From contig PCAU01000011.1 of NCBI GenBank assembly GCA_002730735.1, positions 1-64,000 on the forward strand: a stretch of 64,000 nucleotides of DNA. Reading direction: 5' to 3'. The translations under genes and the position numbers were made by a program. This DNA is from Acidobacteriota bacterium. GTDB taxonomy: Bacteria > Acidobacteriota > Vicinamibacteria > Vicinamibacterales > UBA823. This document shows, in pieces, positions 1-64,000 of the stretch (the first letter of the stretch is position 1; every line of letters starts with the position of its first letter). Below the pieces are notes generated by a model. It worked only from the letters and a program-made list of their open reading frames with translations. It was not told where the DNA came from and did not search any database.

Positions 1-360
1 ATCCGTGAAGTTGACCCAATCCGACAGCGCGAATTTCGGCAGTCGCTGGGAGTTGGGATTCTGCTGGTTGCGGTGATCCTGTTTGCCGCCTGGCAACACC
101 ACGAGTTGCGGCAACACGGATACCAGATGGCGGGAATCGAAGAAGAACTAAAGAAAGTGCAGGAGGAAAATCAACGGCGACGGCTGGAGGTTGAGGGCCT
201 TCGAGCACTGGAACGGATTTATACGATTGCGACCGAAGAGTTGGGTTTAGAAGTTCCTGCCGCGCAAGCGGTTGTGCACATCGAACGTATCACCCCGGCG
301 CAACCAGCGGGCGACACCGTCGTGGCTCGCGGCACCGCAATGGGACAGCGCGACAATTAG
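1..360 (+). CDS. ftsL: FtsL-like cell division protein, 5' end outside window
   Basis: The reading frame is open from base 1, so the true start lies upstream; 119 codons are visible. The visible part has a short charged N-terminal stretch, one hydrophobic membrane segment (about residues 17-31: GVGILLVAVILFAAW), then a Glu/Lys/Arg-rich helix typical of a coiled coil. This is the single-span topology of FtsL/FtsB-type divisome proteins, in which the periplasmic coiled coil scaffolds the FtsQLB complex and activates FtsWI. Sequence identity in this family is weak, so the name rests mainly on topology and on its place directly before ftsI in a dcw cluster. It ends 9 nt before the next start. Confidence 0.75.
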   Translation: MREVDPIRQREFRQSLGVGILLVAVILFAAWQHHELRQHGYQMAGIEEELKKVQEENQRRRLEVEGLRALERIYTIATEELGLEVPAAQAVVHIERITPAQPAGDTVVARGTAMGQRDN

Positions 361-369
361 AGGAGGTAA

Positions 370-2562
370 GTGGCTACACCCTCAGGACCGAAGAAGCGGC
401 GACGGCGGGCGCCCCGTGAGCCCGGTGGCCTGTTTGCCTACTTCGATGCGCCGGAGGCACGCTTGGCAGACGCCCCAGCCGTTCAGTGGCGCCAGACGAT
501 ACGCCGGCGAATCATCGTTGTGGTCGCCTTTCTAACGCTGTGGGCCGTTGGTATCGAGACCAGATTAGTTAACTTGCAAGTGTGGCAGCACGACTTCCTG
601 AAGGGGCGCGCCGATTATCAGCGGGACCGAATGAGGGACGTGCTTGGCCGACGAGGCGACATTCTCGACCGCAACGGTGAGATCCTCGCGACTAGTTCCC
701 AGGGTCATACGGTTTATGTGGCCGCAAGCGAAATCGACAAACCTCCTGAGGAGTTCGCTAAAGAACTCTGCGCTGTCGAGCTGAGCGGCTGTGACAACAT
801 TTCTCACCTCATTGAACGTTTACGCAAGGGAGTATTCACTTACGTCGAACGAAAGACGGTTTCGGAAGAAGAGGTGGCGGCAGTCAGGGCGCTAGAACTG
901 CGAGGGGTCGGATTTGAAAGGGAGCCTCTACGGCAGTATCCGAACGATCAATTGCTCGCGCACGTCTTGGGTTGGGTCGGTACCGACAACATAGGTATAG
1001 AGGGTGTTGAAGCTACCTACGACGGGATCGTTCGAGGACGAGATGGCCAAACCCTCGACATGGTTGATGTGCGTGGGCGTGTCTTCAATTGGCAGCTGGA
1101 GCGTCCCTCCATGCCTGGCATCACGCTCGAACTAACGATCGACAAGCACCTCCAGTACATTGCGGAGCGCGAATTGCGCGCCGCGGTTAACGAGCACAAA
1201 GCGGAGGGTGGCACGGTCATCATTCTCGAATCCTCCACCGGCGACGTGCTAGCGCTCGCCAACGAACCTACCTTTGACCTGAATAAGAAAAAATTGGCGC
1301 CGGAAAAGGATCATCGGCGCAATCGCGCCACGCAAGATATTTACGAGCCGGGGTCAATATTCAAGCTGGTGCCTATTGCCGCGGCACTGGAGCAAGAGGT
1401 CGTTCAGTTGGACGACCAGTTCGATGTTAGTACTGGGAGTATCAGTCGCGATAATTGGGGTGGGCACAAAATTGATGACTACACTCGTTACGACGGCAGC
1501 CTGTCGGTTGTGGATATCGTCGTCAAATCGAGTAACGTCGGTGCTGTCCAGATCGCCGAGCACCTTAGGCCGGACACGCTCTACGAATACGCGAAGCGAT
1601 TTGGCTTCGGCCAGAGGGTGTCAACCGAGACCTCTGGTTTCATCCCTGGCGAGGGGGATGATGGACCCGAGAAGTGGACAGTCCCGACAGAGTTTCCTGG
1701 CGAAAGTGTTGGCTTACTGCATCCCCCTAAGGACTGGAAACCCGTTAACATCGCCTCGTTCTCCATCGGCTATTACCTCAGTGCGACTCCGCTCCAGCTA
1801 GTGACCGCGGTCAACGCCATTGCTAATGGTGGCGTGCTCGTTCGACCCCGGCTGGTGCGAGCGACCCGGCAAAACGGTGACCGGGTCGAGTTGTTACCTC
1901 ACTCGACCCAGCGGGCCGTCACTCCCACAACCGCCCTGATGCTGACGAACATCATGGAGGAAGTTGTCAAGCGAGGGACCGGAAGAAACGCTGCAATTCC
2001 TGGCTACACCGTGGCCGGAAAGACGGGAACCGCCAGGAAATACATTGGTGGGGCATACTCCGCGACGGAGCACAGAGCATCGTTTATTGGGTTTGTCCCG
2101 TCCCGCGACCCGGTTTTCACGATCTTGGTCCTGGTCGATTCTCCCGGCGTGGCGACAGACACGGGAGGGGCAGTCGCAGCTCCGGTCTTTAGGCGCATTA
2201 CCGAAATTGCCCTTCGGGACAGCAGTGTCTCTCCTACAACGGAGCCCATTTCTCGAATCTTCGCCAAGCGCCGAGGTGATTCCTTGCCGGTCGTGCCGAC
2301 CACGCCGTTGCCAGCTCCCGCATACGCCTCGGTCGCGGCTGTCGACTCTGAGTCACTAAGAATGCCCGACTTGTCAGGCATGGGTCTACGTAGAGCAACA
2401 CGAACGCTTACGCAGCTAGGCCTATTTGTGAAGGTGCAGGGCGACGGGGTCGTCGTTGCTCAGTGGCCTAGTGCGGGTAGTGCTATCGAACGTGGTGATG
2501 AAGGCGTGCTTCAGGGGACACGGCAGATGAGGGCCGTGGAATCCAGCGAGTCGCATCCATGA
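370..2562 (+). CDS. ftsI: Septal penicillin-binding protein (FtsI/PBP3-like transpeptidase) with C-terminal PASTA domain
   Basis: A 730-residue D,D-transpeptidase that cross-links peptidoglycan at the septum with FtsW. A basic cytoplasmic N-terminus is followed by one membrane anchor (about residues 47-62), a PBP dimerisation domain and the transpeptidase domain. The three catalytic motifs are present: SxxK at Ser329 (GSIFK), SxN at 387-389 (SSN) and KTG at 551-553. One PASTA-like domain follows near the C-terminus (about 662-720, starting MPDLSGMGL); such domains bind muropeptide or beta-lactam-like ligands. The start is GTG, preceded by AGGAGG at 361-366 only 3 nt away, which is unusually tight; no better start is seen. 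It overlaps murE by 4 nt. Confidence 0.93.
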   Translation: MATPSGPKKRRRRAPREPGGLFAYFDAPEARLADAPAVQWRQTIRRRIIVVVAFLTLWAVGIETRLVNLQVWQHDFLKGRADYQRDRMRDVLGRRGDILDRNGEILATSSQGHTVYVAASEIDKPPEEFAKELCAVELSGCDNISHLIERLRKGVFTYVERKTVSEEEVAAVRALELRGVGFEREPLRQYPNDQLLAHVLGWVGTDNIGIEGVEATYDGIVRGRDGQTLDMVDVRGRVFNWQLERPSMPGITLELTIDKHLQYIAERELRAAVNEHKAEGGTVIILESSTGDVLALANEPTFDLNKKKLAPEKDHRRNRATQDIYEPGSIFKLVPIAAALEQEVVQLDDQFDVSTGSISRDNWGGHKIDDYTRYDGSLSVVDIVVKSSNVGAVQIAEHLRPDTLYEYAKRFGFGQRVSTETSGFIPGEGDDGPEKWTVPTEFPGESVGLLHPPKDWKPVNIASFSIGYYLSATPLQLVTAVNAIANGGVLVRPRLVRATRQNGDRVELLPHSTQRAVTPTTALMLTNIMEEVVKRGTGRNAAIPGYTVAGKTGTARKYIGGAYSATEHRASFIGFVPSRDPVFTILVLVDSPGVATDTGGAVAAPVFRRITEIALRDSSVSPTTEPISRIFAKRRGDSLPVVPTTPLPAPAYASVAAVDSESLRMPDLSGMGLRRATRTLTQLGLFVKVQGDGVVVAQWPSAGSAIERGDEGVLQGTRQMRAVESSESHP

Positions 2563-4109
2563 CCCTAGGTGAACTGCTCTCACGGACGAGCACGCTGCTG
2601 GGGGAGGAGTTGACGACTGAGGACGGCCACGGAGATGTTCTAGCGCCCCCCGTTACATCGATCGCGTACAACTCAAAGCAAATGTCACCTGGAGCCGTGT
2701 TCGTCGGGCTTCGTGGACAGCGATCTGATGGAACGACGTTCGCGGGTGAGGCCGAACAGCAGGGTGCGGTGTGCATCGTTTCAGCTTCACCGGTGACCCC
2801 GGGTATCAACCTGCCGTGGGTGCGCGTACAGGACGCCAGACAGGCGCTGGCGGGACTGTCCGTTGAGTTCTTTGGGCATCCGAGCCAGGAGCTCTCGGTC
2901 ATCGGCATCACCGGCACTAACGGGAAGACGACCACCGCGTGCCTGATTCAAAGCATTTTTGAATCGGCAGGTGTGCAGTGCGGCCGCATGGGGACGATCG
3001 GTCACCAGTTCGGCTCGACTCACCAGGTAGCATCACTGACCACACCTGAAGCGAGCGAAATTCAGCAGATGCTCAGGGAGATGATTGAAAACAGTATCGG
3101 TGCGTGTGCTCTGGAGGTGTCATCACACGCACTCGCTCTACACCGGGTAACCCACACCCGCTTTACGACGGCGGTTTTCACCAATCTGACTCGCGACCAC
3201 TTGGATTTTCACGGAAATATGAATCGCTACTTTGAGGCGAAGCGCAGGTTGTTTGAGTTGCTCCCACATGGGCAGCCGTCGATTCTTAATATCGACGATC
3301 CCCGCGGCTCCACCTTGGCGGATTCCGTTGAGCGACCGGTCACCTATGCCCTTCGGAGCGAAGCTGACGTGACCTGCAGTTCAGTTGAGGGGTCTCTAAC
3401 TGGATTGCGATTCGATGTGCGAACGCCACGAGGTGAAATAAGGGTGCGATCAGCGCTTATCGGACAAGCGAACGTCTACAACATCCTTGCAGCAGTGGCC
3501 ACGGCTGTGGCGCTCGATGTGTCGTTTAGCGCGATCGAAACGGGCATCGCGGCGGTGACGGCCGTGCCGGGTCGGTTCGAAATTGTGTCGGATGCAACCG
3601 ATGAAGTCGCGGTAGTGATCGACTTTGCTCACACGGACGACGCACTGAGGTTGCTGTTGGAGTCCGCCCGGCCATTGACGCCAGGAAGATTAATCACCGT
3701 GTTCGGATGCGGTGGTGACCGTGACCGCTCCAAGCGTCCCCTTATGGGAGCCGTGGCGGCCCGCTTGAGCGATCTCGTGGTTGTGACCTCGGACAATCCG
3801 CGTTCGGAGGATCCGGCAGCGATTATTGAGGACATCGTTGCCGGCATAGAGACGGGGCACGCCGGCCAAAAGGGAGATCGTGCTTCGGTTCGGGACGTAG
3901 GAGAGGAAACACCATTTATGACCATTGTCGATCGAGCTGAAGCGATTAGCCACGCTGTTGGGCAGGCGTGCAGAGGTGACGTTGTGATCATTGCGGGTAA
4001 GGGTCACGAAACTTATCAGGTTATCGCTGGCGAGACGGTGCCGTTCAACGATGCTGCCGTGGCTCGTGCAGCACTGACGAAGCGGCGGAGTAGTGCGCGC
4101 GTGTCGTGA
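2559..4109 (+). CDS. murE: UDP-MurNAc-L-Ala-D-Glu:meso-diaminopimelate ligase MurE
   Basis: A 516-residue cytoplasmic ATP-dependent Mur ligase that adds the third stem residue to UDP-MurNAc-L-Ala-D-Glu. The ATP loop GTNGKTTT is at 119-126 (Lys123), within the usual three-domain Mur ligase length. The motif DNPR at 412-415 is the one that recognises meso-diaminopimelate rather than lysine, so the wall is of the mDAP type. The segment normally reading YAHTPDAL reads FAHTDDAL here, a small deviation in a conserved loop. It starts with an ATG that overlaps the ftsI stop (ATGA) and ends in a 4-nt overlap with murF, so translation is probably coupled. Confidence 0.95.
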   Translation: MTLGELLSRTSTLLGEELTTEDGHGDVLAPPVTSIAYNSKQMSPGAVFVGLRGQRSDGTTFAGEAEQQGAVCIVSASPVTPGINLPWVRVQDARQALAGLSVEFFGHPSQELSVIGITGTNGKTTTACLIQSIFESAGVQCGRMGTIGHQFGSTHQVASLTTPEASEIQQMLREMIENSIGACALEVSSHALALHRVTHTRFTTAVFTNLTRDHLDFHGNMNRYFEAKRRLFELLPHGQPSILNIDDPRGSTLADSVERPVTYALRSEADVTCSSVEGSLTGLRFDVRTPRGEIRVRSALIGQANVYNILAAVATAVALDVSFSAIETGIAAVTAVPGRFEIVSDATDEVAVVIDFAHTDDALRLLLESARPLTPGRLITVFGCGGDRDRSKRPLMGAVAARLSDLVVVTSDNPRSEDPAAIIEDIVAGIETGHAGQKGDRASVRDVGEETPFMTIVDRAEAISHAVGQACRGDVVIIAGKGHETYQVIAGETVPFNDAAVARAALTKRRSSARVS

Positions 4110-5527
4110 AGGGACCTGTGCCGAAGCAGCCACCTTGGCAATTGACGGCAGAGGAGATCGCTAGTGTTGTCGGGGGGACGTTGGTTTCGGGTGAGCAAGA
4201 TGAGCGGTTTGGGCCAGTCTCAATCGACACACGCACCCTAGCCGCTGGTGATTTGTTTTTTGCGATTCGTGGCGACCGGTTCGATGGTCATGACTTTGTG
4301 TCAGGTGCGCTCGATTGCGGAGCTCGAGGTGTGGTGGTGAGTGATCGCAGAGCGGTACCGACTTCGGTGACAGCGGTCGTCATCATCGTACAGGACACTG
4401 TCGGAGCGTTGCAGGCCTTGGCTCAGCATGTCCGGAGTGGGTCTGGGGCGCGTGTCATCGCGATCACCGGTAGCACAGGTAAGACATCAACTAAAGAGAT
4501 CGTTGCAGTGATGCTTCAGACCCGTTATCGAGTTGTTCGAAATCAGGGTAACCGGAATAACCATATTGGGCTCCCGCTATCACTTTTAGCCTTACTGGCA
4601 CGGCCGGAACTCGCCGTCGTGGAACTTGGCATGAACCACGTTGGCGAGATCGCACGTCTAGTAGCCATCGCAAAACCTGACGTTCGTGTATGGACTAATG
4701 TTGGGGACGCACATGTGGGGTTACTCGGCTCAGTCGAGAGGGTTGCCGACGCTAAGGCCGAGATCATGGAAGGGGCAACCCCCGACAGTTTATTGATTGC
4801 GAATGCCGACGACGCGTATGTGATGTCGCGCGCTCACCAGTTTCCTGGACAGGTCGTCACGTTTGGAATTCACGCACCAGCTGATGTCAAGGCGGGCGAT
4901 GTACGCGATCGGGGCCTTAGTGGTATTGAGGCCACCATCACCACCAGCGAAGCATCGTTGCCGCTACGGGTGCCGCTCCTTGGACTCGGACAATTTGCGA
5001 ATGTGCTAGCAGCGGTCACTGTCGCGTTACAGTTCCAGATTCCACTCCATACGATCGCGGCTGAGGCGAGCGCACTGAAACCGTTTGTGCATCGGGGCGA
5101 GGTGTTCAGGCTGCGGAACGACATTGTTGTTGTCGATGACTCCTACAATTCGAGTCCATCGGCTCTCACGGTTGCGCTGGAAATCTTGAACACTGAAAAG
5201 GCCGACGGGCGACGGGTGGCTGTGCTCGGCGAAATGCGTGAGTTAGGTTCGCGCGGTCGGGAACTCCACCGGCACAGCGGCCTCATGGCTGCCAAATGCG
5301 GACTTGATCTATTGGTGTCAGTGGGTGGCCCGGATGCGATCGCTTTAGCGGACGGTGCGGTCGATGGGGGCCTCAACCCGGAACAGGTTCACCACGTCAC
5401 CACTAGTGATGAGGCCGGCCCGTTGATTGCGTCATTACTGCAGACGAGCGATCTCGTAGTCGTCAAAGGGTCCCGTGGCGTGCAGACCGACTTGGTCGTC
5501 GAGTATTTGAAATCGGAGCTGGCGTGA
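4106..5527 (+). CDS. murF: UDP-MurNAc-tripeptide:D-Ala-D-Ala ligase MurF
   Basis: A 473-residue cytoplasmic ligase that adds D-Ala-D-Ala to complete the UDP-MurNAc pentapeptide. The ATP loop GSTGKTSTKE is at 122-131 (Lys126). The central N-rich stretch after it (NQGNRNNHIGLP) and the segment VVDDSYNSSPSA are characteristic of MurF and separate it from MurC, D and E. The start is GTG overlapping the murE stop (GTGA); the stop overlaps the mraY start in the same way. The D-Ala-D-Ala substrate would come from Ddl, encoded 43 kb away in this window. Confidence 0.95.
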   Translation: MKGPVPKQPPWQLTAEEIASVVGGTLVSGEQDERFGPVSIDTRTLAAGDLFFAIRGDRFDGHDFVSGALDCGARGVVVSDRRAVPTSVTAVVIIVQDTVGALQALAQHVRSGSGARVIAITGSTGKTSTKEIVAVMLQTRYRVVRNQGNRNNHIGLPLSLLALLARPELAVVELGMNHVGEIARLVAIAKPDVRVWTNVGDAHVGLLGSVERVADAKAEIMEGATPDSLLIANADDAYVMSRAHQFPGQVVTFGIHAPADVKAGDVRDRGLSGIEATITTSEASLPLRVPLLGLGQFANVLAAVTVALQFQIPLHTIAAEASALKPFVHRGEVFRLRNDIVVVDDSYNSSPSALTVALEILNTEKADGRRVAVLGEMRELGSRGRELHRHSGLMAAKCGLDLLVSVGGPDAIALADGAVDGGLNPEQVHHVTTSDEAGPLIASLLQTSDLVVVKGSRGVQTDLVVEYLKSELA

Positions 5528-6612
5528 TGCTGTATCACCTACTGTACCCGTTCCATACTGAGTTATCGGTGCTCAACGTGACGCGTTACATCACGTTTCG
5601 GACCGCCATTGCGAGTCTCACCGCGTTGGCGATCAGTCTTCTATTGGGCCCATGGATGATCCGAAAACTCCGCGAGGCGCAGATCGGCCAAGTCATCCGA
5701 GTGGAAGGGCCGGCAGCACACCAGCCAAAGGCTGGTACGCCAACGATGGGTGGATTGTTAATCCTTACTGCAGCACTCACGCCGACATTACTGTGGGCCG
5801 ACCTCACGAACCCGTATATCTGGATTGCCGTCTTATCGACGATTGCATTCGGTGCGGTTGGGTTTGTTGATGACTACCTCAAGATCAGCAGACAGTCGCA
5901 TCATGGACTACGCCCCCGCTACAAGTTCGTGGCCCAGATTGCCATCGCCGTGGGGGTGGGCATGGCTCTACTGGCTTTAACCGACGAGGGTGTTTACAAC
6001 ACGAACCTGATCTTTCCGTTCTTTAAGGACTTCGTTCCTGACCTCGGCTGGTTATATGTGCCGTTCGTTGTCCTGGTCCTTGTTGGCTCATCTAATGCTG
6101 TCAACCTTACTGATGGTCTAGACGGTTTAGCGATCGGTACCTTTACGGTGGCGGCAGCTGCGTTCACTGGGTTGGCCTATGTCACTGGCCATCGCGTGCT
6201 TGCGGAATATCTTCTGCTTGTTGGATTTCCGCCAACTGCTGAATTGACGATCTTTTGCGGTTCACTGGTCGGGGCGAGCCTCGGATTCCTCTGGTACAAC
6301 TCTTATCCAGCCGACATATTCATGGGTGATGTCGGCTCCTTAGCACTTGGTGGTGCGCTCGGTACCGTTGCCGTGTTGATCAAGCAAGAGCTTCTCCTAC
6401 CTCTGGTCGGTGGGATTTTTGTCCTCGAAGCGACTTCAGTGATTATCCAGGTGGCCGTGTTTCGTATGACCGGACGTCGAGTCTTTAAGATGGCGCCGCT
6501 CCATCATCACTTTGAACTCAGTGGATGGAGTGAACCGAAGATCATCGGACGGTCTCTCATCGTAGCGGTGATATTTGCGCTGTTTACCCTAACGACCCTG
6601 AAGCTTCGTTAG
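5524..6612 (+). CDS. mraY: Phospho-MurNAc-pentapeptide transferase MraY
   Basis: A 362-residue polytopic membrane enzyme that transfers phospho-MurNAc-pentapeptide from UDP to undecaprenyl phosphate, making lipid I. Around ten hydrophobic segments are visible. The diagnostic cytoplasmic motifs are all there: FVDDYLK with the Asp pair, NLTDGLDGLA, MGDVGSLALGG and the C-terminal HHHFE loop. The start is GTG overlapping the murF stop; an ATG directly follows at 5527 and could be used instead. Length and motif order are normal for the family. Confidence 0.95.
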   Translation: MMLYHLLYPFHTELSVLNVTRYITFRTAIASLTALAISLLLGPWMIRKLREAQIGQVIRVEGPAAHQPKAGTPTMGGLLILTAALTPTLLWADLTNPYIWIAVLSTIAFGAVGFVDDYLKISRQSHHGLRPRYKFVAQIAIAVGVGMALLALTDEGVYNTNLIFPFFKDFVPDLGWLYVPFVVLVLVGSSNAVNLTDGLDGLAIGTFTVAAAAFTGLAYVTGHRVLAEYLLLVGFPPTAELTIFCGSLVGASLGFLWYNSYPADIFMGDVGSLALGGALGTVAVLIKQELLLPLVGGIFVLEATSVIIQVAVFRMTGRRVFKMAPLHHHFELSGWSEPKIIGRSLIVAVIFALFTLTTLKLR

Positions 6613-6623
6613 GCGAGATACAC

Positions 6624-8027
6624 ATGGTTGAAAAGGTGCAGTCAGAAGCCAACACGGAGTTCACGGTTGAGGGGCGCCGAGTGATCGTTGTCGGCGCCGC
6701 ACGTAGCGGATTAGCGGCGGCTGAGCTCCTCGCTGCGCGAGGCGCTGACGTTGTGGTAACGGACATATGCACCGCGGTGAACCAGGACCTTGGCCGGTGG
6801 TCGAAACGGGTGACATTTGAACTCGGCGAGCATCGGAACCAAACGTTCCTCGGTGCCGACCTTGTGGTTCTGAGCCCAGGGGTGTCACCTGAGCAGTCAG
6901 CGGTTCGGACAGCACGTGAATCTGGTATTCCGGTTATTGGTGAGCTGGAGTTGGCGTCTCGATGGCTGAGTGGACGAGTCGTGGCGGTGACTGGGACCAA
7001 GGGTAAATCGACTACGAGCTTGCTTGCAGGCCGGCTTCTCGACGCCGCAGGATTCTCAACTCTGGTCGGTGGAAACGTCGGCCCGGCGCTAAGTGCCCAA
7101 GTTGCACAGTCGACACCTGACGTGATTCACGTTGTGGAGACTAGCAGTTTTCAATTGGAACTGACGGAGCAGTTTCATCCTTGGATTGCTGTCGTTCTCA
7201 ATGTCTCTCCCGATCACTTGGATCGCCACGGGACGTTAGAGCGATACACCGCCGCTAAAGCGAAGATCCTGGCCAATCAAGGAGACACGGACTGGCTCGT
7301 GGTTAATGCCGATGATCCGCAGGTGCTCGCAATGGTTGACGGGAGTGATGCCCGGCGTTTGCCGTTCGCCTTGGACACATCGATTCCTGACGGTATCACG
7401 CTGGTCGATGACGTTATTGCGCGCCGGATGCCATCAGGGTCCGTGCCCCTAGTACCCCGCTCCGCAGTCCAGCTCATCGGCCGGCATCTTTTACAGGATG
7501 TCCTCGCGGCCGTCGCCATAGGAGTCATCGTCGGCGCGACACCTGAAGCGATGACACGTGCGGTGGCGGCATTCGAAGGTCTTGAGCACACGCTGGAGCC
7601 AGTGCGCCGGATCGGGGGTGTCCAGTTTATTAATGATTCAAAAGCGACAAATCTCACCGCCGCGCGACACGCTATTGAAAGCCTCGGTCCAGGCTTGGTG
7701 CCCATAGTCGGTGGGCGGTTTAAGGGTGGTGACTGGCGGGTTTTGCAGGACGGGTTGGTTCAGCGAGCGAAGGCGCTGGTGGCCATCGGTGAGGCGAGGC
7801 CGCAGATCGTGGAGGTGCTCGGCGGCAGCGTGCCAGTGCACGAAGCTGATTCTCTTGCTGAGGCGGTGAGGATGGGGTTCACGCTGGCAGCACCGCGTGG
7901 CACGGTGCTGTTGGCCCCAGCGTGTGCCAGTTTTGACATGTTCCGGGACTACGCGGAACGGGGCCGGTGTTTTAAGGAAGAAGTAGAGCGTTTAGCGGGA
8001 AGCGTGACGGAAATCGGTGAGCAGTGA
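6624..8027 (+). CDS. murD: UDP-MurNAc-L-Ala:D-Glu ligase MurD
   Basis: A 467-residue cytoplasmic Mur ligase that adds D-glutamate to UDP-MurNAc-L-Ala. It opens with a Rossmann-like UDP-binding motif (VVGAARSGLAAA), then the ATP loop GTKGKSTTS with catalytic Lys128, and the segment NDSKATN typical of MurD. It lies 11 nt after mraY. Its last four codons and stop are part of the left arm of a long inverted repeat (8017-8144), so the C-terminal residues may have been altered by insertion of that element. Confidence 0.94.
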   Translation: MVEKVQSEANTEFTVEGRRVIVVGAARSGLAAAELLAARGADVVVTDICTAVNQDLGRWSKRVTFELGEHRNQTFLGADLVVLSPGVSPEQSAVRTARESGIPVIGELELASRWLSGRVVAVTGTKGKSTTSLLAGRLLDAAGFSTLVGGNVGPALSAQVAQSTPDVIHVVETSSFQLELTEQFHPWIAVVLNVSPDHLDRHGTLERYTAAKAKILANQGDTDWLVVNADDPQVLAMVDGSDARRLPFALDTSIPDGITLVDDVIARRMPSGSVPLVPRSAVQLIGRHLLQDVLAAVAIGVIVGATPEAMTRAVAAFEGLEHTLEPVRRIGGVQFINDSKATNLTAARHAIESLGPGLVPIVGGRFKGGDWRVLQDGLVQRAKALVAIGEARPQIVEVLGGSVPVHEADSLAEAVRMGFTLAAPRGTVLLAPACASFDMFRDYAERGRCFKEEVERLAGSVTEIGEQ

Positions 8028-8144
8028 GTAGTCATCAGTTGGCTTGCGGCGGTGGAGAACTGGCTGCTGGGAACGTAGGCTGCCCCGGTCTACGAGGCCG
8101 GTGTCTCGGTCCCCAAGTCTAGCTGATGACTACTCACTGCTCAC
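8017..8144. repeat. Long inverted repeat element (22-nt perfect arms) between murD and ftsW
   Basis: The bases at 8017-8038 (beginning GTGAGCAGTGAGTAGTCA) are exactly the reverse complement of 8123-8144. The inner halves are also partly complementary: CTTGCGGCGG and GAACTGGC on the left face CCGGTGTCTCGG and CCCCAAG on the right. The whole 128 nt could therefore fold into one long imperfect hairpin. It overlaps the murD stop codon at 8025-8027 and has no T tract, so it does not look like a normal terminator. Size and symmetry suggest a non-coding mobile or palindromic repeat (MITE- or REP-like). No second copy occurs in this window. Confidence 0.8.
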
Positions 8145-8221
8145 GGACGGCCGCCACCCATGTTTCGGGCTGACCCGGCTAAACCTTTAGGGTTCGAACG
8201 GGCGAGCAGGAAACTGTAACT

Positions 8222-9322
8222 ATGGCGCTAAAGCTAAAGTCAGACAAGGTGCTTTTTCTGGCTGCTTTTCTCTTGGTTTGCGTGAGTGTCGTGATGGTCT
8301 ATGTCGCATCATCTGCGCATGCCGCTGAGCAGTACCAGAACGCGGAGTATTACCTTTGGAAACAGTTGAGCGTAGCGATCGTTGGACTCTTTGCCCTCTG
8401 GATTCTGATGCACATGGACTACCGGAATTATCGCCAGCCGGTCATTATTTGGACTGCGTTAGTCGGCATTATCGTGCTCTTGGTGGCCGTGTTGTTCTCG
8501 AAGGAGGTTGGCGGAGCACGAAGATGGCTTTGGTTGCCTGGGATCGGCGTCCAACCCTCAGAGTTTGCGAAGCTGGTAGTGATTCTATTCTCGGCTGCGA
8601 TTCTCGAACGTCGGATGAATCGTATTAATGACATCGGCTACGCGCTCGCACCGATAGCGATCGTTCTAGCGACCGTAAGCATACTAATACTGCTGGAACC
8701 TGACCTCGGAACGGCGGTATCCATTATCGCGATTGTTGGGGTCATGATCTTCACCGCTGGCCTCAGTTTTCGGTATCTACTTGGAGGTGGGCTCGTCATC
8801 CTTCCACTGTTCGTTGCTGTCGTTGCCTATTCACCGGAGCGAGTGACTCGCTGGATGACATTTACGGATCCGTGGCATGACCCGTTGGGTGATGGGTGGC
8901 AGGTGATCCAGTCTCTGATTGCCGTTGGGACCGGCGGTATCTGGGGTGTAGGGAGGGGTGCTGGCGTGCAGCAGTTAGGTTTTCTGCCGGAGCCCCACAC
9001 GGACTTCATCTATGCGGTCATTGCGGAAGAGACCGGCCTAATTGGAGCGACAGCAGTGCTGCTTTGCTTTTGTGTTGTTGTCTGGCGAGGAGCCCGGATC
9101 GCACTCCGCGCCCCTGATCGATTCGGTGCATTTATAGCGATAGGCCTCACTACGATGTTGACGCTTCAGGCCTTCATGAACATCAGTGTGGTGCTTAGTC
9201 TGCTACCCACCACGGGAATCCCACTGCCGTTTGTGAGCTCGGGTGGTTCGTCACTCCTCTGTAGTCTGGTGGGGATGGGTGTCCTACTCAACGTGTCACA
9301 GCACGCGTCGGCGGAGGGGTGA
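8222..9322 (+). CDS. ftsW: FtsW, septal SEDS peptidoglycan glycosyltransferase
   Basis: A 366-residue polytopic SEDS-family protein with about ten membrane segments. It polymerises lipid II glycan chains at the septum as partner of the FtsI encoded upstream. Family hallmarks visible are the GGARRWLWLPGIGVQPSEFAK segment (split by W-rich residues), LLEPDLGTA, the extracytoplasmic loop with GDGWQVIQSLIAVGTGG, and the C-terminal PLPFVSSGGSSL motif. It could be RodA by sequence alone, but its position between murD and murG points to FtsW. It follows 77 nt after the inverted repeat, which may separate its transcription from murD. Confidence 0.93.
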   Translation: MALKLKSDKVLFLAAFLLVCVSVVMVYVASSAHAAEQYQNAEYYLWKQLSVAIVGLFALWILMHMDYRNYRQPVIIWTALVGIIVLLVAVLFSKEVGGARRWLWLPGIGVQPSEFAKLVVILFSAAILERRMNRINDIGYALAPIAIVLATVSILILLEPDLGTAVSIIAIVGVMIFTAGLSFRYLLGGGLVILPLFVAVVAYSPERVTRWMTFTDPWHDPLGDGWQVIQSLIAVGTGGIWGVGRGAGVQQLGFLPEPHTDFIYAVIAEETGLIGATAVLLCFCVVVWRGARIALRAPDRFGAFIAIGLTTMLTLQAFMNISVVLSLLPTTGIPLPFVSSGGSSLLCSLVGMGVLLNVSQHASAEG

Positions 9323-9328
9323 GGATGG

Positions 9329-10450
9329 ATGGGTCAGACGGGCCAGTGGGACGCGAGGATGTCCAAGATGGTCGACCTCAGTGTGGTGATTGCAGGTGGA
9401 GGGACTGGAGGCCACGTATTTCCTGGCATTGCAGTCGGCAGGGAACTGCTGCGCCAGCGTCCGGAAGCATCGGTGATATTCGTAGGCACTTCACGGGGAT
9501 TAGAGGCGAAGGCAGTGCCCCGGGCGGGATTCAAGGTCGAGTTTATCCGCAGTTCGGGTTTGAAGGGCAGAACTTGGCTGGAGACGGCATATGCCGCGAT
9601 GCTACTTCCCCTGAGCGCTTGGGATGCGTGGCGCGTAGTCTCCCGTTGCAAGCCAGACCTTGTGGTAGGCGTTGGAGGATACAGTTCGGGCCCACTCGTG
9701 TTGGTGGCCGCACTGCGAGGTGTTCCGACCATGCTATTGGAGCAAAATGCTGTGCCAGGGTTGACGAATCGTCTACTGGCACCGTTCGTACGGTCTGCAG
9801 CCGTTTCGTTCGAGAGCACGCTAATATTTTTCGGTCGCAAAGGCTTCGTGAGTGGCAACCCCGTGCGTCCGGAGTTCTTGGACCCGATGGTCCAGAGCGA
9901 CACGCCGTCCGACAGCTGTCGACTACTCGTCGTGGGTGGGTCTCAGGGCGCACAAAAGATCAACGAGGCGATGATGAGCGCTGCACCGGCGCTCGCGGCA
10001 ATTCGCCCACGGCTGATTATTACCCACCAAGCTGGGCCTCGAGATGTCGACCCTGTGCAAGAAGCCTACGACACAGCTGGAATCGAGGCACGGGTGGCGT
10101 CTTTTCTCGAACCTATCGCTCCGGAGATGCACGCCTCGGAGATTGTCCTCTGTCGTGCGGGTGCGACAACGCTCGCGGAACTCGCGGCAGTAGGTCGCGC
10201 GAGCATCTTGGTGCCTCTTGCCACAGCTACCGACGATCACCAGCGCCGGAACGCGGAAGTGATCGCAGACGCTGGCGGTGCCGAAGTGTTACTGCAGGAC
10301 GATTTACGAACGACGGTAGCTCAGCGGGTTGGCGCACTCGTTGCCGACCCGTCGCGCCGAACCCTGATGGCCAAGGCCATGCAAGGGTTTGCGCGCCCAG
10401 ACGCTGCACGCGTCATTATCGAACGTGCCCTTCGGTTGGTGGTGTCGTGA
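9329..10450 (+). CDS. murG: UDP-GlcNAc:lipid I N-acetylglucosaminyltransferase MurG
   Basis: A 373-residue peripheral membrane GT-B glycosyltransferase that converts lipid I to lipid II. The N-terminal glycine-rich loop GGGTGGH is at 23-29, followed by FPGIAVGREL; the second domain carries GGSQGAQKINE and the UDP-GlcNAc-binding segment LCRAGATTLAEL. The start at 9329 is supported by GGAGGGG at 9313-9319 overlapping the ftsW end; in-frame ATGs at 9359 and 9368 would give the more usual short N-terminus but lack a well-spaced ribosome site. A hairpin sits immediately after the stop. Confidence 0.93.
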   Translation: MGQTGQWDARMSKMVDLSVVIAGGGTGGHVFPGIAVGRELLRQRPEASVIFVGTSRGLEAKAVPRAGFKVEFIRSSGLKGRTWLETAYAAMLLPLSAWDAWRVVSRCKPDLVVGVGGYSSGPLVLVAALRGVPTMLLEQNAVPGLTNRLLAPFVRSAAVSFESTLIFFGRKGFVSGNPVRPEFLDPMVQSDTPSDSCRLLVVGGSQGAQKINEAMMSAAPALAAIRPRLIITHQAGPRDVDPVQEAYDTAGIEARVASFLEPIAPEMHASEIVLCRAGATTLAELAAVGRASILVPLATATDDHQRRNAEVIADAGGAEVLLQDDLRTTVAQRVGALVADPSRRTLMAKAMQGFARPDAARVIIERALRLVVS

Positions 10451-10475
10451 GTGCCAGGATGAGACGCGCTGGCAC
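10451..10475 (+). other. Hairpin directly after the murG stop
   Basis: GTGCCAG at 10451-10457 is perfectly complementary to CTGGCAC at 10469-10475, with an 11-nt loop. It starts on the base after the murG stop codon and lies 53 nt before murC. There is no T run, so it is unlikely to terminate transcription; it may protect or delimit the mRNA inside the operon. Confidence 0.5.
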
Positions 10476-10528
10476 CAGTGAGCATCTTCGAAGGTGTGGT
10501 GGCGGATTAGAGAGCCTGGACTAAGCAG

Positions 10529-11983
10529 ATGTTGGGGTGTACGAGACGAATCCATTTTGTCGGCATTGGCGGTTCCGGTATGTGTGGCATCGCCGAGCTC
10601 TTGGCGAATTTCGGTTACGTCGTGAGCGGGTCGGATTTAAAGCGCTCAGTAGTTACTGATCAACTCGTCACCCTGGGTGTTGCTGTGCACATTGGTCACG
10701 ACCCACAACTGGTATCCGAGGCCGATGTAGTGGTTGTCTCCTCGGCCGTCACTGACGACAACATCGAGGTTGCCGAGGCACGTCGTCGAAACATTTTGGT
10801 TATTCCGCGCGCAGAGATGCTAGCTGAACTGATGCGGCTACGCTCCGGTATTGCCGTGGCCGGGTCACACGGGAAAACCTCGACGACCTCAATGATTGCG
10901 TTGGCACTGGAAGGTGGCGAACTTGATCCAACGGTGGTAATAGGCGGCCGACTGAATGCGTTTGGCAGCAATGCACGGCGGGGGCAAGGCAAGTATATGG
11001 TGGCGGAAGCCGACGAAAGTGATCGTTCGTTTCTCCGTTTGACGCCGGAGATAGCTGTGATCACAAACGTCGATCACGAGCATCTTGAGCATTACGGTAC
11101 ATTCGAGAAGCTATGTGATGCGTTCGTCGAGTTTGGTAACGCTGTTCCGTTTAACGGTTCTGTTGTTGGATGCGCTGACGACGAGGGCCTGCGCCCTTTG
11201 CTGTGCCAAATGACAAGGCGGGTGCTGAGATACGGCCTAGACGAAAAACAGCCTGTTGATGTTCTCGGTAGTGAGGTGCAATTGCGACCCTTTGGGGTTT
11301 CCTGTGAGGTGCGTGTGCGCAAGACCGGCAAGAAACTGATGGAGTTATTGGGTCCCTTGCATCTACAGGTTCCGGGTCAGCACAACCTCGAGAATGCATT
11401 AGCCGCGGTTTGCGTTGGTTTGGAAGCCGGCGTGAGCTTTGGACGCATCGCAGACGCTTTGGCAGATTTTCGAGGCGTAGAGCGCCGATTTCAATTTCGA
11501 GGGGAAATCGGTGGGGTCATGGTCGTGGATGACTATGGTCATCACCCGACAGAGATTCAAGCGGTGCTAACGGCGATACGGGCTAGCCTTGATCGTCGCG
11601 TGCTGGTGGCCTTCCAACCCCATCGTTACACCCGGACTCATCAGTTAATCGAGGAGTTCGGAAGGGTTCTAGCGACAGCAGATGAAGTCGTGCTGACGGA
11701 AGTCTATGGAGCGGGTGAGGCTCCGATACCTGGCGCGACTGCTGCAGCAATTGCGGAGGCCGTCCAGCGGGCTGGCCAGCCCGCGGTGCATTTAGTCGAC
11801 TCGGTGGACGATGTGACCGAGGCAGTCATGCAGCTCGTACGACCAGGGGATCTCGTTATCACTCTCGGTGCGGGGTCCATCGGTGATGTTGCTGATCAAA
11901 TTGTTCAACAACTGCAATCTGGTCACTTTACTCGAGAAGATAGTGAAACGGGTGGTCGCCAGTACTTTGAGGTGAGGAACTAG
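10529..11983 (+). CDS. murC: UDP-MurNAc:L-alanine ligase MurC
   Basis: A 484-residue cytoplasmic ligase that starts the stem peptide by adding L-Ala to UDP-MurNAc. The N-terminal HFVGIGGSGMCGIAE motif binds UDP, the ATP loop GSHGKTSTT is at 112-120 (Lys116), and VVDDYGHHPTEI plus FQPHRYTRT are typical of MurC. The stop is immediately followed by the ftsQ start. In many bacteria murB and ddl lie between murC and ftsQ; both are absent here. Confidence 0.95.
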   Translation: MLGCTRRIHFVGIGGSGMCGIAELLANFGYVVSGSDLKRSVVTDQLVTLGVAVHIGHDPQLVSEADVVVVSSAVTDDNIEVAEARRRNILVIPRAEMLAELMRLRSGIAVAGSHGKTSTTSMIALALEGGELDPTVVIGGRLNAFGSNARRGQGKYMVAEADESDRSFLRLTPEIAVITNVDHEHLEHYGTFEKLCDAFVEFGNAVPFNGSVVGCADDEGLRPLLCQMTRRVLRYGLDEKQPVDVLGSEVQLRPFGVSCEVRVRKTGKKLMELLGPLHLQVPGQHNLENALAAVCVGLEAGVSFGRIADALADFRGVERRFQFRGEIGGVMVVDDYGHHPTEIQAVLTAIRASLDRRVLVAFQPHRYTRTHQLIEEFGRVLATADEVVLTEVYGAGEAPIPGATAAAIAEAVQRAGQPAVHLVDSVDDVTEAVMQLVRPGDLVITLGAGSIGDVADQIVQQLQSGHFTREDSETGGRQYFEVRN

Positions 11984-12820
11984 ATGGGGGTTCGAGCTCC
12001 TGCGGACAAGCGTTTCCATCGCTCGCACATCAAACCGTCACGACGACGGTCGATATGGCAGCAGGTGCGCAGACTCGGCCGAACCGTCGTACTGCTCGTC
12101 CTCGTGGGCTACGCGCTTCACCGTGCAACAGACTTGGTGCTCAACGCATCTATGTTGGCTATTAACAGGATTGAGGTCGAGGGCCTTTCGCGATTCTCGG
12201 AGGGAGAATTCAACGCCCTGGTGAGCCTTTTGCACGGACAGAACATCCTGACAATCGACCTCGATGGGTGGCGCAATAGGTTGACGGCGTCACCGTGGGT
12301 AAAAGATGTAGAGTTTCGTCGGGTGATGCCGTCGACGATCCAGATTGTTGTGTCAGAAAAGATGCCAGTCGGGGTCGGTCGATTCGGTGAGCGTCTTTAT
12401 CTAATCGATGAACAGGGTGTTGTGATTGATGAGCACGGACCACAATATGGTGATTTCGATCTCCCGATTGTCGACAACCTTTTCGTGCACCTCGATCACG
12501 GGCGGCCCGTGATCGATTCGGACCGCAAGAAAATGCACGGCCGGTTCATTGAAGACTTCGAACGTCGGCCAGAGCTCTTGCGTCGAGTCTCGCAGATCGA
12601 TGTTGCTGACCCTGACAATGTTGTCGTGCTGCTTGATGGTGACAGGGTGCATTTGCATCTTGGCAACGTCCGATTCGCAGACCGGATACACAAGTATCTG
12701 GAAATGATAGATGTGATACGGAAACACGTGTCTGAGATCGATTACGTGGATTTGCGGTATGGAAATCGGGTCTACGTCGGTCCTGCGGCATCAGAGTCTT
12801 TGAGTCCGATTGTTCCATGA
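11984..12820 (+). CDS. ftsQ: Cell division protein FtsQ (POTRA domain)
   Basis: A 278-residue bitopic protein: an Arg/Lys-rich cytoplasmic N-terminus (about 1-33), one membrane span (about 35-50), then a POTRA domain (INRIEVEGLSRFSEGEF onward) and the beta domain (PTIQIVVSEKMPVGVGR). FtsQ nucleates the FtsQLB complex that controls septal peptidoglycan synthesis. The ATG directly abuts the murC stop. Family sequence conservation is low, so the assignment combines topology, the POTRA signature and the position between murC and ftsA. Confidence 0.88.
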   Translation: MGVRAPADKRFHRSHIKPSRRRSIWQQVRRLGRTVVLLVLVGYALHRATDLVLNASMLAINRIEVEGLSRFSEGEFNALVSLLHGQNILTIDLDGWRNRLTASPWVKDVEFRRVMPSTIQIVVSEKMPVGVGRFGERLYLIDEQGVVIDEHGPQYGDFDLPIVDNLFVHLDHGRPVIDSDRKKMHGRFIEDFERRPELLRRVSQIDVADPDNVVVLLDGDRVHLHLGNVRFADRIHKYLEMIDVIRKHVSEIDYVDLRYGNRVYVGPAASESLSPIVP

Positions 12821-12848
12821 CGCACGCAAACGATAGTACGGAGGATAT

Positions 12849-14084
12849 GTGGCTCGCAAAGATCGATATCTCGTAGGCCTGGACGTCGGCACGTCGAAGA
12901 TTACCGCTATCGTTGGTGAGATCATGGACGACGGCGAACTCGACATCATCGGCATCGGTGTAGTGGAGGCGCACGGTATAAAGCGCGGTGTTGTCGTGAA
13001 TCTGGAAGCCGCCGTGGGGTCGGTGAAGCAGGCGATCGACGCTGCTGAACTCACAGCTGGTGTGGAAATAGATTCAGTGCATCTCGGGCTTTCGGGTGCT
13101 CATGTCAAGGGTTTCAATAGTCGCGGCGTGGTTGCGGTTTCTGGAAAAAATAGAGAAATTTCTGGCGAGGATGTTCGTCGGGCGATTGATGCAGCTAAGG
13201 CTGTATCCCTGCCAAGCGGGCGAGAGATTCTCCATGTTCTTCCACAAGATTTCGTGGTGGATGACCAGGACGAGATTAGTTCACCCATTGGCATGACCGG
13301 CGCTCGACTCGAAGTGAACGTTCACATTATTACTGGTAGCGCGGCATCGACCCAGAATATCGTCGGATGCGTCAATCGCGCTGGGGTTGCAGTGCTGGAT
13401 ACCGTGCTTGAGCAGCTCGCTGCGAGCGAAGCGGTCTTGACGAACGACGAAAAACAATTAGGTGTTGTACTTGTCGACATCGGCGGAGGAACGACTGACT
13501 TCGCTGTCTTTGAGCGAGGAAGCCTCTGGCATACTGGCGTAGTCGCGATCGGAGGCGGGCATTTTACGCAAGATATCGCCGTTGGCTTACGGACACCAAT
13601 TCCTGAGGCCGAGAAGATCAAACGCCGTTGCGGCTGTGCCTTATCTGCTCTGGTCGAAGAAGATCAGACAATCGACGTTGTTAGCCACGGCGGGCGACCA
13701 CCTCGTGTTATGGCGAGGCGGCTCTTGTCTGACATCCTGCAGCCGCGTGCTGAGGAGGTCTTTCATCTTCTTTGGGACGAGATCCGGCGCGCGGGATACG
13801 AAAACGCCTTGAATGCAGGCATCGTTCTGACTGGTGGTGCGTCTGTACTTGAGGGAACAGCCGAGACTGCAGAACAAATCTTCGATCTTCCAATTAGGGT
13901 CGGGTCTCCAAGCGAAATCGGCGGACTAGCCGATCACGCACATAGCCCACAGTTTGCAACAGCGGTGGGACTCGTGATGTATGCTCACCGCAACTATTTT
14001 CCTCAACCATCGGGATTGGTTGGAGCAGGCGCGTTGAGTCGCGTCGCGGGTCGCTTACGAGGTTTGTTCCGGGAATTCTTTTAG
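12849..14084 (+). CDS. ftsA: Cell division protein FtsA (actin-like membrane tether of FtsZ)
   Basis: A 411-residue actin-fold ATPase. Phosphate 1 motif GLDVGTSKITAIVGE near the N-terminus, phosphate 2 DIGGGTTDFAVF and the adenosine motif LTGGASVLEG are all clear. The C-terminus ends in a basic, aromatic helix (GRLRGLFREFF) that fits the amphipathic membrane-targeting tail of FtsA. The GTG start is preceded by GGAGG at 12840-12844; an ATG one base earlier in another frame is not used. ftsZ follows after 159 nt containing a promoter and leader. Confidence 0.95.
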   Translation: MARKDRYLVGLDVGTSKITAIVGEIMDDGELDIIGIGVVEAHGIKRGVVVNLEAAVGSVKQAIDAAELTAGVEIDSVHLGLSGAHVKGFNSRGVVAVSGKNREISGEDVRRAIDAAKAVSLPSGREILHVLPQDFVVDDQDEISSPIGMTGARLEVNVHIITGSAASTQNIVGCVNRAGVAVLDTVLEQLAASEAVLTNDEKQLGVVLVDIGGGTTDFAVFERGSLWHTGVVAIGGGHFTQDIAVGLRTPIPEAEKIKRRCGCALSALVEEDQTIDVVSHGGRPPRVMARRLLSDILQPRAEEVFHLLWDEIRRAGYENALNAGIVLTGGASVLEGTAETAEQIFDLPIRVGSPSEIGGLADHAHSPQFATAVGLVMYAHRNYFPQPSGLVGAGALSRVAGRLRGLFREFF

Positions 14085-14132
14085 ATTGGGACTTGTTCTG
14101 GCGGTTTGCCCGCCCCTAGGTGGAGATTGAAC

Positions 14133-14240
14133 TTGACACTCCTTTTTTCTTATCAATAATCTATATCTTGTATGAGGGAAGCTCGCTAGGCCTACCTGTT
14201 GTGAGCTTGTTAGCTGTTAATCATCGTAGATGAACTCCTA
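14133..14240 (+). promoter_or_regulatory. Promoter and conserved leader of ftsZ, duplicated upstream of the lysine-rich micro-genes
   Basis: A sigma70-type promoter is visible: TTGACA at 14133-14138, a 16-nt spacer and AATAAT at 14155-14160, giving a start near 14167 and a ~75-nt leader. The whole block to 14240 aligns with the minus-strand block 48784-48675 at about 86% identity by hand, including bases well downstream of the promoter. A five-codon ORF (ATG at 14172, TAG at 14187-14189, reading MREAR) is preserved in both copies. The conserved leader suggests post-transcriptional or post-initiation control of ftsZ separate from the upstream dcw operon. No simple conserved hairpin was found by eye. 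Confidence 0.8.
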
Positions 14241-14243
14241 AAG

Positions 14244-15647
14244 ATGACGGATGCGCGCCCAAACCGGACTAATGCCAACAGGGTTGCCCCTGGTAGCTCC
14301 TTGCGATTAACGCTTGACGATGAGAGTCGGGCGGGTGCTCGCATCAGGGTGATAGGTGTCGGAGGGGGTGGTGGTAACGCCGTTAACAGGATGGTGAAGT
14401 CTGGTCTGCAAGGAGTCGACTTCATTGTTGCTAACACAGACATCCAGGCTCTTCAAGCTAACGGCGCGCCGAGCAAGATTCAATTAGGGGTGAAACTCAC
14501 CAAGGGACTCGGTGCGGGCGCCGACCCGAACCTCGGGCGAGAGGCGGCACTAGAGAATACAAACGAACTCATTGACGCTCTTGATGGTGCTGACATGGTG
14601 TTCGTGACAACGGGTCTTGGGGGTGGTACGGGCACGGGAGCGGCACCGGTGATCGCCAATTTGGCCAGTGAGCTTGGATGCCTGACGGTTGCTGTGGTTA
14701 CTAAGCCTTTTCAATTTGAGGGTAAGCAGCGCGCTACGCGTGCCGATGAAGGACTCGACAAACTTCGCGACAGCGTAGATTCGGTAATCAGCATTCCGAA
14801 TGAGCGTCTCTTATTGACGAAGAGCATGACCTTTCGTAAGGCGTTTGAAAAGGTTGATGACGTGCTTCTCCAAGCTGTTCAGGGTATTTCTGACCTAATT
14901 TTGGTACCCGGCTTGATCAACCTCGACTTCGCTGACGTGAGAACTATCATGTCTCGGACTGGCATGGCCATCATGGGCACTGGAGTTGGCAAAGGTGCGA
15001 GCCGAGCGAACGCCGCAGCAAATCGGGCAATTTCCAGTCCTCTTTTGGAAGATGCGGCTGTTGAGGGAGCGCGCGGTGTCATCATTAACGTCACTGGAGG
15101 CAACGACCTATCCATTGGTGAAGTCAATGAAGCATCGTCGATTATCCATCAAGCTGCGCACGACGACGCCAATATTATTTTCGGCGCAGTCGTCGATCCG
15201 CGGATGCAAAGCCAAGTTAAAATCACCGTGATAGCGACGGGATTTGACAAGCATGCGAGCACGGCGGAGGAACCGGCTTCGACACCAGTCGACCTTCAGG
15301 ATTACTCGTCGTTGAAGCAGGGAGGCCATGAGCCGGCTGCCGAGGCGCCGAGACTATCACTGGCCAGGTCAGTGGAGTCTGAGCTATCGCGTGAGCCCAA
15401 ACCGACCCCCGTCATAACCCAGTCCAGTCCGGATGATCATTCGGAACAAGTGGCCGGTGACCTTTTATTGGCAGGGCATGGTGATTCCCAAGCCGCTCTT
15501 GGCACCCAAATGAATATTGCTAAGCGGTTAGAAAAACTTATTAATCAACCTACAGAATCCACGACAGCGAATGGTGAATTGAAGGATGCTGACCTGAGTG
15601 ACCCTGACGCAGTGGAGTTCGACACGCCAGCCTTCTTGCGCCGATAG
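14244..15647 (+). CDS. ftsZ: Cell division GTPase FtsZ
   Basis: A 467-residue tubulin homologue that polymerises into the division ring. After a ~30-residue N-terminal extension come [17 protein letters not shown], the GTP-binding signature GGGTGTG at 126-132, and the T7-loop region ([11 protein letters not shown]) needed for GTP hydrolysis. The globular core ends around residue 335, followed by a long low-complexity linker rich in Glu, Ser and Pro. The extreme C-terminus FDTPAFLRR is the conserved peptide that binds FtsA and other partners. It has its own promoter-leader (14133-14240), so it can be expressed apart from ftsA. Confidence 0.97.
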
Positions 15648-15735
15648 TCGTGAGGTAAGCTGCCTTTCCATCGTCCTATCGTGAATCAGCCTGCGTGGTA
15701 GAGTAGGGGCGGAGCGGCCTAGTTCTTCCCACAGT

Positions 15736-17544
15736 GTGCTTGCGCAGCCACCGTTGTCCGTGCTGCACGCCGTTTCTGAATTCAAACTCGTTATGTCCTT
15801 TTGGCAGCAGCGTCAGGCGGCCCAGCAATTGCTCAGCCTTGAGCGGGGGCGCGGTCGTCGATCCGTTGGAGACCGGCTTCGTGTTGTGCTCGCGTTTCCT
15901 AATACCTACTACGTGGGTATGTCGAATCTCGGCGTGCAGACGGTGCATCATCTCTTTAATGTGGAAGATGGAGTTTCGTGTGAACGTGTCTTCTTACCAC
16001 CGAAGCAGGAGCTCCGAGCACTGCTATCGTCTCGGACGCCGTTGCTAACACTTGATACCCAGACCCCGGTATCAGACTTTGATGTACTGGCGTTCACCGT
16101 ATCGTTTGAGTGGGATTACGTGAATATCTTGACGATGATGCGTCTTGCGGGAATGCCGGTCTACGCAAGCGAGCGTAACGATCGGTACCCCCTAGTTGTT
16201 CTCGGCGGAGCCGTCACATTCTTGAACCCTGAGCCGCTTGCCCCATTCGTTGATGTCGTGACTGCCGGCGAAGGCGAGGCACTAATACCGTCTCTAGTCT
16301 CGGCTGTCAGCGCAACGGATCGGAGTTCGGCCTTGCGACGCTTAGCGACTCTGCCTGGTTTCTATGTACCTACCTTGTATCGGGTGAGTTACGACGATAG
16401 AGGGGTAGTTAAGCCTTACCAGGCCACGGAGCCGACCGTCCCACCGTTCGTTTCAAAGGCTGCTGTGAGGACTATTGACGACATCGAACCGCCATGCACC
16501 AGAGTCTTCACGCCTCAGACGGCGTTCGGTTCGCGCTTCTTGATTGAGGTGGTCCGTGGCTGTGCGAAACTCTGCCGCTTCTGTTGGGCCGGCTATAACT
16601 ACCTGCCTGTACGTGCATTTTCCACTGATCGGATACTCTCATTGGCCGAGTCAGCCAAGCCCTACGCCAACCGGGTTGGTTTGGTATCGATTGCTTTATG
16701 CGATCATCCGGATATTGAAGAAATCCTCGAACGCTTACTTGCGCTTGACTACACAGTAAGCCCGGCGTCGTTGCGACTAGATGATCTCACCCCACAGATC
16801 GTACAACTGCTCCGTCAAAGTGGAGAGCGCACGGTTACGATTGCTCCGGAGACAGGGTCTGATCGATTACGGCGCGTCATAAACAAGGTCATGACTAACG
16901 CTCAAATTCTCGACAAGGCTGATCTAATCTTTTCCAGTGGTATTGAAAACCTGAAGCTTTACTTCATGCTCGGTCTGCCTACGGAAACGGACGAAGATCT
17001 CGTGGCCATTCGTGATCTTGTTGTCCAGCTTCGCGACCGGATGCTCAAGTACGCTCGTCGTCGTGGCCGCCCTGGACGAATAGTCGGCAGTGTGAATCCA
17101 CTTGTGCCAAAACCCGGCACGAGTTATCAGTGGCTTCCAATGACGTCACCGGCGATAGTGGCATCTCGGACAAAGCGTCTCAAGGGTCTTTTGTCTGGCC
17201 TCGACCATGTCTATCTGTCTATCAAGTCTGAACGGCAGTCGTTTTATCAGGCGCTGCTGTCACTTGGCGATCGCCGGGTTGCTCCTGTCATCGACGCCGC
17301 CTCACAGAACGGGGGAGATTGGCGCCGAGCTGCTGAAACGGCAGATGTAGACCCTAAATTTTGGGTTTTGCGAGACCGAAGTCAGGACGAGGTGCTTCCT
17401 TGGGACATTATCGATGGTGGTATCAAGGCGGAATTTTTTCGTTCTGAGTTCTTGAGGAGTATGAGAGCAGAGCCAACCGTGCCCTCTAATCGAGGCGTCT
17501 CGCCTACTGTACTGGGCGCCTTGGCCAGTCATCAGACTTCCTAG
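15736..17544 (+). CDS. Radical SAM protein with N-terminal B12-binding-like domain
   Basis: A 602-residue protein of unknown substrate. The N-terminal part (about 45-190) looks like the cobalamin-binding-like domain found in large radical SAM proteins (AFPNTYYVGMSNLGVQ, then LGGAVTFLNPEPL). The radical SAM cluster is CxxxCxxC at Cys276, Cys280 and Cys283 (within RGCAKLCRFC), binding a 4Fe-4S cluster that cleaves S-adenosylmethionine. It resembles the TIGR03960-type family, whose function is not established. The GTG start at 15736 follows the ftsZ stop by 88 nt; an ATG at 15793 is a plausible alternative. Downstream is a convergent intergenic region. Confidence 0.8.
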   Translation: MLAQPPLSVLHAVSEFKLVMSFWQQRQAAQQLLSLERGRGRRSVGDRLRVVLAFPNTYYVGMSNLGVQTVHHLFNVEDGVSCERVFLPPKQELRALLSSRTPLLTLDTQTPVSDFDVLAFTVSFEWDYVNILTMMRLAGMPVYASERNDRYPLVVLGGAVTFLNPEPLAPFVDVVTAGEGEALIPSLVSAVSATDRSSALRRLATLPGFYVPTLYRVSYDDRGVVKPYQATEPTVPPFVSKAAVRTIDDIEPPCTRVFTPQTAFGSRFLIEVVRGCAKLCRFCWAGYNYLPVRAFSTDRILSLAESAKPYANRVGLVSIALCDHPDIEEILERLLALDYTVSPASLRLDDLTPQIVQLLRQSGERTVTIAPETGSDRLRRVINKVMTNAQILDKADLIFSSGIENLKLYFMLGLPTETDEDLVAIRDLVVQLRDRMLKYARRRGRPGRIVGSVNPLVPKPGTSYQWLPMTSPAIVASRTKRLKGLLSGLDHVYLSIKSERQSFYQALLSLGDRRVAPVIDAASQNGGDWRRAAETADVDPKFWVLRDRSQDEVLPWDIIDGGIKAEFFRSEFLRSMRAEPTVPSNRGVSPTVLGALASHQTS

Positions 17545-17728
17545 GTGAAGGCCACAGGAATTACCGACTACGCAGTTTCCCCTTAGTTGACGTCGTCCAC
17601 CGCTTGTCTTTTCGAGAATTCTTCAAACCGAAGGTCATTGCCTATGTCTTCCAAGTGACCGTGACGGTCATGTCACCTCAAGATAATTGTAATTTGTACG
17701 CCAACGACACGGTGGCGACCTTATGCTT

Positions 17729-18109
17729 CTAGGAACTGACCAGTAACACGTGAGCGAGTGCCATGGCATCCGAGTGTGTGATTGTCAGGAGGGAGGACTC
17801 TGCACCGAGTTGAGCAAATCGTCGCGCTGCACCTCCATGGAATTCCAGTTGCGGAGGTCCGCTACTCCGTACGACCTCAATGTCTCGCCATAGGACCTTC
17901 TGTGAGCGACCAGTGCCGAGGGCCTTCATGGCGGCCTCCTTAGCGGCGAATCTACCTGCCAAATGAGGCACAGGATTCCGGCGGTGTTGACAGTAAGCAA
18001 CTTCACCAGGAGTAAACACCCTTGCCAAGAATCTCTCCCCGTATCGTTTCCAGAGCCGTTCGATACGGGAAAGCTCAGTCGCGTCGATTCCAGACCCTAT
18101 GATCACCAT
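17729..18109 (-). CDS. acpS: Holo-[acyl-carrier-protein] synthase AcpS
   Basis: A 126-residue phosphopantetheinyl transferase that activates acyl carrier protein with coenzyme A. The N-terminal motif GSGIDATELSRIE carries the Mg-binding Asp, and FAAKEAAMKALGTG carries the Glu/Lys pair of the family; the C-terminal ITHSDAMALA matches the usual SxxDxxxA segment. Length is normal. It is last in a minus-strand run after the RNase H and zinc-ribbon genes, 20 nt from its neighbour. Confidence 0.93.
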   Translation of the reverse strand: MVIIGSGIDATELSRIERLWKRYGERFLARVFTPGEVAYCQHRRNPVPHLAGRFAAKEAAMKALGTGRSQKVLWRDIEVVRSSGPPQLEFHGGAARRFAQLGAESSLLTITHSDAMALAHVLLVSS

Positions 18110-18129
18110 GGGAAAAACAAACTTTTCAG

Positions 18130-18555
18130 TCAGATTGCCGGGTCGGTGCTATTAGCCGCTTGGCTTTCATCCATTGCCTGATTTGCTAATCGGTCGGCAT
18201 CGGTATTTGAGGTTCTGGGTACGTGCTCAAAGTCGACTCGCTCAAGTTTTTCTAACAGTGTTTGTGCTTCCCGATGCAGAGGCTGCAAATTCGGATGGCG
18301 TACACGGTATCTGCCAGTCATCTGTCGAATCAAAAGCTGAGAATCGGATCTGATCAGAATGTGGCAGTGACCAGCGCCGACAAAGTAGGTCAAAGCGGCG
18401 ATCAGGCCACGATATTCTGCAACGTTGTTAGTCGCGACTCCAAGTGATCCCTTAAGTTCGGCGCAGACCGTTCCGTCAGGATTTTCAATCCGAACTCCGA
18501 ATCCAGCCGGACCAGGATTTCCCCTTGAACCGCCGTCGATATAGGCAACGAACAT
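18130..18555 (-). CDS. RNase H-like ribonuclease (RNase HI family)
   Basis: A 141-residue protein with the RNase H fold. The four acidic active-site residues can be placed: Asp7 (YIDGGSRGNPG), Glu47 (NVAEYRG), Asp71 (RSDSQLL) and Asp121 (TDADRLAN). The family cleaves RNA in RNA-DNA hybrids. The compact form and the GGSRGNPGPAGFG opening are closer to the stand-alone rnhA-like proteins of Bacillus and archaea than to E. coli RnhA; the basic protrusion of E. coli RnhA is not apparent. It follows the zinc-ribbon gene by 33 nt, a pairing seen in several bacterial phyla. Confidence 0.9.
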   Translation of the reverse strand: MFVAYIDGGSRGNPGPAGFGVRIENPDGTVCAELKGSLGVATNNVAEYRGLIAALTYFVGAGHCHILIRSDSQLLIRQMTGRYRVRHPNLQPLHREAQTLLEKLERVDFEHVPRTSNTDADRLANQAMDESQAANSTDPAI

Positions 18556-18588
18556 CGTAAAGAACCGTTGCAGCTACTCAGTCCGAGC

Positions 18589-19323
18589 TCAGGCCCAATT
18601 CTCGGGCAACGACTTGTTTACCAACTGGAAGTAAAGAATCCGACCGCAGCTTTCGCACTGAATTACTCGGTCATTCAAACGGATGTCGTTGAAAACCTGT
18701 GGACGTAAACGAACATGGCAAGAACTGCACAAGTTATTCTCGGCTTCAACAACTGCAAGGCCATTTCGCTTCTCGGCGATTTGATCAAATAGCGCCAAGA
18801 CTGCAGCATCGATCTCGCTAGCCAACGACTCACGGGCAATGAGCGCCTGTTTTGCTGTAGTCTCAGATGTTGCCCGCTCCTGTTCTATTGTCTGCCGCTC
18901 GGCCTCAATTTCCGCTTCGACAGTCGCCATTGAGCGCTCTGCCTCATTTACCGAGGCAGTCAAGGCGTCAGTTTCAAGCATCGACACCAGTAGGTCTTCT
19001 TCGAAGGCTTGCACGGCACTCTTGGCCGTGGTGATTTCTGTCTGTACGGCCCATAACTCTTCGTTCGTTTTCACGATCATTTCATGTTCTTGAAACTTAG
19101 CAAGACGGCTCTTGGCATCTGAGACCTCTTTCTCAAGATTGCGGCGAACTTCCCGATTATCGTCCAGCTGCTGTCTTGCGTCACTGAGGGCTGTTCTGAG
19201 CTTATTCAACTTAGTTTCAAAGGCCTCGAACTGTGCCGGAATCGCAGCGATACGCCGTCGAGCGTCGTCAACGATGTTATGCAAGCTCTGCAGACGGATC
19301 AGTCGTTCGAGATCTGGCAGCAT
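18589..19323 (-). CDS. Coiled-coil protein with C-terminal C4 zinc ribbon
   Basis: A 244-residue protein. Residues about 1-185 are nearly continuous heptad-like coiled coil rich in Glu, Ala, Arg and Lys. The C-terminus has two CxxC pairs (CSSCHVRLRP and CESCGRILYF), forming a C4 zinc ribbon. This matches the widespread family annotated as C4-type zinc ribbon domain protein, related to chlamydial CT398, for which roles in binding other proteins have been proposed. The exact function here is unknown. It heads the zinc ribbon-RNase H-acpS run; a tRNA gene lies just upstream. Confidence 0.85.
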   Translation of the reverse strand: MLPDLERLIRLQSLHNIVDDARRRIAAIPAQFEAFETKLNKLRTALSDARQQLDDNREVRRNLEKEVSDAKSRLAKFQEHEMIVKTNEELWAVQTEITTAKSAVQAFEEDLLVSMLETDALTASVNEAERSMATVEAEIEAERQTIEQERATSETTAKQALIARESLASEIDAAVLALFDQIAEKRNGLAVVEAENNLCSSCHVRLRPQVFNDIRLNDRVIQCESCGRILYFQLVNKSLPENWA

Positions 19324-19476
19324 CGATCGAAGTTACTGTGGTGTTGCCCACGCAGGCGATGGTTCAGCTTCTCCTGCGGTAGTTGGATTCGACCTTGGGG
19401 CGGTGGATATATCAACTTCTGTCCTTCACGCTCGTTGTGTGGCAGTTGATTACTGCGTCAGTTCTTGTCTTGTTAA

Positions 19477-19551
19477 TGGTGGGCCCACCAGGATTCGAAC
19501 CTGGGACTAACCGGTTATGAGCCGGTGGCTCTACCGCTGAGCTATGGGCCC
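19477..19551 (-). tRNA. tRNA with anticodon CAT (Ile2 or elongator Met)
   Basis: A complete 75-nt cloverleaf including an encoded CCA end. The acceptor stem pairs GGGCCCA with TGGGCCC, the D arm is GCTC/GAGC, the anticodon stem is ACCGG/CCGGT around loop CTCATAA (anticodon CAT), and the T arm is CCAGG-TTCGAAT-CCTGG. It lacks the unpaired first base of an initiator. The C4-G69 and C5-G68 pairs are ones that E. coli TilS recognises in tRNA-Ile2, which favours Ile(CAT) with lysidine, but elongator Met cannot be excluded. It lies between rpoD and the zinc-ribbon gene in the same direction. Confidence 0.95.
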
Positions 19552-19599
19552 CACATTGGCTACCAGCTGACGCCCTCTCAATTGCTAAGTAGACTTGGT

Positions 19600-21306
19600 T
19601 CATACGCTTCCCTCTAAAAACGCACGAAGTTTTCGACTGCGAGATGGATGTCGAAGCTTTCTGAGCGCCTTGGCTTCGATTTGTCGAATTCGTTCACGCG
19701 TAACCGCGAAGCACTGGCCAACTTCTTCTAGAGTGTGGTCCTTACCATCACCGACGCCGAACCGCATTTTAATAACGCGTTCTTCCCGTGGTGTGAGGGT
19801 CTGTAACACGGATTCCGTCTGTTCTTTTAGGTTCAGGTTAATCACAACATCAGACGGCGGGACGACATTTTGATCTTCGATGAAGTCACCGAGATGGCTG
19901 TCTTCCTCCTCACCGATCGGAGTCTCCAGAGAAATTGGCTCCTGTGCAATTTTCAAAACCTTCCGAACCTTAGACACCGCTATGTCCATTCGCTCAGCGA
20001 TTTCCTCCGACGATGGTTCACGACCCAATTCCTGTACTAAGGCGCGAGACGTGCGAATCAGTTTATTGATCGTTTCGATCATATGTACCGGAATTCTGAT
20101 CGTGCGTGCTTGGTCGGCAATAGCTCTCGTGATTGCCTGTCGGATCCACCATGTGGCATAGGTAGAGAACTTATAGCCGCGACGATACTCGAACTTGTCC
20201 ACAGCCTTCATTAGCCCGATATTTCCCTCTTGGATTAAATCGAGAAATTGAAGACCCCGGTTCGTGTACTTCTTGGCGATTGAAACGACAAGGCGTAAGT
20301 TTGCTTCAACGAGTTCTTTCTTGGCTTGTTCGGCCTGAATTTCACCGCGCGTGATTGTGTGAAGAGTACGCACGAGTTGTTCGGATGTACTCTCAAGTTC
20401 AGCGGTAAGTTCACGCAGAGCGGCTCGAATTTCCCGTTGACGTCGCATTAGTTCTTTACGTACATCTTCTTTTAGGCGACCCCGCTTCTTCTTAAGTGCT
20501 ATCTGGCGATTAACGCTGTCGAGCTCACGCTGAACCCGCTGAACAGTTTCGACCGATTCCTTAATCGGGTCGATCATCCGCCGCGTTACGGCTTCGGTAA
20601 ACTCAATGCGTCTAATTTCCCGGGACAGTGCAATCTTAGCGCGAAGCGTCTTCCACTTGGCGCGTCGATATTTCTTACGATCACGCTTCAAAATTCCAGA
20701 GAGCTTCGTTTCCAGCTTCTGCACAGCAACCAACGCTTTCTGAATTGAGGCTATTTGCTTCAGTAACTTACGTGCACGTGCCTCACTTCGCTCCTCACTG
20801 AGTTCTTCGTCGCCTCCAAACACTACAAGGTCTCTGATGTTTACGGTCCGGCTTTTGAGCTGTTCGCCCATGAAGATGATGCCTTTAGCCACGGTTGAAG
20901 TTCGCGAGATGGATTTAATGGCTGCAAGCTTGCCTTGTTCGATCCGCTTTGCGATTTCCACCTCTCCCTCTCTGGTAAGGAGAGGAACTGTGCCCATCTC
21001 GCGCAGATACATGCGGACCGGATCATTTGTCTTGTCGAGTGTGCCGGGCGTTAGGTCGAGATTTGGCTCTTCGGCGCCTCCCGACCTTGGGTCACGCGTT
21101 TTGTCGTCACGGGACTTTTGCTCAGACTCAACCACCTCGATGCCAGCGTTTCCGAAGGTAGTAAATAAGTCATCGAGCTCATCGGACGACGTAATCTCTG
21201 CAGGTAGTAACTCGTTAACCTCGTCGTACGACAGGTAGCCCTTTTCCTTACCGATTGTGATGAGTTGCCGGACTTCGTCGTACCTTTCTTCTAAGGATAA
21301 GGCCAA
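19600..21306 (-). CDS. rpoD: Primary sigma factor RpoD (sigma70/SigA)
   Basis: A 568-residue housekeeping sigma factor. The N-terminal region 1.1-like part ([20 protein letters not shown]) is followed by region 1.2 with [11 protein letters not shown], a long charged non-conserved region (about 150-300), region 2 with the -10 recognition helix ([19 protein letters not shown]), region 3 and region 4 with the -35 recognition helix ([20 protein letters not shown]). The TTGACA/TATAAT-like promoters proposed elsewhere in this window fit its expected specificity. It lies 68 nt after dnaG on the same strand, the classic macromolecular-synthesis pairing, without rpsU. Confidence 0.96.
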
Positions 21307-21374
21307 AATTTCCCCCTTATAGCAATCGTGAACTTCCCGACCTAAAATTGGCTCCCCAATAGCTCTTGTCGGAC

Positions 21375-23141
21375 TTAAGTATTCAGAGCTTCAAGTCGCT
21401 GCACGAGTTCTCTCGTCCGTTGTAACAGCGAATTGATTCTTGCAACGCTGTCTTTGTCACCAAGGTCCTGGAGCCGATCGATTTCCTCCTGCACAGCAGC
21501 TCGTTCCCGCTCGTAGCGAAGCCTCTTCAGGGCTTGGCAGCACTCAGGAGCCGGCGCTGGAGCCGTTGGTTCATCAGCAACTTCTTTAACGATCGTGGCT
21601 TCCCCCTCGCCTAGCCGCTCGCATAACGTCTGGGGTAGGTCATTGGACGGCCACTCGTTCAGGGTGCGGGCTACCTTTAAAATTGGCGCAGAAGCCAGCC
21701 CATCGATATCGTCAGCGTCAAGTTCTGCAAGTGCCGATTGTGCACTCTCTGGTTCGTGCATAAGAGCCCAAATCAATCCTTTTTCTGCTGTTCGTAACTG
21801 CCCCTGACTGGGAAGTGTACGCTCACCTAGCGTCGGTCTGCGTTCGACCGCCGCTTTCCGAATTTCGGTTCGCACGACTTCTTGCATCACTCGAGCGCGG
21901 TGAGCCAACCGGTCCGCGAACTGGTCGCGCTGCGCGGTATCGGGAATGCGTGCTGCGACAGTCAGCATTTGGTTTAGGAAGGCCCTCCGCCCTTCGTCGC
22001 GGTGAATATCGTGCTCGGCTTCGCCCCGATCGAGCAAAAGTTCCAAATATTTCTTCGAGGTGCGCAGTTTTTCCTTATAGCTTGCACCCCCAGACGCCCT
22101 TATGAATGTATCGGGATCTTCGCCGGTTGGCAGCACTGTCACGTTGACCTGGAATCCCTCACCCAGCAGCATTTCACCTGAGCGCAGTGCCGCTGTTTGC
22201 CCAGCCGTATCCGAGTCGAAGCTCAAAATGACCTTGTCCGTCAAGCGTCCTAAAAGCTTGCACTGCTGCAGTGTTAACGCAGTACCACACGTTGCAGCCA
22301 CTGCTGTAATACCCGCCTGAAGTGGCTGGGCGAAATCAAAGTATCCCTCAACAAGTACCGCGTAGCCTTTTTTTTGTATTGCCGATTTAGTCAGATGGAG
22401 ACCGTAGAGGGTTCGTCCTTTTGTGTAGATTGGAGTTTCCGGTGAATTTACGTACTTGGGCTGCTGTCCATTGTCCACTGCACGTCCGCCGAACGCGATG
22501 ATCGCACCGCTGTCCCTGCAGATCGGAATCGTGAGGCGATTACGGAAGCGATCCACGCATGCTCCAGCGTTACGTTCGGCTACCAGTCCGCTGGTCAAGA
22601 GAAGCGGCATCGGAAAACCTTTTTGGTGAAGGTATTTCGTGAGACCCTCTCGGGTTGGTGGCGCATAGCCAAGTCCGAGCATCTCGATTGTCTGGTCGTT
22701 TAGTCCTCTATCGTGCAGTTGCTGGCGCGTTCTCGTTCCTGCCTGTCCTGCCAGGTGTTCCTGAAAATACCTCTCTGCGTGTTCGTGCACCTTCAGTAGC
22801 GACTCGCGTTCGGCAGCCGCCGCTGGATTACTTGGACCACCCTCGAGTTCTGGAATCGACACGCCAAAACGTTGTGCGAGTTGACGCACCGCGTCCTGGA
22901 AGCCAATCTTTTCCCTGAGCTCAAGGAATTTGAAGACATCACCTCCAACACCGCATCCGAAGCAGTGAAAAAAGCCCCGATCGCGATTTACGTTAAACGA
23001 AGGCGTCTTCTCGGAGTGAAACGGACACAGTCCCTTAAAGCTCGTTCCAGCTTTCTTGAGAGGAACGTGGTCTTGAATCACAGCAACGAGGTCAACCTGC
23101 GATTTGAGATCGTCGATGAAAGCCTGGGGAAATAGTCCCAT
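21375..23141 (-). CDS. dnaG: DNA primase DnaG
   Basis: A 588-residue primase that makes RNA primers for replication. The N-terminal zinc-binding domain has Cys39, His42, Cys60 and Cys63 (CPFH and CFGC). The Toprim core follows with [10 protein letters not shown] (catalytic Glu) and [14 protein letters not shown] (DxD). The C-terminal ~130 residues, poorly conserved, would bind the replicative helicase and end in a coiled-coil-like stretch rich in Arg and Glu. The start is an ATG with no other gene upstream on that strand for 300 nt, so its promoter should lie in 23142-23441. Confidence 0.95.
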
Positions 23142-23441
23142 TGTTAACTCTTATGCGGAGCTCCCCAGCGCGTTGAAAATACAATCAAACCCAAGGGCCC
23201 TAGGGGCACCTACGTCCATGGACGGAATAATTGCTGCGGCGTACAGAACCGGGCTCCGATGACTACAACGATAAGGTACCCGAAAGCGCAACCTACAATT
23301 CTAGCATTCCTACTGGCCTACCCTCAAGTGACTTTGTCGATGACAATACCGAGATCAACCGGAGTTACGTTTGGCGAAGGCTGCTTGGGCGCTGCACCTA
23401 CGGAGAAGTCTCATTTTCTCGTCAGTGGAAGCGGCCAGTCT
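23142..23441. other. Intergenic region between dnaG and larB, no convincing gene
   Basis: These 300 bases separate two minus-strand genes. Open frames on the plus strand reach about 95 codons, but they have no ribosome site, no recognisable motif and inconsistent composition. A short palindrome-like stretch rich in GGGCCC occurs near 23192-23206. The region must hold the dnaG promoter reading leftward, but I could not pick a clear -35/-10 pair. A decayed gene is possible. Confidence 0.4.
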
Positions 23442-24200
23442 TCAGGCAAGGTGATTGATGGTACTAGCAATTGCCGCCGCGCCGAATCCATTATCGATGT
23501 TAACGACCGACACGCCGGTGGCGCAGCTATTCAGCATTCCCAATAGCGCGCTAATCCCATCGAAGGCGGCGCCGTAACCGACACTGGTAGGCACCGCAAC
23601 TACGGGTACGTCGACAAGTCCACTCACAACACTTGGCAGTGCTCCTTCCATGCCCGCGACTACAATGATGACGCGAGCGGTGGAGAGTCGTTTCGATTCT
23701 GCGAGAACGCGATGTAGACCAGCGACCCCAACGTCGTAAAGGCGGTCGACCATGTTGCCCATGATCTCGGCTGTCACCACGGCCTCCTCGGCTACCGGTA
23801 GGTCGGATGTTCCAGCGGCAACGACCATGACGTTCCCGCGTCCCTGAGGTGCAGCCGGACCGTGTGAGATCATCCGGGCATCCTCGTGGAATACAGCGCT
23901 TGGCACAACACTGCGGACGGCATCAAAGGAGGCAGGTGATGCCCGCGTTATCAACAGGGTGTTTCCATTAGCAGTGATACGCTCTGCCACGGCCGCGATC
24001 TGCTTTGGCGTCTTGCCCAGACCGAATACCACTTCAGGGAAGCCTTGACGAATCTCGCGGTGATGGTCAATTCGCGCGAATCCAAGATCTTCGTACGGAG
24101 CTTGTCGTAAGTGGTCGAGCAGTTGCTCGTGTGCGTCGTTAACGTTGATGTCACCGCTATGAACTTGGGCGAGTAAGAACTTTAATTCAGACGGTGTCAT
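23442..24200 (-). CDS. larB: LarB-like nickel-pincer cofactor carboxylase/hydrolase
   Basis: A 252-residue protein whose C-terminal half has the PurE/AIR-carboxylase-like fold typical of LarB (VVAAGTSDLPVAEEAV, then VAGMEGALPSVVSGLVDVPVVAVPTSVGYG). LarB carboxylates and hydrolyses nicotinic acid adenine dinucleotide in the first step of nickel-pincer nucleotide synthesis for lactate racemase-type enzymes. The N-terminal ~80 residues (LLAQVHSGDINVNDA) match the family's usual extension. No larC, larE or larA is present in this window, so the gene stands alone here; the cofactor role is inferred from family only. Confidence 0.85.
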   Translation of the reverse strand: MTPSELKFLLAQVHSGDINVNDAHEQLLDHLRQAPYEDLGFARIDHHREIRQGFPEVVFGLGKTPKQIAAVAERITANGNTLLITRASPASFDAVRSVVPSAVFHEDARMISHGPAAPQGRGNVMVVAAGTSDLPVAEEAVVTAEIMGNMVDRLYDVGVAGLHRVLAESKRLSTARVIIVVAGMEGALPSVVSGLVDVPVVAVPTSVGYGAAFDGISALLGMLNSCATGVSVVNIDNGFGAAAIASTINHLA

Positions 24201-24349
24201 GATTGAGTCTGAGCCTCGTTGACTTTGGTATATTTCAGCGAGTACGCTTCGGGATCGCCGCGTGGCAATTCAGTTGCCGGTATTTGATGAGCCATACATC
24301 GTGGAATGGCTTATCAGGCTTTAGTCTGCGGACAGGACTATCCCTGAGA

Positions 24350-24377
24350 TTGAGTGGAAATTCAAGTGTTTGATAAT
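24350..24377 (+). promoter_or_regulatory. Possible promoter for citrate synthase
   Basis: TTGAGT at 24350-24355 and GATAAT at 24372-24377 are separated by 16 nt, giving a start near 24384 and a ~47-nt leader before the citrate synthase ATG. The -10 matches five of six consensus bases, the -35 four of six. It is the best pair I found in the 230-nt divergent region between larB and gltA. Confidence 0.4.
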
Positions 24378-24430
24378 GCGGTAGAAAAGACCCTAGCAGT
24401 TGGTGGAAAACGCCCTTCAGAGAATCGACA

Positions 24431-25579
24431 ATGAGTAACACTGGCGAAACCTTAACTTTTGAGGCTGGCCTGCAGGATGTGATTGCTACCACCTCTGACA
24501 TCTGTTTCATCGATGGGGAGCATGGGGTGTTGTCCTACCGGGGCTTCGACATTCATGACCTTGCTGCCCGGGCATCGTTCGAGGAGGTCTGCTTTCTGCT
24601 GTGGTTTGGCCGCCTGCCTACCCGGGATGAGCTCAGCACACTCCAGTCTCAGCTTGCAGAATGGCGACCACTTCCCGAGAATGTCGTGCGTCTTATGCGC
24701 TCATTGCCACCGGGGAACGGCATGGACGCGCTGCGTACACTGACATCAGCGCTAGCGCACAGTGATCCAGACGCTGCTAAGAATTCGCCGGAAGCGAACG
24801 TCCGGAAAGCTATCAGACTCACTGCACAACTGGCGACTCTTGTGGCCACCTATGGAAGGGTTGCGCAAGGTGGAACTCTGATCGACCCTGACCCTTCGCT
24901 AGGCCATGCCGAAAATTTCTTGTTTGTGCTGACCGGTGAACGGCCGGATGCGGTGGCGACTCGTGCTTTCGACGTGGCTCTGATTCTACACGCAGACCAC
25001 GAGTTAAACGCCTCTACGTTCGCCGCGCGGGTTGCCGCGGCTACGCTAACCGATATCCATTCAGCTGTAGTGGCTGGAATCAGTGCCTTGAAAGGACCGT
25101 TGCATGGTGGTGCAAATGCCGACGTGATGCGGCTCTTGCTGGCGTTAGGTGACGATGCTGACCCTCCACAGATTGAGGGGGCGATCCTCGACAAGCTGGC
25201 TCGAAAAGAGAAAATCCCAGGCTTCGGCCATCGCGTATACCTGACCGAGGACCCTCGTGCGACACATTTGCGGCGGATGTCGGAGGAACTGGGTACTCGA
25301 AGTGGGCGGGAGCATTGGTACGAAATGTCTCGACAGATCGAGGTGCTTGTCGGTCACGAAAAGAACCTGAATCCGAACGTAGATTTTTATTCGGCATCCA
25401 CCTACTACACTCTTGGTATCAAGGTTGATCTCTTCACTCCGGTATTTGCCGTTAGTCGTGTTGCTGGGTGGACGGCGCATATTCTAGAGCAGTATGCGAA
25501 TAACCGGTTGATCCGCCCACGTGCTGACTACACCGGCGAACTGCACCCTAAAGCCTTCGTTGCAATCGATCAACGTTAG
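24431..25579 (+). CDS. gltA: Citrate synthase
   Basis: A 382-residue enzyme condensing oxaloacetate and acetyl-CoA, the entry step of the TCA cycle. Conserved features include the N-terminal [11 protein letters not shown] segment, [12 protein letters not shown] with an active-site-region His, [14 protein letters not shown] with the second His, GFGHRVY with the third, and the C-terminal [15 protein letters not shown] with the catalytic Asp and R in ADYTG-containing tail. The short length resembles the dimeric Gram-positive and archaeal type rather than the hexameric E. coli enzyme. 2-Methylcitrate synthase is a possible alternative within the same family. It diverges from larB. Confidence 0.92.
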
Positions 25580-25626
25580 GATTACGTCATCCAACGGTCT
25601 CTCGGCTCTATCAGCTTTGGCCTATA

Positions 25627-27450
25627 ATGGTCACCTATCAGATGGATCCCCGTTTCATTCGTAACTTCTCGATCGTTGCGCACATCGATCACGGAAAGTC
25701 GACGCTCGCTGATCGGATTCTCGAGGTCACGGGAGCCCTGCGTCCGCGCGAGATGGAAGACCAGGTGCTCGACTCGATGGACCTCGAACGTGAACGGGGC
25801 ATCACAATCAAGGCCCAGGCTGTGAGGTTGCAGTACACCTCAGCCAGTGGTCAGGACTACGTGCTTAATCTTATTGATACGCCTGGACATGTTGATTTTT
25901 CGTACGAGGTAACCCGCTCGTTAAAAGCGTGCGAAGGTGCGTTGTTATTGGTCGATGCGTCGCAGGGCGTTGAGGCTCAAACGCTGGCGAACGCTTACCT
26001 CGCGGTGGAAAGCGACCTCGAAGTGATTCCAGTCATCAACAAGATCGATTTACCTGGAGCACAGGTCGAGGAGGCTAGGCGACAAATTCGCGATGTTGTT
26101 GGACTCGACGCGAGCGAAGCAATTCTGACTAGTGCGAAGGAGGGCACAGGCATCAAGGAAGTTCTTGAGGCCGTCATCGCGAGGGTGCCCCCGCCACGTG
26201 GCAGCCGCGATGCACCGCTAAAGGCGCTAATCTTTGATTCTTGGTATGACTCGTACCGTGGCGTGGTTGTCCTTGTCCGGATTCTCGCGGGCGAGTTACA
26301 AGAGCGGACGAAGGTGCGTTTAATGGCTTTGGGGGAGGATTATGAAGTTGAACAAGTGGGTGTGTTTTCGCCAAAGCCAGTTGTGACCGAGACTCTTGGT
26401 GCGGGGGAGGTTGGGTTCGTCATAGCTGGAATTAAGCATGCCAGCGATGCCAGGATTGGCGACACGCTCACTGAGGTGACGCGGCCCACCGAGACCCCGT
26501 TTCCTGGGTTCAAGGAAATGCGGCCTGTCGTGTTTGCTGGGTTGTATCCAGTCGAGGGTCATCAATATCCTGACCTGCGCGAAGCCTTGGAGAAGCTTCG
26601 ACTTAACGACTCCTCGTTTTTCTTTGAACCGGAAACGTCGGCAGCACTCGGGTTTGGGTTTCGGTGCGGGTTCCTTGGATTACTCCACATGGAAATTGTC
26701 CAGGAGAGGCTCGAACGGGAATTTGACATGGACTTAGTAACAACGGCCCCGGGAGTACTGTATCGCGTGACGATGACCTCCGGAAACGTTAAGGAGATCG
26801 ATAGTCCAGCAAAGCTTCCCGGGACCAGTGAAATTCAGCGGATCGAGGAACCAGTTATTACGGCGATGATTCTGACACCGGCCGAACATGTAGGTGCCAC
26901 GCTGCGGCTTTGTCAAGAAAAGCGCGGAGTCCAGAAGAGACTGGAATATCTGTCCTCGAACCGTGTCCTTGTAACATATGAGTTACCTTTCAGTGAAGTG
27001 GTTTTAGATTTTTATGACCGATTAAAGACACTGTCACGAGGTTATGCCTCATTGGACTATCAGGTATCTGGATACTGGGAGTCACCGTTGGTTAAGCTCG
27101 ATGTTCTAGTGAATGGCGAGCCAGTAGATGCGCTGTCGATGATCGTGCATCGTGATACGGCGTATGAGAGAGGAAAGGCTTTCGCCAACAAAATACGTGA
27201 GTTGATTCCACGTCAGATGTTTGAAGTGGCGATCCAGGCCGCGATCGGTGGACGCATTATCGCCCGAGAGTCGGTGAAAGCGTTACGTAAGAATGTCTTA
27301 GCGAAGTGTTACGGTGGGGACATTTCACGAAAGCGGAAGCTATTGGAGAAACAGCGCGAGGGCAAGAAACGGATGAAGCGGGTTGGCCGTGTTGAGATTC
27401 CTCAGGAGGCTTTCCTTGCGATCCTGAAAATGGATTCGAGTGCAAACTGA
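25627..27450 (+). CDS. lepA: Elongation factor 4 (LepA), ribosome-associated GTPase
   Basis: A 607-residue translational GTPase that acts on stalled or incorrectly translocated ribosomes and influences ribosome assembly. The P loop is AHIDHGKST at 18-26, followed by switch [10 protein letters not shown] and NKIDLPGA for guanine recognition. The LepA-specific C-terminal domain is present ([23 protein letters not shown]). The ATG at 25627 precedes a second in-frame ATG at 25642 that would give the more standard N-terminus [11 protein letters not shown]. It overlaps or abuts lepB, the common lepA-lepB pair. Confidence 0.96.
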
Positions 27451-28147
27451 TATGTCTGCGTTTCGCAAGTCGACACTTCGCGAGTACTTTGAGTCAATCG
27501 TTGTTGCCGTGATTCTAGCTTTGTTTATCCGCACCTTCGTTGTGCAAGCGTTCAAGATTCCCACCGGCTCGATGGAACAAAATCTGCTGATTGGCGATCA
27601 TCTCTTGGTGAATAAGTTTGTGTTTTCACCCACAGCCACTGGTGCTGAGCGCAGCATACTCCCGGTCACCTCCATCAAGAGGGGTGACGTAATTGTCTTC
27701 AAGTATCCTGAGGATCCCGAGCGGGATTTCATCAAACGTGTAATTGGATTACCAGGCGACGTTGTGGAGGTCAGACATAAGCGAGTATATATTGATGGCC
27801 GTCCTCTAGATGAACCCTATGTGTATTATCTGCGACCACCGTCGGACGTGGCTTCACCCTTCGGCGTTGGCGACCTTCGAGAACAATATGGCCCGGTCAC
27901 CGTTCCGCCGAGTGAGTATTTTGTAATGGGGGACAATCGAGACAACTCTCAAGACAGTCGGTATTGGGGCTTTCTGCCGCGTGGTTTGGTTAAGGGAAGA
28001 GCCCTCGTCATCTATTGGTCATATGAAAGTGAAGATGACGAAGGCTATGCAACTGGTGGCAGAACAGGAACCCGTCGGTTCTGGTCGGTCATCACGCGCT
28101 TTTTTACACACACTAGGTGGGAAAGGTTACTGCAGCCCATCCGATGA
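27440..28147 (+). CDS. lepB: Signal peptidase I (LepB)
   Basis: A 235-residue membrane serine protease that cleaves Sec and Tat signal peptides. One N-terminal membrane span (about 19-35) is followed by the catalytic Ser44 ([13 protein letters not shown]) and general-base Lys99 ([11 protein letters not shown]), and by box [15 protein letters not shown]. The GTG start at 27440 overlaps the lepA stop by 11 nt; an ATG at 27452, just after that stop, is equally likely and would remove four residues. Substrates probably include the secreted TPR and hypothetical proteins encoded nearby. Confidence 0.95.
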
Positions 28148-28220
28148 GGGTGCGCACCACCGGTTTTAGTGTTCGGCGCCCTACCAATCTTGGAGAACAG
28201 CGTTCATAAGTTCCGAGCGC

Positions 28221-28997
28221 TCAGACAGTGGAAACCGGTGCTGTCCTTGTACCAAAAATAGCCGTACCTACCCGGACCATTGTTGCACCTTCAGCGATAG
28301 CTGTTTCAAAGTCGTGGCTCATGCCCATTGAAAGCTCTTGTAGCATTGTTCGGTCTACGCCACTGGCAACTACCTCATCACGAAGTTCGCGAAGTTGCCG
28401 GAAGTAGGGACGGGTCTGTTCCGGATTCTCTTCAAAGGGTGGTAGTAGCATCAGTCCACGGACCCGAACCGCCTGGCAACCTGCAGCCACATCGAGAATC
28501 CGAGAAAGATTTGAAGGCGGCAGTCCGTGCTTCGTTGTCTCACCTGCGAGGTCCACCTGAATAAGCAAGCTCAGGTGAGTTTCTTGTTCGGTTGCTACTT
28601 GTTCGAGACGCTGGAGTAGTTCAATCCTATCGACTGAATGGATCCACGAAAACGGTTGGACGACCTTCCGTACTTTATTTGTCTGCAGATGTCCGATCAG
28701 ATGCCATCGTAAATCGAGGTCGCTGCCCTCGTCGCATTTACGGAGCGCCTCTTGCACACGATTTTCACCAAACTCGGTTTGACCAGCGTGGGCGGCCATT
28801 CGGACCTGATCAATCCCAAAAGTTTTTGAAACCGCGATCAAGCGCACATCATCAGGGTTCCGTCCCGCCGCACGTGCTGCGACACCAACACGGTGGCGGA
28901 TGTCGCGCAAGTTTCTGGCGATGGGATGATGGGAAGAAAGAGACGTGGGAGCATCAGGGTATTCATTACCCGCTGCCCACTCATGGCTAGACGCCAT
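28221..28997 (-). CDS. yggS: YggS/PLPBP-family pyridoxal phosphate homeostasis protein
   Basis: A 258-residue single-domain PLP-binding protein with the alanine-racemase-like TIM barrel. The PLP lysine lies in LIAVSKTFGIDQV, followed by FGENRVQEA and WHLIGHLQTNKVRKV, and the phosphate-binding SMGMSHDFETAIAEGATMVRVG near the C-terminus. The family has no proven enzymatic activity and is thought to control free PLP and amino-acid pools. The first ~25 residues exceed the family norm, so an internal start cannot be excluded. It begins 2 nt after the TPR gene ends, so the two are likely co-transcribed. Confidence 0.92.
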   Translation of the reverse strand: MASSHEWAAGNEYPDAPTSLSSHHPIARNLRDIRHRVGVAARAAGRNPDDVRLIAVSKTFGIDQVRMAAHAGQTEFGENRVQEALRKCDEGSDLDLRWHLIGHLQTNKVRKVVQPFSWIHSVDRIELLQRLEQVATEQETHLSLLIQVDLAGETTKHGLPPSNLSRILDVAAGCQAVRVRGLMLLPPFEENPEQTRPYFRQLRELRDEVVASGVDRTMLQELSMGMSHDFETAIAEGATMVRVGTAIFGTRTAPVSTV

Positions 28998-28999
28998 GG

Positions 29000-29986
29000 C
29001 TACTGCTGCAAGGTTTGGATCATCGCCCTAGCTTGGTCTGCGTACTGTCCGCTGGGGTCCAGTTCAATATACGATTCGAGCGCCGTCACGGCGTCCGCCA
29101 TGTCGCCCGTATTGAGATGTGTCATGGCCAGCCAGTAGTGCGCTTCAGCGTGACTCGGGTCGAGGGAAATTGTCTCCTGGAATTGAGCTTTCGCCTCGAC
29201 GACGTTCCCTGCATTCATGTAAATGACGCCTTGGTTGTAGATCGCGATCGGATCCGCTGCCGCACCTTCCGCGCTTCCGGACAACCGCGCGGCTTCGGCA
29301 CTAGCTTCGGCAGCTTCATCAAAGCGGCGCTGACTATTGTAAATATTCGAGAGATTGATGTAGGCGTTCGCATAATCGGGCCTCAGTTCAATAACTCGTT
29401 TGAAGGCTGCTTCTGCCTCATCAGCATTTTCGAGTTCAAGGTGGGAAATACCTATGTTCTGATAACAGTTGTAGCAGGAATCCAGAATTTCAATCGCGAG
29501 GAGGAACTGGGTGATTGCTTCCTGATGGTTGCCTGCCTGCATTGCGTCAGAGCCTAACCCGAAGGACGATTCAAATTCCTCGCGGTTCTCAATTATTGCC
29601 AGGTCTTCCTCGGAAAGTGCAGCGCTCGCTGCTGCAGCGGCTGCACCAATGTTAAGGTCGACTGTCAAGTTCTGACCTTCTCGGATCGTGAACACGGCGG
29701 CTGCACTTCCCACGCCCTCTTTTTCAGCCGTTACTTCGTAGCTGTTCGCTCTGAGACCCATGATGCGATAGGTCCCGTCGTCGTTCGTCTCGGCGTCTAA
29801 GACCATGCGTGGCACACCTTGGGTAATAGCTGTGACTGTGGCCCCTGCAATCCCAACTCCTTGGCTGTCTGTGACGCGGCCAACCAGTATTCCTGACGAC
29901 TGGCCGAAGGCAGGGACTACCATGAAAGCCACAGCTGAAGCGGCGAGAATCACTTGGAATCGCAATAAACTCGATTTACAGAACAT
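29000..29986 (-). CDS. Secreted protein: carboxypeptidase-regulatory-like domain plus TPR repeats
   Basis: A 328-residue exported protein. A signal peptide is evident (basic MFCKSSLLRF, hydrophobic core to about 27, then AFGQ). Residues about 31-105 form a beta-sandwich of the carboxypeptidase-regulatory type (GILVGRVTDSQGVGIAGATVTA). Residues about 150-325 contain four or five TPR repeats (for example ANAYINLSNIYNSQRRFDEA and AEAHYWLAMTHLNTGDMADA). This architecture is frequent in acidobacterial exported proteins; the role is unknown but TPRs usually mediate protein-protein contacts. No catalytic residues are seen. Confidence 0.75.
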   Translation of the reverse strand: MFCKSSLLRFQVILAASAVAFMVVPAFGQSSGILVGRVTDSQGVGIAGATVTAITQGVPRMVLDAETNDDGTYRIMGLRANSYEVTAEKEGVGSAAAVFTIREGQNLTVDLNIGAAAAAASAALSEEDLAIIENREEFESSFGLGSDAMQAGNHQEAITQFLLAIEILDSCYNCYQNIGISHLELENADEAEAAFKRVIELRPDYANAYINLSNIYNSQRRFDEAAEASAEAARLSGSAEGAAADPIAIYNQGVIYMNAGNVVEAKAQFQETISLDPSHAEAHYWLAMTHLNTGDMADAVTALESYIELDPSGQYADQARAMIQTLQQ

Positions 29987-30081
29987 TTGGGCACTCCTCC
30001 ATCGACGGTATCACTGACAACCGCTCTCTAGTCTACATCGAACCTGCACGCTAATAGTGTCGCTAACCACACCTTGTCGCG

Positions 30082-32061
30082 TCAAGCCACTGGTCCTATG
30101 AATCGACCGACCTCTTCAACATCATGGGTTACGGGTGCGGGCGGAAGTGAGGCGAGAAACCGTTGTCCATAACCCTTGGTTCTGACCCGAGGGTCAAGAA
30201 TTGCCAGCACGCCTCTGTCCGACCGATGTCGAATTAGCCGTCCAAGACCCTGCTGGAGCGCCAGGATCGCTAGTGGCACTTGATAGTTAGTGAATGGGTC
30301 TTCACCACGCACGACGAGTGCCTCCATGCGCGCCGCTGTGATCGGATCCCCCGGGGACACGAAGGGTAATTTATCAACGATGACACAGCTGAGCGACTCG
30401 CCAACGACGTCTACGCCCTGCCAGAAACTGGATGTGCCAAGCAGGACAGCGTTTGCGGTCTGACGAAAGCGTCTCAGTAATGTTGACCGCGGAGCTGATC
30501 CCTGCACGAACAACGGAAAATCCAGTCCGGCTTCGGTGATGATGTCCCGAACGCCGTATAGATTAGCGTAGCTCGTAAACAGCACGAGTGCTCGTCCCTC
30601 CGTGCGTTTGATAATTTCGGTAATCTCGACGGCTGCAGCCTTGGTAAATCCAGATGTACGCGGGTCGGGCATCCGGCGGGGGAGGTACAGGATAGCCTGA
30701 TGCCCGAAGTCGAACTCCGAGGGCAACCGTAACTCGTAGGCTGGACCCACGCCTAGTCTCGTCCGAATGTAATCGAAGTTACTGTCCACCGCCAACGTTG
30801 CGGAAGTCAGGATTTTGCCGTCCAACCGTTCCCAAATCGAGTCTCGGACCATGGTCGAAACATCGATTGGTGAGGCTCGAAGAAACACACCCCGATTCCT
30901 GATTTCTAGGAAAAATACGTGGGTTGGATCACTAGCTTGAAGCGTGAATCGCAGTTCATGGTCGACCTCATGGACGCGATGCTCGAGTGCACGAAAGTCT
31001 TCCGGTAGATCTGTCAAGAGCCCAAGTTCAGATTCCAGTGAGGATAAAGCGTCGAGGAGTGCGCGACCTAGATCCGCGAAAGGTTCGAACGTAGCAGCAT
31101 CAATTCGTGAACGAACTCCTGCCGGTTCACTCTTTGAGCCGCGCACGGCAGTGAAAAATGCGTCCGCACCGTCTCGAACCTGTCCTAACGCGGCACGAAC
31201 TGTGTCGGCGGGGACAGGATCTAATGGTAGACCGGCTTCCATGAGACGGAAGCCATCCTTAATCAAATCTTCAACACGAAACGTACTCACCGAAATGCCA
31301 AAATATTGTGTGGCGACATCCTCAAGTTGATGTGCTTCGTCAACGACGGCAAATGAGTAATCGGGAATAACCTCACCGTATCCACTTTGCCGAACGGCGG
31401 CATCAGCGCAGAGCAAATGGTGGTTGACAATCACTATGTCTGATTCGATAGCACGCTGGCGCATCTGCGTGACAAAGCAGTCGTTGTATTCTGGGCATTC
31501 GGTGCCGAGACAGTTCTCTTGTGTTGCTGAGACTTCACTCCAGAGCGGAAGGTCATCTGGAAGATCCTCGAGCTCCGCTCGATCACCGATCTCAGTTTGT
31601 TGAGCCCATTCTTTCAACGTTGTGAGATATGCATGATCGGTGGTGGGCCGGGGCATGGGACTGTCACATGCAGCTTCAAAGCGATGCAGACACAGGTAAT
31701 TGTTGCGCCCTTTCATATAGGTCGCCTTGAAGGGGATATTCAATGCTTCATGTAGAAGGGGAAGATCTTTAAAGTAGAGCTGTTCTTGGAGGTTCTTTGT
31801 ACCGGTCGACACCAAGACACGGCGTCCACTCAGAAGGGCCGGGATGAGATAAGCCAGCGTTTTACCCGTACCTGTACCTGCTTCGGCAAGTAAAGCACCG
31901 CCGCTCTCGAATATATCCGCAACAGCTACCGCCATATTGCGTTGGCCGCTCCGGACTTCGAAAGCGTCAATGGTGCTAGCGAGAGCACCGTCAGGATCGA
32001 ACGCTTTTAGAACGCGTTCTCCTAGGGTTAAGCGTTCGGGTGAAGGGGGAACTCCCGACAC
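30082..32061 (-). CDS. dinG: DinG/XPD-family ATP-dependent DNA helicase
   Basis: A 659-residue superfamily 2 helicase. Walker A is AGTGTGKT at 61-68 and Walker B is [11 protein letters not shown]. Between them, Cys-containing segments ([13 protein letters not shown], then [13 protein letters not shown]) could supply the four cysteines of the 4Fe-4S cluster found in XPD/DinG enzymes. The C-terminal helicase motifs appear in [15 protein letters not shown] and [14 protein letters not shown]. The family unwinds DNA and R-loops at stalled forks. Its start overlaps the 3' end of glyA by 34 nt, indicating translational coupling. YoaA is the alternative name for close relatives. Confidence 0.9.
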
Positions 32062-33290
32062 AACTTTTGCACCTCAGCACGTACTGTCCCAGTGACTGAT
32101 GTGTCACCCGGCCTAGCCAGCACGCGGCCAATCAACTCTCCGATCGTGTTCATTTCTGATTCACCCATTCCTCGAGTGGTTACAGCCGAGGTTCCGATGC
32201 GGATACCACTAGCAACGAAAGGTGGCTTCTTATCGAATGGAATGGCGTTCTTGTTGACCGTTATTCCTGCCACTTCCAAGGCTTCTTCCGCCTGCCGACC
32301 TGTAAGGCCACGCGCTAGTACGTCGACGAGGATGAGGTGGGTGTCTGTGCCGTCGCTAACAAGCCTGAAGCCGTGTCGAATTAGTGCTTCAGTTAAATGC
32401 TTTGCGTTTGTGATGACCTGGCGTTGATAGGCCACGAATGAAGGCTCGCTTGCTTCCCTCATGCAGACGGCCTTACCTGCGATGACGTGCATCAATGGCC
32501 CACCCTGAACGCCTGGGAAAACGGCCCTGTCGATCTCTTTCGCGAGGGACTTTCGGCAGAGGATTACGCCGCCGCGAGGACCCCGCAGCGTCTTGTGCGT
32601 GGTCATAGTTACCACGTCAGCGTGAGGCACCGGCGACGGATGTAGCCCAGCTGCTACGAGACCAGCGATGTGGGCCATATCCACGATGACTCGTGCGTCT
32701 ATGGCAGCGCCAATCGCCGCGATATGTCCGAAGTCGATCTCTCTCGGATAAGCGCTAGCCCCGGCAATGATAACCTTCGGGCGATGTTGGCTAGCAAGGT
32801 CTGCCATGGCATCGTAATCGATCCGTTCGTTATCGCTCCGGACTCCATAGGAAATAAAGTTGTAAAGCTTGCCAGAAAAACTTAGTGGGTGGCCGTGTGT
32901 TAGGTGCCCGCCGTGGGCCAGGTTCATGCCCAGAACCGTATCGCCAGGTTTGAGCAGGGTGAAATAGGCGGCCATATTGGCCTGTGCCCCGGAGTGTGGC
33001 TGGACATTTGCGTGCTCCGCACCGAAAAGTTTCCTTGTTCTGGTGATCGCTAGGGACTCGATCTCATCGTAAAACTCGCAGCCACCGTAATAACGCCGGC
33101 CTGGATATCCCTCAGCATACTTATTGGTCAGAATGGAACCCGTTACCTCCATTACCGCCCTACTGACGAAGTTTTCTGAGGCGATTAATTCCAGACCTTC
33201 GTTCTGGCGACGGCGTTCTCGTGACAAAGTTTCCGCGATAGCCGGATCGACGGAGACCAGTGTACGGAGGCGAGAAGTTTGGTCGACCAT
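32028..33290 (-). CDS. glyA: Serine hydroxymethyltransferase GlyA
   Basis: A 420-residue PLP enzyme that interconverts serine and glycine with tetrahydrofolate, the main source of one-carbon units. The PLP lysine is Lys233 in [41 protein letters not shown] and [11 protein letters not shown] near the N-terminus are invariant family segments. It sits between rpiB (37 nt upstream) and dinG (overlapping), on one transcript. Confidence 0.97.
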
Positions 33291-33327
33291 GGTTTAGAGT
33301 CGACGGCAGACAGCGCGTGAAGCGGTG

Positions 33328-33777
33328 TCAGACGTCGCGCCGACGCTCGAGTTCAGCAATCTTGGCAATGCGTCGTTCGTGCCGACCCCCCAAAAACGAT
33401 GTATTGAGAAAGACTTGTACGATCTTGAGAGCTATTGGGGTCGTTGTGACCATTGCCCCTAGCGCAAGGACATTCACGTCGTTATGTTCCCGACTCAGTT
33501 GCGCCGATTTAATATCGAGTACGTTAGCAGCCCGCACACCAGCGATCTTATTCGCGGCCATCGCCATACCGACACCGCTTCCGCAAATGAGTATTCCTCG
33601 GTCGTGGGTTCCCGTCGCGACAGCCTTTGATACCGGCCAGGCAAAATCTGGGTAGTCGACCGCTTTATCTGATTTAGTACCGAAATCTGTCACTGTGAAC
33701 CGCAGTTCTGCCAGTACCCGCTTGACTTCGTTTTTCAACGACACGCCAGCATGATCCGCACCGAGCGCAATCTTCAC
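33328..33777 (-). CDS. rpiB: Ribose 5-phosphate isomerase B
   Basis: A 149-residue RpiB/LacAB-family isomerase of the pentose phosphate pathway, interconverting ribose 5-phosphate and ribulose 5-phosphate. The substrate-binding GADHAGVSLK opening, the catalytic Cys65 in GILICGSGVGMAMAANK and the GVRAAN segment are all present. Length is typical. The rpiB-glyA order is common in bacteria. The 247 nt upstream hold no recognisable gene. Confidence 0.95.
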   Translation of the reverse strand: MKIALGADHAGVSLKNEVKRVLAELRFTVTDFGTKSDKAVDYPDFAWPVSKAVATGTHDRGILICGSGVGMAMAANKIAGVRAANVLDIKSAQLSREHNDVNVLALGAMVTTTPIALKIVQVFLNTSFLGGRHERRIAKIAELERRRDV

Positions 33778-34024
33778 AACAGGATTGTACTATAAGCGTT
33801 GGCAGACGCTGGATAGGACTATCTTTCGAGCTCTGGCAGTTTGTATTACCTGAAAGCACGTGAACTGTTGTTATCAGCAAGCTAGGGGCAGTTCGCGATC
33901 ATGCGATTGGGCGCGACCTTTCGGAATCCGCTGGGTAGCGTAAAAAGGCTGCGTGGTATAGTGCCGCTCAGGTTAAGCACAAGCTGTGTCGTGAACCCGG
34001 GTTGTCCTGGTGGAAGCTTGCAAA

Positions 34025-34573
34025 CTAACGTTGTTCCGCGATGGGGACGATCTGAATTATTGTGCTGTAGTGACTCGGTTGTCCCTCTGGCGACGAGTTC
34101 GGGTAACCGGCCGCGCCGTTCCAGGTGTAGTCCTTGATCGTTACGCTCGGCGGAAACGCCATTGTGTCTCGATTAAATTGTCCTAGTTCGAACATGTGGA
34201 CCGGCGGTTCCCTAAATACTCGATCACCACGCCTATCTAGAACCGCCGAATAGTAGTCGACCATGTTCTGGAAACTGGCGTTTGTGCCGAATAGGTAATA
34301 CCGCTGGCCGCGACGCGCGTCGTAGGACACCAGATATTGAGCATTTGGATAGACCGGCACTCCCAGCGTATCTTCACTTGGCGCCTCTAGGGTTGTTTGA
34401 GATGGCCGGTGCTCGACTTCAGCGGACCGGGAGAGCGGCGACTTGACTTTGTGAAGGGGTTCAGTCGGATTATGGGATGACTTTGGCCCAGGCTGCGCAA
34501 TTACTGATGTAGCAATACTCACCAACAGAAAAAACAGAATGATTCCAGTAAATGGTGAGATCGGTCGCAACAT
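34025..34573 (-). CDS. Hypothetical secreted protein
   Basis: A 182-residue protein that I do not recognise. It starts with a signal peptide (MLRPISPFTGIILFFLLVSI, then AQPGPK), followed by a polar Ser/Pro/His-rich stretch to about residue 65. The rest has scattered aromatic residues (YPNAQYLVSYDARRGQRYYL) and a segment FQNMVDYYSAVLDRRGDRV that suggests a small alpha/beta domain. No cysteines apart from none in the mature region are seen, so no metal or disulfide motif. The ATG and signal sequence make it a likely real gene; it is divergent from the M20 peptidase gene. Confidence 0.65.
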   Translation of the reverse strand: MLRPISPFTGIILFFLLVSIATSVIAQPGPKSSHNPTEPLHKVKSPLSRSAEVEHRPSQTTLEAPSEDTLGVPVYPNAQYLVSYDARRGQRYYLFGTNASFQNMVDYYSAVLDRRGDRVFREPPVHMFELGQFNRDTMAFPPSVTIKDYTWNGAAGYPNSSPEGQPSHYSTIIQIVPIAEQR

Positions 34574-34605
34574 CCTCTTACTATTATCGAGATGTCGAGA
34601 CGTAG

Positions 34606-35781
34606 GTGCAAGGAGAGAGGACCAGACAACCTGTGAGACACGACCGAATTCGTGAATACGAAGCCTTTTGTGAACGCCATAGTGACTGGGCGATCACCAT
34701 GGTGGAAGCGCTCGTAAGAAGGGAATCACCGACGACGGATAAGGTGGCTGTGGACCGGTGTGGGGTTGCTCTAGCTGAGTACCTAAATGATATCGGGGCC
34801 CATGTCACGGTACTTCCTCAGGACAGCGCGGGAGACCATCTATTTGCTGAACTCGGCGATGGTCCGACCCAGGTCCTCTTACTCGGACATTTCGATACGG
34901 TGTGGCCGCTGGGGCAATTGGAACGCATGCCGTTGCAGCGGAAGGGGCATCGATTGTTTGGTCCGGGTACCTTCGACATGAAAGGTGGAATTGCTATCGG
35001 CGTGTTAGCGGCACGGGCTGTGCTTGAAGTTGGGATGACCCAGGCCGCGCGTGTTGCGATGCTGTGGACTTCTGACGAGGAGACAGGAAGCGCGACTTCG
35101 CAGCAGGTGATTCTGCAACAGGGAGAGCGCAGCAAAGCAGTGCTTGTTCTTGAGCCCTCAGGACCAAGCGGAGCCGTTAAAACAAGTCGCAAGGGCTGCG
35201 GGCAGTTTGAGTTGACTGTGACTGGAGTTTCGGCGCATGCAGGCATCGAACCTGACCGGGGTGCCAGCGCAGTGCACGAGCTCGCACGACAAATCGTCTC
35301 TCTGGAATCGCTACAGGATGTTGAGTCTGGCGTAACAATCAATGTCGGTCGGGTATACGGAGGAACACGTCCAAATGTTGTTGCCGACAAAGCGCAAGCT
35401 ATGGTCGATGTCCGGGTCCGTACCGTGGCTGACGCTGACAGGATTGAGCGAGCATTCGCTGGTCTCACGACTGACGACCCACGCACTCAACTACAGGTGA
35501 ACGGAGAGTTCCGACCGCCGTTAGAGCGCAATGCGGCAGTGCGCCGATTGTATGAAGTTGCGAAACAGGTAGCATCCGACCTTGGTCGAGACTTGACGGA
35601 GTTTAGTACCGGTGGTGGGTCGGACGGTAACCTAACCTCGGCGCGGGGTATACCTACATTGGATGGATTAGGTGCTGTTGGAGAGGGAGCCCATGCACTG
35701 CACGAGCAGATTGACATTTCAGCCTTGCCGTGGCGGGCCGCAATGCTCGCCGGTGTGATCGCCCGTGTGGTCGAGGAATAA
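34606..35781 (+). CDS. M20-family metallopeptidase (glutamate carboxypeptidase-like)
   Basis: A 391-residue zinc-dependent peptidase. The first metal motif is HFDTVWP with His95 and Asp97; the bridging Asp124 lies in DMKGG; the Glu pair 158-159 in SDEETGS supplies the general base and a zinc ligand. SRKGCGQFELTVTGVSAHAG marks the dimerisation domain. The closest familiar relatives are CPG2-type glutamate carboxypeptidases, which remove C-terminal glutamate from folates or peptides, but substrate cannot be told from sequence. No signal peptide. The GTG start at 34606 precedes a purine-rich AAGGAGAG at 34610-34617 that could instead serve the in-frame GTG at 34633. Confidence 0.85.
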   Translation: MQGERTRQPVRHDRIREYEAFCERHSDWAITMVEALVRRESPTTDKVAVDRCGVALAEYLNDIGAHVTVLPQDSAGDHLFAELGDGPTQVLLLGHFDTVWPLGQLERMPLQRKGHRLFGPGTFDMKGGIAIGVLAARAVLEVGMTQAARVAMLWTSDEETGSATSQQVILQQGERSKAVLVLEPSGPSGAVKTSRKGCGQFELTVTGVSAHAGIEPDRGASAVHELARQIVSLESLQDVESGVTINVGRVYGGTRPNVVADKAQAMVDVRVRTVADADRIERAFAGLTTDDPRTQLQVNGEFRPPLERNAAVRRLYEVAKQVASDLGRDLTEFSTGGGSDGNLTSARGIPTLDGLGAVGEGAHALHEQIDISALPWRAAMLAGVIARVVEE

Positions 35782-35862
35782 ATGATGATGGCTCTGCCAA
35801 GAACTCATTTCCAAGGTTTACTTCATCCCGAGTGGCCTCGGTTATGAGCTTCTTTCGTGCCG

Positions 35863-36834
35863 TTATTCGCGGTCACACGCCTGACGCCAATAATCTAGTA
35901 GGTCAGAAAGGGTTTGGTTGAGAGGAATTTGTGGAGTCCAATCGAGCTCAGAGCGAATCCGTTTTGAGTCGCCCAAGAGTATCGGAGTGTCGTTGGGACG
36001 GAACTTGGAGGGATCCACTTGGACCGTTACCTTTACCTGAGCGAGAGCGACAATGTTATCCAGTACCTCTCTTATCGAATAGCCGTGGCCTGAACAGACG
36101 TTGTAGATTCTTCCTGAAACACCGTGATTGGCAAGCATTCTATAGGCGCGGACGACGTCACGTACGTCTGTCAGGTCTCGGACGGCGTCGAGATTGCCAG
36201 TGTGAATAATCGGTTCTACTTGGCCTTTTTCGATTCTTGCAATCCGCCGCGCAAAGCCGGAAGCAGCAAAGGACGGTGATTGGCGAGGTCCATGATGATT
36301 AAACGAGCGAGTTAGGATAGTCGCGTAACTGCCTTCCTCAGCAAGCCTAATGCTCAGTTGCTCTTGAGCGAGCTTACTCACGGCATAAGGGCTGGACGGC
36401 CCCAATGGGGCTTCCTCAGAGAGGGCTAAGCTGGACGGTCGGTAGACGAGTGCTGAACCAGGAATTACGATTCTTGTTTTAAGTTGTGAGCGCCGGACAG
36501 CTTCGAGTAGGAAATGGGTTCCTCGAACGTTTGTGGCAAGGGTGTTTGCGGTCTGTTCCCAGGATGACCCGACATGAGCAGCCCCCGCACAGTGAAAAAT
36601 GACATCCGGCTGACTTTCCTCAACCGTTTTACTAACCGCCCTAGCGTTAAGTAAGTCGACTGGCAGCCACCGGACTAGGCTGGATTGGGCGCGTTGTCTA
36701 TTCGGTTCGGTTCCTGGTCTGTGCCAACCGTCAACTGGAAGGCCCTCGTTGCCCAGTAAGTCAACAAGATGGCTTCCAACGAAACCTGCTGCACCAGTGA
36801 CCAGTGCCCGAGGTCGGTTGTCCTCAGCTTTAAT
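35863..36834 (-). CDS. GDP-6-deoxy-4-keto-hexose reductase-like SDR (RMD family), non-standard start codon
   Basis: The frame encodes about 323 residues of an extended short-chain dehydrogenase. TGAAGFVG at 13-20 binds NAD(P), GSALVYRP carries the catalytic Ser region, and Tyr150/Lys154 form YxxxK (SPYAVSK). The C-terminal RPNDTPILLGDSKRI segment is typical of GDP-4-keto-6-deoxy-mannose reductases. No in-frame ATG, GTG or TTG lies before the NAD motif; ATT at 36834-36832, 10 nt after AGGAG in the end of rmlB, or CTG at the motif itself, are the best candidates. A later TTG would delete the nucleotide-binding domain. No frameshift or stop was found in the 324 codons. It may act as the final reductase for the rmlABC products. 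Confidence 0.8.
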   Translation of the reverse strand: MKAEDNRPRALVTGAAGFVGSHLVDLLGNEGLPVDGWHRPGTEPNRQRAQSSLVRWLPVDLLNARAVSKTVEESQPDVIFHCAGAAHVGSSWEQTANTLATNVRGTHFLLEAVRRSQLKTRIVIPGSALVYRPSSLALSEEAPLGPSSPYAVSKLAQEQLSIRLAEEGSYATILTRSFNHHGPRQSPSFAASGFARRIARIEKGQVEPIIHTGNLDAVRDLTDVRDVVRAYRMLANHGVSGRIYNVCSGHGYSIREVLDNIVALAQVKVTVQVDPSKFRPNDTPILLGDSKRIRSELDWTPQIPLNQTLSDLLDYWRQACDRE

Positions 36835-36841
36835 GGCTGTA

Positions 36842-37837
36842 CTACTCCTGATAGTAGGTTCTGAATACGGGAATGTTTTCCTTAACTGGTCGCCACCATG
36901 ACTCGTTTTCCTGATACCACATCACGGTATCGGTTAGTCCCTGAACGAAGTTGACCATTGGCTGCCATCCGAGCTTCCGCAACTTCATGGTGTCAAGGCA
37001 GTACCGGTGGTCATGACCAGGACGGTCATCGACACGCTGAATCAGCGAATCCGGCTTGTTTAGCAGTCGAAGGAGTTCTCGGGTCAATTCGATATTAGTA
37101 ATTTCGTGACCACCACCAACGTTGTAAACCTCGCCAGGTTCGCCATCCGCTATTAGAAGGTCGAGTGCGCGACAATGGTCATCAACATGCAGCCAGTCGC
37201 GAACGTTTAGGCCGTCGCCGTAGAGTGGTACGGTGCGGTCATCGATGGCGTTTGTGATGAAAAAAGGTATTACCTTTTCTGGAAACTGGTTCGGGCCATA
37301 GTTATTTGACGCGCGCGCGATGACGATTGGTGTGTTGTGCGTTGCCCAGAAGCTATAAGCGAGACGGTCGGCACCAGCCTTGCTGGCTGAGTACGGATTG
37401 CTTGGTCGAATCTCATCGGTTTCTCGGCTGGCGCCCTCCGAGACACTACCGTAGACCTCGTCAGTCGACACTTGGATAAAACGTCGAAGTTTCTCAGCGT
37501 TACGGGCGGCTTCCAGTAAAACAAAGGTTCCGTAGACGTCAGTCATAATGAAGTCGCTAGCGTTCACAATTGACCGGTCAACATGGGTCTCTGCGGCAAG
37601 GTGCAGAACAATCTCGGCTTGCTCGACCAGCGGCTTCACGATTATCGGGTCTGTAACGTCACCCTGGATGAAGGTGTGTCGGGGATTGTCCTTGACCGAC
37701 TGAAGATTCTCGAGCCGACCTGCATAGGTCAGCTTATCGAGTGTAGTGATCCGCCAATCAGGGTGAGCATCTAGCGCGAACTTGACGAAGTTACTGCCGA
37801 TGAAACCTGCGCCACCCGTGACGAGAACCTCAACCAT
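36842..37837 (-). CDS. rmlB: dTDP-glucose 4,6-dehydratase RmlB
   Basis: A 331-residue SDR enzyme converting dTDP-glucose to dTDP-4-keto-6-deoxyglucose. The NAD motif TGGAGFIGSNF is near the N-terminus, VSTDEVYGS contains the active-site Thr-Asp-Glu triad and PYSASKAGADRL the Tyr and Lys. NNYGPNQFPEKVIP and the C-terminal RPGHDHRYCLD are RmlB signatures. Its start overlaps the end of the epimerase gene by 8 nt; its own end holds the ribosome-binding sequence for the downstream reductase. Confidence 0.95.
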   Translation of the reverse strand: MVEVLVTGGAGFIGSNFVKFALDAHPDWRITTLDKLTYAGRLENLQSVKDNPRHTFIQGDVTDPIIVKPLVEQAEIVLHLAAETHVDRSIVNASDFIMTDVYGTFVLLEAARNAEKLRRFIQVSTDEVYGSVSEGASRETDEIRPSNPYSASKAGADRLAYSFWATHNTPIVIARASNNYGPNQFPEKVIPFFITNAIDDRTVPLYGDGLNVRDWLHVDDHCRALDLLIADGEPGEVYNVGGGHEITNIELTRELLRLLNKPDSLIQRVDDRPGHDHRYCLDTMKLRKLGWQPMVNFVQGLTDTVMWYQENESWWRPVKENIPVFRTYYQE

Positions 37838-38330
37838 CGACTCTTGACCAGTCGTAGGGAAGCTTACCGTGGGGGTCTAACCGGTATTCATCGGGTTCCG
37901 AGTACTGATAGGCCTCGTTCGCAATATTGGCAACCAGTGAAGGTTCCGTTCCGATGCATTTCCATCCGTGATAGACGAGCGCTGGTACCTGCACTAGCAT
38001 CGGATTCTTTGAGCCAATGAAGAATTCGTTCACTGTCCCTTCGGTTGCTGAGCCGGACCGAGTATCGATTAGGACGAGTTTCACCATGCCTGAGATACAG
38101 GCAAAACTATCGATCTGCTTTTTGTGATAGTGCCAAGCTTTGACGACGCCTGGGTAGGTTGCTGACACGTACACTTGGCCAAACTTTGTGAAGAGTTCTG
38201 TATCGTCGGATCGCAGGATTTCCATCAACCAACCTCGCTCATCAGCGATGAGACGCAATGATTTGGTCTTGACTCCCTCGATTCTTGTGACTGTTCCAGT
38301 TGCAGTGTAGGCTTCGGGATCTTTCGTCAT
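37830..38330 (-). CDS. rmlC: dTDP-4-dehydrorhamnose 3,5-epimerase-family protein (RmlC-like)
   Basis: A 166-residue cupin-fold protein. ADERGWLMEILRSDD and the VKAWHYHKKQ segment with the catalytic-base His are recognisable, as is VPALVYHGWKCIG. It is somewhat shorter than classical RmlC (~180) and ends at DPHGKLPYDW, where classical RmlC usually continues; a C-3-only or other sugar epimerase or a sugar-binding homologue is possible. Position between rmlA and rmlB supports a role in dTDP-deoxysugar synthesis. Confidence 0.8.
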   Translation of the reverse strand: MTKDPEAYTATGTVTRIEGVKTKSLRLIADERGWLMEILRSDDTELFTKFGQVYVSATYPGVVKAWHYHKKQIDSFACISGMVKLVLIDTRSGSATEGTVNEFFIGSKNPMLVQVPALVYHGWKCIGTEPSLVANIANEAYQYSEPDEYRLDPHGKLPYDWSRVDG

Positions 38331-38358
38331 AGGGTCATGATCCTCCGTTGGCGGTCTA

Positions 38359-39426
38359 TCATGGTATCCCGACCTCTGAGTTGTCTCCCAGCATGAATCG
38401 ATACGTCGACGGCGTTCCTGGATCGCGCAAAATCTTCACATTCTTACCGATCAGGCTATCGGTCATCCGGCTTTGAAGCCCGCTGAGGTCACTGCCTTCC
38501 AAAACTATACTGTGTTCAATTGCTGAGTCATGGACTCTTACATTGTTCATGATCGAGGTAAATGGTCCAATGTCGGCACTCGTGATCCTTGCATCTGCAC
38601 CAATAATTGCTGGCCCTCGAACCTTAGACTGTTTGATCGATGCACCTGGCTCAACGACCACGTTCCCGTCAATTTGGGAGTCAGTGTCGACCTCACCGTC
38701 GATCCTTCGCTCCATAGTTTCTAGGATTAGTCTATTGGCTTCGAGTATGTCTTCTAGTTTGCCGGTGTCCTTCCACCATCCGTCGACGATATGCGGTGTC
38801 ACCGTTAGACCATTATCAATGAGCTGTTGAATAGCGTCGGTTATTTCCAACTCATTACGCGGACTAGGTGAGATGTTCCGAACAGCCTGAAATACCTCAG
38901 GTTGGAACATGTAAACGCCGACCAGAGCTAAGTCACTCTTAGGTTTCGCCGGTTTCTCGACAAGCTTTTTCACACGGCCATCTTCTGCAAGCTCTGCAAC
39001 GCCGAACCTTTCTGGGTCCGATACGCGCGCAAGCAGGATCTGAGCGGCCGGTTGTGCGTCAACAAAACGTTCAACGAAAGGTACGATGCCCTTTGCTAGG
39101 AGATTGTCTCCAAGGTAGACAATGAATGGATCGTCGCCAATGAAGGATTGGCTAATGAGTACGGCATGTGCCAGACCACGTGGCGCGTCCTGTTCGATAT
39201 AGGTGACGTCAATATTCCAGGCAGCGCCGTCACCGACGGCTGCGCGTATTTCCGCCTGAGTATCGCCGACGACAATTCCGATATCACGGATCCCTGCGGC
39301 AGCCAGTGCTTCGATGCCGTAAAACAACACCGGCTTGTTCGCGACGGGAACTAGCTGTTTAGCGCTGGTGTAGGTCAGGGGGCGCAAGCGAGTGCCTCGT
39401 CCCCCGCTTAGAATCAATCCTTTCAT
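38359..39426 (-). CDS. rmlA: Glucose-1-phosphate thymidylyltransferase, long form (RmlA-like)
   Basis: A 355-residue nucleotidyltransferase that makes dTDP-glucose. The N-terminal signature GLILSGGRGTRLRPLT is followed by KQLVPVANKP and the metal site YLGDNLL. The C-terminal third (about 250-355) continues into a left-handed beta-helix of hexapeptide-like repeats (VVEPGASIKQSKV, ADIGPFTSIMNNV), which marks the long RmlA form found in actinobacteria and archaea rather than the short E. coli RfbA. Its ATG overlaps the lptD stop by 4 nt, linking dTDP-sugar supply to LPS export in one operon. Confidence 0.92.
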   Translation of the reverse strand: MKGLILSGGRGTRLRPLTYTSAKQLVPVANKPVLFYGIEALAAAGIRDIGIVVGDTQAEIRAAVGDGAAWNIDVTYIEQDAPRGLAHAVLISQSFIGDDPFIVYLGDNLLAKGIVPFVERFVDAQPAAQILLARVSDPERFGVAELAEDGRVKKLVEKPAKPKSDLALVGVYMFQPEVFQAVRNISPSPRNELEITDAIQQLIDNGLTVTPHIVDGWWKDTGKLEDILEANRLILETMERRIDGEVDTDSQIDGNVVVEPGASIKQSKVRGPAIIGADARITSADIGPFTSIMNNVRVHDSAIEHSIVLEGSDLSGLQSRMTDSLIGKNVKILRDPGTPSTYRFMLGDNSEVGIP

Positions 39427-41708
39427 CGGAGTTGTTCCTGATTACCGAAAAAGGCACCAAAAAAGTTTGAGAACGACCCAATACCGGCCAAGGTAAATGA
39501 GACGTTGATTCGGCGGTCGACAGGCATACGGCTGTGACGTCCGTAGTAGCCTCTAAGCCCTGTAAAGTTGAAGCTTTGATACTCCGCGGATATGCCACAG
39601 CATTGGGCGTTGTAGTACGCCATAAAACGCTGTTGCATAAAGCTGTTTCTTAACATGTCGTAGTTAAACGTGTAGATGCCCCCTGCACGATTTCCACGGG
39701 AACGTATGATTGTCGATGCGTTGAGATAGTGGTTAAGTTGCGCGCGATTGTTGAACCCCTGAAGCCCCTCGATGTATCGGCGCTGGCTCCATCCGCCTGT
39801 CGTCTGGAGCCAATCGCTCACTGCCAGCGTGCCGCTTGCACTGATCTCGCGAAATGCGCCATAACGTGTGTCGTACTCTGCCCGTACCGAGGTGTTGATT
39901 TGGTCGTTTGGGCTGCTACGTACGAGCAGTGAAACGGGAGTCAATCGGCTGGGTGCTGTACCGTTAAAGCTTGTCCGAAATCTACGATCAAATTGTGAGG
40001 CTCTGTCGTCGGTGTAAAAACTCTGAAGAAGTGAAATGCTCAACACTTCGCGAGCGTCCCCTTGGCGCCGACGGGCCAAGAATCGGTTGACGAGGCCATA
40101 GCCTAGCCGCGTCACGCTGCCCACGACCATGTCGGTTCCTTCGAGTTTGACGATTTGATTAAAGTTGTTGATCGCCGTTGCGCGCTGCACTGTAACCGTT
40201 GGCTCAATCAAGTGTTTGAAACGCTCAGCATATCCACTGTTCGGGGTATCCCAAATTTTCATGAAGACCGGTCCAGTAATGGTTGACTGTAAGTCGAAGT
40301 ACTGGCGAAAAATGCCTTCGTCGACCTGTAAACTTTGCTCTGGGTCGAATCGTTCTGTCCAGTAGGTGCCTCGCCACGCTACCGAAGTATTCACTGTCAA
40401 GAATGGCCATTTTGTGAACGGAATCCGAATTTTCGGATTGAAATCAAGGCGGGTTAGTCCGAGGTCCTTAACCTGGTCATTGCTACGTCCCTGTCGGACT
40501 AGGGTCCCAGCCTCAGCTCCCAGTGAGAAGTAGATCGGCCAGTTTTGCGCGATTGGCCGATCAGCTCGTCTCAGCGAGAGCCTTGGCGTCGATCCGACTA
40601 GGGTTGATGCAGTGTCGCCAAAAAAGGTTTCATTCCAGTCGAACGTTCCACTCAGGGTGTAACTGCCCCAGTTACCCTGAACGTTGCCCAGGAACCGCCG
40701 CTGTCGACGGGAGGCTTCGAGCACGTTCGTATGAAAAGTTTGTTGGACAGTAACGTCTGAGAAGTAATCGACCCGTCCACGGGCACGAATGTTAGAACCA
40801 AGCGATTGGTTAAAATCACCGGTCAGCTGAAAGCTTCGCCTTGCCGGTATGACATCATTCTCATCCTCCGAAAGGGTAATGGCAGGTTCGTTGAGGAAAT
40901 AGGCCGTTAAATCACCACGAGAAGTGCCGGCTCCAACATACCGGTACTGCGCGCCTGTTCCCTGACCCGCAGTCGAGAACCAATCATGCATGATCGTCGC
41001 GTCGTTACTGCGGTTGATTGCCCAGAAGAAGGCGTTGCTCAGTGACTGTCCCCTAAACGTCGAACTACCGTACGCGGGAAGCAGGAAACCGGTTGACCGA
41101 TCGTCCTCTTGAATCGGATAGTACATCACTGGAAGGTATAAGAGCGGCACTCCTTTTACTTTGAGAACCGTGTTCTTAAGAATTGCGTAATCATCGAGGT
41201 TCACCACGGCCGAACTCGTTGTTAGCTGCCATCTGGGCGTCGGCTGTACGCAAGTCGTAAAGCCACCATCTGTGATGCGATATTTACGAGGTCCGAGCTT
41301 GTCAATTGTCTCTCCGTAAAAATACACATCAGGTTCTTGAGTACCAAAAAAGCTTCGGTCAACCTCGGCGTCTCTTAACGAAACGGTGCCGGTGGCTACA
41401 AAAAAAGTACCGGTTCGAGTTTTCATATCGAACTCGACACGATCCGCAGCGAGGCTAGTGTCGGCCGATGTATAAACGACGTTACCACTAGCTACTAATC
41501 GCTCCGTATCAGTAAATAACTCAACCTCTTCAGCAAAGAATTTCCAGTCGTCACGCTCAATCTCCACCGCACCGATCAGGCGCACATGGTCATCACCAAT
41601 TCTTTCAATGCGAAATTGTCTAGAGTTGTAACCCTCGAGTAATTGGGCTACGCCCACGAGTGGAAACATTAAGATGCAGATAAGAATGAGTTGCAGCAGG
41701 CGAGTCAT
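39423..41708 (-). CDS. lptD: LPS-assembly protein LptD (OstA/Imp)
   Basis: An outer-membrane protein that inserts lipopolysaccharide into the outer leaflet with LptE. I take the start at 41708 because a clean signal peptide follows (MTRLLQLILICILMFPLVG, ending AQ); the frame is open to an ATG at 41819, which would add 37 residues and overlap folC. The N-terminal OstA domain (about 30-150, with SGNVVYTSADTSLAADRV) forms the periplasmic beta-jellyroll. The rest is beta-barrel-like with alternating aromatic residues. KGVPLLYLPVMYYPI and DRSTGFLLPAYG are conserved LptD segments. 761 residues is normal. Confidence 0.92.
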   Translation of the reverse strand: MTRLLQLILICILMFPLVGVAQLLEGYNSRQFRIERIGDDHVRLIGAVEIERDDWKFFAEEVELFTDTERLVASGNVVYTSADTSLAADRVEFDMKTRTGTFFVATGTVSLRDAEVDRSFFGTQEPDVYFYGETIDKLGPRKYRITDGGFTTCVQPTPRWQLTTSSAVVNLDDYAILKNTVLKVKGVPLLYLPVMYYPIQEDDRSTGFLLPAYGSSTFRGQSLSNAFFWAINRSNDATIMHDWFSTAGQGTGAQYRYVGAGTSRGDLTAYFLNEPAITLSEDENDVIPARRSFQLTGDFNQSLGSNIRARGRVDYFSDVTVQQTFHTNVLEASRRQRRFLGNVQGNWGSYTLSGTFDWNETFFGDTASTLVGSTPRLSLRRADRPIAQNWPIYFSLGAEAGTLVRQGRSNDQVKDLGLTRLDFNPKIRIPFTKWPFLTVNTSVAWRGTYWTERFDPEQSLQVDEGIFRQYFDLQSTITGPVFMKIWDTPNSGYAERFKHLIEPTVTVQRATAINNFNQIVKLEGTDMVVGSVTRLGYGLVNRFLARRRQGDAREVLSISLLQSFYTDDRASQFDRRFRTSFNGTAPSRLTPVSLLVRSSPNDQINTSVRAEYDTRYGAFREISASGTLAVSDWLQTTGGWSQRRYIEGLQGFNNRAQLNHYLNASTIIRSRGNRAGGIYTFNYDMLRNSFMQQRFMAYYNAQCCGISAEYQSFNFTGLRGYYGRHSRMPVDRRINVSFTLAGIGSFSNFFGAFFGNQEQLR

Positions 41709-41802
41709 TCGCAAAGCGCAGGTGTCAAGATCGCTGCGACTCCTATTAGAAACGCGGCGCGCTGTCCGGATGCGCCGAGGACGCCACGTTACTAAAACCC
41801 CA

Positions 41803-43146
41803 TCAACCAGCATAGTCATCAGTTAGAGTGCATCGGATGTTCTCGTTGGCCTCAATGGTGCTGAGGAGGTGACCGACCAAAAAGATTGATCCTGTTGCAC
41901 AAGTGTCAGGAGCATCACTTAGGGCCAATGCCACTGCAGCCTGTGGGTCTGATTCAATGGCTACGTTCGTTTTCGGCGAACGCTCACGCACGCAGTCCGC
42001 AAGGATACTCGCGGAAATCGCGCGCTCAGTGGCCATCGTTGTACAGACAATATGACTTGCGAGCGGCGCCAGCATGTCAATGATACCCGCTATGTCCTTA
42101 TCCCGCATGATGGCTAGCACGAACGACAAAGGAGCATCTCTGACTTCAGCAAGATATTCAGCTAATGCTCTGGCTGCATCGGGATTGTGAGCGGCATCGA
42201 GCAGAACACGGCCGGAAGGAACCTTGATCCATTCCAGTCGACCGTGCCAGGTTACGTTGGTAAGGCCAGAGATAATTGCTGGTGTGCTTACCTTGATTCC
42301 TTGGCACGCTAGCCCTTCAAGCAGTCTCACGGTGGTGACCGCGTTTACGGCTTGGTGTCGGCCCTGAAGGCCTAGACTGACTTGGTCGTAATGCCGCACG
42401 GGAGTTTCAAGTGACAGCCGCGTGGCATCTGGAGTGCAGTGGACACTCACGGAGATACCCTGTTGCGAGTCGATAAATCTAGCTCCCCGCTCACGACACG
42501 TTGCTGCAATGAGGTCTTGGATCTCCGGCACAGTTTGACCTAGCACGACAACGGTATTCGGTTTGATCACCCCGGCCTTTTCATATGCAATATCGGAAAT
42601 CGATTTTCCAAGCTGAGCTTCATGGTCCAGGGCAATTGTTGTAATTGCAACTCCGACAGGATGGACCACATTTGTTGCGTCAAATCGACCACCAAGACCA
42701 ACTTCTAGTACCGCAAGTTCAACTTCGGCTTGCCTGAATGCGACGAAGGCCGCAGCAGTCGTGACTTCGAAGAATGTAGGCGATACTTCGAGTCGGCCCT
42801 CCCGGCGCAGCCGGTTGACCGCATGCCGGACAGTTTCAACGGCCAAGTCAAATTCTCTGGTTGTTATTGGCTTGCCCGCAATCGAAATTCGTTCCTCCAG
42901 CCGGACTAGGTGAGGTGACGTGTAGCGCCCCGTGTGGTATCCATCAGCACGTAGGGCAGCTTCAGTCATCGCTGCGACTGAACCTTTTCCGTTGGTGCCC
43001 CCAATCACGAGTGATTTGAATGTTCGTTCGGGGTGTGCGAGTGCCTCGCACAGTAGGTTCATGTTGTCCAAACCCAGCTTGATACCGAACTTCTCGAGGT
43101 CACGTAGGTAGGAACTCACGTCCGCTGAGGGTGTGAGATTGACCAT
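41803..43146 (-). CDS. folC: Folylpolyglutamate synthase / dihydrofolate synthase FolC
   Basis: A 447-residue Mur-ligase-fold enzyme that glutamylates dihydropteroate and folates. The P loop is IGGTNGKGS followed by VAAMTEAALRADGY and TSPHLVRLEERI; GLGGRFDATNV and DAAHNPDAA are folC-specific. The gene lies 25 nt after accD in the same direction, an arrangement also found in proteobacteria. It may supply the folate used by GlyA encoded nearby. Confidence 0.94.
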   Translation of the reverse strand: MVNLTPSADVSSYLRDLEKFGIKLGLDNMNLLCEALAHPERTFKSLVIGGTNGKGSVAAMTEAALRADGYHTGRYTSPHLVRLEERISIAGKPITTREFDLAVETVRHAVNRLRREGRLEVSPTFFEVTTAAAFVAFRQAEVELAVLEVGLGGRFDATNVVHPVGVAITTIALDHEAQLGKSISDIAYEKAGVIKPNTVVVLGQTVPEIQDLIAATCRERGARFIDSQQGISVSVHCTPDATRLSLETPVRHYDQVSLGLQGRHQAVNAVTTVRLLEGLACQGIKVSTPAIISGLTNVTWHGRLEWIKVPSGRVLLDAAHNPDAARALAEYLAEVRDAPLSFVLAIMRDKDIAGIIDMLAPLASHIVCTTMATERAISASILADCVRERSPKTNVAIESDPQAAVALALSDAPDTCATGSIFLVGHLLSTIEANENIRCTLTDDYAG

Positions 43147-43171
43147 TTCAGGGTGTGGGTTCTGAGAAAGT

Positions 43172-44182
43172 TCAGGGCTTCTTGGTTGCGTTGGGCCTAT
43201 CCGTGCCTGAATCTGTTTCCTTACGTGGACCCGACACTGATAACTCAGCCGGTCCGGTATCAGGCCCTGTATCGACTGATTCGTCTAGGCCTTTCTCGAC
43301 TGCCGTTGTTTCTTGAGAGGTGGTATCCACCACAGTGCGGTTTGCACCCATAAACCTCAATGCTCTCGACAGCGTTTTCTTGAGTTCCCGACGGTCCACG
43401 ACAGCGTCAAGCATGCCGTGTTCTTGAAGGAACTCACTACGCTGAAATCCCTCAGGTAATTTCTGACGGATTGTTTGTTCGATTACTCTTGGGCCAGCGA
43501 AGCCAATTAACGCCTTCGGCTCGGCAATGTTGAGGTCGCCCAACATCGCAAAGCTGGCTGTGACTCCGCCCGTGGTGGGGTCGGTAAGGACCGAAATGTA
43601 GGGGAGCCGTGCCCGGTCTAATCGGGCCAAGGCTGCGCTGATCTTGGCCATCTGCATCAGAGACAGTGTTCCTTCCATCATACGGGCACCACCGGAGCAT
43701 GACACGATGACGATAGGCAACAGATTGTTAAGAGCTCGCTCGATGGCGCGAGTAATTTTCTCACCCATAACGATGCCCATGCTGCCACCGATGAACCCGT
43801 ATTCCATCGCCGCAATGACGGCGGGGTAGCCGTCGACCTGCCCGGAAGCAACGATGATCGCATCCCTGAGTCCAGTTGATGCCATCCCTGCTTCCAGCCG
43901 TGCCCCGTACGGTTTCGTGTCTTCGAACTTGAGTGGATCAGTTGAAGCGAGTGATTTGTCGTGTTCAACCCACCCATCGTCAAACAACGACTCGAGACGA
44001 TCGACTGCGCTTAATCTGAAATGAAAACCACACTTCGCACAAACACTCAGATTGGCGACTAGGTTCTTCTTATAAAGGATTTGCGCACAAGCAGGGCACT
44101 TAGCCCAGAGCCCTTCTGGGACGCGACTCGCGCGCCCTACTCTTGACTCGATCGGTTTCCGACGTCGCTTGAACCACGGCAT
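43172..44182 (-). CDS. accD: Acetyl-CoA carboxylase carboxyltransferase subunit beta AccD
   Basis: A 336-residue subunit that, with AccA, transfers carboxyl from biotin to acetyl-CoA to form malonyl-CoA. The N-terminal zinc ribbon uses Cys29, Cys32, Cys48 and Cys51. The crotonase-type core includes SCSGGARMMEGTLSLMQMAK and LTDPTTGGVTASFAMLGD. A ~50-residue Thr/Asp/Pro-rich C-terminal tail (after about 285) is beyond the usual length and is probably disordered. accA is not in the window. Confidence 0.95.
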   Translation of the reverse strand: MPWFKRRRKPIESRVGRASRVPEGLWAKCPACAQILYKKNLVANLSVCAKCGFHFRLSAVDRLESLFDDGWVEHDKSLASTDPLKFEDTKPYGARLEAGMASTGLRDAIIVASGQVDGYPAVIAAMEYGFIGGSMGIVMGEKITRAIERALNNLLPIVIVSCSGGARMMEGTLSLMQMAKISAALARLDRARLPYISVLTDPTTGGVTASFAMLGDLNIAEPKALIGFAGPRVIEQTIRQKLPEGFQRSEFLQEHGMLDAVVDRRELKKTLSRALRFMGANRTVVDTTSQETTAVEKGLDESVDTGPDTGPAELSVSGPRKETDSGTDRPNATKKP

Positions 44183-44267
44183 GGAGTTTTGAGCTTAGGA
44201 GGTGCTATGGGTAGAGGTCAAGGTCAGGGGCTTCCAGTGTTGGGCGCTCTAATCACGAAAATACGAC

Positions 44268-44960
44268 TCACCCTCCCGTCCGCGGCACGTAATACCTGGT
44301 TCCCAGCCCCATGTCGCGAAGTTGCCGTGAGAGATCTTCTAGGGCAGCGTCATTCCAGGATATGTCGAACTGTGAAGTCTCTACAACTAGCAGCGGAGTG
44401 GCGGTGTAGTGAAAAAAATATTTGTTATACGCTTCGTTGAGCTCCTGAACGTAGCGCGCATCGGGTAACGGCCGCCTGGGATCTCTCTTAGCCCTTTCTT
44501 TCAGCCGTCGATTTAGCACTTTCGAGGGCGATTGGAGATAGATGACGAGGTCAGGTGTGACCACGTCCTGGACCAGCAGATCGAATAGACGTTGGTAAAT
44601 GGAGAGCTCGTTGTCGTCAAGATTTAGATAGGCGTAGATTTTGTCTTTGGTAAACAAGTAATCGCTGATGGTTGATTGATTAAACAGGTCAGGCTGTTGT
44701 AGTTGCTTTTGCTGCCGGTGACGTGCGAGAAGCGAAAATAGTTGGGCCTGAAACGCAGCACCTGGGCGGGCAGCATAAAAATCGGCAAGGAAAGGGTTCT
44801 CAGTTACGTCCTGTATCGGGGCCGCATCGAGTCGCACCGCGAGTCGCTCGGCGAGCCGTGACTTACCGGCTCCCAACGGGCCTTCAATGGCAATGTGACG
44901 GAAATCCAATCTGCTGTTCAGTATAGCAGCGATTTCAGGTTGAATGAGGACGTAGGCCAT
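44268..44960 (-). CDS. Deoxynucleoside kinase family protein
   Basis: A 230-residue P-loop kinase of the deoxyadenosine/deoxyguanosine kinase family, phosphorylating deoxynucleosides for dNTP salvage. The P loop GPLGAGKS is at 27-34. FLADFYAARPGAAFQAQLFSLLARH and TISDYLFTKDKIYA match the substrate-binding helices, and NRRLKERAKRDPRR is the Arg-rich lid region. Which nucleoside it prefers cannot be read from sequence. It lies 85 nt upstream of accD and diverges from the menC-like gene. Confidence 0.85.
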   Translation of the reverse strand: MAYVLIQPEIAAILNSRLDFRHIAIEGPLGAGKSRLAERLAVRLDAAPIQDVTENPFLADFYAARPGAAFQAQLFSLLARHRQQKQLQQPDLFNQSTISDYLFTKDKIYAYLNLDDNELSIYQRLFDLLVQDVVTPDLVIYLQSPSKVLNRRLKERAKRDPRRPLPDARYVQELNEAYNKYFFHYTATPLLVVETSQFDISWNDAALEDLSRQLRDMGLGTRYYVPRTGG

Positions 44961-45076
44961 GGAATAGGCAGCTCTGTACGCATGGTAAGATCCCTTGTTC
45001 GAGGGGTTGCGAACGCGGCGCGCATTCGCAATCGACTGGCACGGGTTCCCGATCTTTTGAGTCCAACTGACGCACG

Positions 45077-46201
45077 GTGAATAATACTTTTATGAGAATT
45101 AACCGGATCGAATTGCGGCTGGTCCGACTGCCGCTCGTCCAGTTCTTTGAAACTAGTTTCGGAAGAATTCATGACCGAGAGTTCATCGTTGTAATGGTGG
45201 ACGGTGACGGCCAGCGTGGTTACGGTGAGTGTGTTGCCGATCGTGATCCGTTCTATAGCTCTGAGACATCCAAAACCGCTTGGCATATCCTGACGGACTA
45301 TCTCGTACCACTTGGACTAGGTGTTGAGTTTTCGCATCCGCGTGACGTTTTTCCAGCTTTTGCTCAAGTGCGAGGACACAACATGGCCAAGGCTGCACTT
45401 GAAATGGCTGCCTGGGACCTTTATGCTCGCCAGTCCAGCCTGCCGTTGTCCCAGGTGCTTGGTGGTTCTCGCACCACGATTGCGTCAGGTGTTTCAATAG
45501 GGATCCAAGATTCGCTCGAACAACTTGGCGACAAGGTTGCTGCGGAATTGGCAGCCGGGTACAAGCGCATCAAGATGAAGATCAAGCCAGGCTGGGATAT
45601 TGAGGCCGTCGCCTCAGTCCGCCAGCGCTTTGGCGGAATTCCACTTATGGTTGACGCAAACGCTGCTTACACGCTAGCGGATGCTGAGCACTTAGCGATT
45701 TTGGACCAGTATGACCTAATGATGATCGAACAACCTCTACATTACGACGACGTTCATGATCACGCTCAATTACAAAGGCGACTCCGCACCCCAATCTGCC
45801 TCGATGAATCGATTCACACGCTGCACAACGCTACGGAAGCGCTCACAGTGGGAGCGTGCCGTATCATCAACATTAAACCGGGTCGCATTGGCGGCCATGC
45901 GCAGTCGATCCATCTTCACGACTTGTGTGCTGAGCACGGGGTTCCGGTGTGGCATGGTGGGATGCTTGAGAGCGGGATCGGACGGATGCACAACATCCAT
46001 CTTTCAACGCTGCAGAACTTCACGCTCCCGGGCGATGTGTCGGCGAGTTGTCGCTATTTTGAACCAGATTTGATTGAACCTCCGGTCGAATTACAGAGCG
46101 ACGGAACTATCAGTGTGCCCACGTTGCCTGGTCTGGGAGTGACGGTTGTCGAGGAACGAATTGACCGCGCGACTGAACGTGCGGTGACTCTGGGCCCGTA
46201 G
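45077..46201 (+). CDS. menC: Enolase-superfamily o-succinylbenzoate synthase / N-acylamino acid racemase-like
   Basis: A 374-residue member of the muconate-lactonising subgroup. Active-site residues are complete: Lys166 and Lys168 (KMK), metal ligands Asp193 (MVDANAAY), Glu218 (MIEQPL) and Asp243 (CLDES), and Lys267 (NIKPGRIGG). The family includes MenC of menaquinone synthesis (dehydration of SHCHC) and promiscuous N-acylamino acid racemases. No other men gene is nearby, so MenC is a family-based call. The GTG at 45077 or the ATG at 45092 may start it. It ends 1 nt before the next gene. Confidence 0.8.
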   Translation: MNNTFMRINRIELRLVRLPLVQFFETSFGRIHDREFIVVMVDGDGQRGYGECVADRDPFYSSETSKTAWHILTDYLVPLGLGVEFSHPRDVFPAFAQVRGHNMAKAALEMAAWDLYARQSSLPLSQVLGGSRTTIASGVSIGIQDSLEQLGDKVAAELAAGYKRIKMKIKPGWDIEAVASVRQRFGGIPLMVDANAAYTLADAEHLAILDQYDLMMIEQPLHYDDVHDHAQLQRRLRTPICLDESIHTLHNATEALTVGACRIINIKPGRIGGHAQSIHLHDLCAEHGVPVWHGGMLESGIGRMHNIHLSTLQNFTLPGDVSASCRYFEPDLIEPPVELQSDGTISVPTLPGLGVTVVEERIDRATERAVTLGP

Positions 46202-46202
46202 C

Positions 46203-48359
46203 ATGACCCCGCCTCTAGAAGGAGCGCAAGGGTTGCAAGGAAAACGTGCGACCGGCTCCATATTGCACTGGGGGGGAACGGGAATAGCGCTCTCACTGCT
46301 TATGGCCGGTTGCGCAACAGCGCCGCCGACGGTTGCTCCGGCCTTGACGACCAGACAGAAGCTCGCCGTCATTCTCCAATTGGAGCATCAACGTGTGATC
46401 GTTCCGCCTGAGGGTGCTGTGGTGCCGCTGCCTGGCTTGATGCCTGGCACGCCTCTTCCTCGGACACCCAGCTTATTCGAGTTTCTGGAAGACCCTGTGG
46501 CCAGAGTAAGACGTCGATCTGCGATCGCACTCGGAAGGGTCGGCTTATCCGATGCAGTGGAGCCACTTAGTGCATCTCTTGCTGATTCGAACCCCGCCGT
46601 GCGTCAGATGGCCGCGTTCTCTCTTGGTTTGATCGGGGAGCCGGAAGTCGCTGATGTACTCATGACCGCGCTCAGCGACCCGGATCCACTGGTGCGTGGT
46701 CGGGCAGCGGAGGCGCTAAGTCGGCTCGGGGTGCGTGAGGCAGCGCCAGCCGTCGGACAGATGGTCTCAGAGGTTGCTTCCATAGCTGCTCAAGTAGATC
46801 CCGATGACATGACCTATCCCCAGCCCCCTCCTGTCGAAGCCTTCCGTCTTGGGGTGATTGCACTTACGCGTCTTGAGGCGTATCAGTCGCTGTCGACGGC
46901 GCTACTTGATACTAATAATCTTTCAATAGTGCGTTGGTGGCCGGTGGCCTGGGCGTTCCAGCAACTTGCTGACCCAAGGGCAGCCGGAGCACTCACGGAG
47001 CTAATCGGAGGATCCGGCAGTTATCGAATTTCGTTTGCTGCCAGAGGTCTGGGACGTCTCGGCGATCCCACAATGGCTGAATTATTGGTTCCACTTCTTG
47101 ATCCGCGCCGATACGACTCCCAGGTCATCGTGTCTGCAGTTCGGGCCTTGGCTGATTTGGGTGCCCGGGAGAACATCCCGACATTGATGCGCCTACTACA
47201 GGAACCAGATCTCGATTTCGCGATACTCATCGAAGTATTGAAGGCGCTCGGGCGAGTGGGTGGAGCTGAGTCGACGGACCTGTTTCTAGATCTGCTGTCA
47301 CATCCGCGGTCAGCGATTAGGGTGGAAGCGCTTCGAGGACTGGCGAATTTCGATTCTCAAACATTTGTTCTTATGCTGTCAGGATTCGACGGTGATCCGC
47401 ATTGGAGTGTCCGCGCGGCCCTCGCGGACATCCTTGGTTCAATGAATTCTGATCTGGCCATGGCGCGTCTTGAGGCGATGCTGGACGACCCCGACCGCCG
47501 GGTGTTGCCATTCGTGCTCAGAGGCCTGGATGCATCTAGAGCTACCGAGGTCGCGCTTCAATATTTGGCAAGTGACGATGTTGTGATGGGAAGGGTTGCG
47601 GCACAGCAACTCGGTGTGCATACATCGGCTGAAGGAGCCTTGGCTTTGAAGCGGGCCTATGAGATGAGCCAAGGAGGAGAGAGGGCAGTCTTACGGCGTG
47701 CCATCGTTGAGGCGATTGTGACCTACGGGGGCAGTGTTTCTGCGGAGTTAATGCACGAAGCGCTGAAAGATTCGGATTGGTCTGTGCGAACTCGTGCGGC
47801 GCAAGTGTTGGACGCCGAGGAGGTCACCAAACCATACGAGGGCAGAATCCGTCCGTTGCCAGCACCCGGCTTTGAAGAGGCTCTGACGCTGGCCGTTCCT
47901 ACAGTGTCTCCGCAGGTCTACCTTGAAACGGACGCGGGAACGATTCAGATTGAATTATTAGTACTTGATGCCCCTCTATCGAGCAGTCGTTTCGCGGAGT
48001 TGGCTGGGAACGGGTATTTCCACGGAGTGCCGTTTCACGATGTAGTCGCAAATGGTCTGGTGAGGGGTGGAGACCCACGTGGCGACGGATTTGGAGGTAC
48101 GGGTGTTACCTTGCGAGATGAGTTGAGTGAACGACCGATACTTCGTGGAACCGTAGGTTTAACGCTGCAAGGGGAAGAGCCAGAAACCGCAGAGGGGCAG
48201 TTCTTCATTGCACTCACACCTCAGCCTGAGCTCGATGGGCATTACACGGTCATCGGACGCGTTGTAGACGGAATGGCGGTCGTCGACGGTCTGACTCAAT
48301 GGGACGTTATCCGGCGAACCCGTGTGTGGGATGGAGTCTCGATGACAGGACTAGAGTGA
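46203..48359 (+). CDS. Lipoprotein with HEAT-like repeats fused to a cyclophilin-type PPIase domain
   Basis: A 718-residue predicted lipoprotein. The lipobox LMAGC places the acylated residue at Cys37, preceded by a hydrophobic helix. Residues about 90-540 are HEAT-like alpha repeats (RRRSAIALGRVGLSDAVEPL, VRQMAAFSLGLIGEPEVADV, VRTRAAQVLDAEE). From about residue 570 a cyclophilin domain follows (YLETDAGTIQIELL, FHGVPFHDVVANGLVRGGDP, GQFFIALTPQPELDGHYTVIG). Such domains isomerise X-Pro bonds; the repeats would offer a docking surface for folding clients in the periplasm. The Arg and Phe typical of active cyclophilins seem partly replaced (FHDV, QGEEPETAEG), so activity is uncertain. A bidirectional terminator follows. 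Confidence 0.85.
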   Translation: MTPPLEGAQGLQGKRATGSILHWGGTGIALSLLMAGCATAPPTVAPALTTRQKLAVILQLEHQRVIVPPEGAVVPLPGLMPGTPLPRTPSLFEFLEDPVARVRRRSAIALGRVGLSDAVEPLSASLADSNPAVRQMAAFSLGLIGEPEVADVLMTALSDPDPLVRGRAAEALSRLGVREAAPAVGQMVSEVASIAAQVDPDDMTYPQPPPVEAFRLGVIALTRLEAYQSLSTALLDTNNLSIVRWWPVAWAFQQLADPRAAGALTELIGGSGSYRISFAARGLGRLGDPTMAELLVPLLDPRRYDSQVIVSAVRALADLGARENIPTLMRLLQEPDLDFAILIEVLKALGRVGGAESTDLFLDLLSHPRSAIRVEALRGLANFDSQTFVLMLSGFDGDPHWSVRAALADILGSMNSDLAMARLEAMLDDPDRRVLPFVLRGLDASRATEVALQYLASDDVVMGRVAAQQLGVHTSAEGALALKRAYEMSQGGERAVLRRAIVEAIVTYGGSVSAELMHEALKDSDWSVRTRAAQVLDAEEVTKPYEGRIRPLPAPGFEEALTLAVPTVSPQVYLETDAGTIQIELLVLDAPLSSSRFAELAGNGYFHGVPFHDVVANGLVRGGDPRGDGFGGTGVTLRDELSERPILRGTVGLTLQGEEPETAEGQFFIALTPQPELDGHYTVIGRVVDGMAVVDGLTQWDVIRRTRVWDGVSMTGLE

Positions 48360-48381
48360 CGCCGAAAGCATTGTGCAGTTG

Positions 48382-48412
48382 AAAAAAGGGGGCGACGATC
48401 GCCCCCTTTTTC
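48382..48412. terminator. Bidirectional intrinsic terminator
   Basis: GGGGGCGA at 48388-48395 pairs with TCGCCCCC at 48399-48406, flanked by A runs on the left and T runs on the right. It ends transcription of the lipoprotein gene from the left and of the 22-residue micro-gene from the right. Confidence 0.9.
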
Positions 48413-48431
48413 GTTACGCGGGAAGGCACTC

Positions 48432-48500
48432 TTAACGCTTCTTTGCGCCCTTCTTCTTAGCCGCCTTCTTCTTCTTCTTAGCTGCTTTTCTCTTTGCCAT
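48432..48500 (-). CDS. Lysine-rich microprotein, 22 residues (second of tandem pair)
   Basis: ATG (48500-48498) to TAA encodes 22 residues made only of Met, Ala, Lys, Arg and Gly. It begins MAKRKAAKKKKK and ends in AAKKKGAKKR, the same C-terminal end as its neighbour. Net charge is about +16. A G-rich stretch (AGGGGGG) lies 11-17 nt before the start. It is followed by a strong terminator 20 nt downstream. Polycations of this kind resemble the tails of histone H1-like proteins and would be expected to bind nucleic acid or ribosomes. That is inference; I know of no named family. Its existence as a gene rests on duplication with conserved start, stop and sequence. Confidence 0.75.
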   Translation of the reverse strand: MAKRKAAKKKKKAAKKKGAKKR

Positions 48501-48542
48501 TGTCGCCTATTCCCCCCCTTCATCCGGAGATTTCGACGTGCA

Positions 48543-48580
48543 CAAAAATTTAGGGGGTGTCGATGTTGTTGACACCCCCA
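48543..48580 (-). terminator. Intrinsic terminator after the first micro-gene
   Basis: On the minus strand GGGGGTGTC (48579-48571) pairs with GACACCCCC (48561-48553) around a 9-nt loop, then TAAATTTTTG follows. It lies 19 nt past the stop of the 20-residue micro-gene and before the second one, so most transcripts should carry only the first gene. Confidence 0.85.
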
Positions 48581-48598
48581 TACAGATTGTCGAAAGAA

Positions 48599-48661
48599 TC
48601 AGCGCTTCTTCGCGCCCTTCTTCTTAGCCGCCTTCTTCTTTTTTGCCTTCTTTTTCGCCAT
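48599..48661 (-). CDS. Lysine-rich microprotein, 20 residues (first of tandem pair)
   Basis: ATG (48661-48659) to TGA (48601-48599) encodes MAKKKAKKKKAAKKKGAKKR: 13 of 20 residues are lysine, with Ala, Gly, Arg and Met. The C-terminal 13 residues are the same as in the second copy. It follows a full promoter and an ~88-nt leader shared with ftsZ, has AGGGGATAGCA just before the ATG as ribosome site, and is followed by a strong terminator. All of this marks a real, probably highly expressed, monocistronic gene. A role in compacting DNA, binding rRNA or neutralising polyphosphate is possible; nothing in the sequence decides between them. Such genes are missed by annotation with length cut-offs. 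Confidence 0.85.
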   Translation of the reverse strand: MAKKKAKKKKAAKKKGAKKR

Positions 48662-48674
48662 TGCTATCCCCTAT

Positions 48675-48784
48675 TAGGAGTCTATCTACGACGATTAACA
48701 GCTAACGAACTAACACAATAGGTAGGCTTAGTGAACTTCCCTCATACAACATATAGATTATTGATAAGAAAAATGTGGTGTCAA
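48675..48784 (-). promoter_or_regulatory. Promoter and leader of the micro-genes, near-copy of the ftsZ leader
   Basis: Read on the minus strand: TTGACA (48784-48779), 16-nt spacer, AATAAT (48762-48757), start near 48750. The bases from the -35 element to 48675 align with 14133-14240 upstream of ftsZ with about 13 substitutions and one 2-nt indel in 110 positions. The block includes a five-codon ORF (ATG at 48745, TAA ending at 48728, reading MREVH) matching MREAR of the ftsZ copy. Conservation well past the promoter implies a functional RNA or DNA element in the leader. Confidence 0.85.
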
Positions 48785-48930
48785 GGACAAAGTGCACAAA
48801 ATGTCAAAAAAGTGTCGCCGAAGCGCCCACAACAGGGTGTGTCGGTCGCTAGAGCGCACGACTGTAGACTTGTAATTAGAGCGCCCTGTCCACTCTCTGT
48901 CCTACGCGATCTGCTCGATGAAAAAACTCA

Positions 48931-50046
48931 TCACGGGAAGCTCGTCCGTAATAATTTCTTGGCAGCATGTTTCTCCAATGCCAATTGTATTAACCGATCC
49001 AACAACTCGACATACGCCACTCCGCTCGCCTCCCACAGTTTAGGATACATGCTGACCGTTGTGAACCCTGGAATCGTGTTTACTTCACTCACGAACAATT
49101 CCTTCGTCTCGTCATTCAAAAGGAAATCCACCCTAGCCATTCCTGAACCATCAATGGCTCTGAACGCGGTCACAGCGAGGTGCTGCACCTTATCGGTTAG
49201 CTCAGCGTCAAGTGGAGCCGGAATCCGGAGTAACGAACCTTCGTCAACGTATTTTGCCTCGTAGTCGTAGAACTCTCGCGATGGAACCACCTCTCCAGGT
49301 ATCGAAGCCTCGAGTTGATTGTAACCGAGGACAGCACATTCGATTTCCCGCGCGTCCGGCACGGCCTGCTCGACGACAACCTTTCGATCGAACTCCGCCG
49401 CATAGGACATTGCAGCTTTCAGATTGTTTGCAGATGTGACCTTGGAGATACCGACACTTGAACCGAGATTGGCCGGTTTAACAAACACTGGAAAGCCGAG
49501 TTCGGAGGCAATCATCTTACAGATCGCGTCCGGTGTGCTGGTCCAGTCGGATTGCCGAATAATGCGGTAGTCGACTTGAGGTAAATTGTTCGCCGCGAAC
49601 AGTTGTTTCATCACGGCCTTGTCCATGCCCACCGCCGAGGCAAGAACACCCGCCCCGACGTAGGGCATGTCAATCATCTCCAACAGGCCCTGCACCGTGC
49701 CGTCCTCGCCGTAGGGACCGTGTAAAACCGGAAAGACTACATCGAGTGCAAGGTCTTGAACCATCGCAGACGGCTCATTGATTCTAGGCCGGCCTGGAAT
49801 GCCATCTTGGTGATTTCGGACAGTCCCAGCTGCTCTCAAACGCGCATGTTCAATTAGCTCTGAAGCCTGAACGACTGTCGGTGGACGCTCGGGCTGGCTC
49901 CACCGTCCATCTTTACCAATGAGGATTGGAACTGGCTCGTAACGGCTCGGGTCTAGATGGTGAACGACAGCGGCCGCGGAGGCTAGCGAGACCTCATGCT
50001 CGCCGGAGCGCCCACCGAAGAGTACGCCGATCCGCATCCGTGTCAC
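48931..50046 (-). CDS. ddl: D-alanine--D-alanine ligase Ddl
   Basis: A 371-residue ATP-grasp ligase that makes the D-Ala-D-Ala used by MurF. GVLFGGRSGEHEVSLAS opens the N-terminal domain, HGPYGEDGTVQGLLEM and GAGVLASAVGMDKAVMK define the central region, FVKPANLGSSVGISKV the ATP-grasp loop, and FVSEVNTIPGFTTVSMYPKLWEASG the metal site. The Tyr/Phe-type residue near the end of the omega loop was not resolved, so D-Ala versus D-Lac specificity is only inferred. In most dcw clusters ddl sits beside murC-ftsQ; here it is separate. Confidence 0.95.
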   Translation of the reverse strand: MTRMRIGVLFGGRSGEHEVSLASAAAVVHHLDPSRYEPVPILIGKDGRWSQPERPPTVVQASELIEHARLRAAGTVRNHQDGIPGRPRINEPSAMVQDLALDVVFPVLHGPYGEDGTVQGLLEMIDMPYVGAGVLASAVGMDKAVMKQLFAANNLPQVDYRIIRQSDWTSTPDAICKMIASELGFPVFVKPANLGSSVGISKVTSANNLKAAMSYAAEFDRKVVVEQAVPDAREIECAVLGYNQLEASIPGEVVPSREFYDYEAKYVDEGSLLRIPAPLDAELTDKVQHLAVTAFRAIDGSGMARVDFLLNDETKELFVSEVNTIPGFTTVSMYPKLWEASGVAYVELLDRLIQLALEKHAAKKLLRTSFP

Positions 50047-50115
50047 CGCTTTGTCACTTCAAACTAAAATGGGAATCGCCTATCCTGTTCAAAAAACTCG
50101 CATAGTATACGCTTA

Positions 50116-51249
50116 ATGAGCGGCGTCTTCGACTTTCAAGTTACCGAGCGTGACGGTGATGCCCGGTGCGGCAGGTTGTCGACGCCACACGGTGTCATAC
50201 ATACGCCCGCCTTCATGCCGGTAGCCACTCGCGGCACGGTCAAGGCCATGACCCATCGGGACCTGCTCGGTATGAAAGCCGAGGTGATTTTAGCCAACAC
50301 GTATCACCTACACCTACGACCTGGCACTCACCTCATTGAACAGTTGGGCGGCCTGCACCGATTCATTGGCTGGGACCGGCCTATTTTGACGGATAGCGGT
50401 GGTTATCAAGTGTTCAGTCTCGCTTCACGGCGAACCGTTGATGAGCAGGGGGTGCGCTTCAGATCCCATTTAGATGGCGAAGAACACCTGCTTACGCCGG
50501 AGGGAGTCACCGATCTTCAGTGGGCACTCGGCTCAGATGTCGCAATGGCTTTTGACGAGTGCGTTGCTTATCCTTGCGACGCATCTGACCTAGGTCGCGC
50601 GATGGAGCGGACACTTCGGTGGGCACAGCGCGCTCGTCAGCGATTCAAGAGCCTCCGTGAAAACAGTGCCGGGGTTAATCCCGGACAAGTACAATTTGGT
50701 ATTGTGCAAGGAGGTGTTGACCACAAACTTCGAGTGATCAGTGCACGGGAAACGGTCTCGCTGGGCTTTGACGCCTACGCCATTGGAGGCCTCAGTGTTG
50801 GTGAGCCCGTGCAGGTTATGTACGAGGTCGTAGGCGAGACAGCACCACGACTTCCGGAGGGGTGTCCACGTTATCTGATGGGGGCCGGCACCCCTGTTGA
50901 CCTTGTTGAAGCCGTGTCGCGGGGTATCGACCTCTTTGACTGCGTCCTTCCGACACGAAACGCCAGGAACGGACAGCTATTCACTTCCAAAGGGCGTCTT
51001 AACATCAAACAGGCACAGTTCGTCGACGATATAAGACCCCCAGATGAGCAGTGTAAATGCTACACCTGCCAACGTCACTCGAGGGCTTATTTGAGACATC
51101 TTTACCTTGTTGATGAAATGTCTGCGTCGACCCTTAACACGTTGCATAATCTCCACTTTTACCTTGACACAATGCGGCGGGTTAGGGAATGTATAAAGCT
51201 CGGCACGCTGGAAACACTCAGACAGGAATTCCGCCTGCTCGACTCCTGA
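50116..51249 (+). CDS. tgt: Queuine tRNA-ribosyltransferase (tRNA-guanine transglycosylase)
   Basis: A 377-residue TIM-barrel enzyme that swaps guanine 34 for preQ1 in tRNAs with GUN anticodons. Asp93 (ILTDSGGYQVFS) is the general acid/base and Asp275 (LFDCVLPTRNARNG) the nucleophile. The zinc site is CKCYTCQRHSRAYLRHL with three Cys and a His. It heads the tgt-yajC-secD-secF order seen in many bacteria. queA is not in the window. Confidence 0.96.
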   Translation: MSGVFDFQVTERDGDARCGRLSTPHGVIHTPAFMPVATRGTVKAMTHRDLLGMKAEVILANTYHLHLRPGTHLIEQLGGLHRFIGWDRPILTDSGGYQVFSLASRRTVDEQGVRFRSHLDGEEHLLTPEGVTDLQWALGSDVAMAFDECVAYPCDASDLGRAMERTLRWAQRARQRFKSLRENSAGVNPGQVQFGIVQGGVDHKLRVISARETVSLGFDAYAIGGLSVGEPVQVMYEVVGETAPRLPEGCPRYLMGAGTPVDLVEAVSRGIDLFDCVLPTRNARNGQLFTSKGRLNIKQAQFVDDIRPPDEQCKCYTCQRHSRAYLRHLYLVDEMSASTLNTLHNLHFYLDTMRRVRECIKLGTLETLRQEFRLLDS

Positions 51250-51341
51250 CTTCCAACGGTCAAGGCCTGAACGGACACTGACTGAAAGACACGCGTCGAC
51301 TAGGCAAAGCTGCTGAGGATTCCATGCACGACGGGTGACCA

Positions 51342-51704
51342 ATGATGAGGTATTCAATGTTTACCGATCCTTCACTAGTTGTGGCGATGGGCGCTCCGCC
51401 TGAATCGGGCGGGAGTGTCTGGCTGCAGTTTGTGCCTTTCGCTATGATTTTAGCGATCTTTTATTTCGTGATCTTGTTACCAATGAAGCGGAGACAGAAA
51501 AAGGTACAGGATTTTCAGGGGGCGCTTAAGGTGAACGATCGCGTCGTCACGACTAGTGGCCTATATGGCATTATCACGAAGCTGAACGACGAACGCTCGG
51601 TGCAGGTTCAGATTGCTGAGAAAGTCAGAGTCGACATTGCCCGGGCGGCTATCGGTGGCTACCAGGGGCAGGAGCCGGTAGTCAAGGATTCTGGACAAAA
51701 CTGA
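51342..51704 (+). CDS. yajC: Preprotein translocase subunit YajC
   Basis: A 120-residue single-span protein of the SecDF-YajC holocomplex. The membrane segment (about 24-42: VPFAMILAIFYFVILLP) is followed by MKRRQKKVQDFQGALKVND and the SH3-like VVTTSGLYGIITKLND that define the family. It lies 92 nt after tgt and 39 nt before secD. Confidence 0.92.
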   Translation: MMRYSMFTDPSLVVAMGAPPESGGSVWLQFVPFAMILAIFYFVILLPMKRRQKKVQDFQGALKVNDRVVTTSGLYGIITKLNDERSVQVQIAEKVRVDIARAAIGGYQGQEPVVKDSGQN

Positions 51705-51743
51705 ATCGAATAGAGTCGCTGTGCGTGCGACTCGGTAAAGTGA

Positions 51744-53312
51744 ATGAATAAGAATCTTCGTTGGAAACTTCTTTTGATAGTTGGGATCGTTGCTTTGGCA
51801 GGATGGTCCGTGTACCCACCAGAGGAAAAAGTTCGCCTAGGGCTCGACCTGAAGGGTGGGGTCCACATGGTTCTCCGCGTACAGACTGACGATGCGCTCC
51901 GCATTGAAACTGAGACAAGTCTCGAGCGAGTGCGCGAGATACTGGAAGTGCGAAGCATCGGGGTTGGAGCTATGACGATGGAATCCCCGACGCGTTTTCG
52001 CATTGAGGGTGTCTCTCCTGCGCAGGACGCCGAGTTTCGAGCGATTACTGACGAGCAACTACTGGTGGTCTATCGCCGGGAGTCCAGTGCCGGCGGGCGG
52101 TACGCGTTCGAGATGAGGCCTAATATGGCCGTATCGTTACGTGAAGAGTCCGTTCGGCAGGCGCTGCAAACCATTGAACGGCGCGTCAACGAACTGGGTG
52201 TCAACGAACCAATTGTTGCTCCACACGGTGTTGGTGGAGACCAAATTCTGGTTCAGTTGCCAGGCGTCAGTGACGTTGCGCGTGCTAAAGAGATTATTCG
52301 TTCCACGGCGCTTCTCGAGCTAAAACTTGTTGAGCAGGGTCCAGCAATATCGCGAGAGACTTTACTGCAAGCCAACGGAGGGCGGTTACCGGATGGGATG
52401 GAGGTGGTGCCGGGTACAGACGACACGCTCACTCCTGGTGCGGCACCCCAGTCTGTTTTTTACCTTGTGCGTCGAGTAGCTGCGATCACCGGGAGGGACC
52501 TGCGAACTGCGCGTTCAACGCTTGACGAGTATAACCAACCCGCGGTCAGTTTCTTGTTGAATGGTGATGGGGCCAGAAAATTTGGGAATATCACCAGCCA
52601 GAACATCGGTCGTCAGTTGGCGATCATTCTTGATGGTCGGGTATATTCCGCACCGGTTATCGAATCACGGATTACGGACGAGGGACGAATTACCGGCTAC
52701 TTCAGTCAAGAAGAGGCTGCGGACCTTGGCCTTGTGCTTCGTTCGGGTGCGTTGCCGGCTTCTCTCACCTATCTAGAAGAGCGCAGGGTCGGCCCGACGC
52801 TCGGTGCGGACTCTGTGCGTGCTGGAATTCTTGCGTCCGTGACCGGACTGTTGCTCGTGGCATTTTTTATGCTCGTCTACTACAAGTTGGCCGGTATTAA
52901 CGCAATCTTATCGGTCGCACTCAATCTACTGATTCTGCTGGGAGTGATGGCGTATCTGAACGCAACGATGACACTTCCTGGTATTGCCGGATTTATCTTA
53001 ACGATTGGAATGGGTATTGATTCGAACGTACTGATCTTTGAGCGGATCAAGGAAGAGTTAGCATCCGCGAAAAATGTCAGACTCGCGGTGGCGGCAGGGT
53101 TTGACCGTGTGTTTCTGACCATCCTCGACACACACGTCGCGTCGCTAATTGCTGCGGCATTCTTGTTCCAATTTGGCACAGGCCCAATCCGAGGGTTTGC
53201 GACCACGCTTTTCTTTGGGCTGCTATCCAACGTCTTCACGGCCGTGTTCGTCTCGCGGACGCTGTTTGAGACAATTCTTACTCGTCGACGAGTGGCGAAA
53301 CTCAGCATCTGA
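51744..53312 (+). CDS. secD: Protein translocase subunit SecD
   Basis: A 522-residue RND-type membrane protein that uses proton motive force to pull exported proteins into the periplasm. One N-terminal span precedes GLDLKGGVHMVLRV, a large periplasmic region (P1 domain), then five spans from about residue 355 with GFILTIGMGIDSNVLIFERIKEE, the family signature holding the proton-relay Asp. It is followed by secF after 3 nt. Confidence 0.96.
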   Translation: MNKNLRWKLLLIVGIVALAGWSVYPPEEKVRLGLDLKGGVHMVLRVQTDDALRIETETSLERVREILEVRSIGVGAMTMESPTRFRIEGVSPAQDAEFRAITDEQLLVVYRRESSAGGRYAFEMRPNMAVSLREESVRQALQTIERRVNELGVNEPIVAPHGVGGDQILVQLPGVSDVARAKEIIRSTALLELKLVEQGPAISRETLLQANGGRLPDGMEVVPGTDDTLTPGAAPQSVFYLVRRVAAITGRDLRTARSTLDEYNQPAVSFLLNGDGARKFGNITSQNIGRQLAIILDGRVYSAPVIESRITDEGRITGYFSQEEAADLGLVLRSGALPASLTYLEERRVGPTLGADSVRAGILASVTGLLLVAFFMLVYYKLAGINAILSVALNLLILLGVMAYLNATMTLPGIAGFILTIGMGIDSNVLIFERIKEELASAKNVRLAVAAGFDRVFLTILDTHVASLIAAAFLFQFGTGPIRGFATTLFFGLLSNVFTAVFVSRTLFETILTRRRVAKLSI

Positions 53313-53315
53313 CAT

Positions 53316-54299
53316 ATGCAGATCTTTAAGACTCCGAATATCAATTTTTTCCGTTGGCGGTGGCAGGCAATTGGAGTGTCGACCATTGTCATTCTCGTCG
53401 GCGTGAGCACGATTTGGTCTGGGGGCGGCTTACCGCTTGGTATTGACTTCTCAGGTGGAACGGCAGTTGTCCTGCGCTTCGAGGAACGAACACCCGAAGA
53501 GGCAGTCCGAATGGCCATATCCAGTGTCGAGGGCGAGAAGGTCGTGCAGCAGTATGGTGATCCAGCCGAGAACGAGGTGCTCATAAGGCTCCCACAAATT
53601 GCTGAAGAAACAGGAGCCAGCTTGGAACAGGGCGCCAACTCTGTTGTTGAAGCGATTGAGTCGGCTGCGTTAGGAGAGTTTGAGGTGCAGAGCACCGACA
53701 TCGTGGGGCCTGTGATTGGTCGGGAACTGCAGCAGAAAGGGATCTATGCCACGCTGGCAGCGTTGGCAGGCATCCTGATCTATGTCGGTATCCGGTTCAG
53801 GTTTAGCTTCGCTGTAGGCGCGATTGCTGCCGTGTTCCACGACATCCTCGTCACACTGACTTTTTTGACGGTCTTCGGCTACGAGCTGTCGCTGAATGTT
53901 GTGGCTGCGATCTTGACAATCACTGGTTATTCGGTCAACGACACGATCGTTATCTTCGACCGGGTGCGCGAGAACCTGCGTTCGATGCGTCGAGACAAGC
54001 TTGAGTTGGTTGTCAATAGGAGCGTGAATCAGACTCTGGCTAGGACGATTATTACTTCGGCCACAACGTCGTTGGCCGTTTTAGCTTTGTTCCTCTTCGG
54101 GGGTGAGGTGCTACATGGCTTTGCTTTTACGATGCTGGTCGGCATCATTAGCGGTACTTACTCAACAGTGTTTATTGCGGCGAGCACAGCTGTTTTCGTG
54201 AATGAACGCCGTGCTAACCAGCGAGTTTCTACTGCACCTGGGCTGACGGGCGGGAAGAAAAGGTCCCGGCGGCAGAAAATGAAAATTCGAGCCTCGTAA
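53316..54299 (+). CDS. secF: Protein translocase subunit SecF
   Basis: A 327-residue partner of SecD with six predicted spans. GIDFSGGTAVVLRF is the first periplasmic motif; GYSVNDTIVIFDRVRENLR in the fourth-span region is the SecF signature with the conserved Asp. The C-terminus ends in a basic cytoplasmic tail (GGKKRSRRQKMKIRAS). Confidence 0.96.
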   Translation: MQIFKTPNINFFRWRWQAIGVSTIVILVGVSTIWSGGGLPLGIDFSGGTAVVLRFEERTPEEAVRMAISSVEGEKVVQQYGDPAENEVLIRLPQIAEETGASLEQGANSVVEAIESAALGEFEVQSTDIVGPVIGRELQQKGIYATLAALAGILIYVGIRFRFSFAVGAIAAVFHDILVTLTFLTVFGYELSLNVVAAILTITGYSVNDTIVIFDRVRENLRSMRRDKLELVVNRSVNQTLARTIITSATTSLAVLALFLFGGEVLHGFAFTMLVGIISGTYSTVFIAASTAVFVNERRANQRVSTAPGLTGGKKRSRRQKMKIRAS

Positions 54300-54322
54300 T
54301 CTGTTGAGTCAACCCCCTGAGC

Positions 54323-55126
54323 ATGCTCATTGCCGCCCTCCTTGGTGTTATTCAGGGGCTCACGGAGTTCCTGCCGGTTTCTAGTTCAGCTCATTTATTG
54401 TTGGTCAGAGAGTTTCTTGGATGGGACATCGGTCAATTTGGGCTCGCGTTCGATGTCGCTTGTCACCTTGGGACCCTTTTGGCAGTCGTGGTGTTTTTCT
54501 GGCACGACCTTACGGCTATGGCTCGGTCGTTGCCGCGTGTGCTCTCGACATCGCCTGGAGACGCTGGTCGCCAAGTGCAAATGCTTGTGCTTGGAACCCT
54601 GCCTATTGCTGTTAGTGGCTTAGCGTTTGAAGATGTCGTTGAATCGTCACTCCGCACTCCTGGTGTGACCGTATTCACACTGTCACTCGGCGCCGTCGCG
54701 TTCTTTCTTGTTGAACGAATGTCGCGTGGAATCGGCGACGGACGAACGGTGACTTGGTTGGTGGCACTGGCGATGGGTGTAGGTCAGGCGATAGCACTGA
54801 TTCCAGGCGTCTCACGGTCGGGTGCCACAATCGTAGTTGGTATGTCCTTAGGCCTCTCTCGTTCAGCGGCTGCTCGCTTTGCTTTTCTATTGGGGCTGCC
54901 GGCGATCATGGCAGCTGTTGGGCACACTGCGATCACACTCGAACCTAGTGAGGTAACGGGCTCGGTGGTTGTCTGGTTTCTGACTGGTCTTGTAATGTCG
55001 GCTATCGTGGGTTACGCGGTGATTGCTTGGTTCCTGCGATATATTGTCAAGCATTCGCTTGATGTGTTCGCGATCTATCGTCTAGTGCTGGCCGGCGTGG
55101 TATTGGTCTGGCTCTGGGGTGCGTAA
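54323..55126 (+). CDS. uppP: Undecaprenyl-diphosphatase UppP (BacA)
   Basis: A 267-residue polytopic membrane phosphatase that recycles undecaprenyl pyrophosphate to the monophosphate carrier used by MraY. Motif 1 QGLTEFLPVSSSAHLLL (Glu15, His24) and motif 2 PGVSRSGAT at 161-169 (Arg165) are intact. It follows secF by 23 nt and may be co-transcribed. Confidence 0.95.
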   Translation: MLIAALLGVIQGLTEFLPVSSSAHLLLVREFLGWDIGQFGLAFDVACHLGTLLAVVVFFWHDLTAMARSLPRVLSTSPGDAGRQVQMLVLGTLPIAVSGLAFEDVVESSLRTPGVTVFTLSLGAVAFFLVERMSRGIGDGRTVTWLVALAMGVGQAIALIPGVSRSGATIVVGMSLGLSRSAAARFAFLLGLPAIMAAVGHTAITLEPSEVTGSVVVWFLTGLVMSAIVGYAVIAWFLRYIVKHSLDVFAIYRLVLAGVVLVWLWGA

Positions 55127-55186
55127 GTTTTTCCACCAAGAGGTCTGGAAGATTCGGTCATTATTTGATCAGAACTGGTTGACTCA

Positions 55187-55813
55187 ATGCAATGGTTCCG
55201 TCGGAGTTTGATCGCGGGTTTTTTCGTGACCGTACCGCTCATTGTGAGCGTTGTGGCGCTGGTTTGGATGTTCCAGTGGATTGATGGTCTTATGGGCCCA
55301 TACCTGGTCCGCTGGTTGGGGCAGGAGGTGCCGGGCCTAGGTTTGCTCGCGACGATTGCAGGGATGCTTATCGTCGGCGCGGTCGCGACCAACGTCCTTG
55401 GCCGTCGGCTGGTGGAGCGCGCAGAGAAATACCTGATGCGGGTGCCGATTTTTAAGACGGTCTACGCGCCCGTAAAACAACTCATGTTGGCTTTTTCCCC
55501 TGACAATGAGTATGGATTCAAAAGGGTGGTCATTGTCGAGGACCTGGAGCGCGGTTTCGTTCTCGGATTTCTAACCAAAGAGTTCGACCTTGACCGTGGT
55601 CTCGGAGCCGAACGACTCATGGCGATTTATGTTCCGACCAACCACTTATACTTAGGAGACATTCGAATCTACCCGAGTCGGCTTGCCCGCTTTCCTAATA
55701 TTACGGTTCAAGAAGGGATTAGGATTTTTCTGACTGGTGGGATGGCTGTTGCTGATCTTGTCCGTGCGGACATAGAGCAAGTGTCCGATGGTCAGGCGTC
55801 AGAGCCTCTGTGA
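55187..55813 (+). CDS. DUF502-family membrane protein
   Basis: A 208-residue protein with two N-terminal membrane segments (about 9-30 and 55-75) and a soluble C-terminal domain. LIAGFFVTVPLIVSVVAL, PIFKTVYAPVKQLMLAFSP and VYVPTNHLYLGDI-type segments match DUF502. Function is unknown. The same family occurs in plants (COV-type proteins), where a vascular patterning phenotype is known but no biochemical role. It sits between uppP and the pyrophosphatase. Confidence 0.85.
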   Translation: MQWFRRSLIAGFFVTVPLIVSVVALVWMFQWIDGLMGPYLVRWLGQEVPGLGLLATIAGMLIVGAVATNVLGRRLVERAEKYLMRVPIFKTVYAPVKQLMLAFSPDNEYGFKRVVIVEDLERGFVLGFLTKEFDLDRGLGAERLMAIYVPTNHLYLGDIRIYPSRLARFPNITVQEGIRIFLTGGMAVADLVRADIEQVSDGQASEPL

Positions 55814-55920
55814 TCGCTTGCCTGCCTAATACGAGCCAGTAAGACCTGTCACACCAGTCCGAATGGGTGGACGAGGGAAGCTTGATGGCTCCTCAGGTCG
55901 CGTTGTTTGTGTGAACTCGA

Positions 55921-55950
55921 TTGACACATACGAGACTGGATTGTTACATT
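55921..55950 (+). promoter_or_regulatory. Promoter for the membrane pyrophosphatase gene
   Basis: TTGACA at 55921-55926 and TACATT at 55945-55950 are spaced by 18 nt, giving a start near 55957 and a ~53-nt leader. GAGAGG at 55999-56003 is the likely ribosome site. Confidence 0.6.
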
Positions 55951-56009
55951 GACGGGTTTCTTGGCGTGGTAACGGTGTCGGTAAGAGGTGTGACCGAGAG
56001 GAAATATCG

Positions 56010-58118
56010 ATGGAACAACGGCTCTTTTTGATGTTCGGCTTTGGCGCCCCGTTGTGCGCAGCTATTTTTGCTTTCGTTCTTATTCGGCAAATCAATCAGC
56101 GTGATGCTGGTAATGAACGGATGCAAAGTATAGCGGCTCTCATTCGGAGCGGAGCCATGGCCTTCTTACGTGTCGAGTACAGCGTGCTAGCTGTGTTTGT
56201 CGGGGTAATGTTTATCGTTCTTGCGGTCTTCCTGCCCCGGAGCGGCATGACGACGGCCATCAGTTTCCTTGTTGGAGCTGTACTTTCAGCGAGTGCCGGT
56301 TGGGTGGGTATGCGAACTGCGACTAGTGCGGCCGTTCGAACGACTCACGCTGCAAAGACTAGTCTTGGAAGCGCGCTGAGAGTGGCGTTTTGTAGCGGTG
56401 CGGTGATGGGATTGACTGTTGTGGCGCTTGGCACGCTAGGAATTGCGATCCTGTACTCAACATTTGGAGGACTAGATGGAGCCGGAGCTGCGGCCATCGA
56501 ATCGCTCTTCGGCTTGTCGCTTGGAGCTTCGTCAATCGCGCTTTTTGCCCGCGTGGGCGGGGGCATTTATACCAAAGCAGCCGATGTTGGTGCTGATCTT
56601 TCCGGCAAAGTAGAGGCGGGTATCCCCGAAGACGACCCTCGCAATCCGGCGACTATCGCCGACGCGGTGGGCGACAACGTTGGAGACGTAGCGGGCATGG
56701 GTGCTGACCTGTTCGAATCCTACGTAGGAAGCATTATTTCCTCGATTGCCCTTGCGTGGGCGATGACGGCATCATCGGCCCAGGCGTTATGGGGCTTATC
56801 GGCAAGCGACTTCGGAACAGTGCAGAATGGCCTGGTTTTGTTTCCGGTCGTACTTGCGGGTGTCGGTGTACTGTGTTCAATCGTCGGTACGTTCGCCGTG
56901 CGAACTAACAACGAGAAGGCTATTCAGGGTGCCCTGAACCGCGGTCTATTCACAGCGTCAATCTTGGTCCTCCTCGCTACTGCTGGATTGGTTTCCGTAA
57001 TGGGCTTACCGCTCGCGATACTTTGGTGTGTCGTCGCGGGGCTGACCTCTGGTGTGGCGATCGGCAAATTAACCGAGTACTACACTGCAAAGGATCTCGC
57101 GCCAGTGCAGAGGATTGCTCAGCAGTCGGAGACTGGTCCGGCCACTAATATCATCGCCGGCTTAGGAATCGGAATGATGTCGTGCGGAGGGCCGATTCTA
57201 GTGATTTGTCTGGCGATCTTCCTGAGTTTCGGTTGGGCAGGGCTTTACGGCATCGCCATTGCTGCTGTTGGGATGCTATCAACGCTCGGTATCAGTTTGG
57301 GGGTTGATGCCTACGGTCCAGTGGCGGACAACGCTGGAGGCATCGCTGAACTCAGTCGATGCGAACCGTTCGTGCGAGAACGTACCGACGCGCTGGACGC
57401 AGTTGGTAACACAACGGCCGCTATCGGAAAGGGCTTCGCGATTGGGTCGGCAGCGCTAACGGCGTTGGCACTGTTCAGCACGTATCGAGCGACCGCTGAT
57501 GCGGCGGTCGAGGCGGCAGGCGGCTCCGCTTCGTTCGACCAACGTCTGCTCAGTCTCAATCTCGACAATCCAAACGTTTTGCTCGGGATGTTTATCGGTG
57601 GAATGTTGCCATTCATCTTCTCGGCGTTAACCATGAACGCAGTTGGACGCTCGGCCAATAAGATGATTGAAGAGGTCCGGCGACAGTTCAAAACGATTCC
57701 TGGACTGTTGGAGGGGAAGGCCGAGCCCGACTCAGCGCAATGCGTTTCAATTTCGACAAAGGCTGCTATTCGGGAGATGTTGATGCCGGGCTTATTAGCC
57801 GTTATCGCGCCCATCGCTACGGGCTTTGCCCTTGGTGTTGCTGGGCTGGGTGGGCTCCTTGGCGGTTCGCTGGTAACCGGCGTCCTCATGGCGTTGATGA
57901 TGGCCAATGCTGGTGGGGCCTGGGACAACGCGAAAAAGTATATTGAGGAAGGTCATTTAGGCGGTAAGGGATCCGAGCCGCATAAAGCGGCGGTCATTGG
58001 AGATACGGTTGGAGACCCCTTTAAAGACACAGCGGGTCCGAGTTTGAATATTCTTATCAAACTGATGAGCATCGTATCGGTCATCTTTGCCCCTCTGGTG
58101 GTCGGCTGGATGCAGTGA
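56010..58118 (+). CDS. hppA: Membrane-bound cation-pumping pyrophosphatase, K+-dependent type
   Basis: A 702-residue protein with about 16 spans that couples pyrophosphate hydrolysis to H+ or Na+ pumping. The pyrophosphate site includes [20 protein letters not shown], the [19 protein letters not shown] segment and, near the end, [15 protein letters not shown] plus [20 protein letters not shown] at 466-471 has Ala where K+-independent enzymes carry Lys, so it should need potassium. Whether it moves Na+ or H+ was not resolved. It recovers energy from pyrophosphate released in biosynthesis. Confidence 0.95.
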
Positions 58119-58279
58119 GGCTCTAAAGGTATGATTTAATTAGTTTTGGAGGATTTGGCTTTTCGATTTCCTCGTGATTTTGGGCTGCCAAATTGTCCAG
58201 TCTTTTTCGATGAAGCTTTGCCGGTGGGGCTGATTATTGGTTTAGGAACACGCTGCCTGGACTTTGTGGCGTTTATTAG

Positions 58280-58309
58280 TTGACGCGGGTTTTTCGCTCT
58301 GCTTAGAAT
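58280..58309 (+). promoter_or_regulatory. Promoter for the tonB-exbB-exbD operon
   Basis: TTGACG at 58280-58285 and TAGAAT at 58304-58309 with an 18-nt spacer; predicted start near 58316. The same TTGACG-N18 form is found on the minus strand at 62433-62404 upstream of the TPR lipoprotein. Confidence 0.65.
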
Positions 58310-58360
58310 GGACGGTCATGTGCTGCTTCATTCGCGGATGCGGCGCGTAGGAGGTTGATA

Positions 58361-59074
58361 TTGGCTGAGATGTTCGGTGACATTACCAACCCCCAGGTGA
58401 GGGTGGGATCGCAGAAGTGGTACACCGTGCCGGTGTCGATTCTTCTGCATGTCCTTCTCGTTGGCGCGGTTATTATCGTTCCGTTAATGGCGGCTGACAT
58501 CCTGCCGACTCCACCAACGATGATGGCTTTCGTGGCTGCTCCACCGCCACCGCCGCCACCGCCGCCACCGCCACCACCACCAGCCTCTGTGGATAGACCG
58601 CCGCCACCGGACATCACCCCGGACGCTGCGCCGGTTCAGGCTCCTGAGCAAATCACTGCTGAAACCGGTATCACCATCGATACGGGAATTGTCGGTGGTG
58701 TTGAAGGTGGCGTTGCTGGCGGTATTGTAGGCGGTGTTGTCGGTGGCCTAGACTTAGCGCCGCCACCACCGCCGCCACCACCAACTGAGCCGATCCGTGT
58801 GGGTGGCAACATCAGGCCGCCGGCGAAGACCCGCGACGTGGCTCCGATCTATCCAGCGATTGCGCAGTCAGCTCGAGTGCAAGGGATTGTGATTATTGAA
58901 GCGACCATCGCAGCGGACGGTCGAGTGACTGATGCCAATGTGTTGCGCTCGATTCCTCTGCTTGATGCTGCCGCTCTGACGGCGGTGCGACAGTGGGAGT
59001 TTTCGCCGACGCTTCTGAATGGGATTCCTGTTCCAGTCATCATGACGGTGACGGTGAATTTCACGCTGCAGTAG
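58361..59074 (+). CDS. tonB: TonB-family energy transducer
   Basis: A ~237-residue periplasm-spanning protein that transmits ExbBD-derived energy to outer-membrane receptors. I choose the TTG at 58361 because AGGAGG at 58349-58354 is exactly 6 nt away; an in-frame TTG at 58355 is too close. One membrane span (about 23-43) is followed by 14 consecutive prolines at 61-74, a second Pro run and a glycine-valine tract (about 106-127) before a third Pro run. The C-terminal TonB domain runs from about 155 (PIYPAIAQSARVQGIVIIEA) with VRQWEFSPTLLNGIPV. This Pro/Gly spacer is typical of acidobacterial TonB proteins. Confidence 0.9.
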   Translation: MAEMFGDITNPQVRVGSQKWYTVPVSILLHVLLVGAVIIVPLMAADILPTPPTMMAFVAAPPPPPPPPPPPPPPASVDRPPPPDITPDAAPVQAPEQITAETGITIDTGIVGGVEGGVAGGIVGGVVGGLDLAPPPPPPPPTEPIRVGGNIRPPAKTRDVAPIYPAIAQSARVQGIVIIEATIAADGRVTDANVLRSIPLLDAAALTAVRQWEFSPTLLNGIPVPVIMTVTVNFTLQ

Positions 59075-59193
59075 CGTGCTACGGTCGACGGATTTGAGAG
59101 ACAAGAATTTAATGAAGATGTGGAAGTGGGGCCGTCCTAGCGCCCACTCACCGGAGGCCGGAACAATCTGTTTTTTAAACGGGAGGATGGGCG

Positions 59194-59877
59194 ATGGAAG
59201 GAACTAATTTAGTCGAGATGTGGGGACAGATGGGTTTTGTCGCGAAAGGGATCGCGGTCGTCCTCTTCTTCATGTCATTCTGGTCGGTCGGCGTGGCTGT
59301 TGAACGGATGTTTACCTTCATGCAGGCTCGGAAGCAGTCGAAGGAGTATGCACCGCAGGTGGCCAAGCACCTCAAGTCTGGTAGCTTGAAGGATGCGATT
59401 GCCCTTGCAAAGAAGGAAGACTACAAGTACAGCCACTTGGCCAAAGTCGTCACGGCGGGAATTCAGGAGTATCAGTTCCAGCAGGAATCTGGTGGCGGCC
59501 GCCTGCAACGTGACGACATGCTGGATACTGTACGACGGGCGATTCAGCGTGCATCGGCTCTGACGGCCAACGACCTGAAGAAGGGTGTTCCGTCGTTGGC
59601 GACCATTGGTTCAACGGCGCCGTTTGTTGGCTTGCTTGGCACTGTTGTCGGTATTATCAACGCCTTTGTCGGCATTGCGTCGACTGGGTCTGGTGGTATT
59701 GGTGCGGTGTCCGCAGGTATCGCGGAGGCGCTTGTGGAGACCGCGCTCGGGCTCGTCGTGGCCATACCGGCGGTCTGGTTCTATAACTATTTGACCGGCA
59801 TAGTCGATTACTTCAACGTTGAGATGGACAACTCGGCATCTGAGTTGATTGACTACTTCATCAAGAAGACGGCGTAA
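59194..59877 (+). CDS. exbB: ExbB/TolQ/MotA-family proton channel protein
   Basis: A 227-residue protein with three spans (about 13-32, 132-160 and 175-198). GSTAPFVGLLGTVVGIINAF and AGIAEALVETALGLVVAIPAVWFYN are the MotA/TolQ/ExbB signature segments in spans 2 and 3. With ExbD it forms the proton-driven motor that powers TonB. GGGAGG-type purines (GGGAGG at 59180-59185) precede the ATG. It lies 119 nt after tonB. Confidence 0.93.
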   Translation: MEGTNLVEMWGQMGFVAKGIAVVLFFMSFWSVGVAVERMFTFMQARKQSKEYAPQVAKHLKSGSLKDAIALAKKEDYKYSHLAKVVTAGIQEYQFQQESGGGRLQRDDMLDTVRRAIQRASALTANDLKKGVPSLATIGSTAPFVGLLGTVVGIINAFVGIASTGSGGIGAVSAGIAEALVETALGLVVAIPAVWFYNYLTGIVDYFNVEMDNSASELIDYFIKKTA

Positions 59878-59898
59878 TAGTCTGTCCGCTCACGTCTG

Positions 59899-59923
59899 CC
59901 ATGGTGCCAAGCAGGTGCCATGG
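59899..59923 (+). other. Stem-loop between exbB and exbD
   Basis: CCATGGTGCC (59899-59908) and GGTGCCATGG (59914-59923) can form a 10-bp RNA stem with two G-U pairs and a 5-nt loop. It sits in the 93-nt gap between exbB and the first exbD, with no T run. It might alter mRNA decay and so the ExbB:ExbD ratio. Confidence 0.45.
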
Positions 59924-59970
59924 TGTGGCGCGGGACGCGCGTGTTTGCGTAACAGACAAGGAGACTCTTT

Positions 59971-60405
59971 ATGGCTATGGACCTGGGCGGCGCCAAAGGC
60001 GGGGTCAAGTCCGACATCAACGTCACACCACTGGTTGACGTGATGCTGGTGCTCCTGATCATTATGATGCTCGTTGCCCCAATGTTGCAGCAAGGTGTCG
60101 ATGTTCGGCTGCCACAGGCAGCGAACACAGTCGACAAACCGGAGACGCAGGGCCAGACGGTACTGTCGATAACTGCCGACAGGCGGTTTTATGTCAATTC
60201 CGTCCAGGTGGCTGAAACCGAGATGCTGAATCGCATCCAGGGCGCGCTTGAAGAGACGCGTGAGCGGATTGTCTTGATTAAAGGCGATGAAGATGCGTCG
60301 TATGGCTCGATCATGACGGTCATGGATGAATTGCGGCGGGTTGGTATCGAGGACGTCGGTCTTATCGTCGATCGCCGGCTGCGGGCAGGCATCGGAGGTG
60401 ACTAG
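59971..60405 (+). CDS. exbD: ExbD/TolR-family protein (first copy)
   Basis: A 144-residue protein with one N-terminal span (about 22-42) following the motif SDINVTPLVDVMLVLLIIMM, in which Asp is the proton-carrying residue. The periplasmic domain (about 50-140) ends in VGLIVDRRL. AAGGAG lies 7 nt before the ATG. It is followed 2 nt later by a second, divergent copy. Confidence 0.92.
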   Translation: MAMDLGGAKGGVKSDINVTPLVDVMLVLLIIMMLVAPMLQQGVDVRLPQAANTVDKPETQGQTVLSITADRRFYVNSVQVAETEMLNRIQGALEETRERIVLIKGDEDASYGSIMTVMDELRRVGIEDVGLIVDRRLRAGIGGD

Positions 60406-60407
60406 TA

Positions 60408-60869
60408 ATGGCAAGAATGAAAGAAAAGACGAACAAGGGTGCGCACATGGAGACCAGCTGTGACATGAATGTCACGCCGCTGATTGATGTGCTTCTCGTG
60501 CTGCTTATTATCTTCATGGCCGCGCTTCCGCTTACTCAGAAGGGCGTTGATATTAACCTTCCGGCTGAGACACGCTCAGCGAATCAAGCACAGCCTGATA
60601 CCAGTCAGATTGTGCTTGAATACACCGCTGACCGTCGTGTGTCAGTGAATAAACAAGAGGTTCAGCTCCGCGAGGTAGCCGCTCGTCTGCGAACCATCTT
60701 TGAGCAGCGGAAGGACAAGACGATGTTCATTGCTGGAGCAGCCACCTTGCGCTACGGTGAAATCATCGACATCATCGACGCGGCGAAAGGTGCGGGTGTT
60801 GACAAGGTCGGCATCGTTACCGATGGTATGCGTCAGGCAGCTGGTGTAACGGGTGGTGGGGGAGGCTAG
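60408..60869 (+). CDS. exbD: ExbD/TolR-family protein (second copy)
   Basis: A 153-residue paralogue of the preceding protein. The N-terminal SCDMNVTPLIDVLLVLLIIF motif and span are present; the periplasmic part (GVDINLPAETRSANQ onward) differs clearly from the first copy, and the C-terminus ends in Gly. A heteromeric ExbD pair, or separate pairing with the same ExbB, is likely. A terminator follows 24 nt after the stop. Confidence 0.92.
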   Translation: MARMKEKTNKGAHMETSCDMNVTPLIDVLLVLLIIFMAALPLTQKGVDINLPAETRSANQAQPDTSQIVLEYTADRRVSVNKQEVQLREVAARLRTIFEQRKDKTMFIAGAATLRYGEIIDIIDAAKGAGVDKVGIVTDGMRQAAGVTGGGGG

Positions 60870-60893
60870 GCTCAACTCCTCAAGATCGATTTG

Positions 60894-60932
60894 AACGGCG
60901 GCGCGTGCACTGTGTGTATGCGCCGTTTTTTT
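60894..60932 (+). terminator. Intrinsic terminator of the tonB-exbBD operon
   Basis: AACGGCG (60894-60900) pairs with CGCCGTT (60921-60927), enclosing further partly pairing GC-rich bases, and merges into seven Ts (60926-60932). Confidence 0.85.
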
Positions 60933-61219
60933 GAGTACCATTTTCCTACCAGACCAGAATCTTCGAGTTAAGACTGAAACCTTCAAAAGGGTAAGAGATT
61001 TGGTTTCTTGCTCGAAATATCTCCACGTTGATACAGTTGAGGTCTAACACCTAGGTATTTCTCCGGTCTTTCCTCAGTTTCCTTGCGTGTTTGATGCAGA
61101 TAGCTATTCGGGCGGCTCTAACATTCTTGCGTTAGCGAGGAGGAATCTTTAATTGACCTTTGGCGTTGCCGGGCAGACGAAGACTGCAGTTTGTTCGAGG
61201 TGTGGCGGTGAAGGCCTAG
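60933..61219. other. Intergenic region between convergent operons, no convincing gene
   Basis: The region is relatively AT-rich at first and has a small hairpin CTAAC/GTTAG at 61118-61135. AGGAGG at 61138-61143 is an excellent ribosome-binding sequence, but the frames behind it (TTG at 61153, or ATT at 61152) either run into the terminator and the antisense of the lipoprotein gene or stop after 20 codons. I see no gene. Confidence 0.4.
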
Positions 61220-61256
61220 AAAAAACGGCCAGCCCCCTAAAGGGAACCGGCCGTTT
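61220..61256 (-). terminator. Intrinsic terminator of the TPR lipoprotein gene
   Basis: On the minus strand AAACGGCC (61256-61249) pairs with GGCCGTTT (61230-61223), the T run continuing to 61220. It lies 27 nt past the lipoprotein stop codon. Confidence 0.85.
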
Positions 61257-61282
61257 CGTGTCCGTGTGCGAGCAAACGTTGA

Positions 61283-62278
61283 TTAACCGCCGCTGGAGGC
61301 CGCCGCCGCCGCCGCAACAGCTCGCTCCTGTTGTTCGAGACGGAGCTCGTTTGCCCGTTCGCGAAGTGCATCTGCCTCGGCGATCAAGGCATCTTGTGTT
61401 GCCTTATTGGTCGTGGCGTTTGCTTGCATTCTGAGTAGGATGTTCTTGTAGGTCATTGCTTCGTGGTAGTCATCCTTCAACTCGAGTGCTTGATCTACTT
61501 CAACGATGCCTTCCGCAACGTACCCTGCCTTTTCCTCTTCATCTAATCGGAAGTCGCGAAACGCTTTCTCCCAGAAATACGTAGCGAGTGTGTAATACGC
61601 TTCTGGGTTGTCCGGCTCGATCGCCGCTCTACTTCTAAGTGCTGTGATCGTCTCCTCGAACATCTCTTGACGGTTGAAGAACGCAGCCAATTGTAAGTAG
61701 ACCGAAGGATCGCGAGGCTGGAGGTCAACGACGTTTCTGAGGATCGTCTCGGCCTCTTGGGCCTGCCCTGAGTCTTCATAGAGTCGTGCCAGTGCAAAGT
61801 GATTGGCGACCTCGTCAGGGTTTAACTCGATCATCCTGCGGATGATCGGCTCAGCTGCACCTGGGTTGTTCAATTTATCCGGACCATAAGTGGCTACGAG
61901 GTATTCCATCGACAGTTGCTGCATATCCGGGTTGTCGATAATCTGCTCAGAAGCCAATCGGTAGTTCTCGACTGCTTTTTCCAGTAAGACGTCATTCTCT
62001 GGCTCGCCACGCCGACTCGGTCTATACATTTGGTCGTAGCTGTTTCCCAGATAGAAATAGGCAACACGGAGCTCGGGTGCAGAATCGAACGCGCCGCTGT
62101 CGGCTACCGTTAGCTCGTAAGCGTGCGCGGCCCGCTCGTACTCAGCCTGCGTGTACAGGCCATTCGCTTCCTTGAAATTCTTTCGAGCCATGAGCATGGA
62201 GTAGTAGTCACAGCCGGCTAGTGAAACGCTTAGCGCCGCCACGATGGTCAACCGCGGCATAATCCGTCGCATATTCAT
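61283..62278 (-). CDS. TPR-repeat lipoprotein
   Basis: About 331 residues from the ATG at 62278, which is preceded by AAAAGGGG at a good distance; ATGs upstream at 62314 lack a site. A signal sequence ends in LAGC, so Cys is probably lipid-modified. The rest consists of TPR-like helices (for example ALARLYEDSGQAQEAETILRN, VYLQLAAFFNRQEMFEETIT), ending in an Ala/Ser/Gly-rich tail. Function unknown; related TPR lipoproteins support envelope or TonB-linked machines. It is convergent with the tonB-exbBD operon and divergent from rel. Confidence 0.82.
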   Translation of the reverse strand: MNMRRIMPRLTIVAALSVSLAGCDYYSMLMARKNFKEANGLYTQAEYERAAHAYELTVADSGAFDSAPELRVAYFYLGNSYDQMYRPSRRGEPENDVLLEKAVENYRLASEQIIDNPDMQQLSMEYLVATYGPDKLNNPGAAEPIIRRMIELNPDEVANHFALARLYEDSGQAQEAETILRNVVDLQPRDPSVYLQLAAFFNRQEMFEETITALRSRAAIEPDNPEAYYTLATYFWEKAFRDFRLDEEEKAGYVAEGIVEVDQALELKDDYHEAMTYKNILLRMQANATTNKATQDALIAEADALRERANELRLEQQERAVAAAAAASSGG

Positions 62279-62354
62279 GATTTCCCCTTTTAACTGCATC
62301 TCGAGTCTCTCCATTTAGAGCACGGAAACCTGTTGACCAAAACCCGGTCAAAGG

Positions 62355-62393
62355 GGGGCGAGAAATCTCGGGCAAGACCCGCGAGAACGCCCC
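62355..62393 (-). other. Stable stem-loop at the 5' end of the lipoprotein mRNA
   Basis: GGGGCG (62355-62360) pairs with CGCCCC (62388-62393), and inside it TCTC-GGG pairs with CCC-GC-GAGA around CAAGA. With the promoter at 62404-62433 the transcript should start about 4 nt before this hairpin. It has no T run close by, so it is more likely a stability or regulatory element than a terminator. Confidence 0.6.
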
Positions 62394-62403
62394 GAACCGA
62401 GCC

Positions 62404-62433
62404 AGTATAGTGAACCAAAAAACGACCCGTCAA
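62404..62433 (-). promoter_or_regulatory. Promoter for the TPR lipoprotein gene
   Basis: Minus strand: TTGACG (62433-62428), 18-nt spacer, TATACT (62409-62404), start near 62397. It gives an untranslated leader of ~120 nt that begins with the stem-loop above. Confidence 0.7.
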
Positions 62434-62594
62434 GCTTGTTTGAGGTTTTGGTCGATTAACCTTCACAGGCTTCTAGGCTGCCCGCGCACTGGTTGTGGAA
62501 CCCTAACGTCCTTGACCGGTTCCAAGAGCCGTCTCTATCATGGTGTCAGGATGGTCCACAAGTAACGGATCTCATTACTGGAACACCGCTTGTC

Positions 62595-64000
62595 ATGATT
62601 CAGTTCGAAGAACTTATCGAGAAGGTTCGGCGGAATAGCCCGGACGCCAATATTGAACTTCTGAGGCGGGCTTATACCTTCTCGGCTACGGAGCACGAAG
62701 GCCAAGTCCGTCGTTCGGGCGAGCCTTACCTTGGCCATCCACTTGAAGTTGCCGACTTCCTGGCCGATATGCACCTTGACTCTGTAGCCATTGCGGCAGC
62801 GCTGCTCCACGACGTCGTCGAAGACACATTAACTACTATCGAACGAATTGAAGAGGGTTTTGGACCAGAAGTAGCGCATGTGGTAGCGGGCGTGACGAAG
62901 CTTGGCGCGATACCGTTTTCATCTTCGGAGGAGCGTCAGGCTGAAAACTTCCGAAAGATGCTTCTAGCGATGGTTGACGACGTTCGTGTCATCCTGGTGA
63001 AACTAGGAGATCGACTCCACAACATGCGTACGCTGGATCATCTACCGGAGGCTCACCGGATCCGCATCGCGCAGGAAACGAAAGACATCTACGCTCCGAT
63101 TGCCAACCGGCTCGGGATGAGCAAAGTAAAGAATGAGCTCGAAGAGCTAGCGTTTCACCATTTAGAACCTCGAGCCTACGAGGCCTTGCGTATAAAGGTC
63201 GAAGACCGCCGGCGCGTAAGCGAAGGGCAAATCGAGGAGCTCAGGCAGACCATCGCGACTAAGCTCACCGATGCGCAGATTCCCATTGAGTACCTGGAGG
63301 GGCGGATTAAACGCCTCTTTAGTATTCATCAAAAGCTTAGACGACAACGAATCAACATAGACCAAGTATACGACTTGGTGGCTCTACGCTTAGTCACACA
63401 CACGACCAAGGATTGTTATGCAGCGCTCGGAATCATTCACCATACTTGGTCCCCTGTGCCTGGACGGATCAAGGACTTTATTGCGATGCCTAGACCTAAC
63501 GGATATCAGTCACTTCACACCTCGGTAGTGAGTGAACGAGGATTCGCGTTCGAGGTCCAAATCCGAACGGCAGAGATGCACCGAGTGGCTGAGGAAGGGA
63601 TCGCGGCGCACTGGAAGTACAAGGAAGGCCGGATTGGCGCTAATCGCGACGAGCAATACTTTCTCTGGCTCCGACAAATGCTCGAATGGAATCAGGAGGT
63701 CCGCGACCCTCAGGAGTTTATGCAGAGCCTGAAGGTCGATCTTTATCCAGAAGAGGTCTACTGCTTCACGCCTCGCGGCGAGGTGAAATCACTTCCCCGT
63801 GGAGCAACGATCATCGATTTTGCCTACACGGTACATACCGATGTCGGGCACCAATGTACCGGGGGAAGGCTGAATGGGAAGATGGTGCCGTTACGTACCC
63901 AATTGAAGAACGGTGACATTGTTGAAATTGTGACCACCCAGGGTCGTCGTCCGAGTCGGGACTGGCTGAGTATTGTGGTGACCTCACGGGCGAGAAACAA
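62595..64000 (+). CDS. rel: Bifunctional (p)ppGpp synthetase/hydrolase Rel (RSH), 3' end outside window
   Basis: At least 468 residues from the ATG at 62595, continuing past the window. The N-terminal HD hydrolase domain has His48, His72-Asp73 and Glu76-Asp77 (HDVVEDT) and LGDRLHNMRTL. The synthetase domain has RIKD at 291-294, MPRPNGYQSLHTS and EVQIRTAEMH. RIKD, rather than the ExDD of E. coli RelA, is the mark of long bifunctional Rel/SpoT enzymes. A TGS domain begins at about 387 (VYCFTPRGEVKSLP). It makes and degrades the stringent-response alarmones. The start is the first in-frame ATG giving the usual N-terminus; no clear ribosome site precedes it. Confidence 0.95.
   Translation, partial: MIQFEELIEKVRRNSPDANIELLRRAYTFSATEHEGQVRRSGEPYLGHPLEVADFLADMHLDSVAIAAALLHDVVEDTLTTIERIEEGFGPEVAHVVAGVTKLGAIPFSSSEERQAENFRKMLLAMVDDVRVILVKLGDRLHNMRTLDHLPEAHRIRIAQETKDIYAPIANRLGMSKVKNELEELAFHHLEPRAYEALRIKVEDRRRVSEGQIEELRQTIATKLTDAQIPIEYLEGRIKRLFSIHQKLRRQRINIDQVYDLVALRLVTHTTKDCYAALGIIHHTWSPVPGRIKDFIAMPRPNGYQSLHTSVVSERGFAFEVQIRTAEMHRVAEEGIAAHWKYKEGRIGANRDEQYFLWLRQMLEWNQEVRDPQEFMQSLKVDLYPEEVYCFTPRGEVKSLPRGATIIDFAYTVHTDVGHQCTGGRLNGKMVPLRTQLKNGDIVEIVTTQGRRPSRDWLSIVVTSRARN

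Follow-up and report, generated by a model that had tools for sequence, protein, structure and literature searches.

Conserved lysine-rich micro-genes with a probable pseudoknot leader RNA in Vicinamibacterales, and their likeness to histone H1 tails

Protamines and the C-terminal tails of eukaryotic histone H1 are short disordered polycations in which charge counts more than exact sequence, and the leader peptides of amino acid attenuators are encoded by short ORFs that are rich in one amino acid and followed by a terminator. Lys/Ala-rich low-complexity polycations are also described in the H1-like family Hc2 (Pfam PF07382, NCBIfam NF038052), and KPAA-repeat tails are carried by AlgP and PhaF of Pseudomonas. 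In AlgP, an N-terminal domain of 124 aa is joined to a tail of 195 aa, and the protein localizes to polyphosphate granules; DNA binding in vitro has been reported both for peptides with KPAA repeats and for a fragment of this tail (PMC9239181). Here, we describe a locus whose products resemble such tails without any attached domain; no description of such peptides was found in the open-access literature.

The window, meaning the whole 64-kb stretch of DNA that was analyzed, derives from a metagenome-assembled genome (MAG) of the phylum Acidobacteriota and the order Vicinamibacterales, whose members live in soil and in the sea. An earlier note on this DNA had pointed to two adjacent lysine-rich ORFs with an identical C-terminal segment, and both were found exactly where it had placed them on the minus strand: ORF1 (48599..48661, TGA stop), encoding the 20-aa peptide MAKKKAKKKKAAKKKGAKKR, and ORF2 (48432..48500, TAA stop), encoding the 22-aa peptide MAKRKAAKKKKKAAKKKGAKKR, with translations that confirm the shared end AAKKKGAKKR. 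Among all ATG ORFs of 14 to 70 aa in the whole 64-kb window, these are the only two in which Lys and Arg together reach at least 50%.

Across about 114 loci, the peptides are 14 to 65 aa long, nearly always take the form MAKK...KKR and are composed of K, A, G, R, T, V, and P with almost nothing else (Lys 50%, Ala 27%, Arg 4 to 6%; Asp and Glu absent from two-gene loci). They meet the H1-like trait of a Lys/Ala-rich, acid-free low-complexity sequence, and relatives with a single gene encode H1-tail-like proteins of 37 to 65 aa, some with KPAAKK-like repeats similar to those of the Pseudomonas tails. The longest of these, at 65 aa, matches Hc2 weakly along its length (E about 0.001), scoring 19.1 bits against a cutoff of 40 in Pfam and 19.4 bits against a cutoff of 135 in NCBIfam; because the curated cutoffs are not reached, the peptides are not filed in H1-like families. 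The two window peptides, about a tenth of the Hc2 model length (194) and without any other domain, returned no match in Pfam or NCBIfam, ribosomal families included, with the limit that short low-complexity queries reduce the power of such a search, and the view that they belong to no defined family stands. As for the comparison with histone H1 tails, which had been offered as a loose one, the likeness holds and is closer than that word allows. The AlgP layout of an N-terminal helical domain with a long KPAA tail is not met, since proteins of 14 to 65 aa have no N-terminal domain: the peptides here are all tail and are usually duplicated. With protamines and H1 tails they share short length, disorder, and a dependence on charge over sequence, but they are bacterial, based on Lys and not Arg, and preceded by a dedicated leader RNA, with no evidence of descent.

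That start and stop codons, duplicated sequence, ribosome site, promoter and terminators argue against chance was a claim of the earlier note, and it is borne out by conservation and synonymous bias, which together rule out chance ORFs. Both ORFs are kept in same-species and same-genus genomes; ORF1 is identical in one same-species genome (G142, 97% complete), and in one close relative its sole difference is a change of the stop codon from TGA to TAA. Relatives retain start, stop and Lys pattern, every length change amounts to whole codons, and the terminators and leader are conserved, as expected of real, unannotated micro-genes. Relatives lacking the ORFs or carrying frame-breaking indels would have refuted this claim, which survived when related genomes were examined. 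In 53 disjoint pairs of near loci, picked by leader similarity and not by peptide similarity, we observe 78 synonymous and 5 nonsynonymous single-base codon differences, against an expected synonymous share of 22%, and changes at codon positions 1, 2, and 3 number 8, 16, and 91, respectively. Both peptides are identical in 17 of 56 two-gene loci, yet differ there at 3 to 8 synonymous codons. Peptide similarity within a genome is 0.83 versus 0.60 between genomes, a difference reached by 0 of 301 permutations, and the lengths of paired peptides correlate (rho, 0.78). Because the loci are related by descent, the events behind these counts are not independent. The identity of peptides whose synonymous codons have diverged, together with the within-genome match, shows selection on the peptide and not merely on the DNA; it is thus the peptide sequence that is preserved, with the two copies changing together.

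Of 100 related genomes searched at the DNA level, 70 gave a match, and a common architecture emerges: tandem TTGACA boxes, TAATCTACAT, a leader of about 90 to 120 nt, AAGGAGG, ORF1 and a terminator, followed by a spacer, a near-invariant GAAGGGGGGGAUA, ORF2, a second terminator, and a convergent cyclophilin gene, which is the downstream gene at 106 of the 114 loci. When promoter and leader were combined into a covariance model (R1), it matched 90 of the 127 genomes of the class that are well assembled; the 90 belong to one order and span 13 of its families, and none of the genomes from other orders of the class gave a match. Within the order, 34 of 44 genomes contain the pattern MAKK...KKR-stop; in the rest of the phylum, a search of about 350 genomes yielded only two sequences, neither of them Lys-rich. 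When about 85,000 species genomes were scanned with the promoter pattern, 90 stretches were recovered, nearly all bearing the ORFs and labelled as Acidobacteria or Vicinamibacterales. Those without ORFs comprise two Caldatribacterium, one Anaerovorax, and one Veillonellaceae stretch, which look like chance matches, and L114, where the locus runs off the end of the available stretch and the ORFs are hence not visible. Six MAGs labelled as Cyanobacteria, Woeseiaceae, Acidimicrobiia, or Bifidobacterium breve (L038, L040, L054, L066, L114, and L122) bear a Vicinamibacterales-type promoter or locus; as the locus is the same as in Vicinamibacterales, these submitter labels are probably wrong. A phage origin was rejected, with no match in the phage records searched.

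By reading the cyclophilin neighborhood of genomes without a leader match, we identified MAAKKAAKKAAKKKK-type ORFs at the equivalent place in two families that belong to sister orders within the class; a terminator and a G-run ribosome site accompany them. Such ORFs were then recovered by pattern from 8 of 31 genomes, some of which have them in tandem, and in every case they neighbor a homologue of ddl, tgt, or cyclophilin. Given that these ORFs occupy the same place, the peptide family predates the order Vicinamibacterales. In several genera of family f9 (L176, L178, L179, and L184), ddl lies next to cyclophilin and no peptide gene separates them. With synteny intact, this is a clean natural loss of the locus, which is thus dispensable in this subclade.

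This gene neighborhood bears on two further explanations. A short ORF rich in Lys with a terminator directly behind it, an arrangement that occurs here twice, resembles a lysine-sensing attenuation leader controlling a downstream lysine-related gene, but the co-directional biosynthetic or tRNA-related target that attenuation requires is missing: no same-strand gene lies downstream, the convergent cyclophilin being next in nearly all loci. Peptides of up to 65 aa and matching copies are likewise not expected of attenuators, and here the peptide itself is under selection, so that we regard this explanation as effectively refuted. Short cationic peptides could also be exported, as antimicrobials or as agents aimed at competitors, or act in the manner of type I toxins. 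They carry no signal and no hydrophobic stretch, however, and do not meet the type I toxin trait of a hydrophobic membrane-spanning peptide; the conserved surroundings include no exporter or immunity gene, and order-wide conservation at one locus is unlike that of bacteriocins or toxin-antitoxin genes. We consider such a role very improbable.

The good promoter that had been proposed is present on the minus strand at 48754..48807, as the single one detected for the gene pair. It comprises an upstream TTGACA (48807..48802), a main TTGACA (48784..48779), and ATAATCTA (48761..48754), is conserved in the leader alignment, and was scored by the promoter scan as TTGACA/AATAAT with 11 of 12 consensus matches (48784..48757). 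Since no promoter other than this one 5' of ORF1 was found, expression of ORF2 probably relies on read-through of the first terminator. One subgroup (L031, L033, L065, L085, L093, L101, and L112) has lost ORF1 together with its terminator, and the first leader there joins a second hairpin and ORF2, an arrangement that implies one promoter common to both ORFs. A promoter type common to many genes was ruled out: TTGACA-N-ATAATCTA occurs in one copy per genome in five relatives, two of which are single-contig genomes of 6.5 to 7.5 Mb, and in the window's genome it occurs again only at ftsZ, making two copies.

A strong intrinsic terminator follows each ORF, as had been suggested from the letters alone. 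T1 (48541..48579, minus strand; stem span, 48579..48553) combines a 9-bp GC-rich stem with a U tract (-18.4 kcal/mol; z, -4.5 versus shuffled sequence), and T2 (48382..48411, minus strand; -22.1 kcal/mol; z, -5.4) is symmetrical enough to also serve the convergent cyclophilin gene. In relatives, terminators were found 3' of 66 of 69 ORF1 and 71 of 72 ORF2 sequences (~97% of ORFs) versus about 21% of shuffled sequences. That a mechanical promoter/terminator scan overlooked both T1 and T2 reflects a limit of the scan, most likely because the 9-nt loop of T1 exceeds the allowed 8 nt and because the T tract of T2 is taken up by A-T pairs at the foot of its stem. The Shine-Dalgarno sequence of ORF1 is AGGGGA (48667..48672, minus strand; sequence and leader alignment), which reads AAGGAGG in most relatives. 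For ORF2, the conserved GAAGGGGGGGAAT (48509..48521, minus strand) corresponds to GAAGGGGGGGAUA, nearly invariant 5' of ORF2 in an alignment of 56 sequences, and resembles an extended ribosome site that includes a G-U wobble; the sister orders retain a comparable G-run, GAAAGGGGGGAU.

The 5' leader of ORF1 (48662..48753, minus strand) is a probable pseudoknot RNA, on the evidence of an alignment of 50 leaders, pairing counts, and covariance-model matches. In relatives, a stem P1 (GGGUGG/CCACC) is accompanied by a helix between its loop and downstream sequence (GCUCAG/CUGAGC); 87.5% of cells are paired, and compensatory G-C to C-G double changes occur within P1. The pairing is weaker in the window's genus. 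Searches of the leaders against Rfam 15 gave no family at gathering score and nothing credible even at E up to 5, and a known riboswitch or structured RNA element was ruled out on this basis. A second long hairpin (element B) lies within about 150 nt 5' of ORF2 in most relatives (L010, L011, L033, L039, L049, and others), with an apex of UGCC-AGGC-GGCA or, in some, UGCC-GAAA-GGCA with a GAAA loop. Its folding energy is only mildly unusual (z, -1.0 to -2.6), its structure being based on stems that covary by eye in alignments and not on energy, and it has no match in Rfam.

These two conserved RNA elements could suggest that the functional product is the transcript, as a regulatory or structured RNA, with the ORFs as a by-product, or that the RNA has a dual function. 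Synonymous changes nevertheless dominate in the ORFs, length changes keep to whole codons, and start, stop, and ribosome sites are retained, and the window's genus lacks element B while ORF2 persists. An RNA product therefore seems improbable to us.

Taken together, we interpret the locus, with modest confidence, as a dedicated gene pair for free-standing, disordered polycationic micro-proteins, probably abundant, that bind nucleic acid in the manner of a detached H1 tail. This interpretation rests on the composition and free length of the peptides, the occurrence of KPAAKK forms among relatives with a single gene, and the reported DNA binding of KPAA peptides and of the AlgP tail fragment (PMC9239181); a charge-driven disordered polycation predicts both the Lys/Ala composition, devoid of Asp and Glu in two-gene loci, and a length free to vary from 14 to 65 aa. 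In the proposed mechanism, the strong promoter with its structured leader would drive ORF1, and a leaky T1 would let part of the transcripts reach ORF2 with its own extended ribosome site. Within each genome the two products are near-identical; their probable abundance and the read-through of T1 are both inferred without expression data. The peptides may then bind nucleic acid electrostatically, chromosomal DNA first and RNA or rRNA second, and act like the C-terminal tails of H1-like proteins such as Hc2 and AlgP without a globular domain; binding, the choice between DNA and RNA, and any compaction of the nucleoid or of RNPs remain inferences in the absence of binding data. Replacement of HU was ruled out, as HU was found in 25 of 25 relatives, so the peptides are no simple substitute for this main nucleoid protein. 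The loss of the locus from the f9 subclade also weighs against the interpretation, as do the Hc2 score below cutoff and the absence of any Hc2 match to the short ORFs.

Ribosomal RNA or another polyanion could equally be the ligand of such a polycation. Size, charge, strong promoter and ribosome sites, and order-wide conservation would also fit loosely held ribosomal or assembly micro-proteins that neutralize rRNA, like small basic ribosomal proteins. A length of 14 to 65 aa and an interchangeable sequence are unlike a fitted ribosomal protein, though, and the locus lies outside ribosomal operons, has no ribosomal family match in Pfam or NCBIfam and is lost in one subclade, which leaves this a possible but unlikely role. 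Of the ligands that the earlier note had listed, DNA and rRNA thus remain candidates by inference only, while polyphosphate is unlikely as a general one. The presence of KPAA-tailed AlgP at polyphosphate granules (PMC9239181) would favor peptides acting as counter-ions or organizers of these or other granules, but a search for PPK1 in 40 genomes failed to find it in 15; many of these have the locus, among them near-complete genomes of the window's own family (G004, G005, and G007). Other polyphosphate-making enzymes are not excluded, and we give a granule role little credence.

Annotation usually sets its lower limit above genes of this size. Here, a micro-gene has evidently been retained, together with promoter, leader, and terminators, throughout one order and also in sister orders. 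Extending the H1-tail-like interpretation, we tentatively propose, while doubting that every part will hold, an undescribed class-wide family of minimal "detached histone tail" micro-proteins (14 to 65 aa), whose dedicated promoter would give high expression and whose regulation would lie with a pseudoknot leader RNA of a new kind and, ahead of the second copy, a further hairpin leader. Autoregulation by peptide binding to its own leader is possible and likewise inferred. Should the peptides prove to bind DNA or RNA, hardly any known protein dedicated to a chromatin- or RNP-like role would be smaller, and they would provide a natural experiment on the minimal sequence needed by a polycationic tail. 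The question can be tested, given single-contig genomes that have the locus and a subclade that has lost it.

The earlier note had not mentioned the conserved leader RNA, the additional leader element of relatives, the class-wide distribution, or a further copy of promoter and leader elsewhere in the window. This copy (14132..14241, plus strand) carries no peptide ORF and lies directly 5' of ftsZ (14244..15647), with 87% identity over 112 nt and a covariance-model E value of 1.6e-13. Among the genomes searched, it was seen solely in the window's genus and is probably a co-opted promoter/leader.
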